NCBI RefSeq assembly: GCF_900091625.1
Contig: NZ_FMIC01000002.1
Location: forward strand, 1,984,001 to 2,048,000
Length of the DNA stretch: 64,000 nt
Direction of reading: 5' to 3'
Source of the DNA: Micromonospora peucetia
GTDB lineage: Bacteria > Actinomycetota > Actinomycetes > Mycobacteriales > Micromonosporaceae
The notes under the pieces are model-generated. The model was not told the origin of the DNA. It ran no database searches and saw only the letters and a program-made list of their open reading frames with translations. Positions within the stretch are counted from its first letter, which is position 1. Each line of letters begins with the position of its first letter. Below are positions 1 to 64,000 of the stretch, piece by piece. The position numbers and the translations under genes are program-made.

Positions 1-1328
1 CACGGGTTGCCCTTGTTCTCCAGGTTGCGCAGCATCACGCCGGCCTCGGACGGGAAGCTCGACTCGATGAGCACCTGGTAGCGCCGCATGTCGACGATGT
101 GGTCGACGTGCTCGATGTCGACCGGGCACTGCTCGACGCAGGCGCCGCAGGTGGTGCAGGACCAGAGCACGTCCGGGTCGATGATGCCGCCTTCCTCGGC
201 GGTGCCGATCAGCGGCCGCTCGGCCTCGGCGAGCGCGAGCACGTCCAGGTGGGCGAGTTGGGCGGCGGTGGCCTTCTCCTCGCCGGTCAGGTCCTTGCCG
301 CCGCCGGCCAGCAGGTACGGCGCCTTGGCGTACGCGTGGTCACGCAGGCTCAACACCAGCAGCTTCGGCGACAGCGGCTTGGCGGTGTTCCAGGCCGGGC
401 ACTGCGACTGGCAGCGACCACACTCGGTGCAGGTGCTGAAGTCCAGCAGACCCTTCCAGGTGAACTGCTCGACCTGGGCGACGCCGAACTGGTCCTTCTC
501 CGGGTCGGCCTCCTCGAAGTCCAGCGGCTTGCCCTGGCTGGTCATGGGACGCAGCGCGCCGAGGCCGGAGACGTTGGCGCCCGGGTCGCGCTTGAAGAAG
601 ATGTTGAAGAAGGCCAGGAAGCGGTGCCAGGCGACGCCCATGGTGACGTTGAGGGCGATCACGATGAGCCAGGTCATCGAGATGACGATCTTGATGAGGG
701 CGGCGACGCTGACGCCTGCCTCCCAGTCCGGCAGCACCCCGCCGACGGCGTGGCTGAGCGGGGCGGCCCAGACCGGGTACTCGAAGTGGTCGGTGGCGAC
801 CTTGAAGCCCCGGATGACGAAGCCCATGATCAGTACGGCGAGGATGATGCCCTCGACGAAGTAGCCCTGCCACATGGTCGAGCCGGTGAACCGGGACTTC
901 CCGCCCGGCCGGGTGGGCCGGTTGCGAAGCCGGATCGCGATCAGCACCAGGATGCTGACGATGCCGAGGATGGCCAGCCACTCGGTGACCAGCCCGTAGA
1001 GCGCCCAGTCGCCGACCAGCGGCAGCCCGCCGGTCGGAGAGACGACCTCGAAGTACGCCTCCAGCACCAGCAGCGACAGCACGACGAAGCCGACCATCAC
1101 GAACCAGTGCGCCGCGCCCACCACGCTCCAGCGGAGCATGCGGGTGTGGCCGGCGGTCTCGGCCAGCATGGTCTTCGTGCGGGTGCCCTTGTCACCGAAG
1201 CGGGTCGGGTCCGGCTGCCCCAGCCGGATGACGGCCACCATCTTCATGACCGCGCGTACCGCAAGCCACACCGCCACGGCGGTGATGGCGAACGCGAGGA
1301 TCGTGGTGACGATCTGGACGCTGCCCAT
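1..1328 (-). CDS. Membrane-bound Fe-S oxidoreductase (heterodisulfide reductase-related), C-terminus cut by window edge
   Basis: The visible 442 residues start at ATG 1328, behind a GGGAGG ribosome site. About five membrane segments fill roughly residues 5-260. Two CxxCxxCxxxCP clusters follow (CTECGRCQSQCP and CTTCGACVEQCP), which mark two [4Fe-4S] ferredoxin-type centres. The family resembles mycobacterial Rv0338c and GlpC/HdrD-type subunits, in which a membrane part passes electrons to a cysteine-rich CCG domain. Here that domain would lie beyond the left edge. The substrate is not known. The gene reads out of the window, so its operon partners are not seen. A GTTAC-N6-GTAAC inverted repeat lies about 150 bp upstream. 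Confidence 0.85.
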   Translation of the reverse strand, partial: MGSVQIVTTILAFAITAVAVWLAVRAVMKMVAVIRLGQPDPTRFGDKGTRTKTMLAETAGHTRMLRWSVVGAAHWFVMVGFVVLSLLVLEAYFEVVSPTGGLPLVGDWALYGLVTEWLAILGIVSILVLIAIRLRNRPTRPGGKSRFTGSTMWQGYFVEGIILAVLIMGFVIRGFKVATDHFEYPVWAAPLSHAVGGVLPDWEAGVSVAALIKIVISMTWLIVIALNVTMGVAWHRFLAFFNIFFKRDPGANVSGLGALRPMTSQGKPLDFEEADPEKDQFGVAQVEQFTWKGLLDFSTCTECGRCQSQCPAWNTAKPLSPKLLVLSLRDHAYAKAPYLLAGGGKDLTGEEKATAAQLAHLDVLALAEAERPLIGTAEEGGIIDPDVLWSCTTCGACVEQCPVDIEHVDHIVDMRRYQVLIESSFPSEAGVMLRNLENKGNP

Positions 1329-1686
1329 CGAGTTGGCCTCCCGGTCTGCTGCCTGTCGAGCGGCTCGGCGACCGGGGCCGGGTCAGGGCGCGATCGGCAA
1401 GCCGCCGCCGCACCCTTGACCGGACCGGTCGATGACCTCGCTCCACTCGGTCATGCAGTGCAGCATACGTGCAAGGTTACCCAGCAGTAACGTGAATCAT
1501 CTCGCACTCCGGCCAACGCCGCCCTGCGCCCACCTTAGGGCGCAACTACCCGAACCGCCGGGCAGGGGCTCCACTGAGTGACATGGATTGCCACCGCACC
1601 AGGCGGCCCAGGGCCGCAACGCCGTCGACGGCGGGCTGATCGCGCTCAGGGCCCCCGCCGCCGGGCCGGCGACGGGGTCGTGATGC
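1329..1686. other. Intergenic region upstream of the Fe-S oxidoreductase
   Basis: About 360 bases with no convincing gene; open frames here lack coding character. It should hold the promoter of the leftward oxidoreductase gene. It contains the inverted repeat at 1476-1491. The stretch next to crgA (about 1560-1680) shows nothing I can name. Confidence 0.6.
1476..1491. promoter_or_regulatory. Inverted repeat GTTAC-N6-GTAAC, candidate operator
   Basis: GTTACCCAGCAGTAAC has perfect 5-bp arms and a 6-bp spacer, 148 bp upstream of the oxidoreductase start. The GTnAC half-site spacing resembles boxes described for the actinobacterial OmpR-family regulators GlnR and MtrA. A TetR-type site is equally possible. 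Function is inferred from position and symmetry only. Confidence 0.35.
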
Positions 1687-1953
1687 TCAGCGCCAGCGGG
1701 AGAGCAGGATCAGGGAGCCGACCATGGCCCCGAAGCCCACCGCGAGGTTCCAGTAACCCCACGACATGACCGGGTACTCCTGCTCGGAAAGGTAGTAGAC
1801 CACCAGCCACCCGATGCCGAAGACGATGAGGGCGACCGCCGAGATCGGCAGCCAGACCGGGCTAGGCTTGCGCGTCGCCGCCGTCGTCGTCGTCGGACGG
1901 ACGTCCGTCGGCGGGGTGTACACCTTCTTCTTGCGAACCTGAGACTTGGGCAC
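1687..1953 (-). CDS. crgA: Cell division protein CrgA
   Basis: 88 residues, the usual CrgA size. A basic, threonine-rich N-terminus (MPKSQVRKKK) precedes two membrane helices (about residues 33-52 and 67-84) with the WNL...GF pattern of the family. CrgA is an actinobacterial membrane protein that helps recruit and stabilise the divisome with FtsZ, FtsQ and penicillin-binding proteins. The GTG start at 1953 has GGAGA 5 nt upstream. Its place beside the sortase, pabA/trpG and pknB genes matches the conserved actinobacterial neighbourhood. It is divergent from the DUF881 gene across about 230 bp. Confidence 0.93.
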   Translation of the reverse strand: MPKSQVRKKKVYTPPTDVRPTTTTAATRKPSPVWLPISAVALIVFGIGWLVVYYLSEQEYPVMSWGYWNLAVGFGAMVGSLILLSRWR

Positions 1954-2180
1954 GACGCTCTCCAGAGGGGTTACGACCTCGTCCGGCCTGACAACCGGGC
2001 GCGGGGGCGACGGTCCATGGCCAATAATGTCCGACAGCTAGCGTAGTCCCGAAGGCCCGTCCAATCCACGAATGGGGTGAGGCCGGTGCACGCAGTGACC
2101 GAAAAAGGCGGGAGTGTTCTGCTCGCCGCAGCGGCCCGCGCCTCCGTGGGCTGAACCAGACGACGGGGAAGGAACGCTCG

Positions 2181-2987
2181 GTGGAATACACATCCGGCGC
2201 AGCCTCCTGGCAGAAGGTGCTCCGACGGGCGGTCGCCGGGCTGCTGCCTCGGCGCCCACGGCAGCGACGACCGGGCTGGTCGATCGGGGTGCCGCTGATC
2301 GCCGCGGCGGCCGGGCTGCTCTTCACCACCACGGCCACCACCGCCGGTGGCACCGCCCTGCGCGAGGATCGCCGCCCTCAGCTCAACCAGTTGATCGAGG
2401 ACCGTCGCGCCGAGGTCGCGGCCAGCGAGCGACGGGCGGCCGACCTGCGCGACGAGGTCGAGGGCCGTACCTCGGCGCTGGCCAGTTCCGACGGCCCGAT
2501 CAGGGAACAACAGGACCGGGCCGACAGCCGCCGGGACGACGCCGGCTTCACCACGCTCGCGGGGCCCGGAGTGACGGTGGAACTCGACGACGCGCCCCGG
2601 CGCAACGACGGCGCCCTGCCCGCCGGGGCCACCAACGACGACCTGGTCGTCCACCAGGGGGACGTGCAGGCCGTGGTGAACGCCCTCTGGGCGGGTGGCG
2701 CCGAGGCCATGTCCATCATGAACGTCCGCGTGCTGTCGACCAGCGCGGTACGCTGCGTGGGTAACACCCTGCTGCTGCACGGCCGGGTGTACTCCCCACC
2801 GTTCAAGATCGTAGCAATCGGCGATCCCGCTGCTCTGCAGCGGTCCCTCGCCGACTCTCAGGGAGTCCGGTTGTTCAGGGACCTGGTCGACGACTACAAG
2901 CTCGGTTACAAGGAAACCGTCTCCACGGTTACCGTGCCTGCGTTCGAGGACTCGACCACGCTGCGCTCGGCGACGGTGCCCAAGTGA
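2181..2987 (+). CDS. DUF881 family membrane-anchored protein
   Basis: 268 residues. A basic N-terminus and one membrane anchor (about residues 36-53) precede a coiled-coil-like stretch rich in R, E, A and D (about 60-105). The DUF881 domain follows, with [13 protein letters not shown] and the [18 protein letters not shown] region. Members such as Rv0007 and Rv0012 sit near division and cell-wall genes in other actinobacteria, but the molecular role is not established. GTG at 2181 is chosen because GGGGAAGGAA lies just upstream. The stop overlaps the sortase start by GTGA, so the two are probably co-translated. Confidence 0.85.
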
Positions 2988-4873
2988 GCCGCGCGCCGGA
3001 CGACTGGCCCAAGGATCGCGACGGCCGTCACCGCGACCAGGGTGACGCACCGACCGCCTTCCTGCCCAAGGTCGACCGGCCCGGGCCCGCTCCGGCCCGC
3101 CCCGCTCCGGCCGGCGCCTGGCCGGAGCCCACGCTTCCGCCCCGATCATCGGCGCCCCGCCCTCCCTACGGGCCCGACCAGGCCACCGTCGACGGTCGCG
3201 CACCTGCCGGCTCCTCCACCGGGCGGTCGCGCGCCATGCCCGACCCCGTCCGTCCGACACCGGAGCCGGGCCGTCCCGCGAACCCCGGCCGGTTCCCGCC
3301 GGGCGCCGACCAGGCCCGCTCCGCCACAAACCCCGCCCGGCCCGCCGATCCCGGCCGCCCAGGCCCCACGGACTTCGGCCGGCCCACAGACTTCAGCCGC
3401 TCGACGGATTTCGGCCGCTCGACGGATTTCGGCCGCTCGACGGATTTCGGCCGACCCAGGTCCGCTGGCCCGGGTCGCCCGGGCTCGGGCGACTCCGACC
3501 CGTCCGCCCAGCCCGGCGGCGGCATGCCGCCGTGGTCGGGCGCCGGCCCGGTCCGGCCGGCCACCCCACCGCACGCGGCTCCGCCGGCCACCCGACCACA
3601 CGCCGCTGCGCCGGCCACCCCACCACACGCGGCTCCGCCGGGCGGCGCCGGCTGGCAGCCGGACGGTCCCCGGGCCGCCGGTCCCGGTGACGGAAGCTCC
3701 CGTCGCCCGCCGGCCGACCGCGCCGTCGGGCAGCCCGGTGACGAGCACTCTTTCCGCCCGCCGGCCGACCGCGCCGCCGCGCCCGACGGCGGGCACTCCC
3801 TCCGCCCGCCACCGGGTCGGCCGAACACCGACGCGCCGACCGCCCACATCCCCAGGGTGGGCGCGTCGGGCACCGGCCCGTCGGCCCCGGGTTCCCCGGC
3901 CGGTCGGTCCACCGCGCCTCCGGCCGCCGCTGGCCCGGGCCGCGACGTCGACCCCGGGGCCACCGCCCTGATACCGGCCGTCACCGGTCGTACGCCGACC
4001 GCCCCGGCCGCCCTCGTCGAGTCCACCGCCCTGATGGGCGCGGTGCCACGTCCTCCGAAGACGGACGAGCCGGAAAGCTCCGACGCTCGCGCCGTGCAGC
4101 CTCGCCCGCGCCGAGGCGAGCGGGTCGTCCAGCTCCGCCCGGAGCAGACCGGCGAGGGCTACAAGAGCGTCTACTCGGAGCTCACCCGGCCGTCGCTGGG
4201 CTCTCGGCTGCGCACCGGCATCCGGATCAGCGGCGAGGTGTTGATCACCTTCGGCCTGGTGGTGCTCCTCTTCGCCAGCTACGAGATCTGGGGCAAGTCG
4301 GCGATCGTCGACGCCCACCAGAACGACCTCAGCCAGCAGTTGGCGCAGGCGTGGGGCCCCGAGGGCGACCCGACGGTGGCACCGTCGGCGAGCGCGTCCA
4401 CCAAGCCGAAGCCGCCCGCGCAGGGCAAGCCCATGGCAGGGCTGTACATCCCCAAGCTCGACAAGAACTGGGTCGTCGTCGAGGGCGTCACCCAGAAGGA
4501 CATCCGGTTCGCGCCGGGCCACTACCCCTCCAGCGCCCTGCCGGGACAGGTGGGCAACTTCTCCGTCGCCGGGCACCGCAACCGGGCCACTTTCTGGCGG
4601 CTCGACGAACTGAACGACGGCGACGCCATCGTGGTTGAGGGCAAGACCGACTGGCACGTCTACAAGGTGACCCAGAGCCGCATCGTCAAGCCCACCCAGG
4701 TCGAGGTCGTGGCACCCGTGCCGGGCAAGCCCGGGCAGAAGGCGACCAGGTCGATGCTCACCCTGACCACCTGCAACCCGAAGTTCGACAACTACCAGCG
4801 GCTGATCATCCACGCCGAGCTGGCACGCAGCCAGCCGAAGTCGGCGGGTCGACCGGCGGAGCTGAGGGCCTGA
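2984..4873 (+). CDS. Class E sortase with a very long repetitive proline-rich N-terminus
   Basis: 629 residues, while typical class E sortases have about 200-350. Residues 1 to about 400 are Pro/Gly/Ala/Arg-rich, low in complexity and probably cytoplasmic, with STDFGR and HAAPPAT repeats. A membrane segment lies at about 410-428, followed by the sortase beta-barrel. The catalytic set is visible: His531 in AGHRN, Cys597 in TLTTC and Arg606 in YQRLI. Sortase E enzymes cut LAXTG-type signals and attach proteins to peptidoglycan. The GTG start overlaps the upstream stop by 4 bases. No obvious LPXTG/LAXTG substrate is encoded in the window. Confidence 0.9.
3371..3460 (+). repeat. Five tandem 18-bp units inside the sortase gene
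   Basis: Units begin at 3371, 3389, 3407, 3425 and 3443. The third and fourth are identical (GATTTCGGCCGCTCGACG) and the others differ by a few bases. They encode the repeated hexapeptide (S/P)TDFGR. Because the unit is a multiple of three, length changes by slippage would keep frame. Confidence 0.85.
3559..3639 (+). repeat. Three tandem 27-bp units inside the sortase gene
   Basis: Units at 3559, 3586 and 3613 begin GGCCACCC and encode the nonapeptide family AT(P/R)PHAA(P/A)P. As with the 18-bp array upstream, the period is a multiple of three and lies in the disordered N-terminal region. Confidence 0.8.
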
Positions 4874-4875
4874 CG

Positions 4876-5163
4876 ATGTACGGCTGGATCTGGCGCAAGC
4901 TCCCCTTCGGGTTGCCCGGCAAGCTCGTCGGCAGTTTGCTGATCGGCAGCGCCATGGTGGCCCTGCTCTGGTACGTGGTCTTCCCGTGGGCCGAGCCCCT
5001 GCTGCCCTTCGACGACGTGCAGGTCACCCAGGACTCCGGCGACCCCGCCGGTGACGTGGTGCCGGGCGGCGGGGAGGGCGACGACGCCCCGGCCGGCGAC
5101 GAGCACGACCTGCCGTACGACACCGAACAGAACAACACCCCGCCTCCCTCCCCGGACGAGTGA
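4876..5163 (+). CDS. Small membrane protein with acidic C-terminal tail
   Basis: 95 residues. A basic start (MYGWIWRKLP) leads into one membrane helix (about residues 17-38). A strongly acidic, Pro/Gly-rich tail (DSGDPAGD...DDAPAGDEHDLPYD) follows and is probably outside the cell. It starts 2 bases after the sortase stop and ends 7 bases before the amidotransferase start, so it is very likely part of the same transcript. I do not recognise a characterised family. The position next to a sortase suggests a cell-envelope role, but this is inference. Confidence 0.7.
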   Translation: MYGWIWRKLPFGLPGKLVGSLLIGSAMVALLWYVVFPWAEPLLPFDDVQVTQDSGDPAGDVVPGGGEGDDAPAGDEHDLPYDTEQNNTPPPSPDE

Positions 5164-5170
5164 GCCCCTG

Positions 5171-5821
5171 ATGCGTGTCCTGGTGATCGACAACTACGAC
5201 TCGTTCGTCTTCAACCTCGTGCAATATCTCGGCCAGCTCGGGGTGGACTGCGAGGTCCGACGCAACGACGAGATCGAGGTCGCCGAGGTGGGCAGGGTCG
5301 GCGCGGCCGGCATCCTGCTGTCACCCGGCCCCGGCAGCCCCGACCGCGCCGGCATCTGCCTCGACGTCATCCGCGCCTACGCCGGCGAGATGCCGATCTT
5401 CGGCGTCTGCCTGGGTCACCAGGCGATCGGCGAGGCCTTCGGCGCCACCGTCACCCGCGCCCCGGAGCTGCTGCACGGCAAGACCTCCGAGGTCCGCCAC
5501 CACGATGTCGGGGTGCTCGCCGGCCTGCCGGACCCGTTCACCGCCACCCGCTACCACTCGCTCACCGTGCTGCCCGAGACGCTGCCCGAGGAGCTTGAGG
5601 TCACCGGCTGGACGGATTCCGGGGTGGTGATGGCGATGCGACACCGGACGCTGCCGATCGAGGGCGTCCAGTTCCACCCGGAGTCGGTGCTGACCGAGGG
5701 CGGTCACCTGATGCTGGCGAACTGGCTCGCAGCCTGCGGTCACCCGGAGGCGCTGGATCGGGCCCCGGAGCTGGCCGCCGAGGTGGACGCGCGCCGCCGC
5801 GCCGCCTTCGCCGCCGCCTGA
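5171..5821 (+). CDS. Glutamine amidotransferase subunit of anthranilate/aminodeoxychorismate synthase (TrpG/PabA)
   Basis: 216 residues, standard size. It begins MRVLVIDNYDSFVFNL, the classic N-terminus. Cys80 (GVCLGHQ) is the nucleophile, and His169/Glu171 (QFHPES) complete the class I glutaminase triad. The HGKTSEV segment is also typical. It releases ammonia from glutamine for a chorismate-using partner subunit, making anthranilate for tryptophan or aminodeoxychorismate for folate. No partner gene is in view, so the two roles cannot be separated. The start at 5171 fits the homologous N-terminus; an in-frame upstream extension overlaps the previous gene and is not needed. Confidence 0.92.
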   Translation: MRVLVIDNYDSFVFNLVQYLGQLGVDCEVRRNDEIEVAEVGRVGAAGILLSPGPGSPDRAGICLDVIRAYAGEMPIFGVCLGHQAIGEAFGATVTRAPELLHGKTSEVRHHDVGVLAGLPDPFTATRYHSLTVLPETLPEELEVTGWTDSGVVMAMRHRTLPIEGVQFHPESVLTEGGHLMLANWLAACGHPEALDRAPELAAEVDARRRAAFAAA

Positions 5822-5841
5822 CGCCAGCAGGACGATCCGCC

Positions 5842-5871
5842 GGCTGAACCCGACAGTCGGCCGGGTCAGCC
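5842..5871. terminator. Hairpin between convergent genes
   Basis: GGCTGAACCCG and CGGGTCAGCC pair with one bulged base around a 9-nt loop. It sits between the amidotransferase gene (rightward) and the SanA-like gene (leftward) and overlaps the latter's stop. A shared terminator is plausible but the stem is modest. Confidence 0.35.
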
Positions 5872-6561
5872 CTTGAGCGCGTCCTGGAGTGCCGGGTCCG
5901 CGGGCGAGTGGACTGCGGGCGGCCTGCCTCGGGCCGCGTCCCAGGCCGCCTTGCCGCTGGCGAAGTAGTCCCGGACCGCCTTCCTGAAGAGCAGCGCGGG
6001 CCCGCAGCCGGAACAGCGGGCGGCCACTCCCTCGACGTCGAGGCCGAGGTGCCGGCACAGCGTCACCGCGCGGGACAGGTGATAGGACTGGGTCACGATC
6101 AGGGCGCGCTCGACGCCGTACACCTCGCGGGCCCGGGCGCAGGTGTCGTAGGTGTCCAGGCCGAACGGGTCTGCCACGACGCGGCGCGGATCGACGCCGA
6201 GCCGCTCGGTCAGGTGGGCGGTCATCGCCGCCGGCTCGTCACCGGAGGTCCCACCTCCGTCGCCCGACACGAGGACCACCCGGGCCCGCCCGCTGTTCAG
6301 CAGCGCGGCGGCGGTCTCCAGGCGGCCGGTGAGGCGGTCTCCCGGTTGACGGCGGTCTGCCGCCACCGCCGTGCCGAGGACGATCACGACGTCGGCAGCC
6401 GGGGCGTCGGCCTCGCCGTACAGGTGGCCGCGAGCGGCGGTCGTCGTCCACAGCCAGGGAAGACTGGCGAGGAGCAGCACGGCCACGCCCGGAACCGCCG
6501 CCCGGATCAGGCGTCGCCGCCACCGGTTCGCCCGACCCGCGGCGTCGGTCACCGCGCTCAC
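5866..6561 (-). CDS. SanA/YdcF-like DUF218 membrane protein
   Basis: 231 residues. A basic N-terminus and a membrane anchor (about 20-42) precede a DUF218 domain. The domain shows DVVIVLGTAV, the VVLVSGDGGG loop, the DTYDTCARAREVYG segment and LIVTQSYHLSRAV, which are typical of YdcF and SanA. E. coli SanA affects envelope barrier function, but the reaction of the family is unknown. The start has no strong ribosome site; the next gene upstream (pknB) stops 8 bases before it, so it may be the last gene of the kinase operon. Confidence 0.82.
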   Translation of the reverse strand: MSAVTDAAGRANRWRRRLIRAAVPGVAVLLLASLPWLWTTTAARGHLYGEADAPAADVVIVLGTAVAADRRQPGDRLTGRLETAAALLNSGRARVVLVSGDGGGTSGDEPAAMTAHLTERLGVDPRRVVADPFGLDTYDTCARAREVYGVERALIVTQSYHLSRAVTLCRHLGLDVEGVAARCSGCGPALLFRKAVRDYFASGKAAWDAARGRPPAVHSPADPALQDALKG

Positions 6562-6569
6562 GAGCGGGG

Positions 6570-8375
6570 TCAGCGCTCGGGAAGCCGGATCGGCGGGGTG
6601 GTCGGCAGCGGGAAGCCACCGCCACCGCCGCCACCGTCACCCGGGGTCGGCGTGGTGGAGGGCGTCGGGGTCGCCGAGTCGGTGGGCGTCGGTTCGGCCT
6701 GCGGCACGGTGACCGTGATCGTCACGGTCTTGCCCCGCGCCAGGTTGCTGCCCGCTCGCGGGTTCTGCTGGATGACCCGGCCGGCCTCCTCCGGCGGCAC
6801 CTCCCGGCCCGGCTTGACGCTGATCCGGTAGCCAGCCTCGTCCAACTCCTCCTTGGCCTCATCCTCGGAGGAGCCGACCACGTTGGGCACCTGGCCGACG
6901 TTGCCCCGGGAAACGGTGAGGGTGACCTGGGATTCTGCGGCGACCTGCTTCCCTTCCTCGGGCGACACCGCGAGGACAATGCCCTCCTTCTCAGCGTCGT
7001 CCTTCAACTCCCGCCTGACCGTGAAACCTGCGGCTTCCAGTCGCTTCTTCGCGTTCTCGTACGTGGAGCCCTTGAGGTCGGTCGGGATGGCCTTCATCTC
7101 GACGCCGCCGCAGACCTGGACGGTGACCTCGCCATTCGCCTCCAGCGGGGAGTCGGCGGCCGGGTTCTGGTTGACCACCTGGCCCTTCTGGCAGGTGCCG
7201 AAGACCTGATCGCCCTCCTTGGGCACCAGATTGGCCTGCTCGATCCGGGCGAACGCCTCCTGCTGGGTCAGGCCGGTCACCGTGGGGACCGTGACCCGGT
7301 CGTCTTCGCGCTGGCTCAGCAGGGCGGCGGCGAGGGCGATCACCGCGAGGACGCCCACCGCGGCGAACAGCGCGATCAGCCAGGACGACGCCTTACGCCG
7401 GCGCGGGTCGCCCACCCGGGCCGGCATCTGCCGGGTCTGCGGGGCACCGGGGCCGCCCCCGTACCCGCCGGCGGCCGGGGCGAGCTGAGCGGTCTCCTCC
7501 TGCGGCAGCACCGGGGTCGCCATCACCGGGCGGCCGGCGGCGGCGCGGAGCATGTCGGCCCGCATCTCACCGGCGCTCTGGTAGCGGTTGAGCGGGTTCT
7601 TCGACAGCGCCTTGAGCACGATCGCGTCGACCTCTGGCGTGACGTCCGGGTTGATGTCGCTCGGGGTCGGAGGGGTCTCCCGCACATGCTGGTAGGCCAC
7701 GCTGACCGGGCTGTCGCCGACGAACGGCGGGTGCCCGCAGACCAACTCGAAGAGCACGCAGCCGGCGGCGTAGACGTCGGAGCGGGCGTCAACCGCCTCG
7801 CCGCGCGCCTGCTCGGGCGAGAGATACTGCGCCGTACCGATGACCGCGCTGGTCTGGGTCATCGTGGTGGCGCCGCTGGCCAGCGCCCGCGCGATGCCGA
7901 AGTCCATCACCTTGACCTGGCCGGTCTGGGTGAGCATCACGTTGCCGGGCTTGATGTCGCGGTGGATGATGCCGTGCCGGTGGCTGAACTCCAGGGCCGC
8001 GCACATGTCGGCGCAGATCTCCAGCGCCCGGCGCGGCTGGAGCCGCCCCTCGACGCCCAGCACCTCCTTGAGGGTCCGCCCGTTGACGAACTCCATCACG
8101 ATGAACGGCAGGGTCTCACCGGTCGGCGCGGTCTCCTCGCCGGTGTCGTAGACGGCGACGATCGCCGGGTGGTTGAGGGACGCGGCGTTCTGCGCCTCCC
8201 GACGGAACCGCATCTGGAAGGTGGCGTCCCGGGCGAGGTCGGTCCGGAGCATCTTGATCGCGACATCCCGCCCGAGCCGGAGATCGCGACCACGGTGCAC
8301 CTCAGCCATACCGCCGTAGCCGAGCAGCTCGCCGACCTGGTACCTGCCACCGAGCAGGCGGGCCTGCGCTGTCAT
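6570..8375 (-). CDS. pknB: Serine/threonine protein kinase PknB with PASTA domains
   Basis: 601 residues. The kinase domain covers about 11-275: glycine-rich loop, Lys41 (VAIK), HRD Asp140, DFG Asp158, and a Thr-rich activation loop (ATTMTQTS) that matches the autophosphorylated loop of mycobacterial PknB. A membrane helix at about 330-352 is followed by three PASTA domains, then a Pro/Thr-rich tail. PASTA domains bind muropeptides or lipid II, and the kinase controls cell-wall synthesis and growth. ATG at 8375 overlaps the pknA stop by ATGA. Most PknB proteins carry four PASTA repeats, so three is slightly short. Confidence 0.95.
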   Translation of the reverse strand: MTAQARLLGGRYQVGELLGYGGMAEVHRGRDLRLGRDVAIKMLRTDLARDATFQMRFRREAQNAASLNHPAIVAVYDTGEETAPTGETLPFIVMEFVNGRTLKEVLGVEGRLQPRRALEICADMCAALEFSHRHGIIHRDIKPGNVMLTQTGQVKVMDFGIARALASGATTMTQTSAVIGTAQYLSPEQARGEAVDARSDVYAAGCVLFELVCGHPPFVGDSPVSVAYQHVRETPPTPSDINPDVTPEVDAIVLKALSKNPLNRYQSAGEMRADMLRAAAGRPVMATPVLPQEETAQLAPAAGGYGGGPGAPQTRQMPARVGDPRRRKASSWLIALFAAVGVLAVIALAAALLSQREDDRVTVPTVTGLTQQEAFARIEQANLVPKEGDQVFGTCQKGQVVNQNPAADSPLEANGEVTVQVCGGVEMKAIPTDLKGSTYENAKKRLEAAGFTVRRELKDDAEKEGIVLAVSPEEGKQVAAESQVTLTVSRGNVGQVPNVVGSSEDEAKEELDEAGYRISVKPGREVPPEEAGRVIQQNPRAGSNLARGKTVTITVTVPQAEPTPTDSATPTPSTTPTPGDGGGGGGGFPLPTTPPIRLPER

Positions 8376-9811
8376 CGCGTCTCTCGTCCTTCGCTCGTCG
8401 TCTCGTCGCCGTCCGACCGGGGCGGTTCCTGTCGACGGTACGACGTCCCGGCCGGATCGTCGCGTCCGTCGGGCCGCAGCACGCCGGACGTCACCGTCGG
8501 CGGGCTGGCCGCCGTGTTCTGCCGCAGCTTGTAGGCAAGCGTGCCGGAGCAGACGAGAACCAGCACGGCCACCAGGATGGCGAGGAACACCATCCCGGCC
8601 CGGGACTGCTGCCCGCCCGGCTGGTGCGCCGGTGGGACGGCATGTCCCGCGTACGGCATCGGTCGGGCCTGCGACACGGGCGTCACGCCCCGGGGGTAGC
8701 CGGTCGGTGCCATCTGCGGGTGCTGGACCGATGCGGAGGGCGGGACCGAGGTGGGACGGTGCGGCGCAGCCGGTGGGACCGAGGTCGGGTGGTGTGGTCC
8801 GGCAACCGGACGGTGGGCCGCCACGGGCGGGCGGTGGGCCGTCATGGGCGGGCGTGGCGGCTGCACGGTGGGGACCGGCGGCCGGTGCGGCGACACCGGT
8901 GGGCGCGGCGGCGGCACCTGGGCACGGCCGGGCGGGGCGGCCGGCGACGCCGGTGCGGCGGAGATGGGCTGACCGGCGGCCCGAGCCTGCTGGGAGAGCT
9001 GGGACTTCAGTTGGCGGGCCACTCCGGCCAGCGCGGCGGCGCTCGACCAGCGGGCCCCCGGGTCCTTCGCCAGAGCCCGCTCGACCACCGTCCGGACCTG
9101 CGGCGGAATGTCGGCGGGCAGCGGCCGGGGGGCTTCCCGGACGTGCCGCATGGCGATCTCGAGGGGATTCTCGCCCTCGAACGGGCGCCGTCCGGCGAGG
9201 CACTGGTAGGCCACCACACCGAGCGCGTAGACGTCGGACGCGGGCGTGGCGACCCCGCCGGTGGCCTGCTCCGGCGAGATGTACGAGGCGGTGCCGAGCA
9301 CCGAACCGGCCGCCGTCAGCTGGGCCACCAGCTCCGACCGGGCGATGCCGAAGTCGGTGAGCACCAGGGTGCCGTTGGGGCGGACCAGCAGATTGCCGGG
9401 CTTCACGTCCCGGTGCACGATGCCCTTCACGTGCGCCGCGTGCAGCGCGTCAGCGGCCTGGGCGACGAGCGCCATCGTGCGGGCCGGGGTGAGTCGGCCG
9501 ACCCGGGCCAGGGTGGCCGACAGGGCGTCGCCCTCGACGTACTCCATGACCAGGAAGGCGATCTGCTGGTCGTTGCCGAAGTCGTAGACGTCGACCACCC
9601 CGGGGTGGTTGATCGTGGCCATGGTGCGGGCCTCGCCACGGAACCGCTCGGCGAAGTCGGGGTCGTCGAGCAACGCGGGGAGCAGGCTCTTGACGGCGAC
9701 CGTCCGGCCGAGCACCTGGTCGGTGCCGCGCCAGACGTCGCCCATGCCACCGCTGGCGATCCGCTCGTCGAGACGGTAGCGGTTGCCGAGCTGCACCCCG
9801 GGGCTGAGCAT
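8372..9811 (-). CDS. pknA: Serine/threonine protein kinase PknA-like
   Basis: 479 residues. The kinase domain (about 12-270) has Lys41 (VAVK), HRD Asp135 and DFG Asp153. A Pro/His-rich linker with repeated RPPV/HRP segments (about 300-400) leads to a single membrane helix near the C-terminus (GMVFLAILVAVLVLVCSG) and a short outer tail. PknA works with PknB on division, morphology and cell-wall enzymes. ATG at 9811 is chosen over an upstream in-frame ATG because CGGGAGG lies 8 bases before it and it falls 1 base after the pbpA stop. Downstream it overlaps pknB by 4 bases. Confidence 0.93.
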   Translation of the reverse strand: MLSPGVQLGNRYRLDERIASGGMGDVWRGTDQVLGRTVAVKSLLPALLDDPDFAERFRGEARTMATINHPGVVDVYDFGNDQQIAFLVMEYVEGDALSATLARVGRLTPARTMALVAQAADALHAAHVKGIVHRDVKPGNLLVRPNGTLVLTDFGIARSELVAQLTAAGSVLGTASYISPEQATGGVATPASDVYALGVVAYQCLAGRRPFEGENPLEIAMRHVREAPRPLPADIPPQVRTVVERALAKDPGARWSSAAALAGVARQLKSQLSQQARAAGQPISAAPASPAAPPGRAQVPPPRPPVSPHRPPVPTVQPPRPPMTAHRPPVAAHRPVAGPHHPTSVPPAAPHRPTSVPPSASVQHPQMAPTGYPRGVTPVSQARPMPYAGHAVPPAHQPGGQQSRAGMVFLAILVAVLVLVCSGTLAYKLRQNTAASPPTVTSGVLRPDGRDDPAGTSYRRQEPPRSDGDETTSEGRETR

Positions 9812-9812
9812 G

Positions 9813-11318
9813 TCAGCGGCCTCCCGGGTCGGCGATGGCGGCACGCATGATCTGCCCGGCGATCCGGGCCGCCTCGGCGCTGCCGCCCGGGCCGGCCTGC
9901 TCCAGCATCACGCAGACCGCGGAGATCGGGTTGCCGTTCTTGTCCAGCGCGAAGCCGATGAACCAGCCGTGGTCGGGCCGGTCCGGCGCGGACTGCGCGG
10001 TGCCGGTCTTGCCGCCGACCGTGTAGCCCTTGAGCTGCGCGTTCCTCCCGGAGCCGTTGTTGACCACGCTGACCATCATGTCCCGCAGGTCGTCGGCGAC
10101 CTGGCCGCTGACCGGCTGCCGCAGCTCCTTGGGCTTGGCGGTGTAGTAGCTGGTGGTGCGGTCCGGGGCGAGCAGCTGACGGACCAGGTACGGCCGCATC
10201 TGGCTGCCACCGTTGGCGACCGACGCGGCGATCATGGCGCCCTGGAGCGGGGTCATCCGCACGTTGTTCTGGCCGATCGAGGACTGCGCCAACGCGGCCG
10301 GGTCGGTGCCGCCGTCCGGGTTCTGCATGTCCCCGGTCCGGCTCGCCGCCACCGGGTAGCCGCCCTCGCCGAGCTGGCCGACGGTGAGGTCCTCCTGCTC
10401 GAAGCCGAACTGCCGGGCCTTCTCCTTGATCTTGTCCGCGCCGAGCCGTACGCCGAGCTGCGCGAAGCCCGTGTTGCACGACTCGGTCACCGCGTTCATC
10501 AGGGTGACCTCGTCCTCGGGGCAGATCGACGGGGCCGCGTTGCGGATCGGCGTGCCCGAGGTGGGCGGGGTGTAGCTGGCACCCGCCGGGATCCGGGTCT
10601 CCTGACCGACGCCGTTCTCCAGCGCCGCGGCAGCCACCACGATCTTGAAGGTGGAGCCCGGGGGCAGCACCTCGCCGAGGGCCCGGTTCTTCAGCGGGCC
10701 CGCCGGGTCCTGCTCCAGCTTGTTGTACGCGGCCGTGGCCTCGTTGGTGCGGTGGCTGACCAGCGGGTTGGGGTCGAAGCTCGGCATCGAGACCAGCGCC
10801 TGCACCGCCCCGGTACGCGGGTCGACGGCAATCGCCGCGCCCTTGGCGGCGTCGACGCCGTTGTTCCGCAACTGCTCGTACGCGACGTCCTGGGCGCGCT
10901 TGGAGACCGTGAGCAGCACGTTGCCGCCGCCGGTCTGGTCGCCGGTGAACATGTCCTTGACCCGGTTCGCGATGAGCTGGTCGCTGGTGCCGGCCAGGAA
11001 GTCGTTCTCGAACTTCTCGATCCCGGTCTCGGCCAGGTTGACCGGCTTGTAGCCGAGCACGTGCGCGTACTTCGCCCCACCGGGGTAGCTGCGCTGGAAC
11101 TTCAGCTCGCCGTCCGTCTCCTTGCTGACTGCGAAAGCGGTGCCGCCGGCCTCGATGTTGCCGCGCTTGCGGTCGTACTCGGCGACCTGGACCCGGCCGT
11201 TGTAGTCGCTGGTGCGGTATTCGTCGGCCTTGTAGGCCTGGATCCAGTTCAGGTTCGCGAAGAGCAGACCGAACAGGACCATGACGACGACGCCGACACG
11301 GCGCAGGGGTGCGTTCAC
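9813..11318 (-). CDS. pbpA: Penicillin-binding protein 2-type transpeptidase PbpA
   Basis: 501 residues. An N-terminal membrane anchor (about 8-24) precedes a dimerisation domain and a transpeptidase domain. Ser222 in PPGSTFK is the acylated serine, ESCNTGF holds the SxN motif, and GGKTGTAQS is the KTG motif. It cross-links peptidoglycan and is the partner of the FtsW/RodA polymerase encoded immediately upstream. The GTG start at 11318 follows GGAGG by 9 bases and overlaps the ftsW stop by GTGA, which implies coupled translation of the polymerase and transpeptidase. Confidence 0.94.
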   Translation of the reverse strand: MNAPLRRVGVVVMVLFGLLFANLNWIQAYKADEYRTSDYNGRVQVAEYDRKRGNIEAGGTAFAVSKETDGELKFQRSYPGGAKYAHVLGYKPVNLAETGIEKFENDFLAGTSDQLIANRVKDMFTGDQTGGGNVLLTVSKRAQDVAYEQLRNNGVDAAKGAAIAVDPRTGAVQALVSMPSFDPNPLVSHRTNEATAAYNKLEQDPAGPLKNRALGEVLPPGSTFKIVVAAAALENGVGQETRIPAGASYTPPTSGTPIRNAAPSICPEDEVTLMNAVTESCNTGFAQLGVRLGADKIKEKARQFGFEQEDLTVGQLGEGGYPVAASRTGDMQNPDGGTDPAALAQSSIGQNNVRMTPLQGAMIAASVANGGSQMRPYLVRQLLAPDRTTSYYTAKPKELRQPVSGQVADDLRDMMVSVVNNGSGRNAQLKGYTVGGKTGTAQSAPDRPDHGWFIGFALDKNGNPISAVCVMLEQAGPGGSAEAARIAGQIMRAAIADPGGR

Positions 11319-12805
11319 GGCCTGATCACCTCCGTGGGGGCACCGTGCAGCTGCTCCGGCGGACCGCCGGACGGTCGGGCCGCCTTGCCGCCCCCGCCGC
11401 CGACGGGCCGACGAGCGCCGTCGGAGATCCGGAGCAGGACCGCGATGAGCAGCCAGTTCGCCATCAGCGAGGAGCCGCCGGCAGAGAGGAACGGGGTGGT
11501 CTGGCCGGTCAGCGGGATGAGCTTGCTGATCCCGCCGACGATCACGAAGACCTGGAGCCCGAGGGTGAAGGCCAGGCCGCCGGCCAGCAGCTTGCCGAAC
11601 GAGTCGCGGACCGCCAGCGCCGCCCGCAACCCGCGCTCGACGATCAGCAGGTAGACCACGAGCAGCGCAGACAGGCCGAAGAGCCCGATCTCCTCGCCGA
11701 TGCCAGCGAAGATGAAGTCGTTCTGCACCTCGGGCAGCAGGCCCGGCTGACCGCCGCCCGGCCCCGCGCCGAACAGGCCGCCGGTGCCGAGCGCGAGCAG
11801 CCCCTGCACGAGCTGGTAGCCGTCGTTGTAGGGGTCGGCGAACGGGTCCAGCCAGATCTGCGCACGTAGGTAGAAGTTGGCGAACGGCCCGCCGACGACC
11901 TCGCCGAGCACGTATGCCAGGTAGACGCCGCCGAAGAAGAGCACCAGGCCGATGAGCAGCCAACTGACCCGCTCGGTGGCGATGTAGAGCGTCACCACGA
12001 ACATGCCGAAGTAGAGCAGCGAGGTGCCGAGGTCCTTCTCGAAGACGAGGACCAGGACGCTGATCAGCCAGACCACGACCACCGGGCCGAGGTCACGCCC
12101 ACGCGGGAAGTCGATACCGAGGAACCGGCGGCTCGCCAGCGACAGCACCTCACGCTTGCGCACCAGGTAGTAGGCGAAGAAGACCAGCAGGGCCAGCTTG
12201 GCGAACTCGCCGGGCTGGATGGAGAAGCCGCCGACCCGGATCCACAGCTTCGCGCCGTTGATCTCGGAGAACCGGCTGGGCAGCACCGCCGGGATCATCA
12301 CCAGCACGATGCCGGCCAGCCCCAGCGTGTACGCGTAGCGGGACACCGAGCGGTGGTCCCGCATCAGGGCGAGCAGGCCGGCGGCGAGGATGACCGAGGC
12401 GAGCGTCCAGGCGAGCTGCCGGCCGCCCGTGCCGGCGAAGATGGCCAGGTCCTCCCGCTCGGCGGGGGTCGCGTTGCCCAGGTCGAGCCGGCGCAGGAAG
12501 CCCACGCCGAGCCCGTTGAGCAGCGCCACCGCCGGCAGCAGGGCCGGGTCGGCGAAGGGCGCCAGGAACCGGATCACCAGGTGCAGGCCGAGAAAGACGG
12601 CGGTGAGCGCGGCGGCCGGCATCCAGAAGTCCGCCGTGACCGTGTCGAGCACCTTCGCCTCGACCATCGCCCCGTACGCGGCCACCAGCACCATGGCGAC
12701 CAGCAGCAGCGACAGCTCGGCGTTGCGCCTGGATCGGGCCAGGCGTACACCAGGCTGCTCGCCCGCGATGGCGGGCGAGGATGCCGGAATGGCCGCTGCG
12801 GTCAC
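11315..12805 (-). CDS. FtsW/RodA/SpoVE family peptidoglycan polymerase
   Basis: 496 residues with about 12 membrane helices, including the family segments ALNGLGVGFLRRL and QPGEFAKLALLVFFAYYL and the large extracellular loop with EVQNDFIFAGIGEEIG. SEDS proteins polymerise lipid II glycan chains. GTG at 12805 is preferred because GAGGA lies 7 bases upstream and residues before it show no homology. The stop overlaps pbpA, pairing polymerase and transpeptidase as in many actinobacteria. Whether it acts in division (FtsW) or elongation (RodA) cannot be read from sequence; the pknAB-pbpA context favours the RodA-like paralogue. Confidence 0.93.
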   Translation of the reverse strand: MTAAAIPASSPAIAGEQPGVRLARSRRNAELSLLLVAMVLVAAYGAMVEAKVLDTVTADFWMPAAALTAVFLGLHLVIRFLAPFADPALLPAVALLNGLGVGFLRRLDLGNATPAEREDLAIFAGTGGRQLAWTLASVILAAGLLALMRDHRSVSRYAYTLGLAGIVLVMIPAVLPSRFSEINGAKLWIRVGGFSIQPGEFAKLALLVFFAYYLVRKREVLSLASRRFLGIDFPRGRDLGPVVVVWLISVLVLVFEKDLGTSLLYFGMFVVTLYIATERVSWLLIGLVLFFGGVYLAYVLGEVVGGPFANFYLRAQIWLDPFADPYNDGYQLVQGLLALGTGGLFGAGPGGGQPGLLPEVQNDFIFAGIGEEIGLFGLSALLVVYLLIVERGLRAALAVRDSFGKLLAGGLAFTLGLQVFVIVGGISKLIPLTGQTTPFLSAGGSSLMANWLLIAVLLRISDGARRPVGGGGGKAARPSGGPPEQLHGAPTEVIRP

Positions 12806-12830
12806 GGAACGTCCTCGGATCGAGCCGCGC

Positions 12831-14258
12831 CTACTCCGGCGACCGGCACACGGCGGGATCGAGCGCCGGCGATTCGGTGTCGGAGGGCGGGGCGTCAGGT
12901 GTGGTGGTCGGCGCGGCCGGTGTGCTCGGCCCGCCACTCACCGGCGCGCTGGCGGTCGGGGCGGGCGACACCGGGCCGGTCGGCGTCGGGGCGGTGGTAA
13001 CCGTCACGGCGCTCGGGCTCGGGATCGGCGGGCAGACGGGCTTCAGGTTCGGGTTCGACGGGTCGTCGCTGGTCAACTCGGCCAGTCGACGCTCGGCGTC
13101 GGGCTCGCTCTTGGCCGGGATGCCCTGCTTGACCTGTTCCTGGGCGGCCAGCGTCAGGTCGTCCAGGTCCGCCGGGCTGGTGGAGTGCACGCTCGACAGG
13201 TCCATGCCGGCGATCTCGCCCTGGATGCCCCTGAACACGGCGACCTGGCCGCCCTCGGTGGCCCCGACGTAGTACTGCCGCTGGGTGTAGCTCCAGCCGC
13301 CGAAGACGGCGCCGCCGACGAGGATCAGCAGCGCCAGCGAGATCGCGGCGGCCCGCACCGGCCGACGCTTCGGGCGCTCCGACTCGTCGTCGGCACCGGC
13401 CGACGGTTCCTCGGGCACGGGCGGCCGGGGCGCGGAGAGGGCGGACGCCCGGGCGGCCGGAGTGGACACGTCGGCGGAGGTCGCCATGCCCCGGTCCCGG
13501 GCCGCGGCGCCGCCGACGATCGGGCTCGCCTCGACGATGTCCTGGTCGGTGGCGTCCGCGATGATCACCGTGATGTTGTCCGGGCCGCCGCCGCGCAGGG
13601 CGAGCTGTACCAGCCGCTCCACGCACTGCTGCGGGTCGGCGTATTCCCGCATGGTCTCGCCGATGGTGTCGGCACTGACCACACCCGAGAGACCGTCGCT
13701 GCAGATCAGGTAGCGGTCGCCGGCGAGCACCTGGCGGACACTGTATTCCGGGTCGATGTCGCGACCGTCGAGCGCCCGGGTGAGCAGCGACCGCTGCGGG
13801 TGGCTGCTCGCCTCCTCGGCGCTGATCCGGCCCTCGTCGACGAGCATCTGGACGTACGTGTCGTCCTTGGTGACCTGCGCGAACTCACCGTTGCGCAGGA
13901 GGTAGGCCCGCGAGTCACCGATGTGGACCATGCCCAGCTTGCTGCCGGAGAAGAGGGTCGCGGTGAGCGTGGTGCCCATCCCCTCCAGCTGGGGATTGGC
14001 GTCCACGGTGTCGCGGAGCTGCTGGTTGGCGGTGCCCACGGCAGAACGCAGCGCGTCGACGAGGGCGTCACCGGGGACGTCCTCGTCGAGCGGCGCCATG
14101 GCACCGATGACGATGTTGCTGGCGACGTCACCGGCGGCCATGCCGCCCATGCCGTCGGCAACGGCGAGAAGCCGCGGGCCGGCGTAGACGGAATCCTGGT
14201 TACCGTCTCGGATCAGACCGCGGTCGCTGTGGGCCGCATAGCGCAGGGTCAGAGTCAT
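12831..14258 (-). CDS. pstP: PP2C-type protein phosphatase PstP
   Basis: 475 residues. The N-terminal PPM/PP2C domain (1 to about 235) shows Asp18 (RDGNQDS), Asp35 (ADGMGG), the HIGDSRAYLLR segment and GGGPDNITVII, all metal- or phosphate-binding signatures. A linker and one membrane helix (about 300-320) lead to an outer domain and a Pro/Thr-rich tail. PstP removes phosphates from PknA, PknB and their substrates. ATG at 14258 overlaps the fhaB stop by ATGA. Twenty-five bases separate its stop from ftsW. Confidence 0.95.
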   Translation of the reverse strand: MTLTLRYAAHSDRGLIRDGNQDSVYAGPRLLAVADGMGGMAAGDVASNIVIGAMAPLDEDVPGDALVDALRSAVGTANQQLRDTVDANPQLEGMGTTLTATLFSGSKLGMVHIGDSRAYLLRNGEFAQVTKDDTYVQMLVDEGRISAEEASSHPQRSLLTRALDGRDIDPEYSVRQVLAGDRYLICSDGLSGVVSADTIGETMREYADPQQCVERLVQLALRGGGPDNITVIIADATDQDIVEASPIVGGAAARDRGMATSADVSTPAARASALSAPRPPVPEEPSAGADDESERPKRRPVRAAAISLALLILVGGAVFGGWSYTQRQYYVGATEGGQVAVFRGIQGEIAGMDLSSVHSTSPADLDDLTLAAQEQVKQGIPAKSEPDAERRLAELTSDDPSNPNLKPVCPPIPSPSAVTVTTAPTPTGPVSPAPTASAPVSGGPSTPAAPTTTPDAPPSDTESPALDPAVCRSPE

Positions 14259-14740
14259 GGCCGTAATTCGAGAGAAGTGCGGCCGATCCGGATCGGCACG
14301 CCGAGGGGGACGGGGGTTGGTCCGGTGACCTTAGCGCGATCCAGGTAGGTGCCGTTAGTCGAGCCGAGGTCCTCGACGAACCACTGGCCGTCGCGTGGCA
14401 CCAGTCGGGCGTGCCGTGCCGAGGCGTAGTCGTCGGTGATGACGAGGGTGGAATCCTCGGCCCGACCGATGGTGATCTGCGCTTCGCCGAGGGTGATCCG
14501 GGTCCCCGCCAGTTGACCGGCGGTGACCACGAGCTGGTGCGCCGCCCTGCCCCGCTTCGCCTTCGCCGGTTTCGCCGCCTGACCGAGCGAGGCGCCGACC
14601 GCCCGGGGGGCGGCCACCAGCCGGCTCGACCGGGCACCTGCGAAAAGGTCCCGGCGGATCACGCCGACCACCGTGAACACGAAGATCCACAGCAGGATGA
14701 GGAACCCGAACCGGGCGACGGTGATGACGAGTTCCGGCAA
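14255..14740 (-). CDS. fhaB: FHA-domain membrane protein FhaB (FipA-like)
   Basis: 161 residues. One N-terminal membrane helix (about 7-27) and a basic linker precede a C-terminal FHA domain with the phosphothreonine-binding pattern GRAEDSTLVI, SARHARL and [14 protein letters not shown] domains bind phosphothreonine. In mycobacteria FhaB is a substrate of the operon kinases and links FtsZ and FtsQ at septa. It is 6 bases downstream of fhaA and overlaps pstP by 4 bases. Confidence 0.93.
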   Translation of the reverse strand: MPELVITVARFGFLILLWIFVFTVVGVIRRDLFAGARSSRLVAAPRAVGASLGQAAKPAKAKRGRAAHQLVVTAGQLAGTRITLGEAQITIGRAEDSTLVITDDYASARHARLVPRDGQWFVEDLGSTNGTYLDRAKVTGPTPVPLGVPIRIGRTSLELRP

Positions 14741-14746
14741 GGCGGG

Positions 14747-15508
14747 TCAGCCGTCCACGCGGAAGGTCAGCGTCGTGGTGCCGAGCTGGATCATGTCGCC
14801 GGGGTTGAGCGCGACGGCGGAGACCCGCTGGCCGTTGACCATGGTGCCGTTGGTCGACCCGAGATCGGTCAGCACGACCTGGCCACCGTCGAAGTCCAGC
14901 CGGGCGTGTCGCCGCGAGATACCGACGTCGGGCAGGCGCAGGTTGGCCTGGTCGCCACGGCCGATCACGGTCGAGCCCATCTGGAGCGGGTAGGTGCGCC
15001 CGTCGCCGGAGACCAGCCGCACGTTGCGGCCGCCGCCGTGGCCGGGCGGAGGACCGTAGCCACCACCCTGGTCGTACGCCGGGTAGGCGGGCTGGCCCGC
15101 GTCGTAGCCGGGCGCCGAGACCGGGGCGACCTCGCCACCGGTGTAGACCTCGGCGGTGACCCGGAACATGCCGGTGTCCAGCCCTTCGCCGCGTTCGATC
15201 TCGACGATCACGTCGCCGTAGACCGTCCAGGCCTGCTCGCCGATGAACTCCGCCTGCGACTGGGCCAGTTCCTGGGCCAACGCGGCAGCGTACGGCGCCA
15301 GACGACTGTGGTCGTAGGGCGAGAGATCGATCACGTAGCGGTTGGGCACCAACGTGCGCCCACCGGCCAGGATCGCCTTGTGCGCCTCGGCCTCCCGCTG
15401 CATGGCGTTGAGGATCTCCACGGGGTGAACCACCCCTTTGAAGACCTTGGCGAAGGCCCCTTCGACCAGGCCTTCCAGACGCTTCTCGAAGCGTTGCAGC
15501 ACGCTCAC
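14747..15508 (-). CDS. fhaA: FHA-domain protein FhaA with DUF3662 N-terminus
   Basis: 253 residues. The N-terminal DUF3662 domain (1 to about 125, starting [17 protein letters not shown]) is followed by a Tyr/Gly/Pro-rich linker (about 135-165) and a C-terminal FHA domain ([30 protein letters not shown]). FhaA binds phosphorylated partners such as the MviN pseudokinase domain and restrains peptidoglycan synthesis in mycobacteria. GTG at 15508 has GGAGGAG about 4 bases upstream; an in-frame ATG at 15535 would add nine residues. It is the first gene of the leftward seven-gene operon, so the operon promoter should lie between 15509 and 15700. Confidence 0.93.
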
Positions 15509-15641
15509 CGGCTCCTCCTCGGGTCCCGAGGACATGATGGTATCCGGCCGGCGCGCGCGCAGCTCACACGCCGCTCGGCCGTCTGACGGCGACCCGGTCG
15601 GGCGGGCCGATACTGCCGTGCTAGTCTTTCGTCCGCCACGA

Positions 15642-15668
15642 ACGGTAACCGCTCCTCGGACGGTAACC
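15642..15668. promoter_or_regulatory. Direct repeat of ACGGTAACC upstream of fhaA
   Basis: Two exact copies of ACGGTAACC lie at 15642-15650 and 15660-15668, an 18-bp period. Each contains the palindromic GGTnACC core. They sit about 135-160 bp upstream of fhaA and just before the tRNA promoter. A regulator bound here could affect both divergent units. No regulator can be named. Confidence 0.35.
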
Positions 15669-15670
15669 AA

Positions 15671-15700
15671 TCGTCGCAACGATCACGGACCGGGTAGGAT
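15671..15700 (+). promoter_or_regulatory. Candidate promoter of tRNA-Leu
   Basis: TAGGAT at 15695-15700 is a good actinobacterial -10 box. A weak -35 (TCGTCG, 15671-15676) lies 18 bp upstream. The mature tRNA starts about 60 bases downstream, a plausible 5' leader. Confidence 0.4.
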
Positions 15701-15761
15701 GTCCGGGGCCCGCTGGAGACAGCAGGACCGGCACAGACTACAGTGTTCGAGGTCAAGCCAC

Positions 15762-15847
15762 GGGGAAGTGGCGGAATGGCAGACGCGCACGGTTCAGGTC
15801 CGTGTGCCCGAAAGGGCGTGGGGGTTCAACTCCCCCCTTCCCCACCA
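15762..15847 (+). tRNA. tRNA-Leu (anticodon CAG), CCA encoded
   Basis: 86 bases form a full class II cloverleaf. The acceptor stem is GGGGAAG/CTTCCCC, the D-arm GCGG...CGC, the anticodon stem CACGG/CCGTG with loop TTCAGGT, the long variable arm GCCC-GAAA-GGGC, and the T-arm GGGGG-TTCAACT-CCCCC. Discriminator A and an encoded CCA follow. Anticodon CAG reads CUG, the most used leucine codon in high-GC actinobacteria. The long variable arm is expected for tRNA-Leu. A strong hairpin follows at once. Confidence 0.97.
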
Positions 15848-15856
15848 AATACGCGA

Positions 15857-15880
15857 GGGCCCCGCATCACTGCGGGGCCC
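15857..15880 (+). terminator. Terminator hairpin after tRNA-Leu
   Basis: GGGCCCCGCA and TGCGGGGCCC form a perfect 10-bp stem around TCAC, beginning 10 bases after the tRNA. Only TT follows, so it is a short-tail GC-rich hairpin as is common in actinobacteria. Confidence 0.8.
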
Positions 15881-15956
15881 TTGTGCCGTATCGGGGCGTG
15901 CCGTACGTCACGCTATGCTCCGATGGTTTCTGCCTTCGACGGACCAGGAGTGGCGT

Positions 15957-17030
15957 GTGAGTGTCGCGTTCGTGACCGGGTCGGGCGGTCTGATCGGCTC
16001 CGAGGCGGTCCGGCACTTCGCCGGCCTCGGTCTCGAGGTCGTCGGCATCGACAACGACATGCGGCAGGAGTTCTTCGGCGAGGAGGCGTCCACCGCCTGG
16101 AACGTCCGGCGGCTGACCGACGAGCTGGGGTCCGCCTACTCGCACCACAGCATCGACATCCGCGACCGGGCCGCGCTGGCCAAGCTGTTCAAGCGGTACG
16201 GCACCGACGTCGCCGTGGTGATCCACACCGCCGCCCAGCCGTCGCACGACTGGGCGGTGCGCGACCCGTTCACCGACTTCGACGTGAACGCCGCCGGCAC
16301 GCTCAACGTCCTGCAGAACGTGCGCGAACACTGCCCCGAGGCGCCGGTCATCCACTGCTCCACCAACAAGGTCTACGGCGACCGGCCGAACAGTTTGCCC
16401 CTGGTCGAGCTGGAGTCCCGCTGGGAGATCGAGCCGGGGCACCCGTACGAGCAGGGCATCCGTGAGGACATGTCCATCGACGCCTGCCTGCACTCGATCT
16501 TCGGCGCCTCGAAGGTGGCAGCCGACATCATGGTGCAGGAGTACGGCCGCTACTTCGACATGCGGACGGCCTGCTTCCGGGGCGGGACGCTGACCGGCCC
16601 GGCGCACTCCGCGACGGAACTGCACGGCTTCCTCGGCTACGTGATGCGCGCCAACATGGAGCGCCGGACCTACAAGATCTTCGGCTACCAGGGCAAGCAG
16701 GTCCGCGACGCCATCCACAGCTCGGACGTGGTCTCCGCGTTCGAGGCGTTCTTCCGCAACCCGCGCCCGGCTGCGGTCTACAACCTCGGCGGGGGCCGGC
16801 ACTCGAACACCTCCAACCGGGAGGCGTTCGCGCTGGCCGAGCAGATCACCGGCCAGGAGATGATCACCGAGTACGTCGAGGCCAACCGGATCGGCGACCA
16901 CAAGTGGTGGATCGGCTCGAACGAGGCGTTCCAGGCTGACTACCCCGAGTGGAAGCAGGTCTACGACGTGCCCATGATCATGCGGGAGATCTACGAGGCC
17001 AACGTGGACAAGTGGGTGCCGGGAGCATGA
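15957..17030 (+). CDS. NAD-dependent epimerase, CDP-paratose 2-epimerase-like
   Basis: 357 residues. The short-chain dehydrogenase Rossmann motif GSGGLIG lies at residues 8-14, and the [11 protein letters not shown] segment (about 135-145) is typical of the CDP-paratose/tyvelose 2-epimerase group. The usual YxxxK pair is replaced by Phe182-x3-Lys186 (IFGASK). GTG at 15957 follows AGGAG by 6 bases; an in-frame extension upstream has no support. It overlaps the glycosyltransferase gene by ATGA, so an activated sugar is probably made here and transferred by its partner. The actual substrate cannot be deduced. Confidence 0.82.
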
Positions 17031-17833
17031 CCGGCAGTGGCAAGCGGAACGTCCTCGGGGTCCTGGTCGACGCCACCGACTATGCCGGGGCGACCGACCA
17101 GGTGGTGGCGGCGGCACAGGAGCGCCGTTCGCTGGCGCTGACGGCGCTGGCCGTGCACGGCGTGATGACCGGGGTGCTCGACCCGGCGCACAACGCCCGG
17201 CTGAACTCCTTCGACGTGGTCACCCCCGACGGCCAGCCGGTCCGCTGGGCGCTCAACCTGCTGCACGGCGCCGGGCTCACCGACCGGGTCTACGGCCCCA
17301 CCCTGACCCTGCACGTGCTCTCCCGGTTCGCCGACGAGGGACTGCCGGTCTACCTCTACGGCTCGACCGAGGAGACCCTGGCCAGGCTGATTCCGGCGTT
17401 GGAGCAGATGTTCCCGGCGCTGAAGATCGCCGGGGTGGAGCCGTCCAAGTTCCGGGCGGTACAGCCGGGCGAGGACGTCGAGATCGCCGACCGGATCAGG
17501 TCCAGCGGGGCCCGGCTCGTGCTGGTCGGGCTGGGCTGCCCCCGCCAGGAGGTCTTCGCGTACGCCATGCGACCGCTGCTGGACATGCCGCTGATGGCGG
17601 TCGGGGCGGCCTTCGACTACCACGCCGGGCTGCTGCGCCAGCCCCCGCCATGGATGCAGCGGGCCGGCCTGGAGTGGTTCTGGCGCCTCGGCCTGGAACC
17701 GAAGCGGCTCTGGCGACGCTACGTGATCCTCAACCCGGCCTACCTGACCCGGCTCGCCGGACAGAAGACGGGGCTGTGGAAGGCGAGGCCGCCGGCCCCG
17801 GCCACGGAGCAACCGGCGACCTTCGCCGTCTGA
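17027..17833 (+). CDS. WecG/TagA/CpsF-family glycosyltransferase
   Basis: 268 residues, normal for GT26. It shows [19 protein letters not shown] and [11 protein letters not shown] in the N-terminal half, then [12 protein letters not shown] and [15 protein letters not shown], which are family signatures. It ends with an amphipathic basic stretch ([21 protein letters not shown]) likely to touch the membrane. Relatives add a ManNAc-type sugar to lipid-linked GlcNAc during surface polymer synthesis. ATG at 17027 has GGGAG 4 bases upstream and overlaps the epimerase stop. A long hairpin follows its stop. Confidence 0.88.
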
Positions 17834-17842
17834 CCGCCGACA

Positions 17843-17899
17843 GATGTGAGGAGGGCCCCTTCCAGTCGCTGAGCGATTGGAAGGGGCCCTCCTCACATC
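17843..17899. repeat. 57-base near-perfect hairpin between convergent genes
   Basis: Perfect 22-bp arms lie at 17843-17864 and 17878-17899, with core GGAGGGCCCCTTCC. The 13-base interior continues the stem through a G-T pair and TCGC/GCGA to a TGA triloop. It lies 9 bases after the glycosyltransferase stop and 4 bases before the end of the protease gene on the other strand, so it is well placed as a bidirectional terminator. The core resembles the elements at 49700-49751 and 54716-54769. Confidence 0.85.
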
Positions 17900-17903
17900 C
17901 CTG

Positions 17904-19769
<1,866 letters not shown>

Positions 19770-19986
19770 CTTCTACTCCCTCCGACCGGCACCGACCGTC
19801 CAACTGTTCGTGACGAGTGAATCGATGAATGCCGATCAGGCCGAGGGTAGAGCGACGTGAACAGAAATTCAAACATGTCGAATCATCTATAACACCGGGA
19901 AGATGGCCCCTAGGGGAGGCGGTTACGGGACGAACGGGGGACCAGCCCGGATTCACGATCATCGAAAGCGGGCAAGGCTGTTCGTC

Positions 19987-20586
19987 ATGGAGAGTCACCT
20001 CACCGTGCTGCTGCCGCTGACCGCCGTCTGGCTCACCGCCGGCTGGTTCGCGGACGGGCTGCCCCGGCTGGACCACGCCCGGGCCCTGCACCGGCGTACC
20101 GGATGGGTGCTCGCCCTGACGCTGACCGGCCTGGGGCTGACGGCCGGCGTGCTGGTCGCGGGGCTCTCCAGCGCCGGCGCAACCCCGGCGGACCGGGCGG
20201 CTGCCGGTCTCACCCTCGCCGCCGCCCCCGCGCTCGTGGTCGCGGCCTGCACGGTGCGCCGGGTACGCCGGCTGCGGGCGGGCGCCGCCGCTCTCTCCTC
20301 GGCATCGGAGACCCCGGCGCCGCACGGCCTGCGGGCCTCCGCCGCACACCCGCTGATCGGGCTCCCGGTGCAGGTCACCGGCCTGGGTATCCTGCCGGCG
20401 GTGGCCGCGGCGAGCACCCCGGACCTGCCGTTCGGGGCCGGCGTCACCGGCCTGGCGATCACCGTGGGCGTGCTGGGCGTCGCCGCCATCGGCGTACGCC
20501 ACGCCCTGCGACACAGCCGGCTCGTCGAACGGGCCGTGCCGGCACACCCGACGTCACCGCGAGCGGCCGGGGCCCTGCACGTATAG
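19987..20586 (+). CDS. Integral membrane protein of unknown function
   Basis: 199 residues from ATG 19987. Four or five membrane segments are visible: about 5-20, 37-58, 72-90, 120-140 and 148-168. The intervening loops are basic and contain HRRTGW and RRVRRLRAG. I do not recognise a characterised family. There is no strong ribosome site, and an in-frame start further upstream (19903) cannot be excluded. Its last 33 bases overlap the end of the next gene on the opposite strand, so the two are tail-to-tail. Confidence 0.6.
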   Translation: MESHLTVLLPLTAVWLTAGWFADGLPRLDHARALHRRTGWVLALTLTGLGLTAGVLVAGLSSAGATPADRAAAGLTLAAAPALVVAACTVRRVRRLRAGAAALSSASETPAPHGLRASAAHPLIGLPVQVTGLGILPAVAAASTPDLPFGAGVTGLAITVGVLGVAAIGVRHALRHSRLVERAVPAHPTSPRAAGALHV

Positions 20587-20961
20587 CAGCTCCAGGATCG
20601 CCCGGGTCGCCTCGAACCAGCGGTCGAGCCAGCCGGGCGGCGGAACGCTGCCCTTCGGCGGCAGCTCCATCAGCAGCCCGCGCAGCAGCGGATGGTCGAC
20701 CAGCGACTCGGCCGGCTCCACCGCCCAGCCACCCGGCGGGAACGACGGCTCGGTCAGCGGGTTGGGATCCAGCGAGGGCAGGGAGAGCGGCGGGCCGGCC
20801 TGCTCCGGCGGGGCGGCCGGCGGCTCCCGGCCACCGATCTCGGTGTCGGTCGACACCACCTCGGTCAGGACGGTGTCGCGGCGTGCCCCCCGGTACTTGC
20901 CCCCGAACCGTTCCGGCTTGCCCGGCCCGTTGGTGAGGTTGTCTGACCCGATCGTCGTCAT
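20554..20961 (-). CDS. Hypothetical protein with Pro-rich middle and helical C-terminus
   Basis: 135 residues from ATG 20961. Residues 1 to about 35 are polar. A Pro-rich centre (about 45-90, NPLTEPSFPPGGW) follows, then a helical stretch with LLRGLLMELPPKG and WLDRWFEATRAILELLYVQ. No signal peptide, membrane segment or known catalytic motif is seen. Third-position G/C bias supports coding. It overlaps the 3' end of the membrane protein gene by 33 bases. Function unknown. Confidence 0.55.
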   Translation of the reverse strand: MTTIGSDNLTNGPGKPERFGGKYRGARRDTVLTEVVSTDTEIGGREPPAAPPEQAGPPLSLPSLDPNPLTEPSFPPGGWAVEPAESLVDHPLLRGLLMELPPKGSVPPPGWLDRWFEATRAILELLYVQGPGRSR

Positions 20962-21161
20962 CCGTCCCGCCTGCCTCGCTCGGTTGCCGATCCGTGCGGC
21001 CGGTCGTCGACCAGCGCCGTACCGAGGGGTACAACGACACGGGACCCGATGTGGCGACGCCGACGGCGGGACGTCTTCGCGTCCGGCCCGGACACGGGCA
21101 CGACGGTGCCCCCGCCCGGCTCTACCGCCGGACGGGGGCACCGTCGTCACATCACAACCCG

Positions 21162-21389
21162 TCAGCCCCTGTCGAACACACCGCCCCTGGCGCCAGCGAC
21201 GAAGGCGTGCCAGCCACCCGGGGCGAAGACCAGGGCCGGGCCCGTCTTGTCCTTCGAGTCCCGCACGCCGACCGCCCCCGTCACGTACGCCACCTCCACG
21301 CAGTTGTCACAGTTCGGCCCGCTCTTCGAGCTCTTGAACCACGTCGCCTGCGTCAGGTCCACGGGGAACCCTTTGGTCGCCATTTCCAC
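21162..21389 (-). CDS. DUF397 domain protein
   Basis: 75 residues. It shows the family pattern LTQATWFKSSKSGPNCDNCVEVA followed by VGVRDSKDKTGPALVFAPGGWHAFVAG. DUF397 proteins are very common in actinobacteria and usually sit next to an XRE/DUF5753 regulator, as here. Some such pairs have been proposed to act as regulator/antagonist or toxin-antitoxin couples. GTG 21389 has AGGAG 5 bases upstream; ATG 21383 is an alternative. The gene starts inside the 3' end of the XRE gene (37-base overlap), which implies coupling. Confidence 0.9.
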   Translation of the reverse strand: MEMATKGFPVDLTQATWFKSSKSGPNCDNCVEVAYVTGAVGVRDSKDKTGPALVFAPGGWHAFVAGARGGVFDRG

Positions 21390-22234
21390 AACGGCTCCTC
21401 TGCCAGTTTCGCGATGTGTGCGATGGACTCCTCCGGACGAATGGCCGCCGCTCGGATGTGATCAAAGATGAAGCTGTACTTCTGCAGTTCGTCACTCTTC
21501 TCCAGGAAGAGCCCACCCGTGGCATTCTCCGCGTACACGACATCCGGATCACCGGGCTCAGGGAAGCTGAGGATCGTGAAGGTGCCGTCCATGCCGGCGT
21601 GCGCTCCCACCCCGAAAGGCAGTATCTGGAGCGTCACGTTCGGCAGTTCCGCCACCTCGACCAGCCGTTTGAGCTGATCACGCATGACCTCGTCCCCGCC
21701 CACCGGACGGCTCACCACCGCCTCATCGAGCACCACCCACAGATCGACCGGATCATCCTGCGTCAGCAACGACTGACGGCCCAGACGGACACGCACCCGT
21801 TGTTGCACCTGGTCGGGCGTGAAGTCGGGCCGGGCGGCCCGGATCATCGCGCCCGCGTACTCCTCGGTCTCCAGCAGACCGGGCACCACCTGCTGCTCGT
21901 ACGCCCGGATCGAGCTGGCCGCCGCCTCCAGTCCGACGTACGCGCCGACCAGCACCGTGCTGTAGGGGTGCCACCAGCCCTTCTGCCGCGCCTCCCGGGC
22001 GATCTGCACCAACTCGTCGCTCTCGGCGCCCACCACGCCGTAGATCCGCAGCATGTCCCGCACGTCGCGCGGCGTCGCCGTGGTGTGGCCGGTCTCGATC
22101 CGCGACACCTTCGACGCCGAACACTCCAACTGCTCGGCGACCACCTCGATGGTGATCCCGGCAGCCTCCCGCTGCCGGCGCAGTTCGGCGCCGAGGCGAC
22201 GACGTCGGATGGTGGGGCTGCGCCGCTCGCTCAC
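21353..22234 (-). CDS. XRE-family regulator with DUF5753 domain (WhiJ-like)
   Basis: 293 residues. The N-terminal helix-turn-helix (about 10-66) has LGAELRRQREAAGITIEVVA and CSASKVSRIETGHTTA. The DUF5753 domain (about 95-275) contains the typical YEQQVVPGLLETEEYA and LPFGVGAHAGMDGTFTILSF segments. Such proteins regulate development and antibiotic genes in Streptomyces; the ligand of DUF5753 is unknown. GTG 22234 (MSERRSPTIRRRRLG) fits homologues better than the in-frame GTG at 22264. It overlaps the DUF397 gene, forming the usual pair. Confidence 0.9.
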   Translation of the reverse strand: MSERRSPTIRRRRLGAELRRQREAAGITIEVVAEQLECSASKVSRIETGHTTATPRDVRDMLRIYGVVGAESDELVQIAREARQKGWWHPYSTVLVGAYVGLEAAASSIRAYEQQVVPGLLETEEYAGAMIRAARPDFTPDQVQQRVRVRLGRQSLLTQDDPVDLWVVLDEAVVSRPVGGDEVMRDQLKRLVEVAELPNVTLQILPFGVGAHAGMDGTFTILSFPEPGDPDVVYAENATGGLFLEKSDELQKYSFIFDHIRAAAIRPEESIAHIAKLAEEPLWKWRPKGSPWT

Positions 22235-22862
22235 GGGATCAACCCGCCCTCTGGTCGGGACCACCGGCTGTCAGGCCTCACCCGGCCCACCTCCGCCTCG
22301 CCGTGCGCCACCCTCGTCACCCGCCAGGGGCGCGACCGTCGTACGGCGGGCATCGTTCGCGGCGTGGGGTGGTGCCGGTCATCGGCCGGCCGCGACGGGC
22401 GAAACCGGCCCCCAGTGTGCCGGGCGGACGTGAACGGCTTCAAGCGCCGCTTTGCGCGAGCCGCTCACGTATCGGCAAAAGTCGACATGCAACTTGCATG
22501 TAGCACGTCGCTGATGCAGTCTGTCCGTATGGCACGGGTTACTCACCGTCTCCGTCCGCTTCCCCGCCTTGGTGACCCCACGGACCGCGGGACGCGCGGC
22601 GGCGGGTCCGCCCGACAGTCCACAACCAGACCTGCCCCGGGTTGATGACCTCGCCGCTGCACGCCAGTTGGCTGCGGCGGCGGGAGCGGTACCCGGAGTA
22701 GCCGGGTGTTGGTCGGGTGGCGGTCCGCCACCAGCGGGTACGGCCCGACCACCACCGCCCGCAACACCGGTCCACGAGGCATGACCCCGCCATCGGGCCA
22801 TCGACGTCCCCCGACCCACAGCCGCCGGCCCGCCCGCCGGCCGACCCTTCCCAGGAGCCCAT
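22235..22862. other. Long intergenic region between the XRE gene and a divergent small gene
   Basis: About 630 bases with no confident gene. It holds the 17-bp perfect inverted repeat at 22485-22501. Two short frames at 22529-22645 (38 codons) and 22644-22700 (18 codons) are joined by a TGATG overlap, but their composition is not convincing. GC-rich stem-forming sequence lies around 22700-22775. This is the most plausible regulatory space of the XRE/DUF397 locus. Confidence 0.5.
22485..22501. promoter_or_regulatory. 17-bp perfect inverted repeat, candidate operator
   Basis: ACATGCAACTTGCATGT has perfect 8-bp arms around a single C. Its A/T content stands out in very GC-rich DNA. It lies 251 bp upstream of the XRE gene and 362 bp upstream of the next gene to the right. 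Symmetry and size suit a dimeric helix-turn-helix regulator, possibly the neighbouring XRE protein. Confidence 0.5.
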
Positions 22863-23150
22863 GTGCTTCCCCGCTCCGGTGACGTACTGCACGTGACTCG
22901 CGCGGCGAGTGTCCAGTTCCTCAGACCCATCATGTTCCGGGTCATCCGGGTGCTCGACTGGCCGACCTACGACGGCTGGATCTGGCTCGAAGGCTACGAG
23001 TTGAACGCATCAGGGGACGCGGTCACCCGGCGGTCGATCTTCGTCCAGCGGGAAGGGCTACGGCAGCTGTCCTCGGCCCCCGAGCCGCGGCCGCACACCG
23101 TGCACGCGCCGCGCCGACCCGTCTCCCGCACCCCGGCCCGGGTGGGCTGA
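22863..23150 (+). CDS. Small hypothetical protein
   Basis: 95 residues from GTG 22863. The central part (about 20-70) is the best conserved-looking portion: FRVIRVLDWPTYDGWIWLEGY, then a polar stretch with RRSIFVQREGLRQL. The tail is Pro/Arg-rich. No membrane segment or catalytic motif is visible. AGGAG at 22853-22857 is 5 bases from the GTG; the ATG at 22861 is in another frame and stops after 11 codons. Aromatic-rich beta-strand-like content suggests a small folded domain. Function unknown. Confidence 0.55.
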   Translation: MLPRSGDVLHVTRAASVQFLRPIMFRVIRVLDWPTYDGWIWLEGYELNASGDAVTRRSIFVQREGLRQLSSAPEPRPHTVHAPRRPVSRTPARVG

Positions 23151-23250
23151 CCTGCGCGATCGGCAGCCTGGGGGCGTGCCGTCGCCATAGGATGAGGTAC
23201 GCCCACCCCGGCACGTTTCCACCCCGCGCGTCCAGGACCCCGAACCTGGG

Positions 23251-23703
23251 ATGGCCATGGTCAATCAGCCCGCCGCGCGGCGGCACCACCGCTCCCGTAT
23301 CGCCTACGCCTTCGGACTCCTGGCGCTGATCGGCGCCGCCATCACCCTGGTGGTCGTGGTCCGCGATCCCGCCCTCTCGTCCACCACCCGGCTGACCACC
23401 CCGGTCCCGGCTCCGGAGATCACCGTGGTGGACGAGGACCCGCCCGACGACGGGCCGGACGCCCTCGACGCCCCGTACGCACTGACCGGACCGGACGAAT
23501 CGGATGCGCTCGACGCGACCGACGATCCCGGACCCGTCGCCGCCGGGGCCGACGTCCCCGCCGGCTCCCAGGGCGGCCCGGCGCAGGCCGGCCGCCCCTC
23601 ACCGGACGACGTCCGCCAGTCCCTCTTCTGGTCCGGGATCTTCGGGCTGGCCATCTCGCTGGCCGGGCTCGGCCTGATCGGGACGAGACGGCGCATGTGG
23701 TGA
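23251..23703 (+). CDS. Two-helix membrane protein with acidic outer linker
   Basis: 150 residues. A basic N-terminus and a membrane helix (about 16-38) are followed by a long Asp/Pro-rich region (about 45-115, with DALDAP and DALDATDD repeats). A second helix (about 124-144) ends in a basic tail (RRRMW). The C-terminal helix plus basic tail looks like a sortase-type anchor, but no LPXTG or LAXTG motif precedes it. ATG 23257 is an alternative start. It is tail-to-tail with the PASTA protein gene. No known family is recognised. Confidence 0.6.
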   Translation: MAMVNQPAARRHHRSRIAYAFGLLALIGAAITLVVVVRDPALSSTTRLTTPVPAPEITVVDEDPPDDGPDALDAPYALTGPDESDALDATDDPGPVAAGADVPAGSQGGPAQAGRPSPDDVRQSLFWSGIFGLAISLAGLGLIGTRRRMW

Positions 23704-23739
23704 CCTGGCGGCACTCCGTCCGGGGATGCGGTCAGCGGC

Positions 23740-24516
23740 TCACCGGGTGGCGGTCGGTTCGACCGACGGCGTGACCTCGCCGGTCGGCGAGGCGGCCTCG
23801 CGGGCCACCACCAGCGTGACCTCCCTGTCCTCAGCGACCAACTCGCCCGCCTCCGGTTCGGTGCGGAGCACCGTTCCGGCGGGACGGTCGGACGTCTCGT
23901 ACTCCACCCGATGGTCCAGCCCGACGTCGTCCAGGATCGCCTGCGCCGTCTCCAGCGGCAGATTGACCACCGGCGGCATCGGCACCTCAGCCGCCGCAGA
24001 GGGCGTCGGGGAGGCCGACGGCGACGAGGTGGTGGGGGCGGGCGAGGTCGGCGCGGCGGTGGTCGGCGAGGCGCGGGGCACCGACGGCGACGGCTCCGGT
24101 CCGCCCGGATCGTCGTCCGCCGACTGGAGAGCCAGCCACAGCCCGACGCCCAGCAGGCCGAGCAGCAGCAGCACGACCACACCCCACAGGATCGGCAGCC
24201 ACCAGCGTCGCGCGGCCTGGTCCTCGGCGTACCAGTCGGCCTCCGGCTGGTCGGCGGGTCGGGCGGGACGCACCTCCGCCCGGCCGGACCAGGGCGCCGG
24301 CCCGGACCGCTCCGGCTCCATGGCGGCCGTACGGTCCGGCGGGGCGGTGCCGTCGCCAGGCACGGGTCGGATGGCGTCGCCGTCGCCCCGGGCGGGACCG
24401 GGCAGCGACTGCGTACGGTCGGGTTCCGCCCCGGCCGGGGGATTTCCCGGCGGGGGCAACGGACGGGTCCGGTCGTCGTGCTCCCCGGCGGGCGGTTCCT
24501 GGCGGTCGTCGCTCAT
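23740..24516 (-). CDS. Membrane protein with one extracellular PASTA domain, no kinase
   Basis: 258 residues. A long Pro/Gly/Asp-rich cytoplasmic part (1 to about 100) and a membrane helix (about 106-130) precede a Ser/Thr/Pro linker and one PASTA domain (about 178-240, VPMPPVVNLPLETAQAILDD...VLRTEPEAGELV). PASTA domains usually bind peptidoglycan fragments. There is no kinase or transpeptidase domain. A ribosome site (GAAGGGAC) precedes the ATG. It lies 100 bp downstream of a second kinase-less PASTA gene in the same direction. Confidence 0.8.
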   Translation of the reverse strand: MSDDRQEPPAGEHDDRTRPLPPPGNPPAGAEPDRTQSLPGPARGDGDAIRPVPGDGTAPPDRTAAMEPERSGPAPWSGRAEVRPARPADQPEADWYAEDQAARRWWLPILWGVVVLLLLGLLGVGLWLALQSADDDPGGPEPSPSVPRASPTTAAPTSPAPTTSSPSASPTPSAAAEVPMPPVVNLPLETAQAILDDVGLDHRVEYETSDRPAGTVLRTEPEAGELVAEDREVTLVVAREAASPTGEVTPSVEPTATR

Positions 24517-24616
24517 CGCACGTCCCTTCCCGGCCCGGGCGGGCGTCGTGGGCCCCTGACCGCCAACCTAGCGGTCCCGGGGGCCATCGGCCGGGATCAG
24601 CGTGCCGGACGCTCCG

Positions 24617-25285
24617 TCACGGTGTCGGGGTGGCCGATCCGCCGTCCTCCGGGGCGTCGCCGCACCAGATGGACACCTGGTCGTTCCACCGGGCCGCGCC
24701 GTCACCGGTCGGGTCCTGACGGCTCACCGTGCCGGTCCTTCCGGTCCGGTACTGCGGGTAGAAACCCTCGTCGACGAGTTCGGCCGCCGCCTCGGCACAC
24801 TTGTCGCCCACCACGTCCGGCACGGTGGCGGCCGGCGCCGGCCCGCTCACGTAGAGCGTCACGGTGCGCCCCGGCTGCACCTCCGTCCCGACCTCCGGGG
24901 AGGTGCGCTCCACGGCCCTCCCGGTGCCGTGGCCGAAGACGAGTCGCCAGCCCAGCCGCTTCTCGCGCAGCTCGTCGCGGGCGTCCGTGAAGTCCTCGCC
25001 GATCACCGCCGGGACCGTCAGCCCTGCGGAGCGGCTCGGCGCGGTCGTCCGGGGAGCCGACGGCGACGGCCGGCGTGAGGTCGGCGAGGCCGCGTCAGGG
25101 GTGCCGGTGGCGGGCAGGCTCGCCGCCGCCGGCGGTCGGGCCGGTGGACCGTCCTCGCCGGCCAGGATCCAGCCGCCGGTCGCGCCGACGGCGGCGAGCA
25201 GCACGACGGCCACCCCGCCCCTGAGCAGCACCGTCGACCGGCCCGTCCCGGCGTCGTCCCGAGCGCCCGCGTCCCCGTCCGTCAT
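24617..25285 (-). CDS. Membrane protein with two extracellular PASTA domains, no kinase
   Basis: 222 residues. A short cytoplasmic N-terminus and a membrane helix (about 20-43) precede a Pro/Ser/Thr linker and two PASTA units (about 88-150 beginning LTVPAVIGEDFTDARDEL, and 152-215 beginning ATVPDVVGDKCAEAAAEL). The second ends with a cysteine (SIWCGD) that could pair with the Cys of DKCAEA. The arrangement matches the outer half of PknB without the kinase. With the next gene it forms a pair of PASTA-only proteins; a peptidoglycan-sensing or decoy role is inference. Confidence 0.8.
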   Translation of the reverse strand: MTDGDAGARDDAGTGRSTVLLRGGVAVVLLAAVGATGGWILAGEDGPPARPPAAASLPATGTPDAASPTSRRPSPSAPRTTAPSRSAGLTVPAVIGEDFTDARDELREKRLGWRLVFGHGTGRAVERTSPEVGTEVQPGRTVTLYVSGPAPAATVPDVVGDKCAEAAAELVDEGFYPQYRTGRTGTVSRQDPTGDGAARWNDQVSIWCGDAPEDGGSATPTP

Positions 25286-25396
25286 CCACCCACCCCACCT
25301 CGATCACCGGCGACCGTACCCGCCGCCGACGACGCGGACGCGTCGCGGTCCGCTGACGGCGGATCGCCACGACTCGCCGCGCCGAGCACGGGACGT

Positions 25397-25402
25397 TACG
25401 CT
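25397..25402 (+). promoter_or_regulatory. -10 box of a probable leaderless gene
   Basis: TACGCT ends 7 bases before ATG 25410, so transcription would start at or next to the start codon. No ribosome site is present. The same spacing recurs at several other genes in this window. Confidence 0.5.
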
Positions 25403-25409
25403 CCCCGGC

Positions 25410-26708
25410 ATGGCCAGACGAGGCTGGGGAGGATCGATCGCCACCGCGGTCGGCGTCGCTGCCGGCGCGGGTGCGGCCCAACTGGGCTTCGGCTACGGGC
25501 TGGGCATCATCAACTGGGCACCGGCGGACGCGACCGCCGGCGGGACCGCCTGGGTGGCGGGTCTGATCTGGGCCACCTGGATCGCGGCCACCTCGACGGT
25601 CTTCGGCGCGGTCTGCGCGCAGCGCCTGCATGACCGCGCCCCGGCACCGGACGCCGGGCCGGCCGACGCAGTTCCGACCGGGCCGGCCGACTCGGCTCCG
25701 ACCGGGCCGGCCGGGCACGCCCTCGGGTCCGTCGCGCTCGCCGTGGCCGCCGGGGCGGGCGCACTGATCACCGTGCTGCTGGTGGCCGTACCGGCCCGGG
25801 AGGCGGTGGCGGTGGCGGACACCGGCTCGCCCCGGAACGTCGCGGCGGGTTACGCGGTGATCGGGGTGCTGGTCGGGGTGCTGACGGCGGTCTGGGCGCT
25901 GCGCTCGCGGGCCGCCGCGAACAACGTGATCGCCACGGTCGGCTGGCTCTGGCTGCTCGCTGTGGTCGCCGTCGTGGACGGCGTACTGGCCGGGCGCGGG
26001 CTGACCAGTGCGCAGCTCGGCATCTGGCAGCTCGGCCCCGACGACGGGCGCTACTGGATCCGCGACTACTTCTACTGGCCCGGTGCGCTGCTGTCCCTCG
26101 GATCCGCGCTGGTGATCGGTGCCCTCGCCGCCCGCCGGGACGCCCGGCATCCCGACCACCGGGTCGGGGCGGCCGTCTCGGGCGCGGCCGGGCCGCTGCT
26201 CGTCGCGACCGCGTACTTCCTGGCGGTGCCGAGGCTGACCGCGATCAGCCCGGAGCAGGTGTCGGCGCACCTGATCGCGCCGTACGCGGTGATCGTCGGG
26301 GTGGGCGGCGCCGTACTGGTCGCCGCGCTCGCCCAGCGGGCCGCCCGACGGGTCGCGAACCGGGGACCGGCGAGGGTGCCCCGCCAGCGCACCGGCGAGC
26401 CCGCCGACCACCCGGGCGACCCGGCTGCGGGCCGGCACACCCAGCCGGCCGACGGTCCCGCCGATGACGCCGAGGCGCCGCCGGACGGCACGGACACCTT
26501 CGCTGCGCCGGGCGGTACGGACACCTTCGCGACGCCGGGCGGCAGCGCGCCGGCCGTTTCGCCGGCACATCGCCACCACGACGCTGCCGGTCGGGTGGAG
26601 GCCGAGGAGGGCATGCCGGCGTCGACGACGGCCGAAGAGCCGTCCGTCCCGGCTGCCGACGATCCGGCCACCGGCCGCCGATCCCGCTCCGGCCGCCGGA
26701 CCCGCTGA
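25410..26708 (+). CDS. Multi-pass membrane protein with long hydrophilic C-terminal tail
   Basis: 432 residues. About eight to nine membrane segments span residues 8-330, with cytoplasmic basic loops (VCAQRLHDR, AARRDARHPDHR). The last 110 residues are polar and repetitive, including two copies of GTDTFA(A/T)PG and ending RRSRSGRRTR. An earlier Pro/Ala repeat (PTGPAD) follows the second helix. No transporter signature is recognised. The start follows a TACGCT box by 7 bases, suggesting a leaderless message. It is convergent with the GCS2 gene. Confidence 0.65.
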   Translation: MARRGWGGSIATAVGVAAGAGAAQLGFGYGLGIINWAPADATAGGTAWVAGLIWATWIAATSTVFGAVCAQRLHDRAPAPDAGPADAVPTGPADSAPTGPAGHALGSVALAVAAGAGALITVLLVAVPAREAVAVADTGSPRNVAAGYAVIGVLVGVLTAVWALRSRAAANNVIATVGWLWLLAVVAVVDGVLAGRGLTSAQLGIWQLGPDDGRYWIRDYFYWPGALLSLGSALVIGALAARRDARHPDHRVGAAVSGAAGPLLVATAYFLAVPRLTAISPEQVSAHLIAPYAVIVGVGGAVLVAALAQRAARRVANRGPARVPRQRTGEPADHPGDPAAGRHTQPADGPADDAEAPPDGTDTFAAPGGTDTFATPGGSAPAVSPAHRHHDAAGRVEAEEGMPASTTAEEPSVPAADDPATGRRSRSGRRTR

Positions 26709-26715
26709 ACTTGGG

Positions 26716-26750
26716 CCGGGCGCGGGACGGCTCCGGCACGCGACGCCCGG
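26716..26750. terminator. Hairpin between convergent genes
   Basis: CCGGGCG (26716-26722) pairs with CGCCCGG (26744-26750) around a 21-base loop. It lies between the ends of the rightward membrane protein gene and the leftward GCS2 gene. A moderate bidirectional terminator candidate. Confidence 0.4.
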
Positions 26751-26757
26751 ACGCGGG

Positions 26758-28236
26758 TCAGTCGACCGGCCAGGTGTGCACGGGCTCGTTGCTGCGTTGC
26801 AGCTCGGCGTAGCGCTGCACCATGTGGTGCAGGGCGGCGTCCCGGTCCATGCCGCGTTGCCGCTCGGCCGCCCAGACCGCCTCGGTCTGCCAGACCGCAC
26901 CGTTGCGGCCGGTACGGCAGCGCTGCTCGATGATGCCGAGCAGCCGGTCGCGTTCGGCCGGGGCCACCCCGAACCGGTCGAGCCCGGCGGCGGCTTTGGG
27001 CAGCAGGACGTCCAGGACCAGCCTGGTCACCGGCACCTCACCGAGGCGGGGCCAGTGCAGGACGGCGTCCATGCCGCGCCGGGCGGCGGCGTGGAAGTTC
27101 TCCTCGGCGGAGCTGAAGGTGAGCTGGCTCCAGATGGGGCGTTCCGCCTCCGCCAGCCCCCGCGCCAACCCGAAGTAGAAGGCGGCGTTGGCCAGCATGT
27201 CGACCACGGTCGGGCCGGCCGGCAGCACCCGGTTCTCCACGCGCAGGTGCGGGCGGCCGTTCATGATGTCGTAGACCGGCCGGTTCCACCGGTAGACGGT
27301 GCCGTTGTGCAGGCGTAGCTCGCCCAGCTCCGGCACGCCGCCGCCGTGCAGGACCTCGACCGGGTCCTCGTCCTCACAGATCGGCAGCAACGGCGGGAAG
27401 TAGCGGACGTTCTCCTCGAACAGGTCGAAGATCGAGGTGATCCAGCGTTCACCGAACCAGACCCGGGGGCGTACGCCCTGCGCCTTCAGCTCGTCCGGCC
27501 GGGTGTCGGTGGCCTGCTCGAACAGGGCGATCCGGGTCTCCGCCCAGAGCTGCCGCCCGTAGAGGAACGGCGAGTTGGCCCCGACGGCCACCTGCACCCC
27601 CGCGATGGCCTGGGAGGCGTTCCAGTAGTCGGCGAAGCTGTCCGGGGCGACCTGGAGGTGGAGCTGGAGGCTGGTGCAGGCGGCCTCGGGGGCGATCGAG
27701 TCGGTGTGGGTCTGTAGGCGTTCGACACCCCGGATGTCGAGCTCGATGTCCTCACCCCGGGCGCCGACGATCTGGTCGTTGAGCACCCGGTAACGCTGGT
27801 TGGTGGAGAGGTTGTCCTCGACCAGGTGACGCTCGGTGAGGGTGGGCAGGATGCCGACCAGGACGATCTTCGCGTCCGACCTGGCGGCCCGCTCGTCGGC
27901 CCGGGAGAGGCTGCCGCGCAGGTCCTGCTCGTAGTCGGCGAACCCGTTGCCCTCGATCAGCCGGGGCGGCGCGTTCAGCTCCAGGTTGAACTGGCCGAGC
28001 TCGGGTTGGAAGAGCGGATCAGCGATGTCGGCGAGGATCTGGTCGTTGCGCATCGCCGGCTCGGCCGACGAGTCGACCAGGTTCAGCTCGATCTCCAGCC
28101 CGGTCGTCGGCCGGTCGGCGTCGAATCCGAAGTCGTCCAGCATCAGGGCGAAGACGTCCAGGCACCGCCGGACCTTCTGTCGGTAGCGGACCCGGTCCTC
28201 CCGGGAGAAGGCGCCCTGCTCGACGTCCCTGCCCAT
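26758..28236 (-). CDS. GCS2-family glutamate-cysteine ligase-like enzyme
   Basis: 492 residues. The N-terminal catalytic signature TTGLEIELNLVD (about 52-63) and the EFNLELNAPP-like strand (FNLELNAPPR) match carboxylate-amine ligases of PF04107, which join glutamate to an amine with ATP. The HNGTVYRWNRPVYD and HLRVENRVLPAGPTVVDM segments are also typical. ATG 28236 has GGGAGG 5 bases upstream. The protein is longer than E. coli YbdK. Actinobacteria use mycothiol rather than glutathione, so the true amine substrate may not be cysteine. Confidence 0.8.
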   Translation of the reverse strand: MGRDVEQGAFSREDRVRYRQKVRRCLDVFALMLDDFGFDADRPTTGLEIELNLVDSSAEPAMRNDQILADIADPLFQPELGQFNLELNAPPRLIEGNGFADYEQDLRGSLSRADERAARSDAKIVLVGILPTLTERHLVEDNLSTNQRYRVLNDQIVGARGEDIELDIRGVERLQTHTDSIAPEAACTSLQLHLQVAPDSFADYWNASQAIAGVQVAVGANSPFLYGRQLWAETRIALFEQATDTRPDELKAQGVRPRVWFGERWITSIFDLFEENVRYFPPLLPICEDEDPVEVLHGGGVPELGELRLHNGTVYRWNRPVYDIMNGRPHLRVENRVLPAGPTVVDMLANAAFYFGLARGLAEAERPIWSQLTFSSAEENFHAAARRGMDAVLHWPRLGEVPVTRLVLDVLLPKAAAGLDRFGVAPAERDRLLGIIEQRCRTGRNGAVWQTEAVWAAERQRGMDRDAALHHMVQRYAELQRSNEPVHTWPVD

Positions 28237-28489
28237 GTTTCCTCCCGGCGCGAGGCGCAGTCGGACCGTGCCGGCCCGGTGAGCGCGTGGTGAACCCTCC
28301 ACGTTAGGAGCGTCGGCATCGTCGGGACCAGAGGCAGGTACCGGTGGTCCCGTGGCCGGGACGACCGTTCTCCGGTTCGGCGGGCGCGCTCCCGGGGCAT
28401 CTCTACCCAGCCGATGTCGGGCCGGACCGCGAGTAGGTCGTGACAAATTGCACCCCGTCCGGCGGCCTCCGTTTCCGCGTACACACGTC

Positions 28490-28518
28490 GGGCCCGCGCC
28501 GTGGTGCGGCGCGGGCCC
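28490..28518 (-). terminator. Strong hairpin after the YceI gene
   Basis: GGGCCCGCGCC (28490-28500) pairs perfectly with GGCGCGGGCCC (28508-28518) around GTGGTGC. It lies 17 bases beyond the YceI stop on the minus strand. The rest of the roughly 300-base gap up to the GCS2 gene shows no gene. Confidence 0.75.
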
Positions 28519-28535
28519 GGAGGCGGTACGGCGGA

Positions 28536-29117
28536 TCAGGCCTGGCGGACGGCCTCGCCCTCGATCTCGATCTTGATCTTCCTGCCGACCAGCACGCCGC
28601 CGGTCTCCAGGGCGACGTTCCAGGTCAGGCCGAAGTCCTCGCGGTCGATCTCGGTGGCGGCGGAGAAGCCGAAGATGTCCTGCCCGAACGGGCTGCGGCC
28701 GACGCCCTCGAACTCGACCTCCAGGTCGACCGGGCGGGTGACGCCCTTGATGGTCAGCTCGCCGGAGAGGACGAACTCGTTGCCGTCGCGCGACTTCACG
28801 GCCGTGCTGCGGAACTCCAGGGTCGGGAAGTTCTCGACATCGAGGAACTCGGGGCTGCGCAGGTGCCCGTCCCGGTCGGCCTGGTTGGTGTTGATGGTGG
28901 CCGCCTGGATGGTGGCGCTGACCGAGGACCCCATCGGGTCCTCGGCGACGGTGATGGTGGCGCTCGCGTCGGCGAACTCACCGCGTACCTTGCTGACCAT
29001 CATGTGCCGGGCGACGAAGCCCACGCGCTTGTGTGCCGCGTCCAGCAGGTAGGTGCCGGCGGCCGGGATCGTGAGGCCGTCCCAGTCGCGGGTAACCGGT
29101 GCGGTGCTGCTGGTCAT
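28536..29117 (-). CDS. YceI family lipid-binding protein
   Basis: 193 residues, standard for the family. It starts with a short Thr/Pro stretch, then AAGTYLLDAAHKRVGFVARHMMVSKVRGEF, the characteristic YceI opening, and later GELTIKGVTRPVDLEVEFEG and FGQDIFGFSAATEIDREDFGLTWN. YceI proteins form a lipocalin-like barrel that binds polyisoprenoids or similar lipids. No signal peptide is visible, so it is probably cytoplasmic. GGAGGG is 6 bases before ATG 29117. It is divergent from a MarR regulator that probably controls it. Confidence 0.93.
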   Translation of the reverse strand: MTSSTAPVTRDWDGLTIPAAGTYLLDAAHKRVGFVARHMMVSKVRGEFADASATITVAEDPMGSSVSATIQAATINTNQADRDGHLRSPEFLDVENFPTLEFRSTAVKSRDGNEFVLSGELTIKGVTRPVDLEVEFEGVGRSPFGQDIFGFSAATEIDREDFGLTWNVALETGGVLVGRKIKIEIEGEAVRQA

Positions 29118-29211
29118 GGAATTGCCCTCCGTGGGAAGATTGTTTAGTAGCCCAATGACTGCTGAAGCAACTATAGGCACAACAACATTCCCCCTGTCAA
29201 GGACTGCTACG
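29118..29211. promoter_or_regulatory. Divergent promoter region of YceI and MarR genes
   Basis: 94 bases, clearly richer in A/T than the surroundings. On the leftward strand TTGCTT and TAAACA lie 18 bp apart and could be the YceI promoter. TTGTT and AACAA half-sites and the imperfect pair TAGTAGC/GCAACTA flank it, as expected for a MarR operator. For the regulator, TACGAT (29208-29213) is a likely -10 box. Confidence 0.5.
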
Positions 29212-29730
29212 ATGGAACGCGTGGACCAGAACGTGTTCGACGACCCCCGGATCACCGCCGTCGGCCTGCTCGTCGAGGCGCACGCCGGGATCTCGGCCCG
29301 GTTCGCCACCCAGTTCGAGGAGCACGGCCTCTCACCGGTCGAGTTCGAGGTGCTGACCAGGCTCGCCCGCTCACCCGGCAACCAGTTGCGGATGACCGAT
29401 CTGGCCGCGCAGACCTCTCTCTCGACGAGCGGCGTCACCCGGGTGGTGGACCGGATGGAACGTGACGGCCTGCTCGCCCGCCGCGCGTGCCCCTCCGACC
29501 GGCGCAGCTCGTTCGCCGTGGTCACGGCCTCCGGCCTGCAACGACTCGACGAGACCCTGCCCGGGCACCTGCGGATCATCGAGCAGTGGTTCACCGGCCA
29601 GCTCGACCCGGAGTCGCTGGCCGCCCTGCTCGACGGGCTGCGCCGGGTCCGGGACGCGGTGCACCCCGGCGCCACCGCCGGAAGCACCGGCGCGACCCCC
29701 GACTGGGACGGGACGGTCACCCCGTCCTGA
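29212..29730 (+). CDS. MarR family transcriptional regulator
   Basis: 172 residues. Winged helix-turn-helix: LSPVEFEVLTRLARSPGNQLRMTDLAAQTSLSTS with GVTRVVDRMERDGLLARRACPSDRRSSFAVVT covers the recognition helix and wing. MarR proteins are usually repressors released by small ligands and often control their divergent neighbour, here YceI. ATG 29212 has AAGGA 8 bases upstream. An alternative GTG at 29221 would lie 7 bases after TACGAT and fit a leaderless message; the ATG would then be part of the -10 region. Confidence 0.9.
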   Translation: MERVDQNVFDDPRITAVGLLVEAHAGISARFATQFEEHGLSPVEFEVLTRLARSPGNQLRMTDLAAQTSLSTSGVTRVVDRMERDGLLARRACPSDRRSSFAVVTASGLQRLDETLPGHLRIIEQWFTGQLDPESLAALLDGLRRVRDAVHPGATAGSTGATPDWDGTVTPS

Positions 29731-29969
29731 GCCGCCCCCGGGGCCGCTCGGCACCGGCAGAAAGAGCGGCAGAACTGCCGCGCCCACGGGGGGATAGGCG
29801 ACCAAACCGGACGGAGCCACGGGCGGGCGGTGGCTAGTCTTCGGCGGTGGGGACGCACCGGGGGGTGCTGGCGCGGGCGACGGGTGAGGGGTAGCAAGAG
29901 GGGCTTCGTCGCCCGCGTCACCCCCGGTTTACTTTGTGGGGCACCCACGTCCGGCCGGCTTCTCCCCGG

Positions 29970-32603
29970 CTACCCGCTCCGGCTCTCGGTCGACGCGTGG
30001 AGCAACTCCTCCTCGTGCGGCAACAACCGGACACCGCTCTGCCGGCAGGCCCGGTCGAGACGGTCCAGCACGGCACGATCGCCCGAACTCGCGGCCCACC
30101 CGACCAGCGCCTCCACCACGTCGCGCCGGTCCTGGCCGCCGACGTCTGCCTCCGCCGCGGCGGCGAACCACTCCGTCGCCAGCTCACGATCGCCCCGGCG
30201 CAGCGCCAGGTGCCCCTCGACCAGCGCGCAGATCCCGTCCTCCGGACGCGCCCCGGGCGACGTCGCGCCCTGCGAACGCCCGGGGGACCAGACCTCCCCG
30301 AGGCCCGGCACGGGCGATCCCGAGGGCGGGCGCAGCTCGGCCAGCACCTCGGCCGCCTCGGCGGACCGGCCGGCCCGGGCCAGCGCCAGGCCCACCGTGC
30401 CGAGCACCCGGCGACGGTGGCCGGGGTCGCCGAGGTCCGCCAGCGCCGCCACCGCCCGCCGGCCCTGGTCGACGGCTTCGGCGTACCGGCCGTCGAGGCG
30501 GGTCACCTCGGCGAGGTTGGCCCGCGCGAGCAACCGCAGCCGCTGCTCCCCGCTCTGCGCCGCGAGCCGGTCGACCGCGGCCAGCCGGCGCCGGGCAGCC
30601 GCCAGGTCACCGACCCGGATGTCGTGCCAGGCGAGATTGTTCTGCGCCACCGCCATGTCCCGGACCCGCCCGTGCCGGACAGCCAGTGCGAGCACCGCCT
30701 CGACCTGGGTCCGCGCCTCGTCGTGCTCGCTGACGGTGACCAGGAGCGCGCAGAGCACCGTACGCGCCTCCAACTCCCCGGTGACGTCACCGGCCTCCCG
30801 GAACGCGGCCAGCGCCTCCCACGCCGCCGACAGCTCCTCGGCCCCGGCGCCGTGCTCGGCGGCGAGCCGGGCCACCCCGAGGGACGCCCACGCCCGCAGC
30901 ACCGGGCCGGCATCGGCGGTACGCGGATCCGCCAGCAGGCGCCGCAGCCACTGCCGGCCGGGGACGTCCCGCCCCCGGAACCGCCACCACCGGGACAGCG
31001 CCGCCGCCAACCGCAACGCGGTCAACGGATCGTCGACGGCGGCGTGCGCCAGAGCCGAACTGATGTCGCCGCTCACCTCGTCCAGGCGGTGCACCGCCGC
31101 CAGCAGGTCGGCGCCGGCCAGCTCCGGTGCGGTCCGCGCCACCAGCCGCGCGACGACCTGCGCGTGCCGGCGCCGGATCGCGGTCAGCTCGCCGGCGCCG
31201 GTCGCCTGCTCCATGGCGAAGTCCCGCACGGCGTCGAGCAGCCGGAACCGGAACGGCCCGGTGCCCCGGACACTCAGCAGGCCGAGTTCGACAAGCCGGT
31301 CCAGCAGCGGGACCGGATCCACGACCACCGTCCCGTCCCGGTCGGCGGCGTCGGCGAGCATCTCCTCGGCCAGCTCGACCGACCAGCGGTTGCCGAACGC
31401 GGCGAGCCGACGCAGCGCGGCCCGCTCGTCCGGGGCGAGGAGGCGGTAGCTGACCGCCACCGCGTCCCGCAGGGTCTCCGCCACCGCTGCCCGAGAACCC
31501 TCCGGGCGGCCCGGCTCCGCCGTGTCCCAGCCCGGCCGCTCGGCCGCCCCCGGCGAGGTGGCCAGGTCGAGGACGCGGTCGCCGTACCGGTCGAGCAGCT
31601 CGTTGAGATCGAGAATCCGGCCCCGGGCCGCCATCAGCTCGATGGCGAGCGGGAGCCCGCCCAGGCGGCGCACCAGCGCGGCCAGGGCGGGCAGCTCGGC
31701 GGGACCGGGCGGCTCCCGGCGGACCTGGGCGAGCCGGGCGGTGAAGAGAGCCACGGCGGGGTAGTCGGCCAACGCCGCCGAGCCCGCCCACTCACGGCCC
31801 GGCGGCGGTACGTCGAGCGGGGCGACCGGCCACACCCGTTCCCCGGGCAGGCCGACCGGGCGCCGGCCGGTGACCAGCACCCGCAGCGACGGCACCGCCG
31901 CGCCGAGCCGGTGGACCGCCTCGGCGACCACGTCGGGTGCCCGCTCGGCCGCGTCCACGAGCAGCAGTGCCGGTCGGCCGTCGAGACGGGCGGGCAGTTC
32001 GGGAAGGCGGGCGACGCCGAAGACGGCGACCGAGGCGGAGAGCACGTCGGCGGTGTCCGAGCCCTCGCCGACGAGCACGCCGGCCGCCCCGCCGGAATGG
32101 TCGCCGGCGACCGCGTGCGCCACCGACAGGGCCAGCGCGGTCTTGCCCACGCCGGCCAGCCCGACCAGGCTGACCAGCCGGGGCCCGTGGCTGTCGGTGA
32201 ACAGACCGACCAGCTCGGTCAGGTCGCGGTCCCGGCCGATCAGCGCGACCGGGGGCGGGAGCACGGCCGGCGTACCGGCGTGTCGGTCGAGGTCGACACG
32301 GGCCGGCGCGGCGTTTCCGGGGGCGATCGGCCCGGCGGCCGGGGCCGGCCCCCGGGCGGCGGCCAGGAACGTCGACCGGGCGGCTCCGGCCAGCTTCAGC
32401 GCGCCGGTGAGCAACTCGACCGTGGTGCGATGCGGCCGGGACGAGCGGCCCCGTTCCAGGTCACGGACGGTCCGGATGCCCACACCGGCTCGGCCCGCCA
32501 GCTCGGCCTGGGTCAGGCCGGCGGCGAGCCGGTGGCCGCGCAACAGCTCCGGCAGCCCGGTGGGACCGCCCGGATGCCGCGAACGATCATGATCCGGAGT
32601 CAT
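29970..32603 (-). CDS. XRE-STAND ATPase-TPR regulator (AfsR/LuxR-like architecture)
   Basis: 877 residues. An N-terminal helix-turn-helix (about 15-75, RLAAGLTQAELAGRAGVGIRT) precedes an NB-ARC/STAND ATPase (about 120-450). The Walker A motif is GLAGVGKTALA, the Walker B strand ALLLVDAAE is slightly unusual for lacking the LDN ending, and RLGGLPLAIELMAARG is the GxP motif. A winged-helix-like part and TPR-type helical repeats follow (about 520-860). Such proteins are ATP-switch regulators activated by ligand or phosphorylation. It stands alone: its flanks hold about 160 and 240 bases with no gene. Its target is unknown. Confidence 0.85.
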   Translation of the reverse strand: MTPDHDRSRHPGGPTGLPELLRGHRLAAGLTQAELAGRAGVGIRTVRDLERGRSSRPHRTTVELLTGALKLAGAARSTFLAAARGPAPAAGPIAPGNAAPARVDLDRHAGTPAVLPPPVALIGRDRDLTELVGLFTDSHGPRLVSLVGLAGVGKTALALSVAHAVAGDHSGGAAGVLVGEGSDTADVLSASVAVFGVARLPELPARLDGRPALLLVDAAERAPDVVAEAVHRLGAAVPSLRVLVTGRRPVGLPGERVWPVAPLDVPPPGREWAGSAALADYPAVALFTARLAQVRREPPGPAELPALAALVRRLGGLPLAIELMAARGRILDLNELLDRYGDRVLDLATSPGAAERPGWDTAEPGRPEGSRAAVAETLRDAVAVSYRLLAPDERAALRRLAAFGNRWSVELAEEMLADAADRDGTVVVDPVPLLDRLVELGLLSVRGTGPFRFRLLDAVRDFAMEQATGAGELTAIRRRHAQVVARLVARTAPELAGADLLAAVHRLDEVSGDISSALAHAAVDDPLTALRLAAALSRWWRFRGRDVPGRQWLRRLLADPRTADAGPVLRAWASLGVARLAAEHGAGAEELSAAWEALAAFREAGDVTGELEARTVLCALLVTVSEHDEARTQVEAVLALAVRHGRVRDMAVAQNNLAWHDIRVGDLAAARRRLAAVDRLAAQSGEQRLRLLARANLAEVTRLDGRYAEAVDQGRRAVAALADLGDPGHRRRVLGTVGLALARAGRSAEAAEVLAELRPPSGSPVPGLGEVWSPGRSQGATSPGARPEDGICALVEGHLALRRGDRELATEWFAAAAEADVGGQDRRDVVEALVGWAASSGDRAVLDRLDRACRQSGVRLLPHEEELLHASTESRSG

Positions 32604-32767
32604 GGGCAGGAAGGGTACGGACGGGGTGTGACCGACGGCAGTCGAGCGTCACCCTGCCGACGCCCCGGCGCGGATATCCGACAACGGCACGGACGGACAG
32701 CGGCGCGAACCGGCCCCGGCAGTGCGAAACGGGCCCGGTGGCGCGGCGGCTGCCGGACCCGCCGCCG

Positions 32768-33922
32768 TCACATACCGAGATCGCGCGCGATGATCATGCG
32801 CTGCACCTCGGACGTGCCCTCGCCGATCTCCAGGATCTTGGAGTCGCGCCAGAACCGCGCCACCGGGTACTCGTTCATGAAGCCGTAGCCGCCGTGGATC
32901 TGGGTGGCCTCGCGGGCGTTGTCCACCGCGATGGTGCTGGCGTGCAGCTTGGCGATGGCGGCCTGCCGCTTGAACGGCTCACCGGCGAGCATCCGCGCCG
33001 CCGCGTCGTAGTAGGCCAGCCGGGCGGTGTGCGCCTTCATCTCCATGTCGGCGATCTTGAACTGGATCGCCTGGTAGTTGCCGATCGGCTGGCCGAACGC
33101 CTGGCGCTCCTTCGCGTACCTGACCGACTCGTCGACGCAGCCCTGGGCGAGGCCGACGGCCAGGGCGGCGATGGCGATCCGCCCCTCGTCGAGGATGCGT
33201 AGGAACTGGGCGAAGCCCCGGCCGCGCTCGCCGAGCAGGTTCGCCGCCGGCACCCGACAGTCGTCGAAGGTCAACTCGTGGGTGTCCGAGGCGTTCCAGC
33301 CGACCTTCGAGTAGCCCGGCGCGACGGTGAAGCCCGGCGTACCGGAGGGGACGATGATGGTGGACAGCTCCTTGGAGCCGTCCGGGCGGGTGCCGGTGAC
33401 CGCGGTGACGGTGACCAGCACCGTGATGTCGGTGCCCGAGTTGGTGATGAACGCCTTCGAGCCGTTGATCACCCACTCGTCCGTGGCCTCGTCGAGCACC
33501 GCGCGGGTCTGCGTGCCGCCGGCGTCCGAGCCGGTGCCCGGCTCGGTCAGCCCGAAGCCGGCCAGCGCCTCGCCGCTCAGCAGCTTCGGCAGCCACCGGG
33601 CCTTCTGCTCGTCGGTGCCGAAGCGGTAGATCGGCATCGCACCCAGCGAGACCGCCGCCTCCAGCGTGATGGCGACGCTCGAATCGACCCGGGCCAGCTC
33701 CTCCAGCGCGAGACAGAGCGCGAAGTAGTCGCCGCCCATGCCGCCGTGCTCCTCGGCGAAGGGCAGGCCGAACAGGCCCATCTTGCCCATCTGCCGGATC
33801 ACCTCGTACGGGAAGGTGTGCTTCTCGTAGTGCTCCGCGATGACCGGGGCGACCACCTCGCGCGCGAGTTCCCGCACGCTCTCCCGCAGCGCCTCTTGCT
33901 CCTCGGTGAGCCGGAAGTCCAT
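32768..33922 (-). CDS. Acyl-CoA dehydrogenase
   Basis: 384 residues, usual for the family. It starts MDFRLTEEQEALRESVRELA, carries FAEEHGGMGGDY and FGLTEPGTGSDAGG in the FAD-binding region, and ends IHGGYGFMNEYPVARFWRD...GEGTSEVQRMIIARDLGM, with Glu351 the likely catalytic base. It oxidises an acyl-CoA to the enoyl-CoA with FAD. Downstream of carboxylase beta and near HMG-CoA lyase, it may act as isovaleryl- or 2-methylacyl-CoA dehydrogenase. GGAGGA is 6 bases before ATG 33922; 101 bases separate it from the carboxylase gene. Confidence 0.93.
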   Translation of the reverse strand: MDFRLTEEQEALRESVRELAREVVAPVIAEHYEKHTFPYEVIRQMGKMGLFGLPFAEEHGGMGGDYFALCLALEELARVDSSVAITLEAAVSLGAMPIYRFGTDEQKARWLPKLLSGEALAGFGLTEPGTGSDAGGTQTRAVLDEATDEWVINGSKAFITNSGTDITVLVTVTAVTGTRPDGSKELSTIIVPSGTPGFTVAPGYSKVGWNASDTHELTFDDCRVPAANLLGERGRGFAQFLRILDEGRIAIAALAVGLAQGCVDESVRYAKERQAFGQPIGNYQAIQFKIADMEMKAHTARLAYYDAAARMLAGEPFKRQAAIAKLHASTIAVDNAREATQIHGGYGFMNEYPVARFWRDSKILEIGEGTSEVQRMIIARDLGM

Positions 33923-34023
33923 GCAATCCTCCTGTGTGGATCGGCCGCCGGGCGCTCGTGACGCCGGGGACGGGTCGCTGGTGCGGTGCGGGCCCGCGCC
34001 GGCCGGGTGGGCCGGCGGCGGGA

Positions 34024-35556
34024 TCAGACCGGGGTGACGCCGTGCCGGCGCCGGGAGAAGTGCCGATCCTTGGTGCGGGCGGCGGCGAACCGGCGGACCA
34101 GTTCGGCCCGCAGCTCGTGCGGCTCGACGATCGCGTCGACCACCAGCTCGCTGGCGAGCCGGACCACGTCGATGTCGCGCTCGTACTCCTCGCGCTTCGC
34201 GGCGACGAACGCGGCCCGCTCGGTCTCGTCCTCGATCGCCGCGATCTTGTTCGCGTAGACCGCGTTGACCGCCGCCTCGGCGCCCATCACCGCGATCTTG
34301 GCGGTGGGCAGCGCGATCGTGGCCTCGGGCTCGAAGCCCGGGCCGGCCATCGCGTAGAGGCCGGCGCCGTACGCCTTGCGGACCACCACGCAGATCTTCG
34401 GTACGGTCGCCTCGGAGATCGCGGTGATCATCTTGGCGCCGTGCCGGATGATGCCCTGCTTCTCCACCGCGCTGCCGACCATGAACCCGGGTACGTCGGA
34501 GAGGAACAGCAGCGGCACGTTGAACGCGTCGCAGAGCTGCACGAAGCGGGTCGCCTTGTCGGCCGAGTCGACGAAGAGCACCCCGCCCTTGAACATCGAG
34601 TTGTTGCCGACCACGCCGACGACCTCGCCGTTCAGCCGGCCGAAACCGATGGTCAACTCCTTGGCCCAGAGGGCCTGGATCTCGAAGAAGGATCCGTCGT
34701 CGAGCAGGCCCTTCACGTACCGCCGCATGTCGAACGCCTGCCGCTCGCTCGCCGGCACCAGCGCGGCCAGGTCGACCTTCTCCGGCGCTCCGACGGCCGG
34801 CGCTGCCGGTGGCTGCTGCGTCCAGTTCGCCGGCAGGTACGACAGGTAGCGCCGGACCACGTCGAGGGCGTCCGCCTCGGTCTTGCAGAGGAAGTGCCCG
34901 ACGCCCGACTCGGCGCAGTGCACCTTGGCCCCGCCCATCGCCTCCAGCGTGGTCTTCTCGCCGGTGACCATCTCGACCATCCGGTCGGAGCCGAGATACA
35001 TGCTGGCGTTGCCGTCGACCATGGCGACCACGTCGCAGAACGCCGGAATGTACGCCCCGCCGGCCGCGCTCGGCCCGAACAGCGCGCAGACCTGCGGGAT
35101 CGAGCCGGAGGCACGGACCTGGTTCCAGAAGATCTTGCCGGCGCCGCGGCGGCCGGGGAAGAGATCGACCTGGTCGGTGATCCGGGCGCCGGCCGAGTCG
35201 ACCAGGTAGATCATCGGCACACTGGTCGAGTAGGCCCGCTCGATGATCCGGATGATCTTCTCGACGGTGCGGGCGCCCCAACTGCCGGCCTTGACCGTGG
35301 AGTCGTTCGCCATCAGGCAGACCGGGCGGCCGTCGATGGTGGCGGTGCCGGTGACCACGCCGTCGGCCGGGAGTCCGTCGGCCGTCGCGTTGGCGTAGAG
35401 GCCGTCCTCGACGAAGGAGCCCTCGTCCACCAGGAGCGCGACCCGCTCCCGGGCGAAGAGCTTGCCCTTGGCGGCGTTCGCCGCGTGGTACTTGTCCGCA
35501 CCACCGGCCCGGGCCCGCTTGCGCAGCTGCTCCAGTGCCTCACCGTCGAGCGTCAC
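34024..35556 (-). CDS. Acyl-CoA carboxylase beta (carboxyltransferase) subunit
   Basis: 510 residues. Two crotonase-like carboxyltransferase halves are visible. The N-terminal half shows VDSAGARITDQVDLFPGRRGAG and GPSAAGGAYIPAFCD; the C-terminal half shows FLSDVPGFMVGSAVE and YGAGLYAMAGPGFEPEATIALPTA. The family moves CO2 from biotin to methylcrotonyl-, propionyl- or similar acyl-CoA. The lyase and dehydrogenase neighbours favour methylcrotonyl-CoA and leucine breakdown. GTG 35556 is chosen for the GGGAG 6 bases upstream; GTG 35586 would add ten residues. Confidence 0.9.
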   Translation of the reverse strand: MTLDGEALEQLRKRARAGGADKYHAANAAKGKLFARERVALLVDEGSFVEDGLYANATADGLPADGVVTGTATIDGRPVCLMANDSTVKAGSWGARTVEKIIRIIERAYSTSVPMIYLVDSAGARITDQVDLFPGRRGAGKIFWNQVRASGSIPQVCALFGPSAAGGAYIPAFCDVVAMVDGNASMYLGSDRMVEMVTGEKTTLEAMGGAKVHCAESGVGHFLCKTEADALDVVRRYLSYLPANWTQQPPAAPAVGAPEKVDLAALVPASERQAFDMRRYVKGLLDDGSFFEIQALWAKELTIGFGRLNGEVVGVVGNNSMFKGGVLFVDSADKATRFVQLCDAFNVPLLFLSDVPGFMVGSAVEKQGIIRHGAKMITAISEATVPKICVVVRKAYGAGLYAMAGPGFEPEATIALPTAKIAVMGAEAAVNAVYANKIAAIEDETERAAFVAAKREEYERDIDVVRLASELVVDAIVEPHELRAELVRRFAAARTKDRHFSRRRHGVTPV

Positions 35557-35609
35557 GCCGACTCCCTCGCCACCTGAGCCGGTCACCTCGCGGGCGACCG
35601 ACTGACCTG

Positions 35610-35619
35610 AACGATCGTT
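35610..35619. promoter_or_regulatory. AACGATCGTT palindrome upstream of the carboxylase gene
   Basis: A perfect 10-bp palindrome 54 bp upstream of GTG 35556. Position and shape suit a TetR-type operator. The TetR gene at 38900-39523 belongs to the same cluster and is the natural candidate. No second copy was found by eye in the cluster. Confidence 0.35.
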
Positions 35620-35698
35620 AGGCTAGCGCATTCGCGCGATGCTCGGCGACCCGCGGGCGACGGCGGAGACATCACCCGACCGCGCCCGCCGAGAGGCA

Positions 35699-35728
35699 TT
35701 GAAAATCATGAATCTATATGGCTAGGCT
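35699..35728 (+). promoter_or_regulatory. Promoter of the snapalysin gene
   Basis: TTGAAA (35699-35704) and TAGGCT (35723-35728) are separated by 18 bp, a good vegetative actinobacterial promoter. The spacer and flanks are unusually A/T-rich. The start codon lies 34 bases downstream. Confidence 0.65.
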
Positions 35729-35761
35729 CCAGACACCCCTCCTCCCGGAATGGAGTCAACG

Positions 35762-36322
35762 ATGACCTCACGACTCAACCGGCTCGCGGTCGCGTTCGTC
35801 GCGACGGCACTTGCCACCCTCGGCGTCACGGTCGCCAACCCGGCACCCGCCTCCGCCGCCATGACCATCTGCTACAACACCAGCCAGGCGGGAAGCTACG
35901 CCGGCACCGCCAACCAGGCCGCCTCGATCTGGAACAACGCCACGTCGAACCTGACGCTCACGGCGAACTGCGGCTCCAACCTGCGGATCTACCAGATCAC
36001 CGGCGGCGGCTCGTACGCCGTCCGGACCAGCCTCGGCAACGGCCGGGTCTACATCGACACCCAGCAGGCCGCGCAGTACAGCCCGCTGCGGATCATGACC
36101 CACGAGATCGGGCACATCCTCGGCCTGCCCGACAACTACAACGGGAACTGCTCGCTGCTGATGTCCGGCGGCAGCGCCGGCACCAGTTGCACCAACCCGT
36201 ACCCGAGCACCACCGAGGCGAACCGGGTGAGCAACCTCTTCGCCGGCACCCGCAGCACGGACCGCGCCGGGTCCGAGATCTTCCGCGACAGCTGGCCGGC
36301 CGCGCTCACCACGGTGGGCTGA
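35762..36322 (+). CDS. Secreted zinc protease, snapalysin-like (family M7)
   Basis: 186 residues. A signal peptide (1 to about 32, cleavage near ASA|AMT) is followed by a compact protease domain with the zinc motif His114-Glu115-x2-His118 and Asp124 (HEIGHILGLPD) and the LLMSGGSAGTSC met-turn region. Snapalysins are small neutral proteases exported by streptomycetes and relatives. ATG 35762 has GGAG about 8 bases upstream; ATG 35750 is in frame but would place that site inside the gene. It sits on the opposite strand within a catabolic cluster. Confidence 0.9.
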   Translation: MTSRLNRLAVAFVATALATLGVTVANPAPASAAMTICYNTSQAGSYAGTANQAASIWNNATSNLTLTANCGSNLRIYQITGGGSYAVRTSLGNGRVYIDTQQAAQYSPLRIMTHEIGHILGLPDNYNGNCSLLMSGGSAGTSCTNPYPSTTEANRVSNLFAGTRSTDRAGSEIFRDSWPAALTTVG

Positions 36323-36337
36323 CCGACCGGGTACGTC

Positions 36338-36366
36338 GGAGGGGCCGGCACGACGCCGGCCCCTCC
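36338..36366. terminator. Strong bidirectional terminator
   Basis: GGAGGGGCCGGC (36338-36349) pairs perfectly with GCCGGCCCCTCC (36355-36366) around ACGAC. It lies 15 bases after the snapalysin stop and 16 bases beyond the end of the HMG-CoA lyase gene on the other strand. Confidence 0.85.
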
Positions 36367-36382
36367 CCGCATTCCCGAGCGG

Positions 36383-37303
36383 TCAGCTCGGCATCGGCGT
36401 CAACCGGGTACGCGGGCCCGCGCGGAGCACCCCGGACGGGAGCTGCCCGCCGACCAGCCGCTCGGCCAGCTCGGCTGCCTCGATCAGGGCGGCCAGGTCG
36501 ACGCCGGTGTCGATGCCCATGTCGTGCAGCATGTGCACCGCCTCCTCGGTGGCCAGGTTGCCGCTGGCCCCCGGCGCGTACGGGCAGCCGCCGAGGCCGC
36601 CCACGCTGGCGTCGAACTCGGTCACCCCCAGCTCCAGCGCGGTCAGCATGTTGGCCAGGGCGGTACCCCGGGTGTTGTGGAAGTGCAGCAGCACGGGGAC
36701 GTGCGCGTTGCGGTCGCGTACCGCGGTCAGCAGCTCGCGGACCCGCCGGGGCGTACCCATGCCGGTGGTGTCGCCGAAGGCCACCCGGTCGGCGCCGTCG
36801 CGGACCACCCGGTCCACGATGCCGGCCACCCGGGCCGGGTCGACGTCCCCCTCGTAGGGGCAGCCGAAGCTGGTCGCCACGATCACCTCGGCCTGCGCGC
36901 CGGCGCCGTGCAGCAGGTCGATCAGCTCGGCGATGTCGTCCAGCGACTCGTCGGTGCTGCGGTTCACGTTGCGCCGGTTGTGCGTGTCGCTGGCCGAGAC
37001 CACCACCTCGATCTCGGTGAAGCCGGCCGCCAGGGCCCGCTGCGCACCCCGGGTGTTCGGCACCAGCGCCGAGTAGCGCACGCCGTCGGCCTTCACGGCC
37101 CGCTGCCACACCTCGTCGGCGTCGGCCATCTGCGGGATCGCCTTCGGGTGCACGAACGAGACGGCCTCGATCCGTTTCACCCCGGTGCCGGAGAGGGCAT
37201 CGAGCAGCCGCACCTTGGCCTCGGTCGGGATCGGATCCTCGTTCTGGAGCCCGTCGCGCGGCCCGACCTCACGGATCGACACGGAGCCTGGCAGTTCCGC
37301 CAT
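36383..37303 (-). CDS. Hydroxymethylglutaryl-CoA lyase
   Basis: 306 residues. The TIM-barrel starts with SIREVGPRDGLQNE, includes EVVVSASDTHNRRNVNRS, FGDTTGMGTP and LLHFHNTRG, and carries the active-site loop GGLGGCPYAPGASGNLATEE, whose Cys is catalytic in the family. It cleaves HMG-CoA to acetyl-CoA and acetoacetate, the last step of leucine degradation. It lies between biotin carboxylase (upstream) and the carboxylase beta gene (downstream, past the snapalysin gene). A 180-base gap with a hairpin repeat separates it from the biotin carboxylase stop. Confidence 0.94.
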   Translation of the reverse strand: MAELPGSVSIREVGPRDGLQNEDPIPTEAKVRLLDALSGTGVKRIEAVSFVHPKAIPQMADADEVWQRAVKADGVRYSALVPNTRGAQRALAAGFTEIEVVVSASDTHNRRNVNRSTDESLDDIAELIDLLHGAGAQAEVIVATSFGCPYEGDVDPARVAGIVDRVVRDGADRVAFGDTTGMGTPRRVRELLTAVRDRNAHVPVLLHFHNTRGTALANMLTALELGVTEFDASVGGLGGCPYAPGASGNLATEEAVHMLHDMGIDTGVDLAALIEAAELAERLVGGQLPSGVLRAGPRTRLTPMPS

Positions 37304-37384
37304 AAGGGGTCACCTCACTGTGACGCGTGCTGTCCTGTCCTCCCCAGCCTCCCACCCACTCCGCCCGCTCCGCACCCAGCGGCA

Positions 37385-37443
37385 TCGATCATGAGGTTGA
37401 CCGCGGCAACAACGAGGAACCGCACGGCCAACCTCATGATCGA
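37385..37443. repeat. Inverted repeat with 15-bp arms
   Basis: TCGATCATGAGGTTG (37385-37399) and CAACCTCATGATCGA (37429-37443) are perfect complements around a 29-base loop that contains a further GCGG/CCGC pair. It lies between biotin carboxylase and HMG-CoA lyase, which are otherwise co-directional. I believe similar ATCATGAGGTTG elements recur in Micromonosporaceae genomes. It may reduce read-through or process the mRNA. Confidence 0.75.
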
Positions 37444-37484
37444 CGCAGCGAACCGGGGGGTGGGGGTGAGGTGGGTCAGGATGG

Positions 37485-38822
37485 TCAGCGCATGCGGCCG
37501 ACGATGCCGGTGTCGTAGTCGCCGGAGAGGAACTCCTCGTTCTCCAGGAGTTCGGCGTGGAAGGGGAGGTTGTTCTTCGGGCCGGCAAGCTCGAAGGCGG
37601 CCACCGCCGCCCGCGCCCGCTCGATCGCCTCGGCCCGGGTCGCGCCGCTGACGATGAGCTTGGCCATCAGGCTGTCGTAGAACGGGGTGACGGTGTTGCC
37701 GTCGACGTAGCCCGAGTCCACCCGGACGCCCTCGCCCGCCGGCTCCACCCAGGTCTTGATCACACCGGGACCGGGCAGGAAGCGCTTCGGGTCCTCGGCG
37801 TTGATCCTCAGCTCGATGGCGTGTCCACGTGGGGCGAGCGCGTCCGGGTCGAACGTCGGCGCCAGGCCGGCGGCCACCCGCAACTGCTCCTCGACCAGGT
37901 CGACGCCGTAGACCAGCTCGGTGACCGGGTGCTCCACCTGGAGCCGGGTGTTCATCTCCAGGAAGAAGAACTCCTGCGTCGACGGATCGAACAGACACTC
38001 CACGGTGCCCGCGTTGCGGTAGTTCACCGCCTCGCCGGCCCGCACGGCCGCCGCCAGCAGCCGCGAACGCAGCTCCGGGGAGACCGCCGGCGACGGCGAC
38101 TCCTCGACCAGCTTCTGGTTGCGCCGCTGCACCGAGCACTCCCGCTCGCCGAGGGCCACCACCCGGCCGTCGGCCAGGCCGAGGATCTGCACCTCGACGT
38201 GACGCACCCGGGGGAAGTACCGCTCGATCAGCACCGAGCCGTCGCCGAACATCCGCTCGGCGAAGGAGCGCACCTTGTCGTACTCGCTGCGCAGCGCGGC
38301 CTCGTCGGTCGCCACGCCCATGCCCATGCCGCCACCACCGGCGGCGGCCTTGACCATCACCGGGTAGCCGATCTCCGCCGCCGCCGCGACCGCCGCTTCG
38401 AGGTCGGCCGCCGGCTCGGTGGTGCCGGGCGCGACCGGCACCCGGGCCGCCGCCATCAGGTTCCGGGCGTTGATCTTGTCGCCCATCGCGGTGATCGCGT
38501 CCGCGCCGGGCCCGACCCAGATCAGCCCGCTCGCCTCGACGGTACGGGCGAAGTCGGCGTTCTCCGACAGGAAGCCGTAGCCGGGGTGGATGGCCTGCGC
38601 GCCGGTCGACTTGGCCGCCGCGAGGATGGCCTCGACGTTGCGGTAGCTCTGGGCCGGGTTGGCCGGGCCCACGCACACCGCCTCGTCGGCCTCCGTCACG
38701 AACGGCAGGCCGGCGTCCGCCTCCGAGTGCACCGCGATCGCGCGGATACCGAGCCGCCTGGCGGTACGGATGATCCGGCGGGCGATCTCGCCCCGGTTGG
38801 CGACCAGCAGCGACTCGATCAT
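37485..38822 (-). CDS. Biotin carboxylase subunit of acyl-CoA carboxylase, without a biotin carrier domain
   Basis: 445 residues covering the biotin carboxylase fold only. It has MIESLLVANRGEIARRI, HPGYGFLSENADFA, the ATP-grasp loop VKAAAGGGGMGM, and FFLEMNTRLQVEHPVTE. It ends ...LSGDYDTGIVGRMR with no following carrier (no AMKM) domain, although actinobacterial alpha subunits of acyl-CoA carboxylases usually run to about 590-670 residues with it. It carboxylates biotin on a separate carrier using ATP and bicarbonate. GGGAGG precedes ATG 38822. It is likely the partner of the carboxylase beta at 34024-35556. Confidence 0.93.
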   Translation of the reverse strand: MIESLLVANRGEIARRIIRTARRLGIRAIAVHSEADAGLPFVTEADEAVCVGPANPAQSYRNVEAILAAAKSTGAQAIHPGYGFLSENADFARTVEASGLIWVGPGADAITAMGDKINARNLMAAARVPVAPGTTEPAADLEAAVAAAAEIGYPVMVKAAAGGGGMGMGVATDEAALRSEYDKVRSFAERMFGDGSVLIERYFPRVRHVEVQILGLADGRVVALGERECSVQRRNQKLVEESPSPAVSPELRSRLLAAAVRAGEAVNYRNAGTVECLFDPSTQEFFFLEMNTRLQVEHPVTELVYGVDLVEEQLRVAAGLAPTFDPDALAPRGHAIELRINAEDPKRFLPGPGVIKTWVEPAGEGVRVDSGYVDGNTVTPFYDSLMAKLIVSGATRAEAIERARAAVAAFELAGPKNNLPFHAELLENEEFLSGDYDTGIVGRMR

Positions 38823-38899
38823 GTTTCCTCCCAGCGTCCAGGGGTCGGGACGGTGCTAGGGAACCATGGCCGGAAGGTTACTGACGAGTTGGCGTCGGG

Positions 38900-39523
38900 T
38901 CAGGAACCGGGGTGGGCCAGGAGAGCGGCCAGGGTGGCGGCGCGGAGCAGCTCGGCCCGCCGGCGCCGGTCCACCTCACCGCCGAGGAACGGCGTCGAGT
39001 TCATCAGGCCGAACGCGGCGTGGGCCAACACCCGCGCCTCGCCGTCGGGCATGCCCGGATGCAGTGTGGTCAGCACGGTCACCCACTGTTCGACGTAGAG
39101 CCGCTGGAGCCGGCGGATCCGACGCCGGGGCTCGTCGGGGAGCCGGTCCAGCTCGTGCAGGTGCAGGGCGATCACCGCCGGGTTGGCCAGCGCGAACTCG
39201 ACATGGAAGTCGATCAGCGACTCCAGCGCGCCGCGCGGGTCGTCGGGGTGACCGGTAGACCGCTCCTGACCACCGGTGAGCAGCTCCTCGCTGACCGGAA
39301 TCAGCGCGGCGACCAGCATGGCCTCCTTGCCGGCGAAGTGGTGGTAGAGCGCCGGGCCGGTGACCCCGGCCGCCGCGCCGATGTCGTCCATCGAGACGCC
39401 GTGGTAGCCCCGGGAGGCGAAGAGGCCGACCGCGATCTCCAGGATCTCGTCCTTGCGGGACCGGCGCCGGCCCGACCCCGCGGCACCGTTCCTCCCGCCC
39501 CGTGCCTGCTGCTCCACCGTCAC
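38900..39523 (-). CDS. TetR family transcriptional regulator
   Basis: 207 residues. A basic N-terminal arm precedes the helix-turn-helix (about 25-70, DEILEIAVGLFASRGYHGVSMDDIGAAAGVTGPALYHHFAGKEAMLVAAL). The ligand domain carries HLHELDRLPDEPRRRIRRLQRLYVEQW, which resembles acyl-CoA-responsive members such as the KstR2/FadR-like group. It is the first gene, in direction of transcription, of the acyl-CoA cluster and probably represses it until an acyl-CoA accumulates. The start is GTG 39523. Confidence 0.9.
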   Translation of the reverse strand: MTVEQQARGGRNGAAGSGRRRSRKDEILEIAVGLFASRGYHGVSMDDIGAAAGVTGPALYHHFAGKEAMLVAALIPVSEELLTGGQERSTGHPDDPRGALESLIDFHVEFALANPAVIALHLHELDRLPDEPRRRIRRLQRLYVEQWVTVLTTLHPGMPDGEARVLAHAAFGLMNSTPFLGGEVDRRRRAELLRAATLAALLAHPGS

Positions 39524-39738
39524 CGGGCAAGCGTAGACCTCGACCGGCCCCGCGTGGAGCCTCTGTTACCCGTCGGTTGGCTCACGTTCGGGCCGGTGAT
39601 CGCCACTTTCGCGCCGGTGACCGCCGGGCCCGCCCCCTTGACCCTCGCCCCGATCGAGCCCCGAGGCTCGCCGGCACGCCCGCCCCACACCGCGGGAGCT
39701 CCGCCCACACCCGCCCACACCCACCCCCGCTCCCTTCT

Positions 39739-39814
39739 CCGCGATCTTGCACTTTGTGCCCGGGCGAAACGGCTGATAAGCCGCGAATCAAGGGCCACAA
39801 CTGCAAGATCGCGG
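39739..39814. repeat. Long hairpin repeat with 13-bp arms
   Basis: CCGCGATCTTGCA (39739-39751) and TGCAAGATCGCGG (39802-39814) are exact complements. Inside, TTGTGCCC/GGGCCACAA and GGCT-GATA-AGCC extend an imperfect stem over the whole 76 bases. I believe GCGATCTTGCA-type elements are common between Micromonosporaceae genes. It is not a simple terminator here because both flanking genes read away from it. Confidence 0.75.
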
Positions 39815-39931
39815 GGAACGGGCGGGGGCGGGGAAGGGGCGGGGGTGGTTGGTTTGGCGGGAGGGGGTTGAGGGGGTGCAGTGGGTGCGGTGGGTGCGGT
39901 GGGTGCGCGGGACTCCTCCCGGCCACCGCCC

Positions 39932-39956
39932 AACCTTTTCCGGGTCCCGGTGCGTC
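39932..39956 (+). promoter_or_regulatory. ECF-type promoter AACC-N17-CGTC
   Basis: AACC (39932-39935) and CGTC (39953-39956) lie 17 bp apart, close to the GGAAC/CGTT pattern of extracytoplasmic-function sigma promoters. It is about 48 bases before the start of a SigE-family sigma gene, so autoregulation is plausible. Confidence 0.4.
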
Positions 39957-40003
39957 TGCTTGGTGACGCGGTATGCGTGACGGCCGGTTGGAGGGGAGGT
40001 CGG

Positions 40004-40549
40004 ATGGGACCGCCGACGACCGACGACGGACGGGACGGCTACGTCGCTTTCGTCGAGTGCCACCAGCACCGGCTGCTACGCGCGGCCTACCTGGTCTGCG
40101 GCAACCGGCACCAGGCCGAGGACCTGCTCCAGGATGCCCTGCTCAAGCTGGCCCTGCGCTGGCCCGCCGTGCGGCACGGCGACCCGGCCGCGTACGTGCG
40201 CGCGATCCTCTACCGCGACACCGTCTCCTGGTGGCGGCGCCGCCGCCGGGAGTGGCTGAGCGCGTACCCGCCGGAGCGGGCGACGGCCGAGGGCGACGGA
40301 GCACTGCGGCTCGCGCTGCGTGACGCCCTCGGCCACCTGCCGCCCCGGCAGCGGGCCGTACTGGTGCTGCGTTACTTCGAGGACCTCACCGAGGCGGCCA
40401 CCGCCGAGGCGCTCGGAGTCACCGTCGGCACCGTCAAGAGTCAGTCCCATGCGGCGCTACGCCGGCTCCGCGAGGTCGCGCCGGAGCTCGGTCACGACGA
40501 GGAACGGCCCGGCGACGGCCTGGTCACCGGGATGGAGGTGAACCCGTGA
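40004..40549 (+). CDS. SigE-family RNA polymerase sigma factor (ECF type)
   Basis: 181 residues. Region 2 (about 12-75: YVAFVECHQHRLLRAAYLVCGNRHQAEDLLQDALLKLAL) and region 4 (about 105-160: LRDALGHLPPRQRAVLVLRYFEDLTEAATAEALGVTVGTVKSQSHAALRRLR) are both present. The group is recognised by its short size and Arg/Trp-rich linker. ATG 40004 is preceded by GGAGGGGAGG. GTGA overlap couples it to the next gene, which encodes a membrane-anchored protein likely to control it. Confidence 0.92.
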   Translation: MGPPTTDDGRDGYVAFVECHQHRLLRAAYLVCGNRHQAEDLLQDALLKLALRWPAVRHGDPAAYVRAILYRDTVSWWRRRRREWLSAYPPERATAEGDGALRLALRDALGHLPPRQRAVLVLRYFEDLTEAATAEALGVTVGTVKSQSHAALRRLREVAPELGHDEERPGDGLVTGMEVNP

Positions 40550-41727
40550 GGGAAAAGGAACTACACCAACTGCTCACCGTCGCTGCCGAGGACGTCCGGC
40601 CGGCGCACCCCGCGGCGACCGGCTGGGAACGGGCCCGCCGGGTGCGTCGCACCCGCCGCGCTGCCGGCGCCGCCGCGCTCGCGGTCGCCCTGTTCACCGG
40701 CGGTACGGCGCTGGCTCTGCGCCCCGCCGATCCGCCGTCACCGGCAACCATCGCGACACCGGGCCGAAGCGCGATCCCGACCCCCGTGCCCGTACTGACG
40801 CTCCCGGCCGACCTGGCCTATCCCGGGCACCCGCTGGGCCGTCTGGGCGATCCGGTCGGCGCGACGCTCTCGGCCCGCCCGGTCCGCAAGGCGCTGGCGC
40901 TGTACCAGCCGGTCGACCCGGAGACCGCTGTCGAGGGGCGGATCCGGGTGCTCGGCGACGACGGCATCGTCCGGGACCTGGACGTGGTCACCCCCGCCAG
41001 GACCCGCGACGCGGAGGGCAACGAGGCGGTGCCACTCAAGACCGGAAGTCTCTCCCCGGACGGACGGACCGCCGCCTTCGCCCAGACCGGCGAGGTGATC
41101 GTGGTCGACCTGACCACCGCCGCCGTGCGCCGCCACCCGCTCAAGGGCTACCTGGAGCACGTCCTCTGGTCAGGCAACCGGCTGCTCGTCGGCGACCAGA
41201 ACGCAACGTACGAGGTGGACCGGGCCACCGGCACCGCCAGGAAGCTGCCGGTGTCGCCGTGGGACGTGGTCGCCTCGGACCCGGCCGCCCGGCCGGATGC
41301 CCTACTCGAACTGGGCGGCACGCCGATGAGCGTGACGCGGATCCGACCGGTCGGCGAAGTCACGCACCGGGACAGCCGCCCGGTCGACTTCCGAGCGCTG
41401 CCCCGCGGCAACGTGGTCGACGAGTTCTACGGGCGGGGCTGGCAGCGGGGCGACCTGGTGGCCCGGGCCGGCTGGCTCACCATCGGAGACTCGAGCGGGA
41501 TGGAGGGGGTCGCGCTGCTGAACGCCGGAACCGGCGTGGTGACCCACCTGCTCAACGTGGGCTTCGGCCGCTGGAAGAGCTGCTGTGAAGTGCTCGGCTG
41601 GGACCCGGACGGGACGGTGCTGCTCCGCTACGACCCGGGCGGGCTGCTGCGCTGGCGGCCGGAGACCGGTGAGGTCACCGGCGTGGTCCAGGACCTGTAC
41701 GGCGAGGTCTCCCTCGCCACCGGCTGA
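40546..41727 (+). CDS. Membrane-anchored beta-propeller-like protein, probable sigma partner
   Basis: 393 residues. The cytoplasmic N-terminus (1 to about 44, ELHQLLTVAAEDVRPAHPAATGWERARRVRRTRR) has the length and basic character of small anti-sigma heads. A membrane helix (about 45-62) and a long outer part follow, with repeated beta-strand blocks (TGSLSPDGRTAAFAQTGEVIVVDL, HVLWSGNRLLVGDQNATYEVD, GWDPDGTVLLRYDPGG) like propeller blades. The GTG start overlaps the sigma gene by 4 bases. No zinc-type HxxxCxxC motif is seen, so anti-sigma activity is inferred from context. Confidence 0.75.
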   Translation: MREKELHQLLTVAAEDVRPAHPAATGWERARRVRRTRRAAGAAALAVALFTGGTALALRPADPPSPATIATPGRSAIPTPVPVLTLPADLAYPGHPLGRLGDPVGATLSARPVRKALALYQPVDPETAVEGRIRVLGDDGIVRDLDVVTPARTRDAEGNEAVPLKTGSLSPDGRTAAFAQTGEVIVVDLTTAAVRRHPLKGYLEHVLWSGNRLLVGDQNATYEVDRATGTARKLPVSPWDVVASDPAARPDALLELGGTPMSVTRIRPVGEVTHRDSRPVDFRALPRGNVVDEFYGRGWQRGDLVARAGWLTIGDSSGMEGVALLNAGTGVVTHLLNVGFGRWKSCCEVLGWDPDGTVLLRYDPGGLLRWRPETGEVTGVVQDLYGEVSLATG

Positions 41728-41769
41728 CCGCGCCGGCCTGTCCCGGCACCACCGCGTCCGTCAGTCCCC

Positions 41770-41789
41770 GTACGGGCCGCCCGTACTGT
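41770..41789 (+). promoter_or_regulatory. Inverted repeat overlapping a leaderless -10 box
   Basis: GTACGGG-CCG-CCCGTAC (41770-41786) is a perfect 17-bp inverted repeat. TACTGT (41784-41789) ends 7 bases before ATG 41797 and may be the -10 box of a leaderless message. A protein bound to the repeat would block that promoter. Confidence 0.45.
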
Positions 41790-41796
41790 GGCCGCC

Positions 41797-42438
41797 ATGA
41801 CAGCTGCCCTGGTCGGAGCCGGCTCTACGGCACCTATCAAGATCTTGCTGGCCGAGGACCAGGGGATGATGCGCGGGGCGCTCGCCCTTCTGCTGGACCT
41901 CGAAGAGGACATGGAGGTCGTGGCCCAGGTGGCCACGGGCGACGAGATCGTGCCGGTCGCGCTGAGGATCCGGCCCGACGTCGCGGTGCTGGACATCGAG
42001 TTGCCCGGTCGTACTGGGCTGGACGCCGCCGCCGAGCTGCGTATTCAACTGCCCGACTGCAAGGTGCTCATCGTGACCACGTTCAGCCGTCCGGGCTATC
42101 TGCGCCGGGCGATGGAGGTCGGGGCGATGGGGTTCCTGTCGAAAGACGGCCCGGTCGACCAGTTGGCGGCGGCCATCCGGCGGGTGCTCAACGGTGAGTC
42201 GGTGATCGACCCCGCGCTGGCGGCTGCCGCGCTCAGCGCGGGGCCGATCCCGCTGACGGCCCGGGAGCGGGAGGTGCTGGAGGCCGGGCGGGGCGGGGCG
42301 ACGGTGGCGGACATCGCGGTGAAGCTGTGGTTGTCGGAGAGCACAGTCCGTAACTACCTGTCGTCGGCCATCGGCAAGACCGGCGCCCGCAACCGTACGG
42401 AAGCGGCCCGGATCGCCGACGAACGAGGCTGGCTCTGA
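41797..42438 (+). CDS. NarL/DesR-type response regulator
   Basis: 213 residues. The receiver domain (about 13-125) has Asp21, phospho-acceptor Asp66 (VAVLDIELP), Thr in VLIVTTFS and Lys in FLSKDGP. The LuxR helix-turn-helix (about 145-210) reads LTAREREVLEAGRGGATVADIAVKLWLSESTVRNYLSSAIGKTG. ATG 41797 is chosen over GTG 41788 because a TACTGT box ends 7 bases before it. It precedes ABC exporter genes and a DesK-like kinase, which are presumably its target and partner. Confidence 0.92.
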   Translation: MTAALVGAGSTAPIKILLAEDQGMMRGALALLLDLEEDMEVVAQVATGDEIVPVALRIRPDVAVLDIELPGRTGLDAAAELRIQLPDCKVLIVTTFSRPGYLRRAMEVGAMGFLSKDGPVDQLAAAIRRVLNGESVIDPALAAAALSAGPIPLTAREREVLEAGRGGATVADIAVKLWLSESTVRNYLSSAIGKTGARNRTEAARIADERGWL

Positions 42439-42479
42439 ACCGGCTGCTCTGAACGGCTCTCCACTGTGCTGCCGGCAAT

Positions 42480-42543
42480 GACATTTGTCCTGCCGGAGTC
42501 CGGACATTCTCTTCTACAGGACGTCTGAACTGCGCAATAGCGT
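42480..42543 (+). promoter_or_regulatory. Candidate operator and leaderless promoter of the ABC exporter operon
   Basis: GACATTTGTC (42480-42489) is a 10-bp inverted repeat, and a further GACATT half-site lies at 42503-42508. TAGCGT (42538-42543) ends 7 bases before ATG 42551 and fits a leaderless -10. The half-sites are well placed for activation by the adjacent response regulator. Confidence 0.45.
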
Positions 42544-42550
42544 TCTCGGC

Positions 42551-43459
42551 ATGACGAGAACACACGGGGCGACAGCGACGGTGGCCTTTGCCGGTGCGGT
42601 CCGGACGTTCGGAGACGTGCAGGCGGTCGCCGGGCTCGACCTGACGATCGGGTCGGGCGAACGGGTCGCGCTGCTAGGCCGCAACGGGGCGGGCAAATCG
42701 ACCTCGATCAGCCTGCTGCTGGGTCTGGACGAGCCGACCGCCGGCCAGGTGCGGCTGTTCGGGGATACGCCGCAGCGGGCGGTCCGCGCCGGGCGGGTCG
42801 GCGCGATGCTCCAGGACACCAAGCCCGTTCCCCGGGTCACGGTGCGCGAGCTGGTGGCCTTCGTCGCCAGCACCTACCCGAAGCCCATGCCGGTCGACGG
42901 GGCGCTGGCCCTGGCCGGGCTCGATGAACTCGCCAACCGGCGGGTGGACCGGCTCTCCGGCGGCCAGGCGCAGCGGGTCAACTTCGCCGTCGCCCTCGTC
43001 GGTGACCCGGACCTGCTGGTCCTCGACGAGCCGACCGCCGCGCTCGACGTGGCGGCCCGCCGCTCGTTCTGGGCGTCGATGCACGCGTTCACCCAGCGGG
43101 GCAGGACGGTGCTCTTCTCCACGCACTACCTGGAGGAGGCGGACCAGAACGCCGACCGGGTCGTCGTCATCGACCAGGGTCGGGTCATCGCCGACGGCAG
43201 CGGCACCGACATCAAGCAGGCCGTCGGCGCCAGCCTGGTCTCCTTCGACCTCCAGGGCCGTCCGGCGCCCGCGGGCCTCGCGTCGCTGCCGGGCGTGCTC
43301 TCGGTGACGGTCCTCGACGGCCGGGTGCGCCTGCGGACGGCCGACTCCGACGCGACGGCCCACGCCCTGGCCCAACGAGGGCCGGTACGGGGCCTCGAAG
43401 TGACCTCCGCCGGCCTGGAGGACGCCTTCCTGGCCCTCACCTCCGCCCCGTCTGACTGA
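42551..43459 (+). CDS. ABC transporter ATP-binding protein (drug/lipid exporter type)
   Basis: 302 residues. Walker A is GRNGAGKSTS, the signature is LSGGQAQRV, Walker B is LLVLDEPTAALD, the Q-loop is MLQDTKPV and the H-loop is STHYLEEAD. The C-terminal DUF4162-like extension (about 215-300) is usual in DrrA/NatA-type exporters. It energises the ABC-2 permease encoded 59 bases downstream. No ribosome site is seen. The operon is bracketed by the response regulator and histidine kinase genes. Confidence 0.95.
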   Translation: MTRTHGATATVAFAGAVRTFGDVQAVAGLDLTIGSGERVALLGRNGAGKSTSISLLLGLDEPTAGQVRLFGDTPQRAVRAGRVGAMLQDTKPVPRVTVRELVAFVASTYPKPMPVDGALALAGLDELANRRVDRLSGGQAQRVNFAVALVGDPDLLVLDEPTAALDVAARRSFWASMHAFTQRGRTVLFSTHYLEEADQNADRVVVIDQGRVIADGSGTDIKQAVGASLVSFDLQGRPAPAGLASLPGVLSVTVLDGRVRLRTADSDATAHALAQRGPVRGLEVTSAGLEDAFLALTSAPSD

Positions 43460-43518
43460 CGTCGTCCTCCGTCCCACCAGAGCGTCTCCTCCATACCAAC
43501 CCAGAAGGCAGGTTCGTG

Positions 43519-44265
43519 ATGCTCGGCCAGATCGTCCCGGTGTACCAGTACTCCAAGCTGGAACTTCGCCGCATCTTCCGGGACGCCGGTTTCGTCATCT
43601 TCGGCATCGGCACTCCGGTACTGATGTACCTGATGTTCACCAACGTCGGCGGCAGGACCGACGGCTCCTCCGGCTGGGCGGTCACCGCGATGGTGGGCCT
43701 GGCCGCGTACGGTGCGCTGAGCGCCGGGCTGACCGCCGGCACGGCGGTCGCCGAGGACAAGGCGGTGGGCTGGCTCCGGCAGCTACGTATCACCCCGCTG
43801 ACCCCGGCCCAGGTGGTCGCCGGGCGGGCCGTGACCGGTTCACTGACGGTCCTGCCGACGATCGCGGTGGTGCTGCTCACCGGGGCGATCGTCAACGGCG
43901 TACGACTCGGGCTCGGCCAGTGGGTGGCACTGATCCTGCTGCTGTGGATCGGATCCCTGCCTTTCACCATGCTCGGCCTCGCCAACGGCTACGCCCTCTC
44001 CGCTCAGACCACCAACGTGGTCAACGTGATGACCAACCTGGTGCTCGCGTTCGTCGGCGGCCTGTGGTTCCCGGTCTCGGAGTTCCCCGACTGGCTGGCC
44101 GCCGTTGCCCGGTGGACTCCGGCGCACCGTTTCGGGGAGCTGGGCTGGGACACCGCGCGGGGTGTCGTACCGGGCCTCGACACGGTTCTGGTGCTGGTCG
44201 CCTGGCTGGCGCTGTTCAGCGGGTACGCCGGCTACGCGTACCGTCGGGCCAGCCGTCGCGCCTAG
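43519..44265 (+). CDS. ABC-2 type permease
   Basis: 248 residues with six membrane helices (about 22-42, 55-78, 105-128, 138-160, 168-188 and 222-240). It carries the ABC-2 loop AEDKAVGWLRQLRITPLTPAQVVAGR and the helix-end pattern GGLWFPVSEFPDWLAAVARWTPAHRFGEL. It forms a dimeric exporter with the upstream ATPase. ATG 43519 is taken as start; GTG 43516 directly before it is an alternative. Substrate unknown, with DesR/DesK-like control suggesting a lipid or membrane-active compound. Confidence 0.92.
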   Translation: MLGQIVPVYQYSKLELRRIFRDAGFVIFGIGTPVLMYLMFTNVGGRTDGSSGWAVTAMVGLAAYGALSAGLTAGTAVAEDKAVGWLRQLRITPLTPAQVVAGRAVTGSLTVLPTIAVVLLTGAIVNGVRLGLGQWVALILLLWIGSLPFTMLGLANGYALSAQTTNVVNVMTNLVLAFVGGLWFPVSEFPDWLAAVARWTPAHRFGELGWDTARGVVPGLDTVLVLVAWLALFSGYAGYAYRRASRRA

Positions 44266-44326
44266 CGGTGGGACCAGGGCTGTCGTCGGGCAGTGAGACC
44301 ACGACACGGGCAGGAGACGGCCGGAC

Positions 44327-45478
44327 ATGCGAAAGCCCCGATGGCCGACCACGAACGTCGACGCCGACCAACTGCCGGAGCTGACCGGGGGAAAGGCTTT
44401 CCTTCCGTGGCTGATGTTGACCGCCGGTGCCGTCGCTGACCTCGTACGGGGTGACGTGTCCCTGCCCTGGCTGGCCGGTGCCGGCCTGCTGACCTTCATC
44501 GCTCTCTACGTCGCGGTGACGTTCCGAGCGTTCGGCTCCCGTCGCCGTACGAACCCGACCACGCTGGGCCTGGTCGCCGCCCAGGCCGCCGTCACGTACT
44601 CGCTCGCCCTGGGGTACGGCGGCAGCTGGATCCAGCTGTTCATGCCGTTGGCGCTGGCGTGCGGTGTCGCACTCCGTGGTCAGCACCTAATCGTGGCGCT
44701 GATCGTCCTGGGCGGTTCGGCGGGCGTGATCTCCGGGGAACGGGACCACGACCCGCTGGCGGCGATGATCAACGGTTACGGGACCTTCATCTCCGGCGTG
44801 GTGACGGCCGCGATCCTCGGTCTCGCGGCGACGACGGCGGAACTCCGCCGGACCCGGGAGGAACTTGCCCGGTCCGCGGTGGATCAGGAACGCCTACGCT
44901 TCGCCCGCGACCTGCACGACCTGCTCGGACACAGCATGTCGGTCATTGTCGTGAAGGCCGAGGCGGTGCGACGACTGATGGAGCGAAACCCGGCGCAAGC
45001 AGCGGCCCAGGCGTCCGACATCGAGACCGTCGGCCGGCAGGCCCTGACCGAGATCCGGGAAGCCGTCTCAGGCTACCGCGAGAGCAACCTCGCCATCGAG
45101 CTGGACCGGGCCCGGTCGGCCCTGACCACTGCGGGGGTGACGCAGGATGTCCGGCTCTCCGGTCCACCACTCGATCCGGAGCCCGAGGCGGTGCTCAGTT
45201 GGGTGGTGCGGGAGGCGGCGACGAACATCATGCGGCACAGCAAGGCCACCCGTGTCGAGATCGTCATGGCACACACCAGGCAACAGATCCGACTGGAGAT
45301 CACGGACAACGGCACCGGTCCGCCCCCGTCCCGTCCGGCGGTCCGGCGTGATGCGACCGCCGGCACCGGGTTGAAGGGCTTGGCGGAACGCCTCGCCGAG
45401 GCGGGCGGATCATTGGTGACCCAGGCCGGACCACAGGGCGGTTTCCAGGTGATCGCCGAACTACCGAAGCCGATGTGA
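44327..45478 (+). CDS. DesK/NarX-type sensor histidine kinase
   Basis: 383 residues. Four or five membrane helices (about 25-165) form the sensor, with little outside the membrane. The HisKA_3 dimerisation helix follows, with phospho-acceptor His197 (RFARDLHDLLGHSMSVIVVKAEAV). An HATPase domain (about 275-380) has NIMRHSKA, EITDNGTG and GTGLKGLAERLAEAGG. It lies 61 bases after the permease gene. The membrane-embedded sensor and the exporter next door fit a system that senses membrane perturbation. Confidence 0.93.
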   Translation: MRKPRWPTTNVDADQLPELTGGKAFLPWLMLTAGAVADLVRGDVSLPWLAGAGLLTFIALYVAVTFRAFGSRRRTNPTTLGLVAAQAAVTYSLALGYGGSWIQLFMPLALACGVALRGQHLIVALIVLGGSAGVISGERDHDPLAAMINGYGTFISGVVTAAILGLAATTAELRRTREELARSAVDQERLRFARDLHDLLGHSMSVIVVKAEAVRRLMERNPAQAAAQASDIETVGRQALTEIREAVSGYRESNLAIELDRARSALTTAGVTQDVRLSGPPLDPEPEAVLSWVVREAATNIMRHSKATRVEIVMAHTRQQIRLEITDNGTGPPPSRPAVRRDATAGTGLKGLAERLAEAGGSLVTQAGPQGGFQVIAELPKPM

Positions 45479-45518
45479 CCTCGAAGCCGCAGCCGGCACG
45501 CGGGGACCGACTGATGTG

Positions 45519-46421
45519 TCAGCTCGCGAGGCCGCCGGGCTGGTCGCCCTTCACGACGGGGGCCCGGACCAGGTTTCCCCACTCGGTCCACGAGCCGTCG
45601 TAGTTGCGCACCTGTGGGTAGCCCAGCAGGTGCCGCAGCACGAACCAGGTGTGACTCGACCGCTCGCCGATCCGGCAGTAGGCCACGATGTCGTCGTCCG
45701 GGCTGAGCCCGAGCTGGTCGGCGTAGATGGCGCGCAGCTCGTCCGCCGACTTGAACGTACCGTCGTCGTTGGCGGCGGACTTCCACGGCTTGCTGACCGC
45801 GCCCGGGATGTGCCCGCCGCGCAGCGCGCCCTCCTGCGGGTAGTCCGGCATGTGCAGCATCTCGCCGGTGTACTCGCCCGGCGACCGGACGTCGACCAGC
45901 GGGCGGCCCGCCGCCACGTGCGCCATCACCTGCTCGCGGTACGCGCGCACCGGCGCGTCGTTGCGCTGCGGCACCGGGTAGTCGGCGCGGGGCCGGGTGG
46001 CCTTGTCCCGGGTCAGCTCGCGGCCCTCGGCGACCCACTTCTGCCGGCCGCCGTCGAGCAGCCGCACGTCCGGGTGGCCGAAGAGGGAGAACACCCACAG
46101 GGCGTACGCGGCCCACCAGTTGAAGTTGTCGCCGTAGAAGACGACCGTGTCGCCCCGGCCGATACCCTTGGCGGCGCACAGCTCGGCGAAGCTGCGGGCG
46201 TCGAGATAGTCCCGGGTCACCTGGTCGTTCAGCTCGGTGTGCCAGTCCACCTTCACGGCGCCCGGGATGTGGCCGGTGTCGTAGAGCAGCACGTCCTCGT
46301 CGCACTCGACCACGACGAGACCTGCGTCGCCCAGGTGCTCGGCCAGCCATTCGGTGGTGACCAGCCGCTGCGGGTCCGCGTACGACTGGAGTCGGGGATC
46401 AGGATCGCTCGGCACAGACAT
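45519..46421 (-). CDS. Thiosulfate/3-mercaptopyruvate sulfurtransferase (two-rhodanese)
   Basis: 300 residues with two rhodanese domains. The first (about 20-140) is inactive in form; the second (about 160-295) carries Cys249 in [14 protein letters not shown], a thiosulfate-type active loop. The CysA/SseA family moves a sulfane sulfur to cyanide or protein thiols. ATG 46421 lies 7 bases after TACCTT, suggesting a leaderless message; GGGGATC in between is a weak ribosome-site alternative. It is convergent with the kinase gene and divergent from the next sigma factor. Confidence 0.92.
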
Positions 46422-46428
46422 GATCCCC

Positions 46429-46434
46429 AAGGTA
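46429..46434 (-). promoter_or_regulatory. -10 box of a probable leaderless gene
   Basis: TACCTT on the minus strand ends 7 bases before the sulfurtransferase ATG at 46421, the same geometry as at 25397, 42538 and 54775. Confidence 0.45.
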
Positions 46435-46534
46435 CGCCCGATCGCGGGCCCGCGGCCGGTCATCGGAAATCGGTGCAGCGGATGTGACGCGTCGCGCGTG
46501 ACAGTGGCGAAACCACCGACCACCGAGGATCGCC

Positions 46535-47062
46535 ATGACCGTACGGCACCGAACCGGGCCGCCCCGGGCCGCCGCGTCACCAGTGGACTTCACCGACTTC
46601 TACCAGGCGCACTTCCACCGGCTGGCGGTGCAGCTCTACGCGTATCTGGGGGACCACGCCGAGGCACAGGACCTGACCCAGGAGGCGTTCTGCCGGGTGC
46701 TGGAGCGCTGGGACCGGATCAGCGCGTACGACGACCCCTCCGCGTGGGTCCGTCGGGTCGCCTGGAACCTGGCCACCAGCCGCCTGCGCCGGGTCCGCAC
46801 CGCCGTGCGGCACCTGGCCCGTCAGCGGGAGGAACACATACCCGGCCCGGAACCGGACCGGGTGGCGCTGAGCCGGGCCCTGGCTTCCCTGCCCGCGAGT
46901 CAGCGCCGGGCCATCGTGCTGCGTCACCTGGCGCACCTGAGCGTCGCGGAGATCGCCGATCAGATGGACGCCCCCGAGGGCACCGTCCGCTCCTGGCTGT
47001 CCCGGGGCCGGGCGGCGCTGGCCATCTCCTTCACCGAACGGCAGGAGGCCCACGATGCGTGA
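46535..47062 (+). CDS. SigE-family RNA polymerase sigma factor (ECF type), second copy
   Basis: 175 residues. Region 2 ([41 protein letters not shown]) and region 4 ([51 protein letters not shown]) are complete. GAGGA lies 6 bases before ATG 46535. It overlaps the next gene by 8 bases. The pair has the same design as the cassette at 40004-41727, so the two probably arose by duplication or serve parallel envelope responses. Confidence 0.92.
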
Positions 47063-48302
47063 GACCGCCGTGGACGAGATGTTCGCCGAGTTCGAGGCCG
47101 ACGCCCTGACCAGCTTCCGGCCACCGGGCGTACCAGCGGCGCAACGCCGGGTACGCGACCGCCGGCGACGTCGCCGGCGGCTGTTGGCGGGCGTGGGCGC
47201 GCTTCTCCTGGCCGGACCGGCCGGAGCGTTCGTCGCCGCCGGCCGGGACGCGGATCCCGGCCCGCTGATCCCGACGCCCGCCCCCTCCGTGTCGCCGACA
47301 CCCACCGGGCAGCTCCCGGAACGGAGGGTCATTTTGCCCGGCGCGCCCGGCGAGCTGACCAAACTGCGATTCGTCGACGCCCGGCACGGCTGGGTGCTCT
47401 TCGACACCTGCGATCCGGGCGATCCGGACGCGACCGGTTGCCGGCGGACTGTCGGGCGGACCACCGACGGCGGGGCGACCTGGCAGCCGACGGCCAGGCT
47501 CGCCGACACGGAGGGACTGGCGTCCCTGTTGCCGGTCGACGACCGGACGCTCACGGTGATGGTCGGCGGTGGGTACATCGTCACCACGGACGGGGGCGCG
47601 GCCTGGTCCCACCACCCGTTCAGCGCCCCGCCGCCGAGCACCGCCACCCGCAGCGGGTTCCTCGTCCGTTGCCCGGGCGGACCCGGGCTGGGCGACGACG
47701 CGACGGGCAGGAAATGTCGCCTGGCGCGGGTCGGCTCCGGTCCCGTCCAGTCGCAACCCCCGGTGACCCTCACCCGGGAGAACACCGACCAAAGGCTCGT
47801 CGAGGGCGGCGACGGGCGGCTCTGGCTGACCGTACGCGACAGGGACCGGCTCACCGTCCTGGTCAGCACCGACGAGGCGGCGACCTGGCGGAAGCTGCCG
47901 GCCGTGACGGGGGCCGGACGGCTCCTGGTCTCCCCGGACGGTGCCGACGCCTGGCTGGTGAGCGTTCAGGAGGACGGATTCGACGTGAAAGCGACAAAGC
48001 AGGTGTGGCGGCTGGTCGGGAGCAGGTGGGAGCAGCGACCGGGCCTGCCCGACAGCACCAGTGACGTCGCCGCCGCGAACGGAGGGGTCCTCGCCGTCAC
48101 CGGTGCCTACGGCAGCGCCGGCTTCTGGGCCGGCGGACGCTACGTCGACGTGCCCGAGTTGAGCGCCGCGCTGCGGTATGGCACCGACGAGAGCCCTTCG
48201 GTCGAGGTGCTGCGGGACGACACCGTCGTCGTGAGCACCGGAGCCGCCCAGATCACCGGCGTCGGTTCCGGCGTCGCACGCACGTGGACCCGGATCTCCT
48301 GA
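47055..48302 (+). CDS. Membrane-anchored BNR/propeller-like protein, probable sigma partner
   Basis: 415 residues. A short cytoplasmic head (1 to about 40, VDEMFAEFEADALTSFRPPGVPAAQRRVRDRRRRRRR) precedes a membrane helix (about 42-62) and a Pro/Thr linker. The outer domain has sialidase-like Asp-box blocks: TTDGGATW, TTDGGAAW and STDEAATW. Four cysteines (DTCD, TGCRR, VRCPG, RKCRL) may form disulfides. The start lies 8 bases inside the sigma gene. Control of the sigma factor is inferred from coupling and topology. Confidence 0.75.
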   Translation: MRETAVDEMFAEFEADALTSFRPPGVPAAQRRVRDRRRRRRRLLAGVGALLLAGPAGAFVAAGRDADPGPLIPTPAPSVSPTPTGQLPERRVILPGAPGELTKLRFVDARHGWVLFDTCDPGDPDATGCRRTVGRTTDGGATWQPTARLADTEGLASLLPVDDRTLTVMVGGGYIVTTDGGAAWSHHPFSAPPPSTATRSGFLVRCPGGPGLGDDATGRKCRLARVGSGPVQSQPPVTLTRENTDQRLVEGGDGRLWLTVRDRDRLTVLVSTDEAATWRKLPAVTGAGRLLVSPDGADAWLVSVQEDGFDVKATKQVWRLVGSRWEQRPGLPDSTSDVAAANGGVLAVTGAYGSAGFWAGGRYVDVPELSAALRYGTDESPSVEVLRDDTVVVSTGAAQITGVGSGVARTWTRIS

Positions 48303-48353
48303 CGACGCACCACGAAGAAGCCGGGGGGACAGCATGGGCCAGGCTGCCGGTAC

Positions 48354-48400
48354 CGTCGACGGGCCCGACCGATGCCGTCGGGTTCGTCGACGGGCCCGTC
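48354..48400. terminator. Repeat-containing hairpin region between convergent genes
   Basis: CGTCGACGGGCCCG occurs twice (48354-48367 and 48385-48398), and CCCGAC/GTCGGG can pair between them. GACGGGCCCGTC (48389-48400) is itself a palindrome. The region separates the ends of the propeller gene (rightward) and the mini-HutI gene (leftward), so termination is the likely use. Confidence 0.4.
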
Positions 48401-48455
48401 GGCGGCGCGGGCATGCTCGACGGCGGGTTCGCCCGGCGTCGCAGGCAGGCGCGGG

Positions 48456-48902
48456 TCAGGCGCGGCGGTGGGCGATCCGCCCGGCGACCACGGTCACCAG
48501 GCAGGTGCCGTCGGCGTCGTGGACGGCCAAATCCGCGCGCCCACCGGCAACCAGCGTCGGCGGTACCGCGGCGGGCAGCACCAGCAGGTCGTTGCGCTCC
48601 ACGGCCGCCCGCAGCGCCGGATCGGTCAGGTGGCCGGCCAGCACGGCGGTCACCCCGAGGCGCAGCAGCGCGTACACCCGCTCGCGCGGCGTGTCGGCGG
48701 CCGGCAGCGGACCGTCGTGCACCAGCCCCGGCCCGAGCGTGCCCGGCCAGCGGCGGGACCGGGCCCCGGCGTACGTCCCGGTCAGTTCGGCCAGCGGACC
48801 GACCGCGACGATCCGGTCGGCCCGGACCACGACGGCGGTCCCGGCGGTGGCCGGGGCGTCGGGCGCGGTCCGCAGCAGCGGCGCGGTGTGCAGGGTGAGC
48901 AC
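48456..48902 (-). CDS. Small protein resembling the composite domain of imidazolonepropionase-type amidohydrolases
   Basis: 148 residues. The start (LLRTAPDAPATAGTAVVVRADRIVAVGPLAEL) and end (GGRADLAVHDADGTCLVTVVAGRIAHRRA) match the two beta-sandwich segments that flank the catalytic barrel in HutI-like amidohydrolases. The barrel with its metal-binding His residues is missing; only LGPGLVHDGPLP and a short helical middle remain. It is therefore probably not an amidohydrolase. It starts 3 bases after the SGNH hydrolase stop and is likely co-translated with it. Confidence 0.65.
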   Translation of the reverse strand: MLTLHTAPLLRTAPDAPATAGTAVVVRADRIVAVGPLAELTGTYAGARSRRWPGTLGPGLVHDGPLPAADTPRERVYALLRLGVTAVLAGHLTDPALRAAVERNDLLVLPAAVPPTLVAGGRADLAVHDADGTCLVTVVAGRIAHRRA

Positions 48903-48905
48903 GGC

Positions 48906-49673
48906 TCAGTCGGTGATCGGGCCGAGGGACGGGCGCTTGGCGGTGACCGTGTCGCCGGAGGACCGGCCGGTGAGCCGGCGCTTGATCCACGGTGCCAGGT
49001 GCCGCCCGGCCCAGTGCAGGTCGGCGGCACGGGCAGCCAGCCAGGGCGTCGGCGCGGGGTGTTCCGGCACCATCAGCCACTCCTCGTCGCAGCCGACGCC
49101 CAGCGCGTTGAGCACCTGCGCCGCGACCCGCCGGTGCCCGGCTTCGGAGAGGTGCAGCCGGTCGGTGCTCCAGAGCATCGGGTTGAGGTACGTGTCGTCG
49201 GCGTACAGGTCGACGAGCGTTGCGCCGTGCCGCTCGGCGGTCTCGCCGACGGCCCGGTTGAGCAGTTGCGCCCGGGGGGCGACGAGCCGTTGACCGGGCA
49301 GCCGGGCCATCACGTCGGCAAACCGGAAGAGGATCACGTCGGCACCGCCGGAACGCAGCTTCCGCACCACGTCGTCGAAGCGGGTAACCAGCGCGTCCGG
49401 GTCGAAACTGCGGCGGAGCATGTCGTTGCCGCCGGCGGCGAAGCTGATCAGGTCGGGCTTCATTGCGAGTGCGGCGGGCACCTGCTCGGCCACCACACCC
49501 GGGAAGAGTCGGCCCCGGATTGCCAGGTTCGCATACCGGAAGTCGGGGCCGGCGTCGACCGCCAGCCGGGTGGCCACCAAATCCGCCCAACCCCGGTAGC
49601 TGCCGTCCGGGTACGCGTCGTCCATGCCCTCGGTGAAGCTGTCCCCCACCGCCACGAAACTGCGCCAGCGCAC
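48906..49673 (-). CDS. SGNH/GDSL-type hydrolase
   Basis: 255 residues. Block I is FVAVGDSFTEG (catalytic Ser), block II has Gly in AIRGRLF, block III is FAAGGNDMLR, and block V is STDRLHLSEAGHRRVA (Asp and His). The family hydrolyses esters of lipids or acetylated sugars. No signal peptide is visible, so it is probably intracellular. The GTG start at 49673 follows GGAGGG by 8 bases; longer frames upstream run through a repeat element. It leads a two-gene unit with the mini-HutI gene. Confidence 0.92.
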   Translation of the reverse strand: MRWRSFVAVGDSFTEGMDDAYPDGSYRGWADLVATRLAVDAGPDFRYANLAIRGRLFPGVVAEQVPAALAMKPDLISFAAGGNDMLRRSFDPDALVTRFDDVVRKLRSGGADVILFRFADVMARLPGQRLVAPRAQLLNRAVGETAERHGATLVDLYADDTYLNPMLWSTDRLHLSEAGHRRVAAQVLNALGVGCDEEWLMVPEHPAPTPWLAARAADLHWAGRHLAPWIKRRLTGRSSGDTVTAKRPSLGPITD

Positions 49674-49699
49674 CTGATCATCCCTCCGCCATACGGTGA

Positions 49700-49751
49700 G
49701 GAAGGGCACCTTGCCAACGCTTCCGATAGAGGAAGGGTCCCTTCCCAACGC
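49700..49751. repeat. Two-unit palindromic repeat (GGAAGGG...CCAACGC family)
   Basis: Two 21-base units (49700-49720 and 49731-49751) agree at 18 positions; each begins GGAAGGG and ends CCAACGC. GGAAGGG of the first pairs with CCCTTCC of the second. The joining sequence CCGATAGAGGAAGG nearly repeats GCGGTAGAGGAAGG at 54743-54756. It lies between the SGNH hydrolase start and the end of the MFS gene. Confidence 0.7.
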
Positions 49752-49812
49752 GGGACAGTCTTCCACCAGAGAGTCCGTCGTCGGGGCCCGTGCACGGGCA
49801 ACGTGGCGGAGG

Positions 49813-51132
49813 TCATCGACCCGGATCAGGAGTCGGGCCCGGTCCGGCCCGACGAGCGGCGGTACGACCCCCACGCTGCCGCCGACCGCTCCCGCCTCGG
49901 AGGCGGACGACGAGCAGCGCCAGGGTGGCACCGGACAGCGCCGCCGCGGCCAGGAACGTGCCACGTGTCGAGGTGGCCGCCTGGACCGAACCGAGCAGCA
50001 GCGGCGAGACGAACAGGCCAGCGAAGGTGGCGCTGGCCAGCAGGGCGGTGGCCTGGCCTCGTCGGGCGGGTGGGGCGTGTTCGGCCACCATGACGGTCAG
50101 TGCCGGCACGGCCAGTCCCATGCCGATCCCGAACACGGCTGGTGCGACCAACATCAGCACCGGCGCACCGGTCAGCCCGAGGGTGATCAGCGCGGCCGTG
50201 AAAACGGCGAGGGTGACCGCGAGCAGCCGCAACTGGCCCAGGCGGGCCCGGATCCGCGGGTAGCCCAGGCCAACAATGCTCATGACCAGCGACGGGGTAC
50301 CCGTGAAGACCGCCACGACGGCCGTCTCGGTGATGCCGACCTCGGCCAGCCGCAGCGGGAGGAACACCAGCACCCCGTACAACAGCAGGCTGGTCACCGC
50401 CTGGAGGCCGTAGATCCCGACGAGCGCGGGGTGGCCGCGGAGCAGATTCCACAGCGACCCCGACCGGCCCGGGCGGCCGGCCGACACGTCGCCGGAGGCG
50501 TTGGCGGCCCGGCGGCCGGGAAGTGCCCACAGCGTGACCAGGCCGAGCGGCACCCCGAGCAGGTAGACGCCGAACGGCGCGTGCCAGGAGATCCCGCCCA
50601 GCACCCCGCCCAGCAGCGGGAACAGGACTCCGCCCAGGCTGATCGCGGTGGACCGCCAGCCCATCGTCCGGTCCCGGGCCGCCCCCTCGTGGAGGTCGAG
50701 CAGCCCGAGCGTGGTCCCCGCGAAGACCAGCGCCGCACCGACGCCGAACAGCAGGCGGGTGGCGATCAGCAACGGATAGCTGTCGGTGGCCAGACCCGCG
50801 CCGCCGGCGAGGCCGTACAGGATCAGCCCGAGGGCCAGCGGGGTACGCACGCCCCACCGGTCGATGGCGCGGCCGACCAGCGGGCCGGCGAGAGCGAGGG
50901 AGAGTCCGTGCGCGGTCAGGACGAGCCCGGCGGCGGTGCCGCTGATTCGGAGCTCGGTGCGGATCAGTTCGACCACCGGGGTCAGCACCGCGCCCGCGAG
51001 CACGGTCAGCAGGGAGCCGGCGAGCAGGACGGCCAGCGCCGTCCGGCGGCCGGCGACCGGGGCGGTGGTGGGCGCCGCGACGCCGGTCACGAGCGGGCCG
51101 CCGGCCAGGTGAGCGGTCCGTGTCGGCTCCAT
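49813..51132 (-). CDS. MFS exporter (drug:H+ antiporter type)
   Basis: 439 residues with 12 membrane segments starting at about residue 35. Motif A appears as GPLVGRAIDRWGVRTPLALG between helices 2 and 3, and LIATRLLFGVGAALVFAGTTLGL fits motif B. The C-terminus is a basic Gly/Arg-rich tail. ATG 51132 is chosen because a MerR-type promoter ends 6 bases before it. The in-frame TTG at 51153 lies inside that promoter. Substrate unknown. Confidence 0.9.
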   Translation of the reverse strand: MEPTRTAHLAGGPLVTGVAAPTTAPVAGRRTALAVLLAGSLLTVLAGAVLTPVVELIRTELRISGTAAGLVLTAHGLSLALAGPLVGRAIDRWGVRTPLALGLILYGLAGGAGLATDSYPLLIATRLLFGVGAALVFAGTTLGLLDLHEGAARDRTMGWRSTAISLGGVLFPLLGGVLGGISWHAPFGVYLLGVPLGLVTLWALPGRRAANASGDVSAGRPGRSGSLWNLLRGHPALVGIYGLQAVTSLLLYGVLVFLPLRLAEVGITETAVVAVFTGTPSLVMSIVGLGYPRIRARLGQLRLLAVTLAVFTAALITLGLTGAPVLMLVAPAVFGIGMGLAVPALTVMVAEHAPPARRGQATALLASATFAGLFVSPLLLGSVQAATSTRGTFLAAAALSGATLALLVVRLRGGSGRRQRGGRTAARRAGPGPTPDPGR

Positions 51133-51464
51133 GACGTGAGTCTTCAACCTCAACCACAGTCGAAGTCAAGCTGCCAAGCGGCACCGCCGAGAACCGCGGA
51201 GGTGGCGATGGCCCACTGGGTGCCCAGCCGACGGGATTTACCAGGCAGGAGCGTTGTCGGCCATCCGTCGGGCCGTCCCATTTGCGGAACTGCCGGCTGA
51301 TCGGCCGGGTCCGGTCAGCTGGATGGCGGTGCTACGGATGCGCCGCGGCCTCCGGTGTGCGAGCCTCGTCCGAACCATTTTTCACGGGGTCGTGTCACTT
51401 GTTAACCGCCGGGTGTACCCAGCACAGCAGACGGTGACGCCGCCCAGTTCCGGGGAGAAACACT
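51133..51464. other. Divergent intergenic region between MFS exporter and roadblock genes
   Basis: About 330 bases. The left end holds the MFS promoter (51139-51169). The right part (about 51370-51415) is A/T-richer, with TTTTTCACG and CTTGTTAACC, and may carry the promoter for the roadblock pair, but no clear -10 is seen. No gene is supported here. Confidence 0.55.
51139..51169 (-). promoter_or_regulatory. MerR-type promoter of the MFS exporter
   Basis: On the minus strand TTGACT and AAGACT are separated by 19 bp, the long spacer typical of MerR-activated promoters. The spacer holds an imperfect inverted repeat (ACTTCGAC/GTTGAGGT). ATG 51132 lies 6 bases after the -10. The sequence aligns at 20 of 31 positions with the promoter at 60146-60176. 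Confidence 0.6.
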
Positions 51465-51836
51465 GTGCCGAACCTTGACGTCGCACTGAAGAGTGCAATG
51501 AGCATCGACGGCGCGATCGGCGCCGCACTTGTCGACTACAACAGCGGCATGACGCTCGGCGTGGCCGGAGGCACCGGGGAGATCGACCTGACCGTCGCCG
51601 CCGCCGGCAACACCGACGTCGTCCGCGCCAAGCTGCGCACCATCGAGATGCTCAACCTGAACGACGAGATCGAGGACATCCTCATCACGCTCGGCAGCCA
51701 GTACCACCTGATCCGTCCGTTGACGAGCCGCACCGGCAAGGGGCTCTTCTTCTACCTGATGGTGAGCAAGAGCGGCGCCAACCTGGCGATGGCGCGTCAC
51801 CAGCTGCGCACCATCGAGAAGAGCCTGGAGCTGTGA
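51465..51836 (+). CDS. Roadblock/LC7-like protein 1
   Basis: 123 residues, one compact alpha/beta domain. The pattern IDGAIGAALVDYNSGMTLGVAG, EIDLTVAAAGNTDVVRAKLRTIEML and IEDILITLGSQYHLIRPL is that of roadblock/LC7 proteins, which bind small Ras-like GTPases. In actinobacteria such proteins usually sit in four- or five-gene conservons with a sensor kinase and a GTPase. Here only a second roadblock gene follows, overlapping by GTGA. The GTG start follows GGGGAG by 8 bases. Confidence 0.8.
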   Translation: MPNLDVALKSAMSIDGAIGAALVDYNSGMTLGVAGGTGEIDLTVAAAGNTDVVRAKLRTIEMLNLNDEIEDILITLGSQYHLIRPLTSRTGKGLFFYLMVSKSGANLAMARHQLRTIEKSLEL

Positions 51837-52339
51837 GCGGGATCGGCGGCACCGAACCCCCCCTTCCCCGCCGCGCCGCCCGCGACACGGACACCCTGCC
51901 GCCACCGCGCCGATTGCCTCCGTCGCTGGCCGGGAACACGGCACTGCCGTACCCGGCGATCGGGCAGGAACTGGCGGAGCTGCGCCTGCACATCCCCGGG
52001 GTGCACGGCTGCGTCCTCGGCGGCGTGGACGGCCTGCTCATCACCCACAACCTGCAGACCGAGGTCGACCCGCACGACCTGGCGGCCCTCGCCGCCACCA
52101 CGTACGGGCTGGGTCGGCAGGTCGGGCTCCGGCTGGGGCAGGGCGACTTCCAGCAGTCCACGGTCCGCAACGCCGACGGCTACCTGAGCGTCTACGCGGT
52201 CAGCCCGCAGGCGCTGCTCGCCGTGGTCGGCGAGGACAGCATCAACGTGGCCCGGCTGCACCTGCACGCCCCGGGGGTGGCCACACGGCTCGCCGGCCTG
52301 CTGGACGAATCCGCGCACGCCACCGGCCACAGGTCCTGA
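51833..52339 (+). CDS. Roadblock/LC7-like protein 2
   Basis: 168 residues. A Pro/Arg-rich N-terminal arm (1 to about 40) precedes a roadblock domain (about 42-160: [69 protein letters not shown]). The domain should pair with itself or with the protein from the overlapping upstream gene. No GTPase, kinase or DUF742 gene is adjacent, so the partner must be elsewhere. Role unknown, probably a polarity or signalling switch by family analogy. Confidence 0.8.
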
Positions 52340-52448
52340 ACGGAAAGGACTGGTTGACCCGGAGGGCCGGGTGGTCGGGCCGCGCGGGCCTCCGGAATCC
52401 GCCTCACCGACGTACCGAAATGGATCGTCGCTCCACCGCCCGCCGCCG

Positions 52449-52454
52449 TACGCT
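52449..52454 (+). promoter_or_regulatory. -10 box of probable leaderless proS
   Basis: TACGCT ends 6 bases before ATG 52461 and no ribosome site is present. Confidence 0.4.
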
Positions 52455-52460
52455 GCGCCA

Positions 52461-54230
52461 ATGCTGCTACGCATGTCGACCCTGCTGCTCCGGACCCTGC
52501 GCGAGGACCCGGCCGACGCGGAGGTGCCGAGCCACCGGCTCCTGCTGCGGGCCGGTTACATCCGTCGCGCCGCACCGGGCGGCTACACCTGGCTGCCGCT
52601 GGGCAAGCTGGTGCTGGACCGGATCACCGAGGTGGTCCGGCAGGAGATGACGGCGATCGGCGACCAGGAGGTGCACTTCCCGGCGCTGCTGCCGGCCGAG
52701 CCGTACCGGACCAGCGGCCGGTGGACGGAGTACGGCGACGACATCTTCACCCTCGCCGACCGGCGCGGCGCGGAACACCTGCTCGCGCCCACCCACGAGG
52801 AGTTGGCCGCGCTGCTGGTGAAGGACCTGTTCACCTCGTACCGGGACTTCCCGGTGACGCTCTTCCAGATCCAGACCAAGTTCCGGGACGAGGCTCGGCC
52901 CCGCGCCGGCCTGCTGCGCGGGCGCGAGTTCCTGATGAAGGACGCCTACTCGTTCGACCTCGACGAGGCGGGCCTCACGGCGGCGTACGAGCGGCACCGG
53001 GGCGCGTACCGGCGGATCTTCGACCGGCTCGGGCTGGAGCACACCGTCGTGCACGCGACGTCCGGGGCGATGGGCGGTTCGGCGTCGGAGGAGTTCCTGG
53101 CGGCGACACCCGTCGGCGAGGACACCTTCGTCGGCTGCACCGCCTGCGACTACGCGGCCAACACCGAGGCGGTGACCACACCCGCCCCGCCGGCCGGCGA
53201 CCCCGACGCGCAGCCGGCGGCCCAGGTGCACGACACCCCCGAGACCCCGACCATCGCCAGCCTGGTCGGGCTGGCCAACGCCCGGCGGCTGGGCGGGCGG
53301 GACGACTGGACCGCCGCCGACACCCTGAAGAACGTGGTGCTCGCCCTGCGCCACCCCGGCGTGACCGAGCCCGAACTGCTGGTGGTCGGGTTGCCCGGCG
53401 ACCGCGAGGTCGACCTGAAGCGGCTCGGCGCCTCGGTCGCCCCCGCCACCGTGGACGTCTTCGACGGCTGGGACGCCCACCCCGAGCTGGTCCGTGGCTA
53501 CCTCGGCCCACAGGTGCTGGCGAAGCTCGGCATCCGCTGTCTGGTCGACCCCCGGGTGGTGCCGGGCAGCGCCTGGCTGACCGGCGCGAACGAGCCGGGC
53601 CGGCACGCGACGGGGGTCGTCTGCGGCCGGGACTTCGTGCCTGACGGCACGATCGAGGCGGCCGAGGTGCGCCCCGGCGACCCCTGCCCGGCCTGCGGCA
53701 GCGGCGAGCTGACCACGCGGCGGGGCATCGAGATCGGGCACATCTTCCAGCTCGGTCGCCGCTACACCGACGCCTTCGCCGTCGACGTCCTCGGCCCCGC
53801 CGGCAAGCCCGTCCGGCCGACCATGGGCTGCTACGGGATCGGCGTGTCCCGCGCGGTCGCGGCGATCGCCGAACAGCACCACGACGAGCGGGGACTGGTC
53901 TGGCCGGAGTCGGTCGCGCCGTGCGACGTACACCTGGTGGTCGCCGGCAAGGGGCCGCAGTTGGAGGCGGCGCTGGAGCTCGGCGGGCGGCTCGCCGCCG
54001 CCGGCCTGCGGGTGCTCGTCGACGACCGGACGCAGGTCTCCGCCGGGGTGAAGTTCACCGACGCCGAGCTGATCGGCATCCCGCGCACCGTCGTGGTCGG
54101 CCGACGTCTCGCCGACGGGTACGTGGAACTTCGCGACCGGGCGTCCGGCGAGCGCGTCGAACTGTCGGTCGACAAACTGGCGGAACTGCTCGTCGATCGG
54201 GTAGACCGGGAGCGCGGGGACGTGGTGTAG
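52461..54230 (+). CDS. proS: Prolyl-tRNA synthetase (bacterial type, with insertion domain)
   Basis: 589 residues, typical of the bacterial ProS form. It starts [21 protein letters not shown], has motif 2 ([26 protein letters not shown]) and motif 3 ([26 protein letters not shown]). An editing-type insertion lies between them (about 225-400). The C-terminal anticodon domain ends the protein. It charges tRNA-Pro. The insertion carries zinc-finger-like cysteines (CTACD, CPACGSG). A YbaK-type editing protein is encoded 1.7 kb downstream. Confidence 0.97.
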
Positions 54231-54286
54231 CGAATGTGTCACGGGGTACCGCAGTCTGATCGACTGAATGCGTTCTGGAGGCTCTC

Positions 54287-54712
54287 ATGACCGGTTACCG
54301 GGTCAGCGACGTGATGACGAAGCAGGTCATCTACCTGCCCGCCGAGACCACCCTTGACGAGGCGGCCAGGGTGATGAAGGAGGCGGACATCGGCGACGTG
54401 GTGGTCACCGACGGTGCCACTCTCGCCGGCATGCTCACCGACCGGGACATCGTCGTCCGGGCGGTGGCCGAGCGCAGCGACCCGGCCAGCACCACGATCG
54501 GCTCGATCATCACCCGCGAGGTGGTGATGATCGAGCAGCACTCGACCGCGGCCGAGGCGGCGGCCCTGATGCGGGAGCGGGGCATCCGGCGGGTGCTGGT
54601 CTGCGACAGCGACCGCAAGCTGGTCGGCATCGTCTCCCTCGGCGACCTCGCCATGCAGCTCGACCCCAGCTCCGCGCTCAGCGACATCAGCGAACAGGCA
54701 CCCACCGTCTGA
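54287..54712 (+). CDS. CBS-domain pair protein
   Basis: 141 residues containing two CBS domains and little else. The first (about 6-60) reads VSDVMTKQVIYLPAETTLDEAARVMKEADIGDVVV; the second (about 72-130) reads GSIITREVVMIEQHSTAAEAAALMRERGIRRVLV. Bateman modules bind adenosyl nucleotides such as AMP, ATP or NADH and often respond to energy state. There is no attached enzyme, so it may act on another protein. GGAGG lies upstream of ATG 54287. A long hairpin follows 4 bases after the stop. Confidence 0.92.
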   Translation: MTGYRVSDVMTKQVIYLPAETTLDEAARVMKEADIGDVVVTDGATLAGMLTDRDIVVRAVAERSDPASTTIGSIITREVVMIEQHSTAAEAAALMRERGIRRVLVCDSDRKLVGIVSLGDLAMQLDPSSALSDISEQAPTV

Positions 54713-54715
54713 GGT

Positions 54716-54769
54716 GTCAGGAGGGGCTCCTTCCTGACACCTGCGGTAGAGGAAGGAGCCCCTCCTGAC
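54716..54769. repeat. Palindromic repeat with 19-bp perfect arms
   Basis: Arms at 54716-54734 and 54751-54769 are exact complements with core AGGAGGGGCTCCTTCC; the loop is 16 bases. It starts 4 bases after the CBS gene stop and ends 6 bases before the -10 box of sufE, so it could terminate one message and shape the promoter of the next. The loop and right arm share GTAGAGGAAGG with the element at 49700-49751. Confidence 0.85.
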
Positions 54770-54774
54770 GGCGG

Positions 54775-54780
54775 TAGCCT
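54775..54780 (+). promoter_or_regulatory. -10 box of probable leaderless sufE
   Basis: TAGCCT ends 7 bases before ATG 54788, with no ribosome site between. The -35 region falls inside the right arm of the hairpin repeat. Confidence 0.5.
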
Positions 54781-54787
54781 CGGGGGC

Positions 54788-55216
54788 ATGTCATCCATGC
54801 CGGCCAGGCTTTCCGAGATCGTCGACGAGTTCGCCGACGCGCCCCGCGACGTGGTGCTGGAGATGCTGCTGGAGTATGCCGACGTCATCCCGCCGCTACC
54901 CGCCGGCTCCGCCGACCGGGAGGGCATGGAGCAGGTGCCGGAGTGCCAGACGGCGTTCTTCCTGCGCGCCCGGGTGACTTCGGAGAAGACGGTGGAGACC
55001 CTCTTCGACTGCCCGCCGGAGGCGCCCACCACGCGCGCCTTCGCCGGCATCCTCGCCGAAGGGCTGGCCGGGGCGAGCGCGGACGAGGTGCTCGACGTGC
55101 CCGACGACCTCTACCAGCGGATGGGGCTGGCCCAGGTGATCAGCCCGCTGCGGGTGCGTGGCGGCACGGCCATCCTGGCCCGGCTCAAGCGGCAGGTCCG
55201 GGAACAGATCGGCTGA
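54788..55216 (+). CDS. sufE: SufE-family sulfur acceptor protein
   Basis: 142 residues. The family signature VPECQTAFFLRARV carries Cys53, which accepts persulfide sulfur from a SufS-type cysteine desulfurase. Start MSSMPARLSEIVDEFADA and end MGLAQVISPLRVRGGTAILARLKRQV are also typical. It should support Fe-S cluster assembly. No suf operon is adjacent, although a rhodanese is encoded 8 kb away. It is 20 bases upstream of the DsbA-family gene in the same direction. Confidence 0.92.
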   Translation: MSSMPARLSEIVDEFADAPRDVVLEMLLEYADVIPPLPAGSADREGMEQVPECQTAFFLRARVTSEKTVETLFDCPPEAPTTRAFAGILAEGLAGASADEVLDVPDDLYQRMGLAQVISPLRVRGGTAILARLKRQVREQIG

Positions 55217-55236
55217 CCGGAGGGTTGTCACCCGGC

Positions 55237-55872
55237 ATGGAGATCGAGATCTACGCCGACGTCGCGTGCCCCTGGTGCTACATCGGCAAGCGTCGGCTGG
55301 AGCAGGCCCTGGAGTCGTACGACGGCGAGGTGACCGTCCACTACCGGCCGTTCCAGCTCGACCCGTCGCCGGTGTCGGAGCCGCGTCCGCTGGTCGACGC
55401 GCTGGCCGCGAAGTTCGGCGGGCCGGACCGGGTCCGACAGATGTTCGGGCAGGTGACGGAGGTGGCCTCGGCCGCCGGCCTCACGCTCGACTTCGATCGC
55501 GCGGTCACCGCCAACACCTTCGACGCGCACCGCCTGGTCTCGTGGGCCGCGGACCGGGGCCGGGCCGCCGAGCTGGTCGACGCGCTCTACCGCGCCCACT
55601 TCACCGACGGCGTCGACGTGGGCTCCCGGGACGCGCTCGCCACGCTCGCCGCCGAGGTGGGCCTGGACGCGGCCGAGGCACGCAGTTTCCTCGACTCCGA
55701 CGAGCGGGTAGCGGAGCTCTCCGACGAGCTTGCCGCCGCCCGGCAGATCGGGGTGACCAGCGTGCCCACCTTCGTGCTGGCCGGCAAGTACGCGGTCACC
55801 GGCGCCCAGGAGCCGGAGACGCTGCTCGCCGCCCTGACCGAGGTGGACCGCCGCGAGGCCGAGGCCGACTGA
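55237..55872 (+). CDS. DsbA family oxidoreductase (FrnE/PDOI-like)
   Basis: 211 residues. The thioredoxin fold has the active site Cys11-Pro-Trp-Cys14 (DVACPWCYIGKRRLE), an inserted helical domain (about 60-150), and the cis-Pro loop GVTSVPTFVLAGKYAVTGAQ. FrnE-like proteins act in polyketide biosynthesis or as cytoplasmic disulfide isomerases. No signal peptide is present, so it is intracellular. GGAGGG lies 13 bases before ATG 55237, a rather long spacing. Confidence 0.93.
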   Translation: MEIEIYADVACPWCYIGKRRLEQALESYDGEVTVHYRPFQLDPSPVSEPRPLVDALAAKFGGPDRVRQMFGQVTEVASAAGLTLDFDRAVTANTFDAHRLVSWAADRGRAAELVDALYRAHFTDGVDVGSRDALATLAAEVGLDAAEARSFLDSDERVAELSDELAAARQIGVTSVPTFVLAGKYAVTGAQEPETLLAALTEVDRREAEAD

Positions 55873-55907
55873 GTCGCCGACCCGGCGACAGGCATCGATC
55901 AACGTGA

Positions 55908-55923
55908 TGTTTCACGTGCAACG
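55908..55923. other. Near-consensus parS (ParB-binding) site
   Basis: TGTTTCACGTGCAACG matches the bacterial parS consensus TGTTTCACGTGAAACA at 14 of 16 positions, including the whole TTTCACGTG core. It lies in the gap between two convergent genes. Origin-proximal location is suggested by the pknB-crgA neighbourhood, which fits the usual place of parS. ParA/ParB genes are not in the window. Confidence 0.6.
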
Positions 55924-55943
55924 GTATCGACGCTCATAACGGG

Positions 55944-56492
55944 TCAGGCAGGCCTGGCCAGCCCTTCCACCACGCGGGCGCCGGGCAGCGCACCGAGCGC
56001 CGACCCGGGCAGCGCAATCTTGCTGTGCCGTACGCCCGAACCGATGATCACGTACGGGGCGGCGACCACCCGCGCGTCGACCAGGATCGGCCACTGCTCC
56101 GGCAGGCCGATCGGGGTGATGCCGCCGTACTCCATGCCGGTCAGCTCCACCGCGTCGGCCATCGGCGCGAAACTCGCCTTACGGACGTCGAGCGCCCGGC
56201 GGGCCACCCCGTTGACGTCGGCGCGGGTGGTGGCGAGCACGACGCAGGCCGCGTAACGGACCACCCCTTCACGCTTGCCGGCCACCACCACGCAGTTGGC
56301 CGACTCGTCCAGCCGTACCTCGTACGCGGCACAGAAGGCGGCGGTGTCGGCGAGCTCGGCGTCGATCGGCGCCACCAGCACGTCGTCGATGTCCACCGGC
56401 GCCTCGGCGGGCCACTGCCCGAGGGCGGCGGCGACCGGCGAGGCAAGCAGGTCGAGCCGACTACGGGCGGGTTCTGTCTTCAACGTCCCCAT
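55944..56492 (-). CDS. YbaK/EbsC-type aminoacyl-tRNA deacylase
   Basis: 182 residues. It has the ProX/YbaK fold: DESANCVVVAGKREGVVRYAACVVLATTRADVN with the conserved lysine region, VRKASFAPMADAVELTGMEYGGITPIGLP with the GGI.P motif, and YVIIGSGVRHSKIALPGSAL. Relatives remove Cys or Ala mischarged on tRNA-Pro. The neighbourhood holds proS. ATG 56492 is taken; GTG 56495 next to it is better spaced from a GAGGA site. It is convergent with the DsbA gene across the parS-like site. Confidence 0.88.
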   Translation of the reverse strand: MGTLKTEPARSRLDLLASPVAAALGQWPAEAPVDIDDVLVAPIDAELADTAAFCAAYEVRLDESANCVVVAGKREGVVRYAACVVLATTRADVNGVARRALDVRKASFAPMADAVELTGMEYGGITPIGLPEQWPILVDARVVAAPYVIIGSGVRHSKIALPGSALGALPGARVVEGLARPA

Positions 56493-56525
56493 CACGACTG
56501 CGATCCTCGCACCCGGCCACCCCCA

Positions 56526-56593
56526 CCGCCCGCCGGAACGCCACGCGTCCCGAGGACCGGTCCCCGCCCGCCGGAACGCCACGCGTCCCGAGG
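56526..56593. repeat. Direct repeat, 38-bp period, with decayed copies
   Basis: Two exact 30-base copies (56526-56555 and 56564-56593) begin CCGCCCGCCGG and end CCCGAGG. Degenerate related segments continue to about 56680, some inverted (GGACGCGTTCCG). The tract lies in the roughly 230-base gap upstream of the YbaK gene; no gene is supported there. Confidence 0.8.
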
Positions 56594-56673
56594 CCCGGAT
56601 CCCCGTCCACCGAACCCACGCGTCCTGTGGGCGGATCCCGTCCATCGGGAGGACGCGTTCCGAAAGGCCGGAT

Positions 56674-56709
56674 TCCCGTCCGCCGGTGACCGGTCACCGG
56701 CGGACGGGA
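56674..56709. terminator. 36-bp perfect palindrome without loop
   Basis: TCCCGTCCGCCGGTGACC is followed directly by its exact complement through 56709. It ends 12 bases past the stop of the small leftward membrane protein gene, so its transcript would form a strong hairpin there. Such a perfect loop-free palindrome in DNA can also extrude a cruciform. Confidence 0.8.
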
Positions 56710-56721
56710 CGGGCGAGCCGG

Positions 56722-56916
56722 TCAGTTGCCGGTGAGGAACCCGTTCTCGCGAAGCATCGTGCGGTCCCGGGCGACGGACAACTCCTCTGCCCGCTCGGCC
56801 TGGACCCGACGCGTTTCCATTTCTTCCAAGGCGTGACGGACGGCGAGCCGGATCACGCCGTAGAGGAAGACGAACCCGGCGACGTAAAGGATGACGGTGG
56901 TGACCATGGCGAACAT
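56722..56916 (-). CDS. Small single-helix membrane protein
   Basis: 64 residues. One membrane helix (about 6-26, VTTVILYVAGFVFLYGVIRLAV) is followed by an amphipathic, charged helix (LEEMETRRVQAERAEELSVARDR) likely to be a cytoplasmic coiled coil. ATG 56916 lies 6 bases after TAACGT, a leaderless geometry; ATG 56907 is a second in-frame choice. Function unknown. A strong palindrome follows the stop. Confidence 0.65.
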   Translation of the reverse strand: MFAMVTTVILYVAGFVFLYGVIRLAVRHALEEMETRRVQAERAEELSVARDRTMLRENGFLTGN

Positions 56917-56922
56917 GGCGTC

Positions 56923-56928
56923 ACGTTA
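56923..56928 (-). promoter_or_regulatory. -10 box of probable leaderless gene
   Basis: TAACGT on the minus strand ends 6 bases before ATG 56916; no ribosome site is present. Confidence 0.4.
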
Positions 56929-56953
56929 GGCCGGACATGAACGCGCAGGCCGT

Positions 56954-57739
56954 TCATCTTGCGCCGGTTCCCCCGTACGTGTCGGCGAGGTGGTCGGCCC
57001 AGGTCCGGGTGCCCGTCGGGGTCGCCCCGGTGATGAGTCCACCCGACCGCAGGGCGCGGCCGAGCCTCCCGGGTATCCGGATCGGGAGCAGCGGGCGGCA
57101 GGACCGCCTGGCGGCCGTCCACGCGTGGACCGCGTCCTCGAAGCGGAGCACCTCCGGGCCGCCGTACTCCTCGATGCCGCGCAGCGGGCCCACGGTGAGC
57201 CGCCGGACGAGGCGGTCCGCGACCTCGCCGGGGTCGACCGGTTGGGCGAGCACCGCCGGGTCTCCGAGCACCGGGCCGAGCCGGCTCGCCCCGCGCAGCA
57301 TCCCGTCGAGGAACTCCGGGAACTGGGTCGCCCGCAGCACGGTCCACGGCACCGTCCCGGCCGCCACGACCTGCTCGGCGGCGAGCTTGTGCCGGTAGTA
57401 GGGGATCGGCACCCGGTCCACCCCGACGATCGAGACGTAGACCAGGTGCCGTACGCCCGCCTGGCCGGCGGCGACGACCAGCCGGCGGGTGCCGAGCACG
57501 TCGACCCGGTGGGTCTGCCGCCCCCGGTTCGGTGCCGAAGCGAGGTGCAGAACGGCGTCCACGCCGGCCACCGCCTCGGCCAGCCCTTCCCCGGTGGCCA
57601 GGTCGACCACCACCCACCGCACCGACGATCCGGTACGCGCCCGCCGGCTCGTCGCCCGGACGTCCCAGCCCTCGGCGCGCAGCCGGGGCAGCACCACCCG
57701 CCCGAGCCGACCGCCCGCCCCGGTGACCAGCACCCGCAT
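56954..57739 (-). CDS. NAD(P)-binding SDR-type protein (NmrA/atypical SDR)
   Basis: 261 residues. The Rossmann motif TGAGGRLG lies at residues 6-13. HLASAPNRGRQTHRVDVLGTRRLV and HLVYVSIVGVDRVPIPYYRHKLAAEQVV carry the atypical SDR pattern, with Tyr-Tyr-x-x-Lys replacing the canonical site. Such proteins act as NADPH sensors or reductases of small substrates. GGGAGG lies before ATG 57739. Substrate unknown. Confidence 0.88.
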   Translation of the reverse strand: MRVLVTGAGGRLGRVVLPRLRAEGWDVRATSRRARTGSSVRWVVVDLATGEGLAEAVAGVDAVLHLASAPNRGRQTHRVDVLGTRRLVVAAGQAGVRHLVYVSIVGVDRVPIPYYRHKLAAEQVVAAGTVPWTVLRATQFPEFLDGMLRGASRLGPVLGDPAVLAQPVDPGEVADRLVRRLTVGPLRGIEEYGGPEVLRFEDAVHAWTAARRSCRPLLPIRIPGRLGRALRSGGLITGATPTGTRTWADHLADTYGGTGAR

Positions 57740-57830
57740 GGTTTCCTCCCGCTCCGGCCGTCGCGCGCCCGCCGCCCGACGGTGGTGGTGACGGTGCCGG
57801 GCCTCCGTACGTGACCGGCTGTGCGGCGGG

Positions 57831-58472
57831 TCACCGGAGCAGGTCGGCCGCCGTGATCAGCACGAAGAACCCGATGACGATCTCGCTCACCACCCACGAG
57901 TGCTGTTGGGCCCAGTCCCGCATCCGGGGCAGCACCGCCTCGGCGCGGTGGCCGAGCAGCAGCAACGCCAGCAGCGGCAGGCCCAGCAACGTCAGGGTGA
58001 GCAGGACGAACGGCAGCAGGTGCCACCAGGACAGGTCGTGCCGGGCGGCGCTCGCCCCGACGGTGAGCATGGTGAGGTCGTCCGTCGGCATGGCCAGGAA
58101 GAGCAGCACGCCGAGCCGCAGCGCATACCCCGGGCTGGCCTGTTGGAGGCCACTCATCCACTTCGGCGTGCCGGTGGTGTGCCGGCGCAGGAAGACGACC
58201 ACCGCCAGGACGACCAGCAACGCCAGCACCACCACGTCGATCCAGCGTCCGACCGTTCGGTGCCCACCCGAGCCGGCCCCGATGTTGATGTTCACGACCC
58301 GGATGAGCAGCCAGCTCACCGTCACCCCGCCCGACACCACGAGCCCCGCCCCGGCCAGGTAGCCCAGCGACGCGGCACGCGGCCGGTCGGCCGAGGCGAG
58401 GAAGACCGCCGCGACCAGCTGCGTCCCGGCGACCATCACCACGGCCATCGGCAGGATGGTCAGGAAGTTCAT
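57831..58472 (-). CDS. GAP family (Sap-like) integral membrane protein
   Basis: 213 residues with six membrane helices (about 5-25, 38-58, 80-97, 118-138, 150-172 and 190-210). The FLAMPTDDLTMLTVGASAA and LTLLGLPLLALLLLGHRAEAVLPRMRDWAQQHSW segments resemble Sap/GAP proteins linked with lipid or peptidolipid export in mycobacteria. GGGAGG is upstream of ATG 58472. The neighbours (SDR protein upstream of the same strand end, MFS exporter before it) do not define its substrate. Confidence 0.75.
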   Translation of the reverse strand: MNFLTILPMAVVMVAGTQLVAAVFLASADRPRAASLGYLAGAGLVVSGGVTVSWLLIRVVNINIGAGSGGHRTVGRWIDVVVLALLVVLAVVVFLRRHTTGTPKWMSGLQQASPGYALRLGVLLFLAMPTDDLTMLTVGASAARHDLSWWHLLPFVLLTLTLLGLPLLALLLLGHRAEAVLPRMRDWAQQHSWVVSEIVIGFFVLITAADLLR

Positions 58473-58610
58473 CGCCCGCCCATCCTCCCGGGCGTACGGT
58501 CCGGACCGGGCCGAATCGGCGCATCCCCCGGAGATCGGGGGATCGGGACGTCGACGGGTCCGGTGCCGACCACCAGCGCCGGGGCCGGCACCGGACCCGG
58601 CGGAGGGCGG

Positions 58611-60068
58611 TCAGCCGGCGCGGATCCCGGACACGCCGGGCACCACCCGGCCCGCCAGCACGACGCCCAGCAGGGCCAGCCCGCAGGCCACCGCGAGGGT
58701 GCCGGCGTAGCTGCCCGGTCCCGGAGCCGCACCGGCGGCGAGCACCGCGCCGGTGAGCGCCAGCACGGTCGCCGCGAAGAGCGAGTCGCCCAGTTGCAGC
58801 GAGGAGCTGTTGCGGCCCTGCTCGCCTGGGGCGGACAGTTCCAGCGTGAGAACCGACAGCGAGGGGTAGAGCAGACCCATGCCGAGGCCCGCGCCGGCCC
58901 AGCCGAGCACGCCGACCCAGACCGGCACCGCCGGCGCAACGGCGAGCGTGACCACGGCCGTGCCGGCGGCGATGCAGATCAGACCCGCCCTCGGCAGGGT
59001 GGCCCGGGAGCGCGGCGCGGGCATCCGCCCCTGCGTCCAGGCACCCGCCGACCAGGCGAGCGCGCCGGTGGTCAGGACCAGGCCGGCGGCGGTCGGCGAC
59101 AGCCCGCGCTCCCGGGAGAGCATCAGCGGGATCACCACCTCCGCGCCGACGAACGCGGCCGCGGCGAGCCCGCGCAGTCCGATCACCGTGGGCAGTCCCC
59201 GGCCGGCACGCAGAAACCCGGCCGGCAGCAGCCGGGGCGCGCAGACCAGCAACCCGACCAGCGCCAGGGCCACCAGCCCGACGGCGGCAGCGCCGCGCTG
59301 CTGCCCCCCGACGTGCAACAGTGCGGCGCTCACCGCCGCCCCACCGGCCCAGCCGATCCGGACCGCCGCGCCGGCCGGCAGCCCCGTCACCGTGGTCGCG
59401 CCGACCGCGCGCAGACCGGGGTGGATCAGCAGCACCGCCGGCACCGCCACCGCCGGCACCGCCAGGAAGACCCAGCGCCAGCCGAGGTGTTCCACGATCA
59501 GGCCGGCCAGCGCCGGCCCGACCAGCGACGGTACGACCCACGCGGCGGCGAACGCCGCGAAGATCCGCCGGTGCAGCGCCTCCGGGTACGCCCGCCCGAC
59601 GATCACGTAGAGCGCCACCGAGAGCAGGCCGGAGCCGAAGCCCTGCACGGCACGACCGGCGACCATGACGCCCATGCTCGTGGCGCTGCCGGCGAGCACC
59701 AGTCCCAGCACGAACCAGACGAGCCCGTGCCACATCGGAGCCCGGGGACCCCGCGAGTCGCACCAGATGCCGGAGACGACCATGGCGAGCACGCCGGCGG
59801 CGAAGGTGCCCCCGAAGGCGATCCCGTAGAGGGCCAACCCGTCGAGACTGCGGGCGACGGTCGGCATGGCGGTGCCCACCGCCAGCGCCTCGAAGGCGAG
59901 CAGCGAGATCAGCGCGACGCTGCCCACCGTCATGGCCCGCAGCCGGGGCGCGAGGAGTCCGGCCTCGCCGGCGACCGGGACGGTGGGGGCGTCGGCTCGT
60001 GGAGAGGACCGCCTGGCTGACCGCGCTGCCGTGTCGGTCACCTCCGGCCCGCCGGACGCGGCAGCCAC
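58611..60068 (-). CDS. MFS exporter (14-helix drug-type)
   Basis: 485 residues. A polar N-terminal arm (1 to about 45) precedes 13-14 membrane helices. FEALAVGTAMPTVARSLDGL is the usual first-helix signature, and the motif A-like region is SGIWCDSRGPRAPMWHGL. GRAVQGFGSGLLSVALYVIVGRAYP fits motif B/C of drug exporters. The start is uncertain: GTG 60068 lacks a ribosome site, and GTG 60041 overlaps the stop of a 33-codon leader frame by GTGA. The promoter upstream is of MerR type. Confidence 0.88.
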   Translation of the reverse strand: MAAASGGPEVTDTAARSARRSSPRADAPTVPVAGEAGLLAPRLRAMTVGSVALISLLAFEALAVGTAMPTVARSLDGLALYGIAFGGTFAAGVLAMVVSGIWCDSRGPRAPMWHGLVWFVLGLVLAGSATSMGVMVAGRAVQGFGSGLLSVALYVIVGRAYPEALHRRIFAAFAAAWVVPSLVGPALAGLIVEHLGWRWVFLAVPAVAVPAVLLIHPGLRAVGATTVTGLPAGAAVRIGWAGGAAVSAALLHVGGQQRGAAAVGLVALALVGLLVCAPRLLPAGFLRAGRGLPTVIGLRGLAAAAFVGAEVVIPLMLSRERGLSPTAAGLVLTTGALAWSAGAWTQGRMPAPRSRATLPRAGLICIAAGTAVVTLAVAPAVPVWVGVLGWAGAGLGMGLLYPSLSVLTLELSAPGEQGRNSSSLQLGDSLFAATVLALTGAVLAAGAAPGPGSYAGTLAVACGLALLGVVLAGRVVPGVSGIRAG

Positions 60069-60139
60069 CGCGGCCGGTGGCCGCCGCGGGCCCGTGGATC
60101 CGACAGGCCCGCCTCGGCGCGGAGCAGTTCGATCAGCAT
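60038..60139 (-). CDS. Possible 33-codon leader peptide upstream of the MFS gene
   Basis: ATG 60139 lies 6 bases after the MerR-type -10 box, so it would be the first codon of a leaderless message. The frame (MLIELLRAEAGLSDP... ending AGRR) stops at 60038-60040, overlapping the in-frame MFS GTG at 60041 by GTGA. This would couple leader and exporter translation. There is no homology that I recognise; it could be a chance frame. Confidence 0.3.
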   Translation of the reverse strand: MLIELLRAEAGLSDPRARGGHRPRWLPRPAGRR

Positions 60140-60145
60140 GTGCTC

Positions 60146-60176
60146 AGCATCGGGCCTCAACCCCGATTGAGGTCAA
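60146..60176 (-). promoter_or_regulatory. MerR-type promoter of the second MFS exporter
   Basis: On the minus strand TTGACC and GATGCT are separated by exactly 19 bp. The spacer contains the perfect inverted repeat CCTCAA-N6-TTGAGG (60155-60172). MerR-family activators bind such repeats and unwind the long spacer. The same layout precedes the MFS gene at 49813-51132. The MerR gene is not in the window. Confidence 0.7.
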
Positions 60177-60190
60177 GGGTGACCCGGCTC

Positions 60191-60451
60191 TCAGGCCGCC
60201 TCCAGCGCGTCCCCGAGCCCCTTCGCCAGCCCCGACAGGTGCTGGTCCGCCAGCACGTGCCCGCCGCCGATCACCAGTGCCACCGGCCACTCGACGATCT
60301 GGAGCGCGGCGAGCAACCCGACGCCCGCGTAGAAGGCGAGCCGGTCCGGCGAGGGTACGGCGACCTCGCCCAGCAGCGGAATCTCCACCCGCCGACTGAA
60401 CGCCCGGATCGTCTCGTGCGTCCCGCTGAGCTGTCGTGTCAGTGTGCTCAT
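60191..60451 (-). CDS. Small membrane-associated protein
   Basis: 86 residues. A polar N-terminus (MSTLTRQLSGTHETIRAFSRRVEIPLLGEVAVPSPDR) is followed by a hydrophobic helix (about 38-62, LAFYAGVGLLAALQIVEWPVALVIGGGHVLA) and a short tail with GLAKGLGDALEAA. GGGGAGG is 6 bases before ATG 60451. It is divergent from the large P-type ATPase gene, about 240 bases away, and may belong with it, but no family is recognised. Confidence 0.65.
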   Translation of the reverse strand: MSTLTRQLSGTHETIRAFSRRVEIPLLGEVAVPSPDRLAFYAGVGLLAALQIVEWPVALVIGGGHVLADQHLSGLAKGLGDALEAA

Positions 60452-60692
60452 CCCTGCCTCCCCGATGACGACGGTGACGACACCGGCATTCCACCGGCAT
60501 GGCAGGCCATGTCCGCCGAGCGGCAGAAATTCGGTCCACCACGCGGAACGAACTTCCGCTTCCCGCCGGGCATAACGGGCGGTCCGCCGGGGAAGCCAGG
60601 CCGCCGGAGCGGAACGTGGGAGGCGAGATGGCGTACGGCAGGAACAGCGGCAGCGGGGGGCCTGACCGGCGCCTGTCCGGTCGTACGCCTCA

Positions 60693-63600
60693 ATGACCTC
60701 GCTGGGTCGTGCCGCCGGCCGGCTCCTTCCACCGATCGCCGTGCCGCGTGTCGTCAATGAGGCGTCCCGAAGCGTCGGCGCAGCCGCGACCCGGGTGGCC
60801 CGGGTGGCCGGGCTGACCCGGCGTCGGGTCTGGTCCCGCCACGGCCGGCACCACATCGAGGTGCTCGGGGTCTGCCAGGACGGCGGCGACGTCCTCGCGC
60901 GCCAGGTCGAGGCGGCGTTGGAGCGGATGCCCGGGGTGCAGTGGGCCCGGGTCAACGCCCCGTCCGGCCGGGTGGTCGTCGCCGTCGGTACGCCGGAGCC
61001 TGCCCTGCGGGACCTAATCGCGACCGTCGCCCGCACCGAACGCGCCTGCCCACACGAGCCGGACCCGGGAATCCCGCCGCCGCACCCGCCCGAGGAGGGG
61101 CCGCGTACGCCACGCACCCTCGGCGCGCTGGCCTCCGACGCCCTCGGCCTGACCATCTCCGCCGCCACCCGGATCCTGCCGTTCACGCCGGTGCCCGGGG
61201 AGGTCGCCGGCCTGCTCGTCGCGGTCGACCTGCACCCGAAGCTGCACGCGCTGGCGGACCGGGGACTACGCGCCGACCCCCGCGCCGATCTGCTGTTCCC
61301 GCTCGCCGAGGCGGTCGTGCTGGGCCTGACGGGCAGCTGGGCCGGGCTCGTGCTCGACGGCGCGCAGCGGGTGGTGCAGTGGGGCGAGGCGCGAGCCCAG
61401 GCCCGCGCGTGGGCGCAGGCGGAGCATCGGCTGACCGGGCATCCGGAGCGGGCCGCCGCCCAGGCGCCGAAGGTCGAGCGGCCCCGGCCGAAGCCGGACG
61501 GCCCCGTCGAGAAGTACATCAGCCGGATGCTCACCGCGGGCGCCGCCGCAGCGGCCACGATGCCGGTCGTCGGCCCGAAGCGGGCTGCCGCGCTGGGCCT
61601 CTCCACCCTGCCCAAGGCCCCTGGCAGCGGACGCGAAGGGTACGCCTCGCAGCTCGGTCTGCTCCTCGCCCGGCGTGGGGTGATCGCGATGGACCGCAGC
61701 GTCCTGCGCGAACTGGACCGGATCGACACCCTGGTGTTGGACGCCGCCGTGCTCGGCTCCGACCGGGGCGTGCTGGCGGACCTGGCGCCGCTGGCCGGGG
61801 CGGACACCGGGCAGGTGGCGGCGCGCGCGTTCGCCCTCTTCGACCCCGCCGCGCCCGGGGAGCTGCGGCATGCCGACGGCTGGCGGCTCGGACCGCTGGA
61901 CGCGCTGGACGTCGAGAACCCGGGCGACACCGCCGACAGCCGGCGGCTGCGCGACGCGGGCGGCACCATGCTCGGCCTGTCCGACGGCGACACCCTCGCC
62001 GCCGTACTGCGGGTCGAGCCGGAGCCGGCGCCGGGCGTCGACGTCCTGCCGACCGTCGCCCGGCAGGCGGGCCTGCGGCTGGTCGTGGCCGGCGACGACG
62101 AGCGGCGGTACGGCTTCGCCGACGCCCACCTGCCGGGTCGCGACCGGCTGGCCGAGTCGGTGCGGGCGCTGCAACGCGACGGGGCGGTGGTGATGGTGGT
62201 CTCCGCCGACGGCGCCGCGCTCGGGGTCGCCGACTGCGGCCTGGGGCTCTCCGCCCCCGAGGACCTGCCGCCCTGGGGCGCGCACCTGCTGGTCGGTGCC
62301 GACCTGCCGGTGGTGGCACTGATGATCGAGGCGACCGGGGTGGCCCGCCGGATGAGCCGGCAGAACATCGGCCTGGCCGTGGCCGGCACCGGCCTCGGCG
62401 CGCTGGGGGCGCTCACCGCGGCACCCGCACAGTTGCCCGGCCGCGCCGTCGCGGCCGTGAACGGGGCAGCCGCACTGGCCTTCGCCCACGGCGTCCTGCG
62501 AGCGCGCCGGCTGCCCGGCCCGGCGGACACCGCGGCGCCGGCCGTCACCGCCTGGCACCTGATGCCGTCCTCAACCGTGCTCGACCAGCTCGGCAGCGGC
62601 CCGGACGGGCTCGCCACCGGCGAGGCCGAGCGCCGCCGGGGCGACGGAACCGGTCAGCCCACGGGCCCGACGGGGCTGCTCCGGGCCTTCGTCGACGAGC
62701 TGGCCAACCCGCTCACCCCGGTCCTCGCCGCCGGGGCGGTGCTCTCCGCCACCTTCGGCTCGCTGGTCGACGCAGCCCTGGTCGGCGGGGTGGTCGGCGG
62801 GTCGGCACTGCTCGGGGCGGTGCACCAGCACAACACCGAGCGGTCGCTGGCCGAGCTGCTGTCCCGCTCGGCGGTGACCGCCCGGGTACGCCGGGACGGC
62901 GCGGAACGGATGCTGCCGGCCGATGACCTGGTGCCCGGGGACGTCATCGTCCTCGAATCGGGGGATGCCGTCCCGGCCGACTGCCGGGTGCTGGAATCGG
63001 CCGGCCTGGAGACCGACGAGTCCTCGCTCACCGGCGAGTCGCTGCCGGTCGGCAAGACCGACCAGCCCGTCGTCGCCGCCGCCGTCGCCGACCGGCGGTC
63101 GATGCTCTACGAGGGCACCACCGTCGCCGCCGGCAACGGAACAGCGGTGGTGGTCGCGACCGGCGCGAACACCGAGGCTGGGCGGAGCCTGGCGATGGCC
63201 CGGCAGGCCCCGCCGTCGAGCGGTGTGGAGGCGCGGCTGGGCCGGTTGACCCGGGCGGCGATCCCGCTGGCCGCCGGCTCGGCGGTTGCGGTGGCCGGCG
63301 CGGGGCTGCTGCGGGGCGTACCGCTGGCGGAGACCGCCGCGACCGCCGCGAACCTGGCCGTCGCGTCCGTGCCGGAGGGGCTGCCGTTCCTGGTCAGCGC
63401 CGCGCAGTTGGCCGCCGCGCGACGGCTGGCGGAACACGGCGCGCTGGTCCGCAACCCGCGCACCATCGAGGCCCTCGGCCGGGTGGACGTGCTCTGCTTC
63501 GACAAGACCGGCACCCTCACCGAGGGGGAGCTGATGCTCGCCGGGGTCGGCGACGACGGCCGGTACGCACCGGTCGACCGGCTCGACGGCGGCCTGTCGA

Positions 63601-64000
63601 TCACCCTCGCCGCCGCGCTGCGCGCCACCCCGGCCGCCGCCGACCCCCGCGATCTGGCCCAGCAGACCGACCGCGCGGTCCGGTCCGGCGCGCAGGCGGC
63701 CGGGGTGACCGAGCAGACCGGCGCGGACGGTTGGGAGCCGGTCGGTGGACTGCCCTTCGAGCCGTCCCGCGGCTACCACGCCACGGTCGGCCGAGCCGGG
63801 GACCGGCTGCTGCTCAGCGTGAAGGGGGCGCCGGAGTCGGTGCTGCCCCGCTGCTCCGGCCGGAGGCTGCCGGGGGGAGTCGACGAGCCGCTCGACGACG
63901 AGGGGCGCGGCGGGCTGCACGCCATGCTCGCCGACCGGGCGGGGGTGGGGCACCGGATCCTGGCCGTGGCCGAGTGCCGGGTCTCCTCGTCCGACGTCAC
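60693..64000 (+). CDS. Giant P-type cation ATPase (CtpI/CtpH-like) with degenerate N-terminal half; 3' end cut by window edge
   Basis: At least 1102 residues. About 40-110 resembles a metal-binding ferredoxin-like fold (HIEVLGVCQDGGDVLARQVEAAL). A first half follows with membrane segments, a pseudo-phosphorylation site (IDTLVLDAAVLG, Asp350 without KTGT) and a hinge-like part (GADLPVVALMIEATG). A second half is active in form: TGES at 780-783 and DKTGTLT with Asp937. The rest runs beyond 64000. Mycobacterial CtpI and CtpH are of similar size. ATG 60693 is the first in-frame start after a stop at 60663; GTG 60741 is an alternative. The transported ion is unknown. Confidence 0.88.
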   Translation, partial: MTSLGRAAGRLLPPIAVPRVVNEASRSVGAAATRVARVAGLTRRRVWSRHGRHHIEVLGVCQDGGDVLARQVEAALERMPGVQWARVNAPSGRVVVAVGTPEPALRDLIATVARTERACPHEPDPGIPPPHPPEEGPRTPRTLGALASDALGLTISAATRILPFTPVPGEVAGLLVAVDLHPKLHALADRGLRADPRADLLFPLAEAVVLGLTGSWAGLVLDGAQRVVQWGEARAQARAWAQAEHRLTGHPERAAAQAPKVERPRPKPDGPVEKYISRMLTAGAAAAATMPVVGPKRAAALGLSTLPKAPGSGREGYASQLGLLLARRGVIAMDRSVLRELDRIDTLVLDAAVLGSDRGVLADLAPLAGADTGQVAARAFALFDPAAPGELRHADGWRLGPLDALDVENPGDTADSRRLRDAGGTMLGLSDGDTLAAVLRVEPEPAPGVDVLPTVARQAGLRLVVAGDDERRYGFADAHLPGRDRLAESVRALQRDGAVVMVVSADGAALGVADCGLGLSAPEDLPPWGAHLLVGADLPVVALMIEATGVARRMSRQNIGLAVAGTGLGALGALTAAPAQLPGRAVAAVNGAAALAFAHGVLRARRLPGPADTAAPAVTAWHLMPSSTVLDQLGSGPDGLATGEAERRRGDGTGQPTGPTGLLRAFVDELANPLTPVLAAGAVLSATFGSLVDAALVGGVVGGSALLGAVHQHNTERSLAELLSRSAVTARVRRDGAERMLPADDLVPGDVIVLESGDAVPADCRVLESAGLETDESSLTGESLPVGKTDQPVVAAAVADRRSMLYEGTTVAAGNGTAVVVATGANTEAGRSLAMARQAPPSSGVEARLGRLTRAAIPLAAGSAVAVAGAGLLRGVPLAETAATAANLAVASVPEGLPFLVSAAQLAAARRLAEHGALVRNPRTIEALGRVDVLCFDKTGTLTEGELMLAGVGDDGRYAPVDRLDGGLSITLAAALRATPAAADPRDLAQQTDRAVRSGAQAAGVTEQTGADGWEPVGGLPFEPSRGYHATVGRAGDRLLLSVKGAPESVLPRCSGRRLPGGVDEPLDDEGRGGLHAMLADRAGVGHRILAVAECRVSSSDV

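Follow-up and report, generated by a model that had tools for sequence, protein, structure and literature searches.

The element on the minus strand just upstream of an MFS exporter gene (exporter 2) in this Micromonospora peucetia DNA is very probably a promoter activated by SoxR, and a second site of the same type stands before another MFS exporter gene (exporter 1), the two genes being 9 kb apart. We predict SoxR control with high confidence for exporter 2 and with moderate confidence for exporter 1. The original prediction had proposed that one MerR activator governs the two exporters as a small multidrug regulon. The single activator stands by inference, since the box is present at both exporters and relatives of both adjoin soxR. 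The MerR class stands as well, but not the drug-binding type: the regulator is most likely the redox-responsive [2Fe-2S] protein SoxR, and the regulon would answer to redox-active compounds instead of being a multidrug one. Nor would it consist of exporters only, as sites with zero to two mismatches also precede questin-oxidase-like, quinone-oxidoreductase-like and other genes.

Promoter layout and conservation

In the window, by which we mean the whole 64,000-nucleotide stretch analysed (G000:C2:1984001-2048000), exporter 2 is encoded on the minus strand at 58611..60041 as a protein of 476 aa with a Pfam MFS_1 match, computed from a longer start at GTG 60068. That start, given in the ORF-finder listing, was rejected; comparison places the conserved start at GTG 60041. 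Exporter 1 (49813..51132, minus strand, 439 aa from ATG 51132) matches Pfam MFS_1 when queried without its first codon. No NCBIfam model above its cut-off was found for exporter 2, nor for exporter 1 among the matches listed (25 of 30). Judged by its relatives, exporter 2 is a predicted MfsA-like protein; peaks in a crude hydropathy count number 15 in exporter 2 and 11 in exporter 1, and MfsA-type DHA14 exporters have 14 transmembrane helices. Just upstream of the exporter-2 promoter, on the same strand, 60191-60451 encodes a small protein of 86 residues for which no Pfam family was found.

The exporter-2 promoter comprises a −35 element TTGACC (60171..60176, minus strand; TTGAC in 29 of 29 aligned genus sites), a −10 element GATGCT 19 bp away (60146..60151; xAxGCT in the 29 aligned genus sites) and, between them, an exact SoxR-box-type dyad, CCTCAA-TCGGGG-TTGAGG (60155..60172). 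TTGACC-N19-GATGCT with an internal CCTCAA-N6-TTGAGG had been described in the original prediction and lies on the minus strand exactly where it was placed; the 20 of 31 identities claimed with the exporter-1 site at 51169-51139 (TTGACTTCGACTGTGGTTGAGGTTGAAGACT) were recovered on realignment. This second promoter, TTGACT-N19-AAGACT (51139..51169, minus strand), has the same 19-bp spacer, and ATG 51132 follows 6 nt after its −10. Its dyad, CTTCGA-N6-TTGAGG, is imperfect, with two mismatches and a matrix score of 13.0 against 44.9-58.4 for the training sites, which counts against the SoxR reading. With a 19-bp spacer and a dyad between −35 and −10, both are predicted promoters of the MerR-family type.

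Across both strands of the window (127,940 places) just two other places show a 20/31 likeness to the exporter-2 site, namely the exporter-1 site and 39638-39668 on the plus strand, and because of this third place the likeness of the two promoters alone is suggestive and not proof. The bare dyad, allowing two mismatches, occurs in the window at the two exporter promoters only; 13 of 100 shuffles reach two matches, so the bare dyad is weak evidence by itself. Allowing one mismatch, it occurs at two places in the whole genome, and a reversed-pattern control gave the same counts, again to the detriment of the SoxR reading. The full promoter pattern, TTGACNTNRA-N6-TTGAGG-N4-A-N3-T, matches exactly at three places in the 7.37-Mb genome, namely exporter 1, exporter 2 and G000:C2:3015687; if two mismatches are tolerated the count rises to eight, and the reversed pattern used as control has none. 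Our confidence in SoxR and in the rival readings is left unchanged by the bare-dyad counts and by the likeness within the window, because conservation and linkage carry it.

Of 61 genus genomes, 55 yielded an orthologue of exporter 2, in several cases as a partial match (G010, at a contig end, among them), and G003, G015, G017, G042, G043 and G055 have none. The box lies just upstream in 53 of the 55, a conservation that argues for a real promoter; the count sums 29 sites from 30 oriented loci, 18 from another 19 stretches and one from each of the six remaining genomes, as found by pattern scan. Among the oriented loci the miss is G013, whose exporter 2 lacks a site within 1.5 kb, a point against SoxR; among the further stretches it is G010, where no site was found in a stretch that ends at the contig edge. 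The weakest of these 19 by matrix score are G011 (25.0) and G014 (33.6). In G013, boxes (L147, L145) adjoin a P-type ATPase gene and lie about 2 kb upstream of exporter 2; the ATPase is homologous, by eye, to that at window position 60693, and the box positions suggest a rearrangement.

The strict pattern matched 78 times in 50 of the 61 genus genomes and its control not at all, with 42 sites at exporter 2 and 36 elsewhere (G010 is outside that list). In one clade of eight genomes the left half of the box reads TTGACATGAA, which breaks the palindrome and weighs against the SoxR reading. Relatives of exporter 2 at 71% identity or above make up 64 of the 80 named loci (Micromonospora 62, Verrucosispora 2). 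Beyond the genus the relaxed pattern missed 7 of 17 exporter-2 loci, also contrary to SoxR; six of the seven have a weaker copy (matrix scores 20.3-39.4) and L228 scores just 6.6. Exporter 1 is rare and patchy, being found at E ≤1e-40 in 8 of 150 family genomes, the window's own included. The relaxed pattern picks up the box at its relatives in G003 (a perfect copy), G164, G176 and G169, and those in G091 and G162 have weaker copies; G177 carries two copies of the gene and a box was found at neither, which disfavours SoxR. The predicted exporter-2 promoter is kept genus-wide, and the predicted exporter-1 promoter is kept in most of its few relatives.

SoxR as the candidate regulator

The genome has a single recognisable SoxR gene, at G000:C2:2232412-2232873, 188 kb from the window site, and its product carries a CX2CXCX5C cluster (CIGCGCLSLQRC). 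The protein scores 200.9 bits against TIGR01950, the SoxR equivalog model (cut-off 116.9), and matches the solved SoxR 2zhg at E 1.2e-43 along 138 residues; the next match within the genome has E 4e-12. SoxR is present at 76% identity or above in 60 of the 61 genus genomes.

Linkage was observed among relatives of both exporters. Twelve proteobacterial homologues of exporter 2 (11 from Lysobacteraceae, one from Delftia; 53-59% identity) were found, and at nine loci, all from Lysobacteraceae (L300, L301, L303, L304, L312, L313, L316, L317 and L320), a divergent SoxR with CX2CXCX5C lies upstream with the box at its start, the box of L320 being a weaker copy. The interval between soxR and exporter is empty in three of the nine and holds one gene in five; at L300, the one of the five tested, this gene encodes a zinc-type oxidoreductase. 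At the other three of the 12 loci (L305, L311 and L315) SoxR was not found in the fetched stretch, which speaks against the assignment. For exporter 1, the homologue in G164 (L233) lies in the order soxR, box, FMN reductase, exporter. In relatives, linkage in this way ties both exporter families to a predicted SoxR; within the window's own genome the box is the one tie. A box within 1.5 kb of soxR, as autoregulation might require, was found by the relaxed pattern at none of 30 loci, a further result against SoxR.

The arrangement resembles that of mfsA and soxR in Stenotrophomonas maltophilia. In excerpts of PMC4411124 the mfsA promoter has TTGACC, 19 bp, CATGCT and the box CCTCAACTGCAGTTGAGG, to which SoxR binding was shown; the core of this box and of the E. 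coli SoxR box quoted there equals the exporter-2 dyad CCTCAA-N6-TTGAGG. The two systems share an MFS exporter, TTGACC and the 19-bp spacing, with a −10 of CATGCT there and GATGCT here, and the exporter-2 homologues in related Lysobacteraceae share the soxR-box layout; the likeness to MfsA drawn here is one of promoter and of layout in relatives. According to the same excerpts soxR is divergent from mfsA, whereas here it is 188 kb away, and the mfsA mRNA begins with 39-42 untranslated nt, in contrast to the 6-nt distance from −10 to start codon, and the leader ORF, seen here.

We regard it as highly unlikely that another MerR-family activator, whether a drug-binding one resembling TipA or BmrR or a short MerR of this genome, drives one or both promoters. 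The genome has 26 MerR_1 matches, none inside the window; one is SoxR and several are TipA-like or of unknown type by eye. These matches and the imperfect dyad of exporter 1, like the CCTCGA-N6-TCGAGG of its G164 relative, would suit such a regulator; yet SoxR is the sole MerR found beside relatives of both exporters. MerR genes called around the 35 boxes whose surroundings were fetched comprise one SoxR (L141), three SoxR-like genes whose products lack the cysteine cluster (L129, L134 and L148) and one other (L157), about 1.6 kb from a two-mismatch site, and a SoxR-like gene of the cluster-less kind was not detected in the window's genome. It is the linkage to soxR among relatives of both exporters that led us to reject a drug-binding MerR of BmrR or TipA type as the favoured regulator. 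It is also unlikely that SoxR drives exporter 2 while the exporter-1 site is degenerate or another regulator's, leaving no shared regulon. The low matrix score of that site, the equal 20/31 match at 39638-39668 and the patchy distribution of exporter 1 all fit this alternative, but the site has lost neither −35 nor spacer, GGTTGAGG is intact and ATG still follows after 6 nt, and four relatives have the box, one perfect (G003) and one adjoining soxR (G164). A single regulator common to both exporters, predicted to be SoxR, is the simplest reading.

The cluster-less SoxR-like protein, which ends before the cysteine cluster and is without the ligands of the usual [2Fe-2S] cluster, adjoins the box in L129, L134 and L148, with a similar match in L160. 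In L148 it scores 127.3 bits to TIGR01950, above the cut-off, and its gene and an NmrA-like NAD(P)H-binding gene point away from each other; a similar gene follows the box in L129 and L160. Such sites, a point against the SoxR reading, imply that in other species the box can also serve a different regulator.

Further sites and the predicted regulon

Elsewhere in the genome, a site at G000:C2:1967097 with one mismatch precedes a questin-oxidase-like gene, whose ATG lies 7 nt after the −10. Two-mismatch sites precede a zinc-type dehydrogenase gene (G000:C2:6538864; closest to PIG3 quinone oxidoreductases, below the model's cut-off) and a DUF4440 gene (G000:C2:3191114), and two more lie at G000:C2:108140 and G000:C2:2307964. 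The third exact match, G000:C2:3015687, stands before a 172-residue ORF for which no Pfam family was found. In Streptomyces coelicolor, according to excerpts of PMC4146615, an endogenous quinone antibiotic sets off a SoxR regulon whose members are an ABC transporter, oxidoreductases, a monooxygenase, an epimerase and a quinone oxidoreductase. That regulon is small and joins a transporter to redox enzymes, as here, and its quinone-type enzyme classes fit in part those with sites here. S. coelicolor soxR is not autoregulated according to those excerpts, and likewise no box was found near soxR at the 30 loci scanned here; the transporter there is of ABC type (SCO7008), the word MFS being absent from the main text of PMC4146615, and here it is MFS.

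In five genus genomes a box with the TTGACATGAA left half lies shortly upstream of nickel superoxide dismutase genes (L098 and L126 in G034, L111 in G028, L119 in G040, L125 in G029 and L132 in G052; Pfam Sod_Ni was checked on L126 alone). Superoxide dismutase under SoxR control, if true, would be notable in actinomycetes. The TTGACATGAA variant co-occurs with the SoxR residues LTIGEL and RYAR[AV]EL in 8 of 8 genomes; in the other 22 fetched genomes LTIGEL occurs solely in G014, there with RYARTEL. A co-drift of SoxR and its operator is possible, and with one clade involved common descent may explain the association.

Start codons, leader ORFs and a proposed mechanism

A start codon follows the −10 in all 79 distinct sequences counted, after 6 nt in 57 and 7 nt in 22 (L043, L048, L268 and L314, in which the anchor is absent, were left out). 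With a relaxed anchor (n=80), this start codon belongs to the exporter itself in 48 and to a leader ORF in 32. The 80 derive from 112 loci after removal of 29 duplicates, L050 (site absent) and L048 and L268 (anchor absent, with GTGA also present by eye), 16 of the 80 named exporter-2 relatives, from other genera, having been excluded beforehand. The leaders span 9-53 codons in 18 lengths and are variable in peptide sequence, with a constant geometry: in all 32 the reading frame stands in one fixed relation to that of the exporter, and the stop is TGA with a purine before it (G in 29, A in 3), so that TGA overlaps RTG. From the coupled RTG to a conserved exporter motif there are 15-21 residues (33 in one case), and from direct starts 15-22.

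In the window the leader ORF occupies 60038..60139 on the minus strand, with 33 codons (MLIELLRAEAGLSDPRARGGHRPRWLPRPAGRR) and TGA; its start and the RTGA overlap are conserved, and its TGA overlaps the exporter-2 GTG as GTGA at 60041-60038. With just 6 nt between the −10 and this ATG, the exporter-2 mRNA is probably leaderless, as judged from the position of that −10.

It is quite unlikely that the leader is untranslated and the overlap a by-product of sequence make-up. In GC-rich DNA a G before TGA yields GTGA whenever the frame fits, so that a single case is not rare; the peptides abound in R, P, A and G; a GGAGG abuts the exporter-2 GTG, too near for usual SD spacing and outside the range searched. 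The 32 cases are also related: six switches between leader and direct states, at least three on starred branches, are required on a tree built from 90 proteins, 71 of them different, the tree having been made by a quick method with L295, L297 and L321 as long branches of unsure placement. Against this, frame, TGA and purine are kept in 32 of 32 over the 18 lengths, in none of the 32 does the stretch 4-19 nt ahead of the coupled start contain an SD-like word, and the same architecture is known in mycobacteria from transcription-start and ribosome profiling data, according to excerpts of PMC4633059. There Shell and colleagues describe leaderless small ORFs of 5-50 residues whose TGA overlaps the next start, in some cases with placement and coupling alone conserved while the peptide varies. 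The small ORF and the TGA overlap, with a probable leaderless start, are common to the window leader; here, by comparison with the mycobacterial cases in those excerpts, one SoxR-type promoter recurs across the genus and alternates with direct starts, with leaderlessness read from the −10.

Promoter and leader ORF both belong to known kinds, and the window examples are new. Among the matches listed in literature searches, no title, and none of the excerpts consulted, described an alternation of leader and direct start at one promoter; no title on SoxR with Micromonospora or leaderless concerned this promoter, and nothing on SoxR with Lysobacter and exporter was on topic by title and abstract.

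SoxR acts by distorting DNA, which corrects an over-long spacer. Passages of PMC4411124 echo this established mode of action. At the exporters, SoxR would occupy the dyad between −35 and −10 elements whose 19-bp separation is too wide for unaided RNA polymerase. Once quinones or other redox-active compounds had oxidised its [2Fe-2S] cluster, the protein would distort the DNA so that the two elements align and transcription starts. The mRNA would be leaderless, since it probably begins at or beside the start codon that follows the −10 by 6 nt. In the window this codon would open the 33-codon leader, and ribosomes would stop at its TGA and restart on the overlapping exporter-2 GTG. Exporter 1 would use a weaker copy of the promoter and a direct leaderless start. 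We advance only as speculation the broader idea that throughout the genus a leaderless start codon is held in place by the SoxR-type promoter, behind which evolution has repeatedly swapped the exporter and a leader ORF of free length, the RTGA overlap handing ribosomes on. If true, the leader would add a translational gate, and exporter output would depend on redox state, through SoxR, and on the state of translating ribosomes, ribosome-targeting antibiotics being an example of the latter input.

The leader ORF corrects the start of exporter 2, and the natural series of the same promoter with and without a leader suits tests of leaderless translation and coupling. Two exporters that might have passed for generic drug pumps can now be named and be tested with a defined class of inducers (quinones, phenazines and viologens), and with them comes the outline of a predicted SoxR regulon in Micromonospora.
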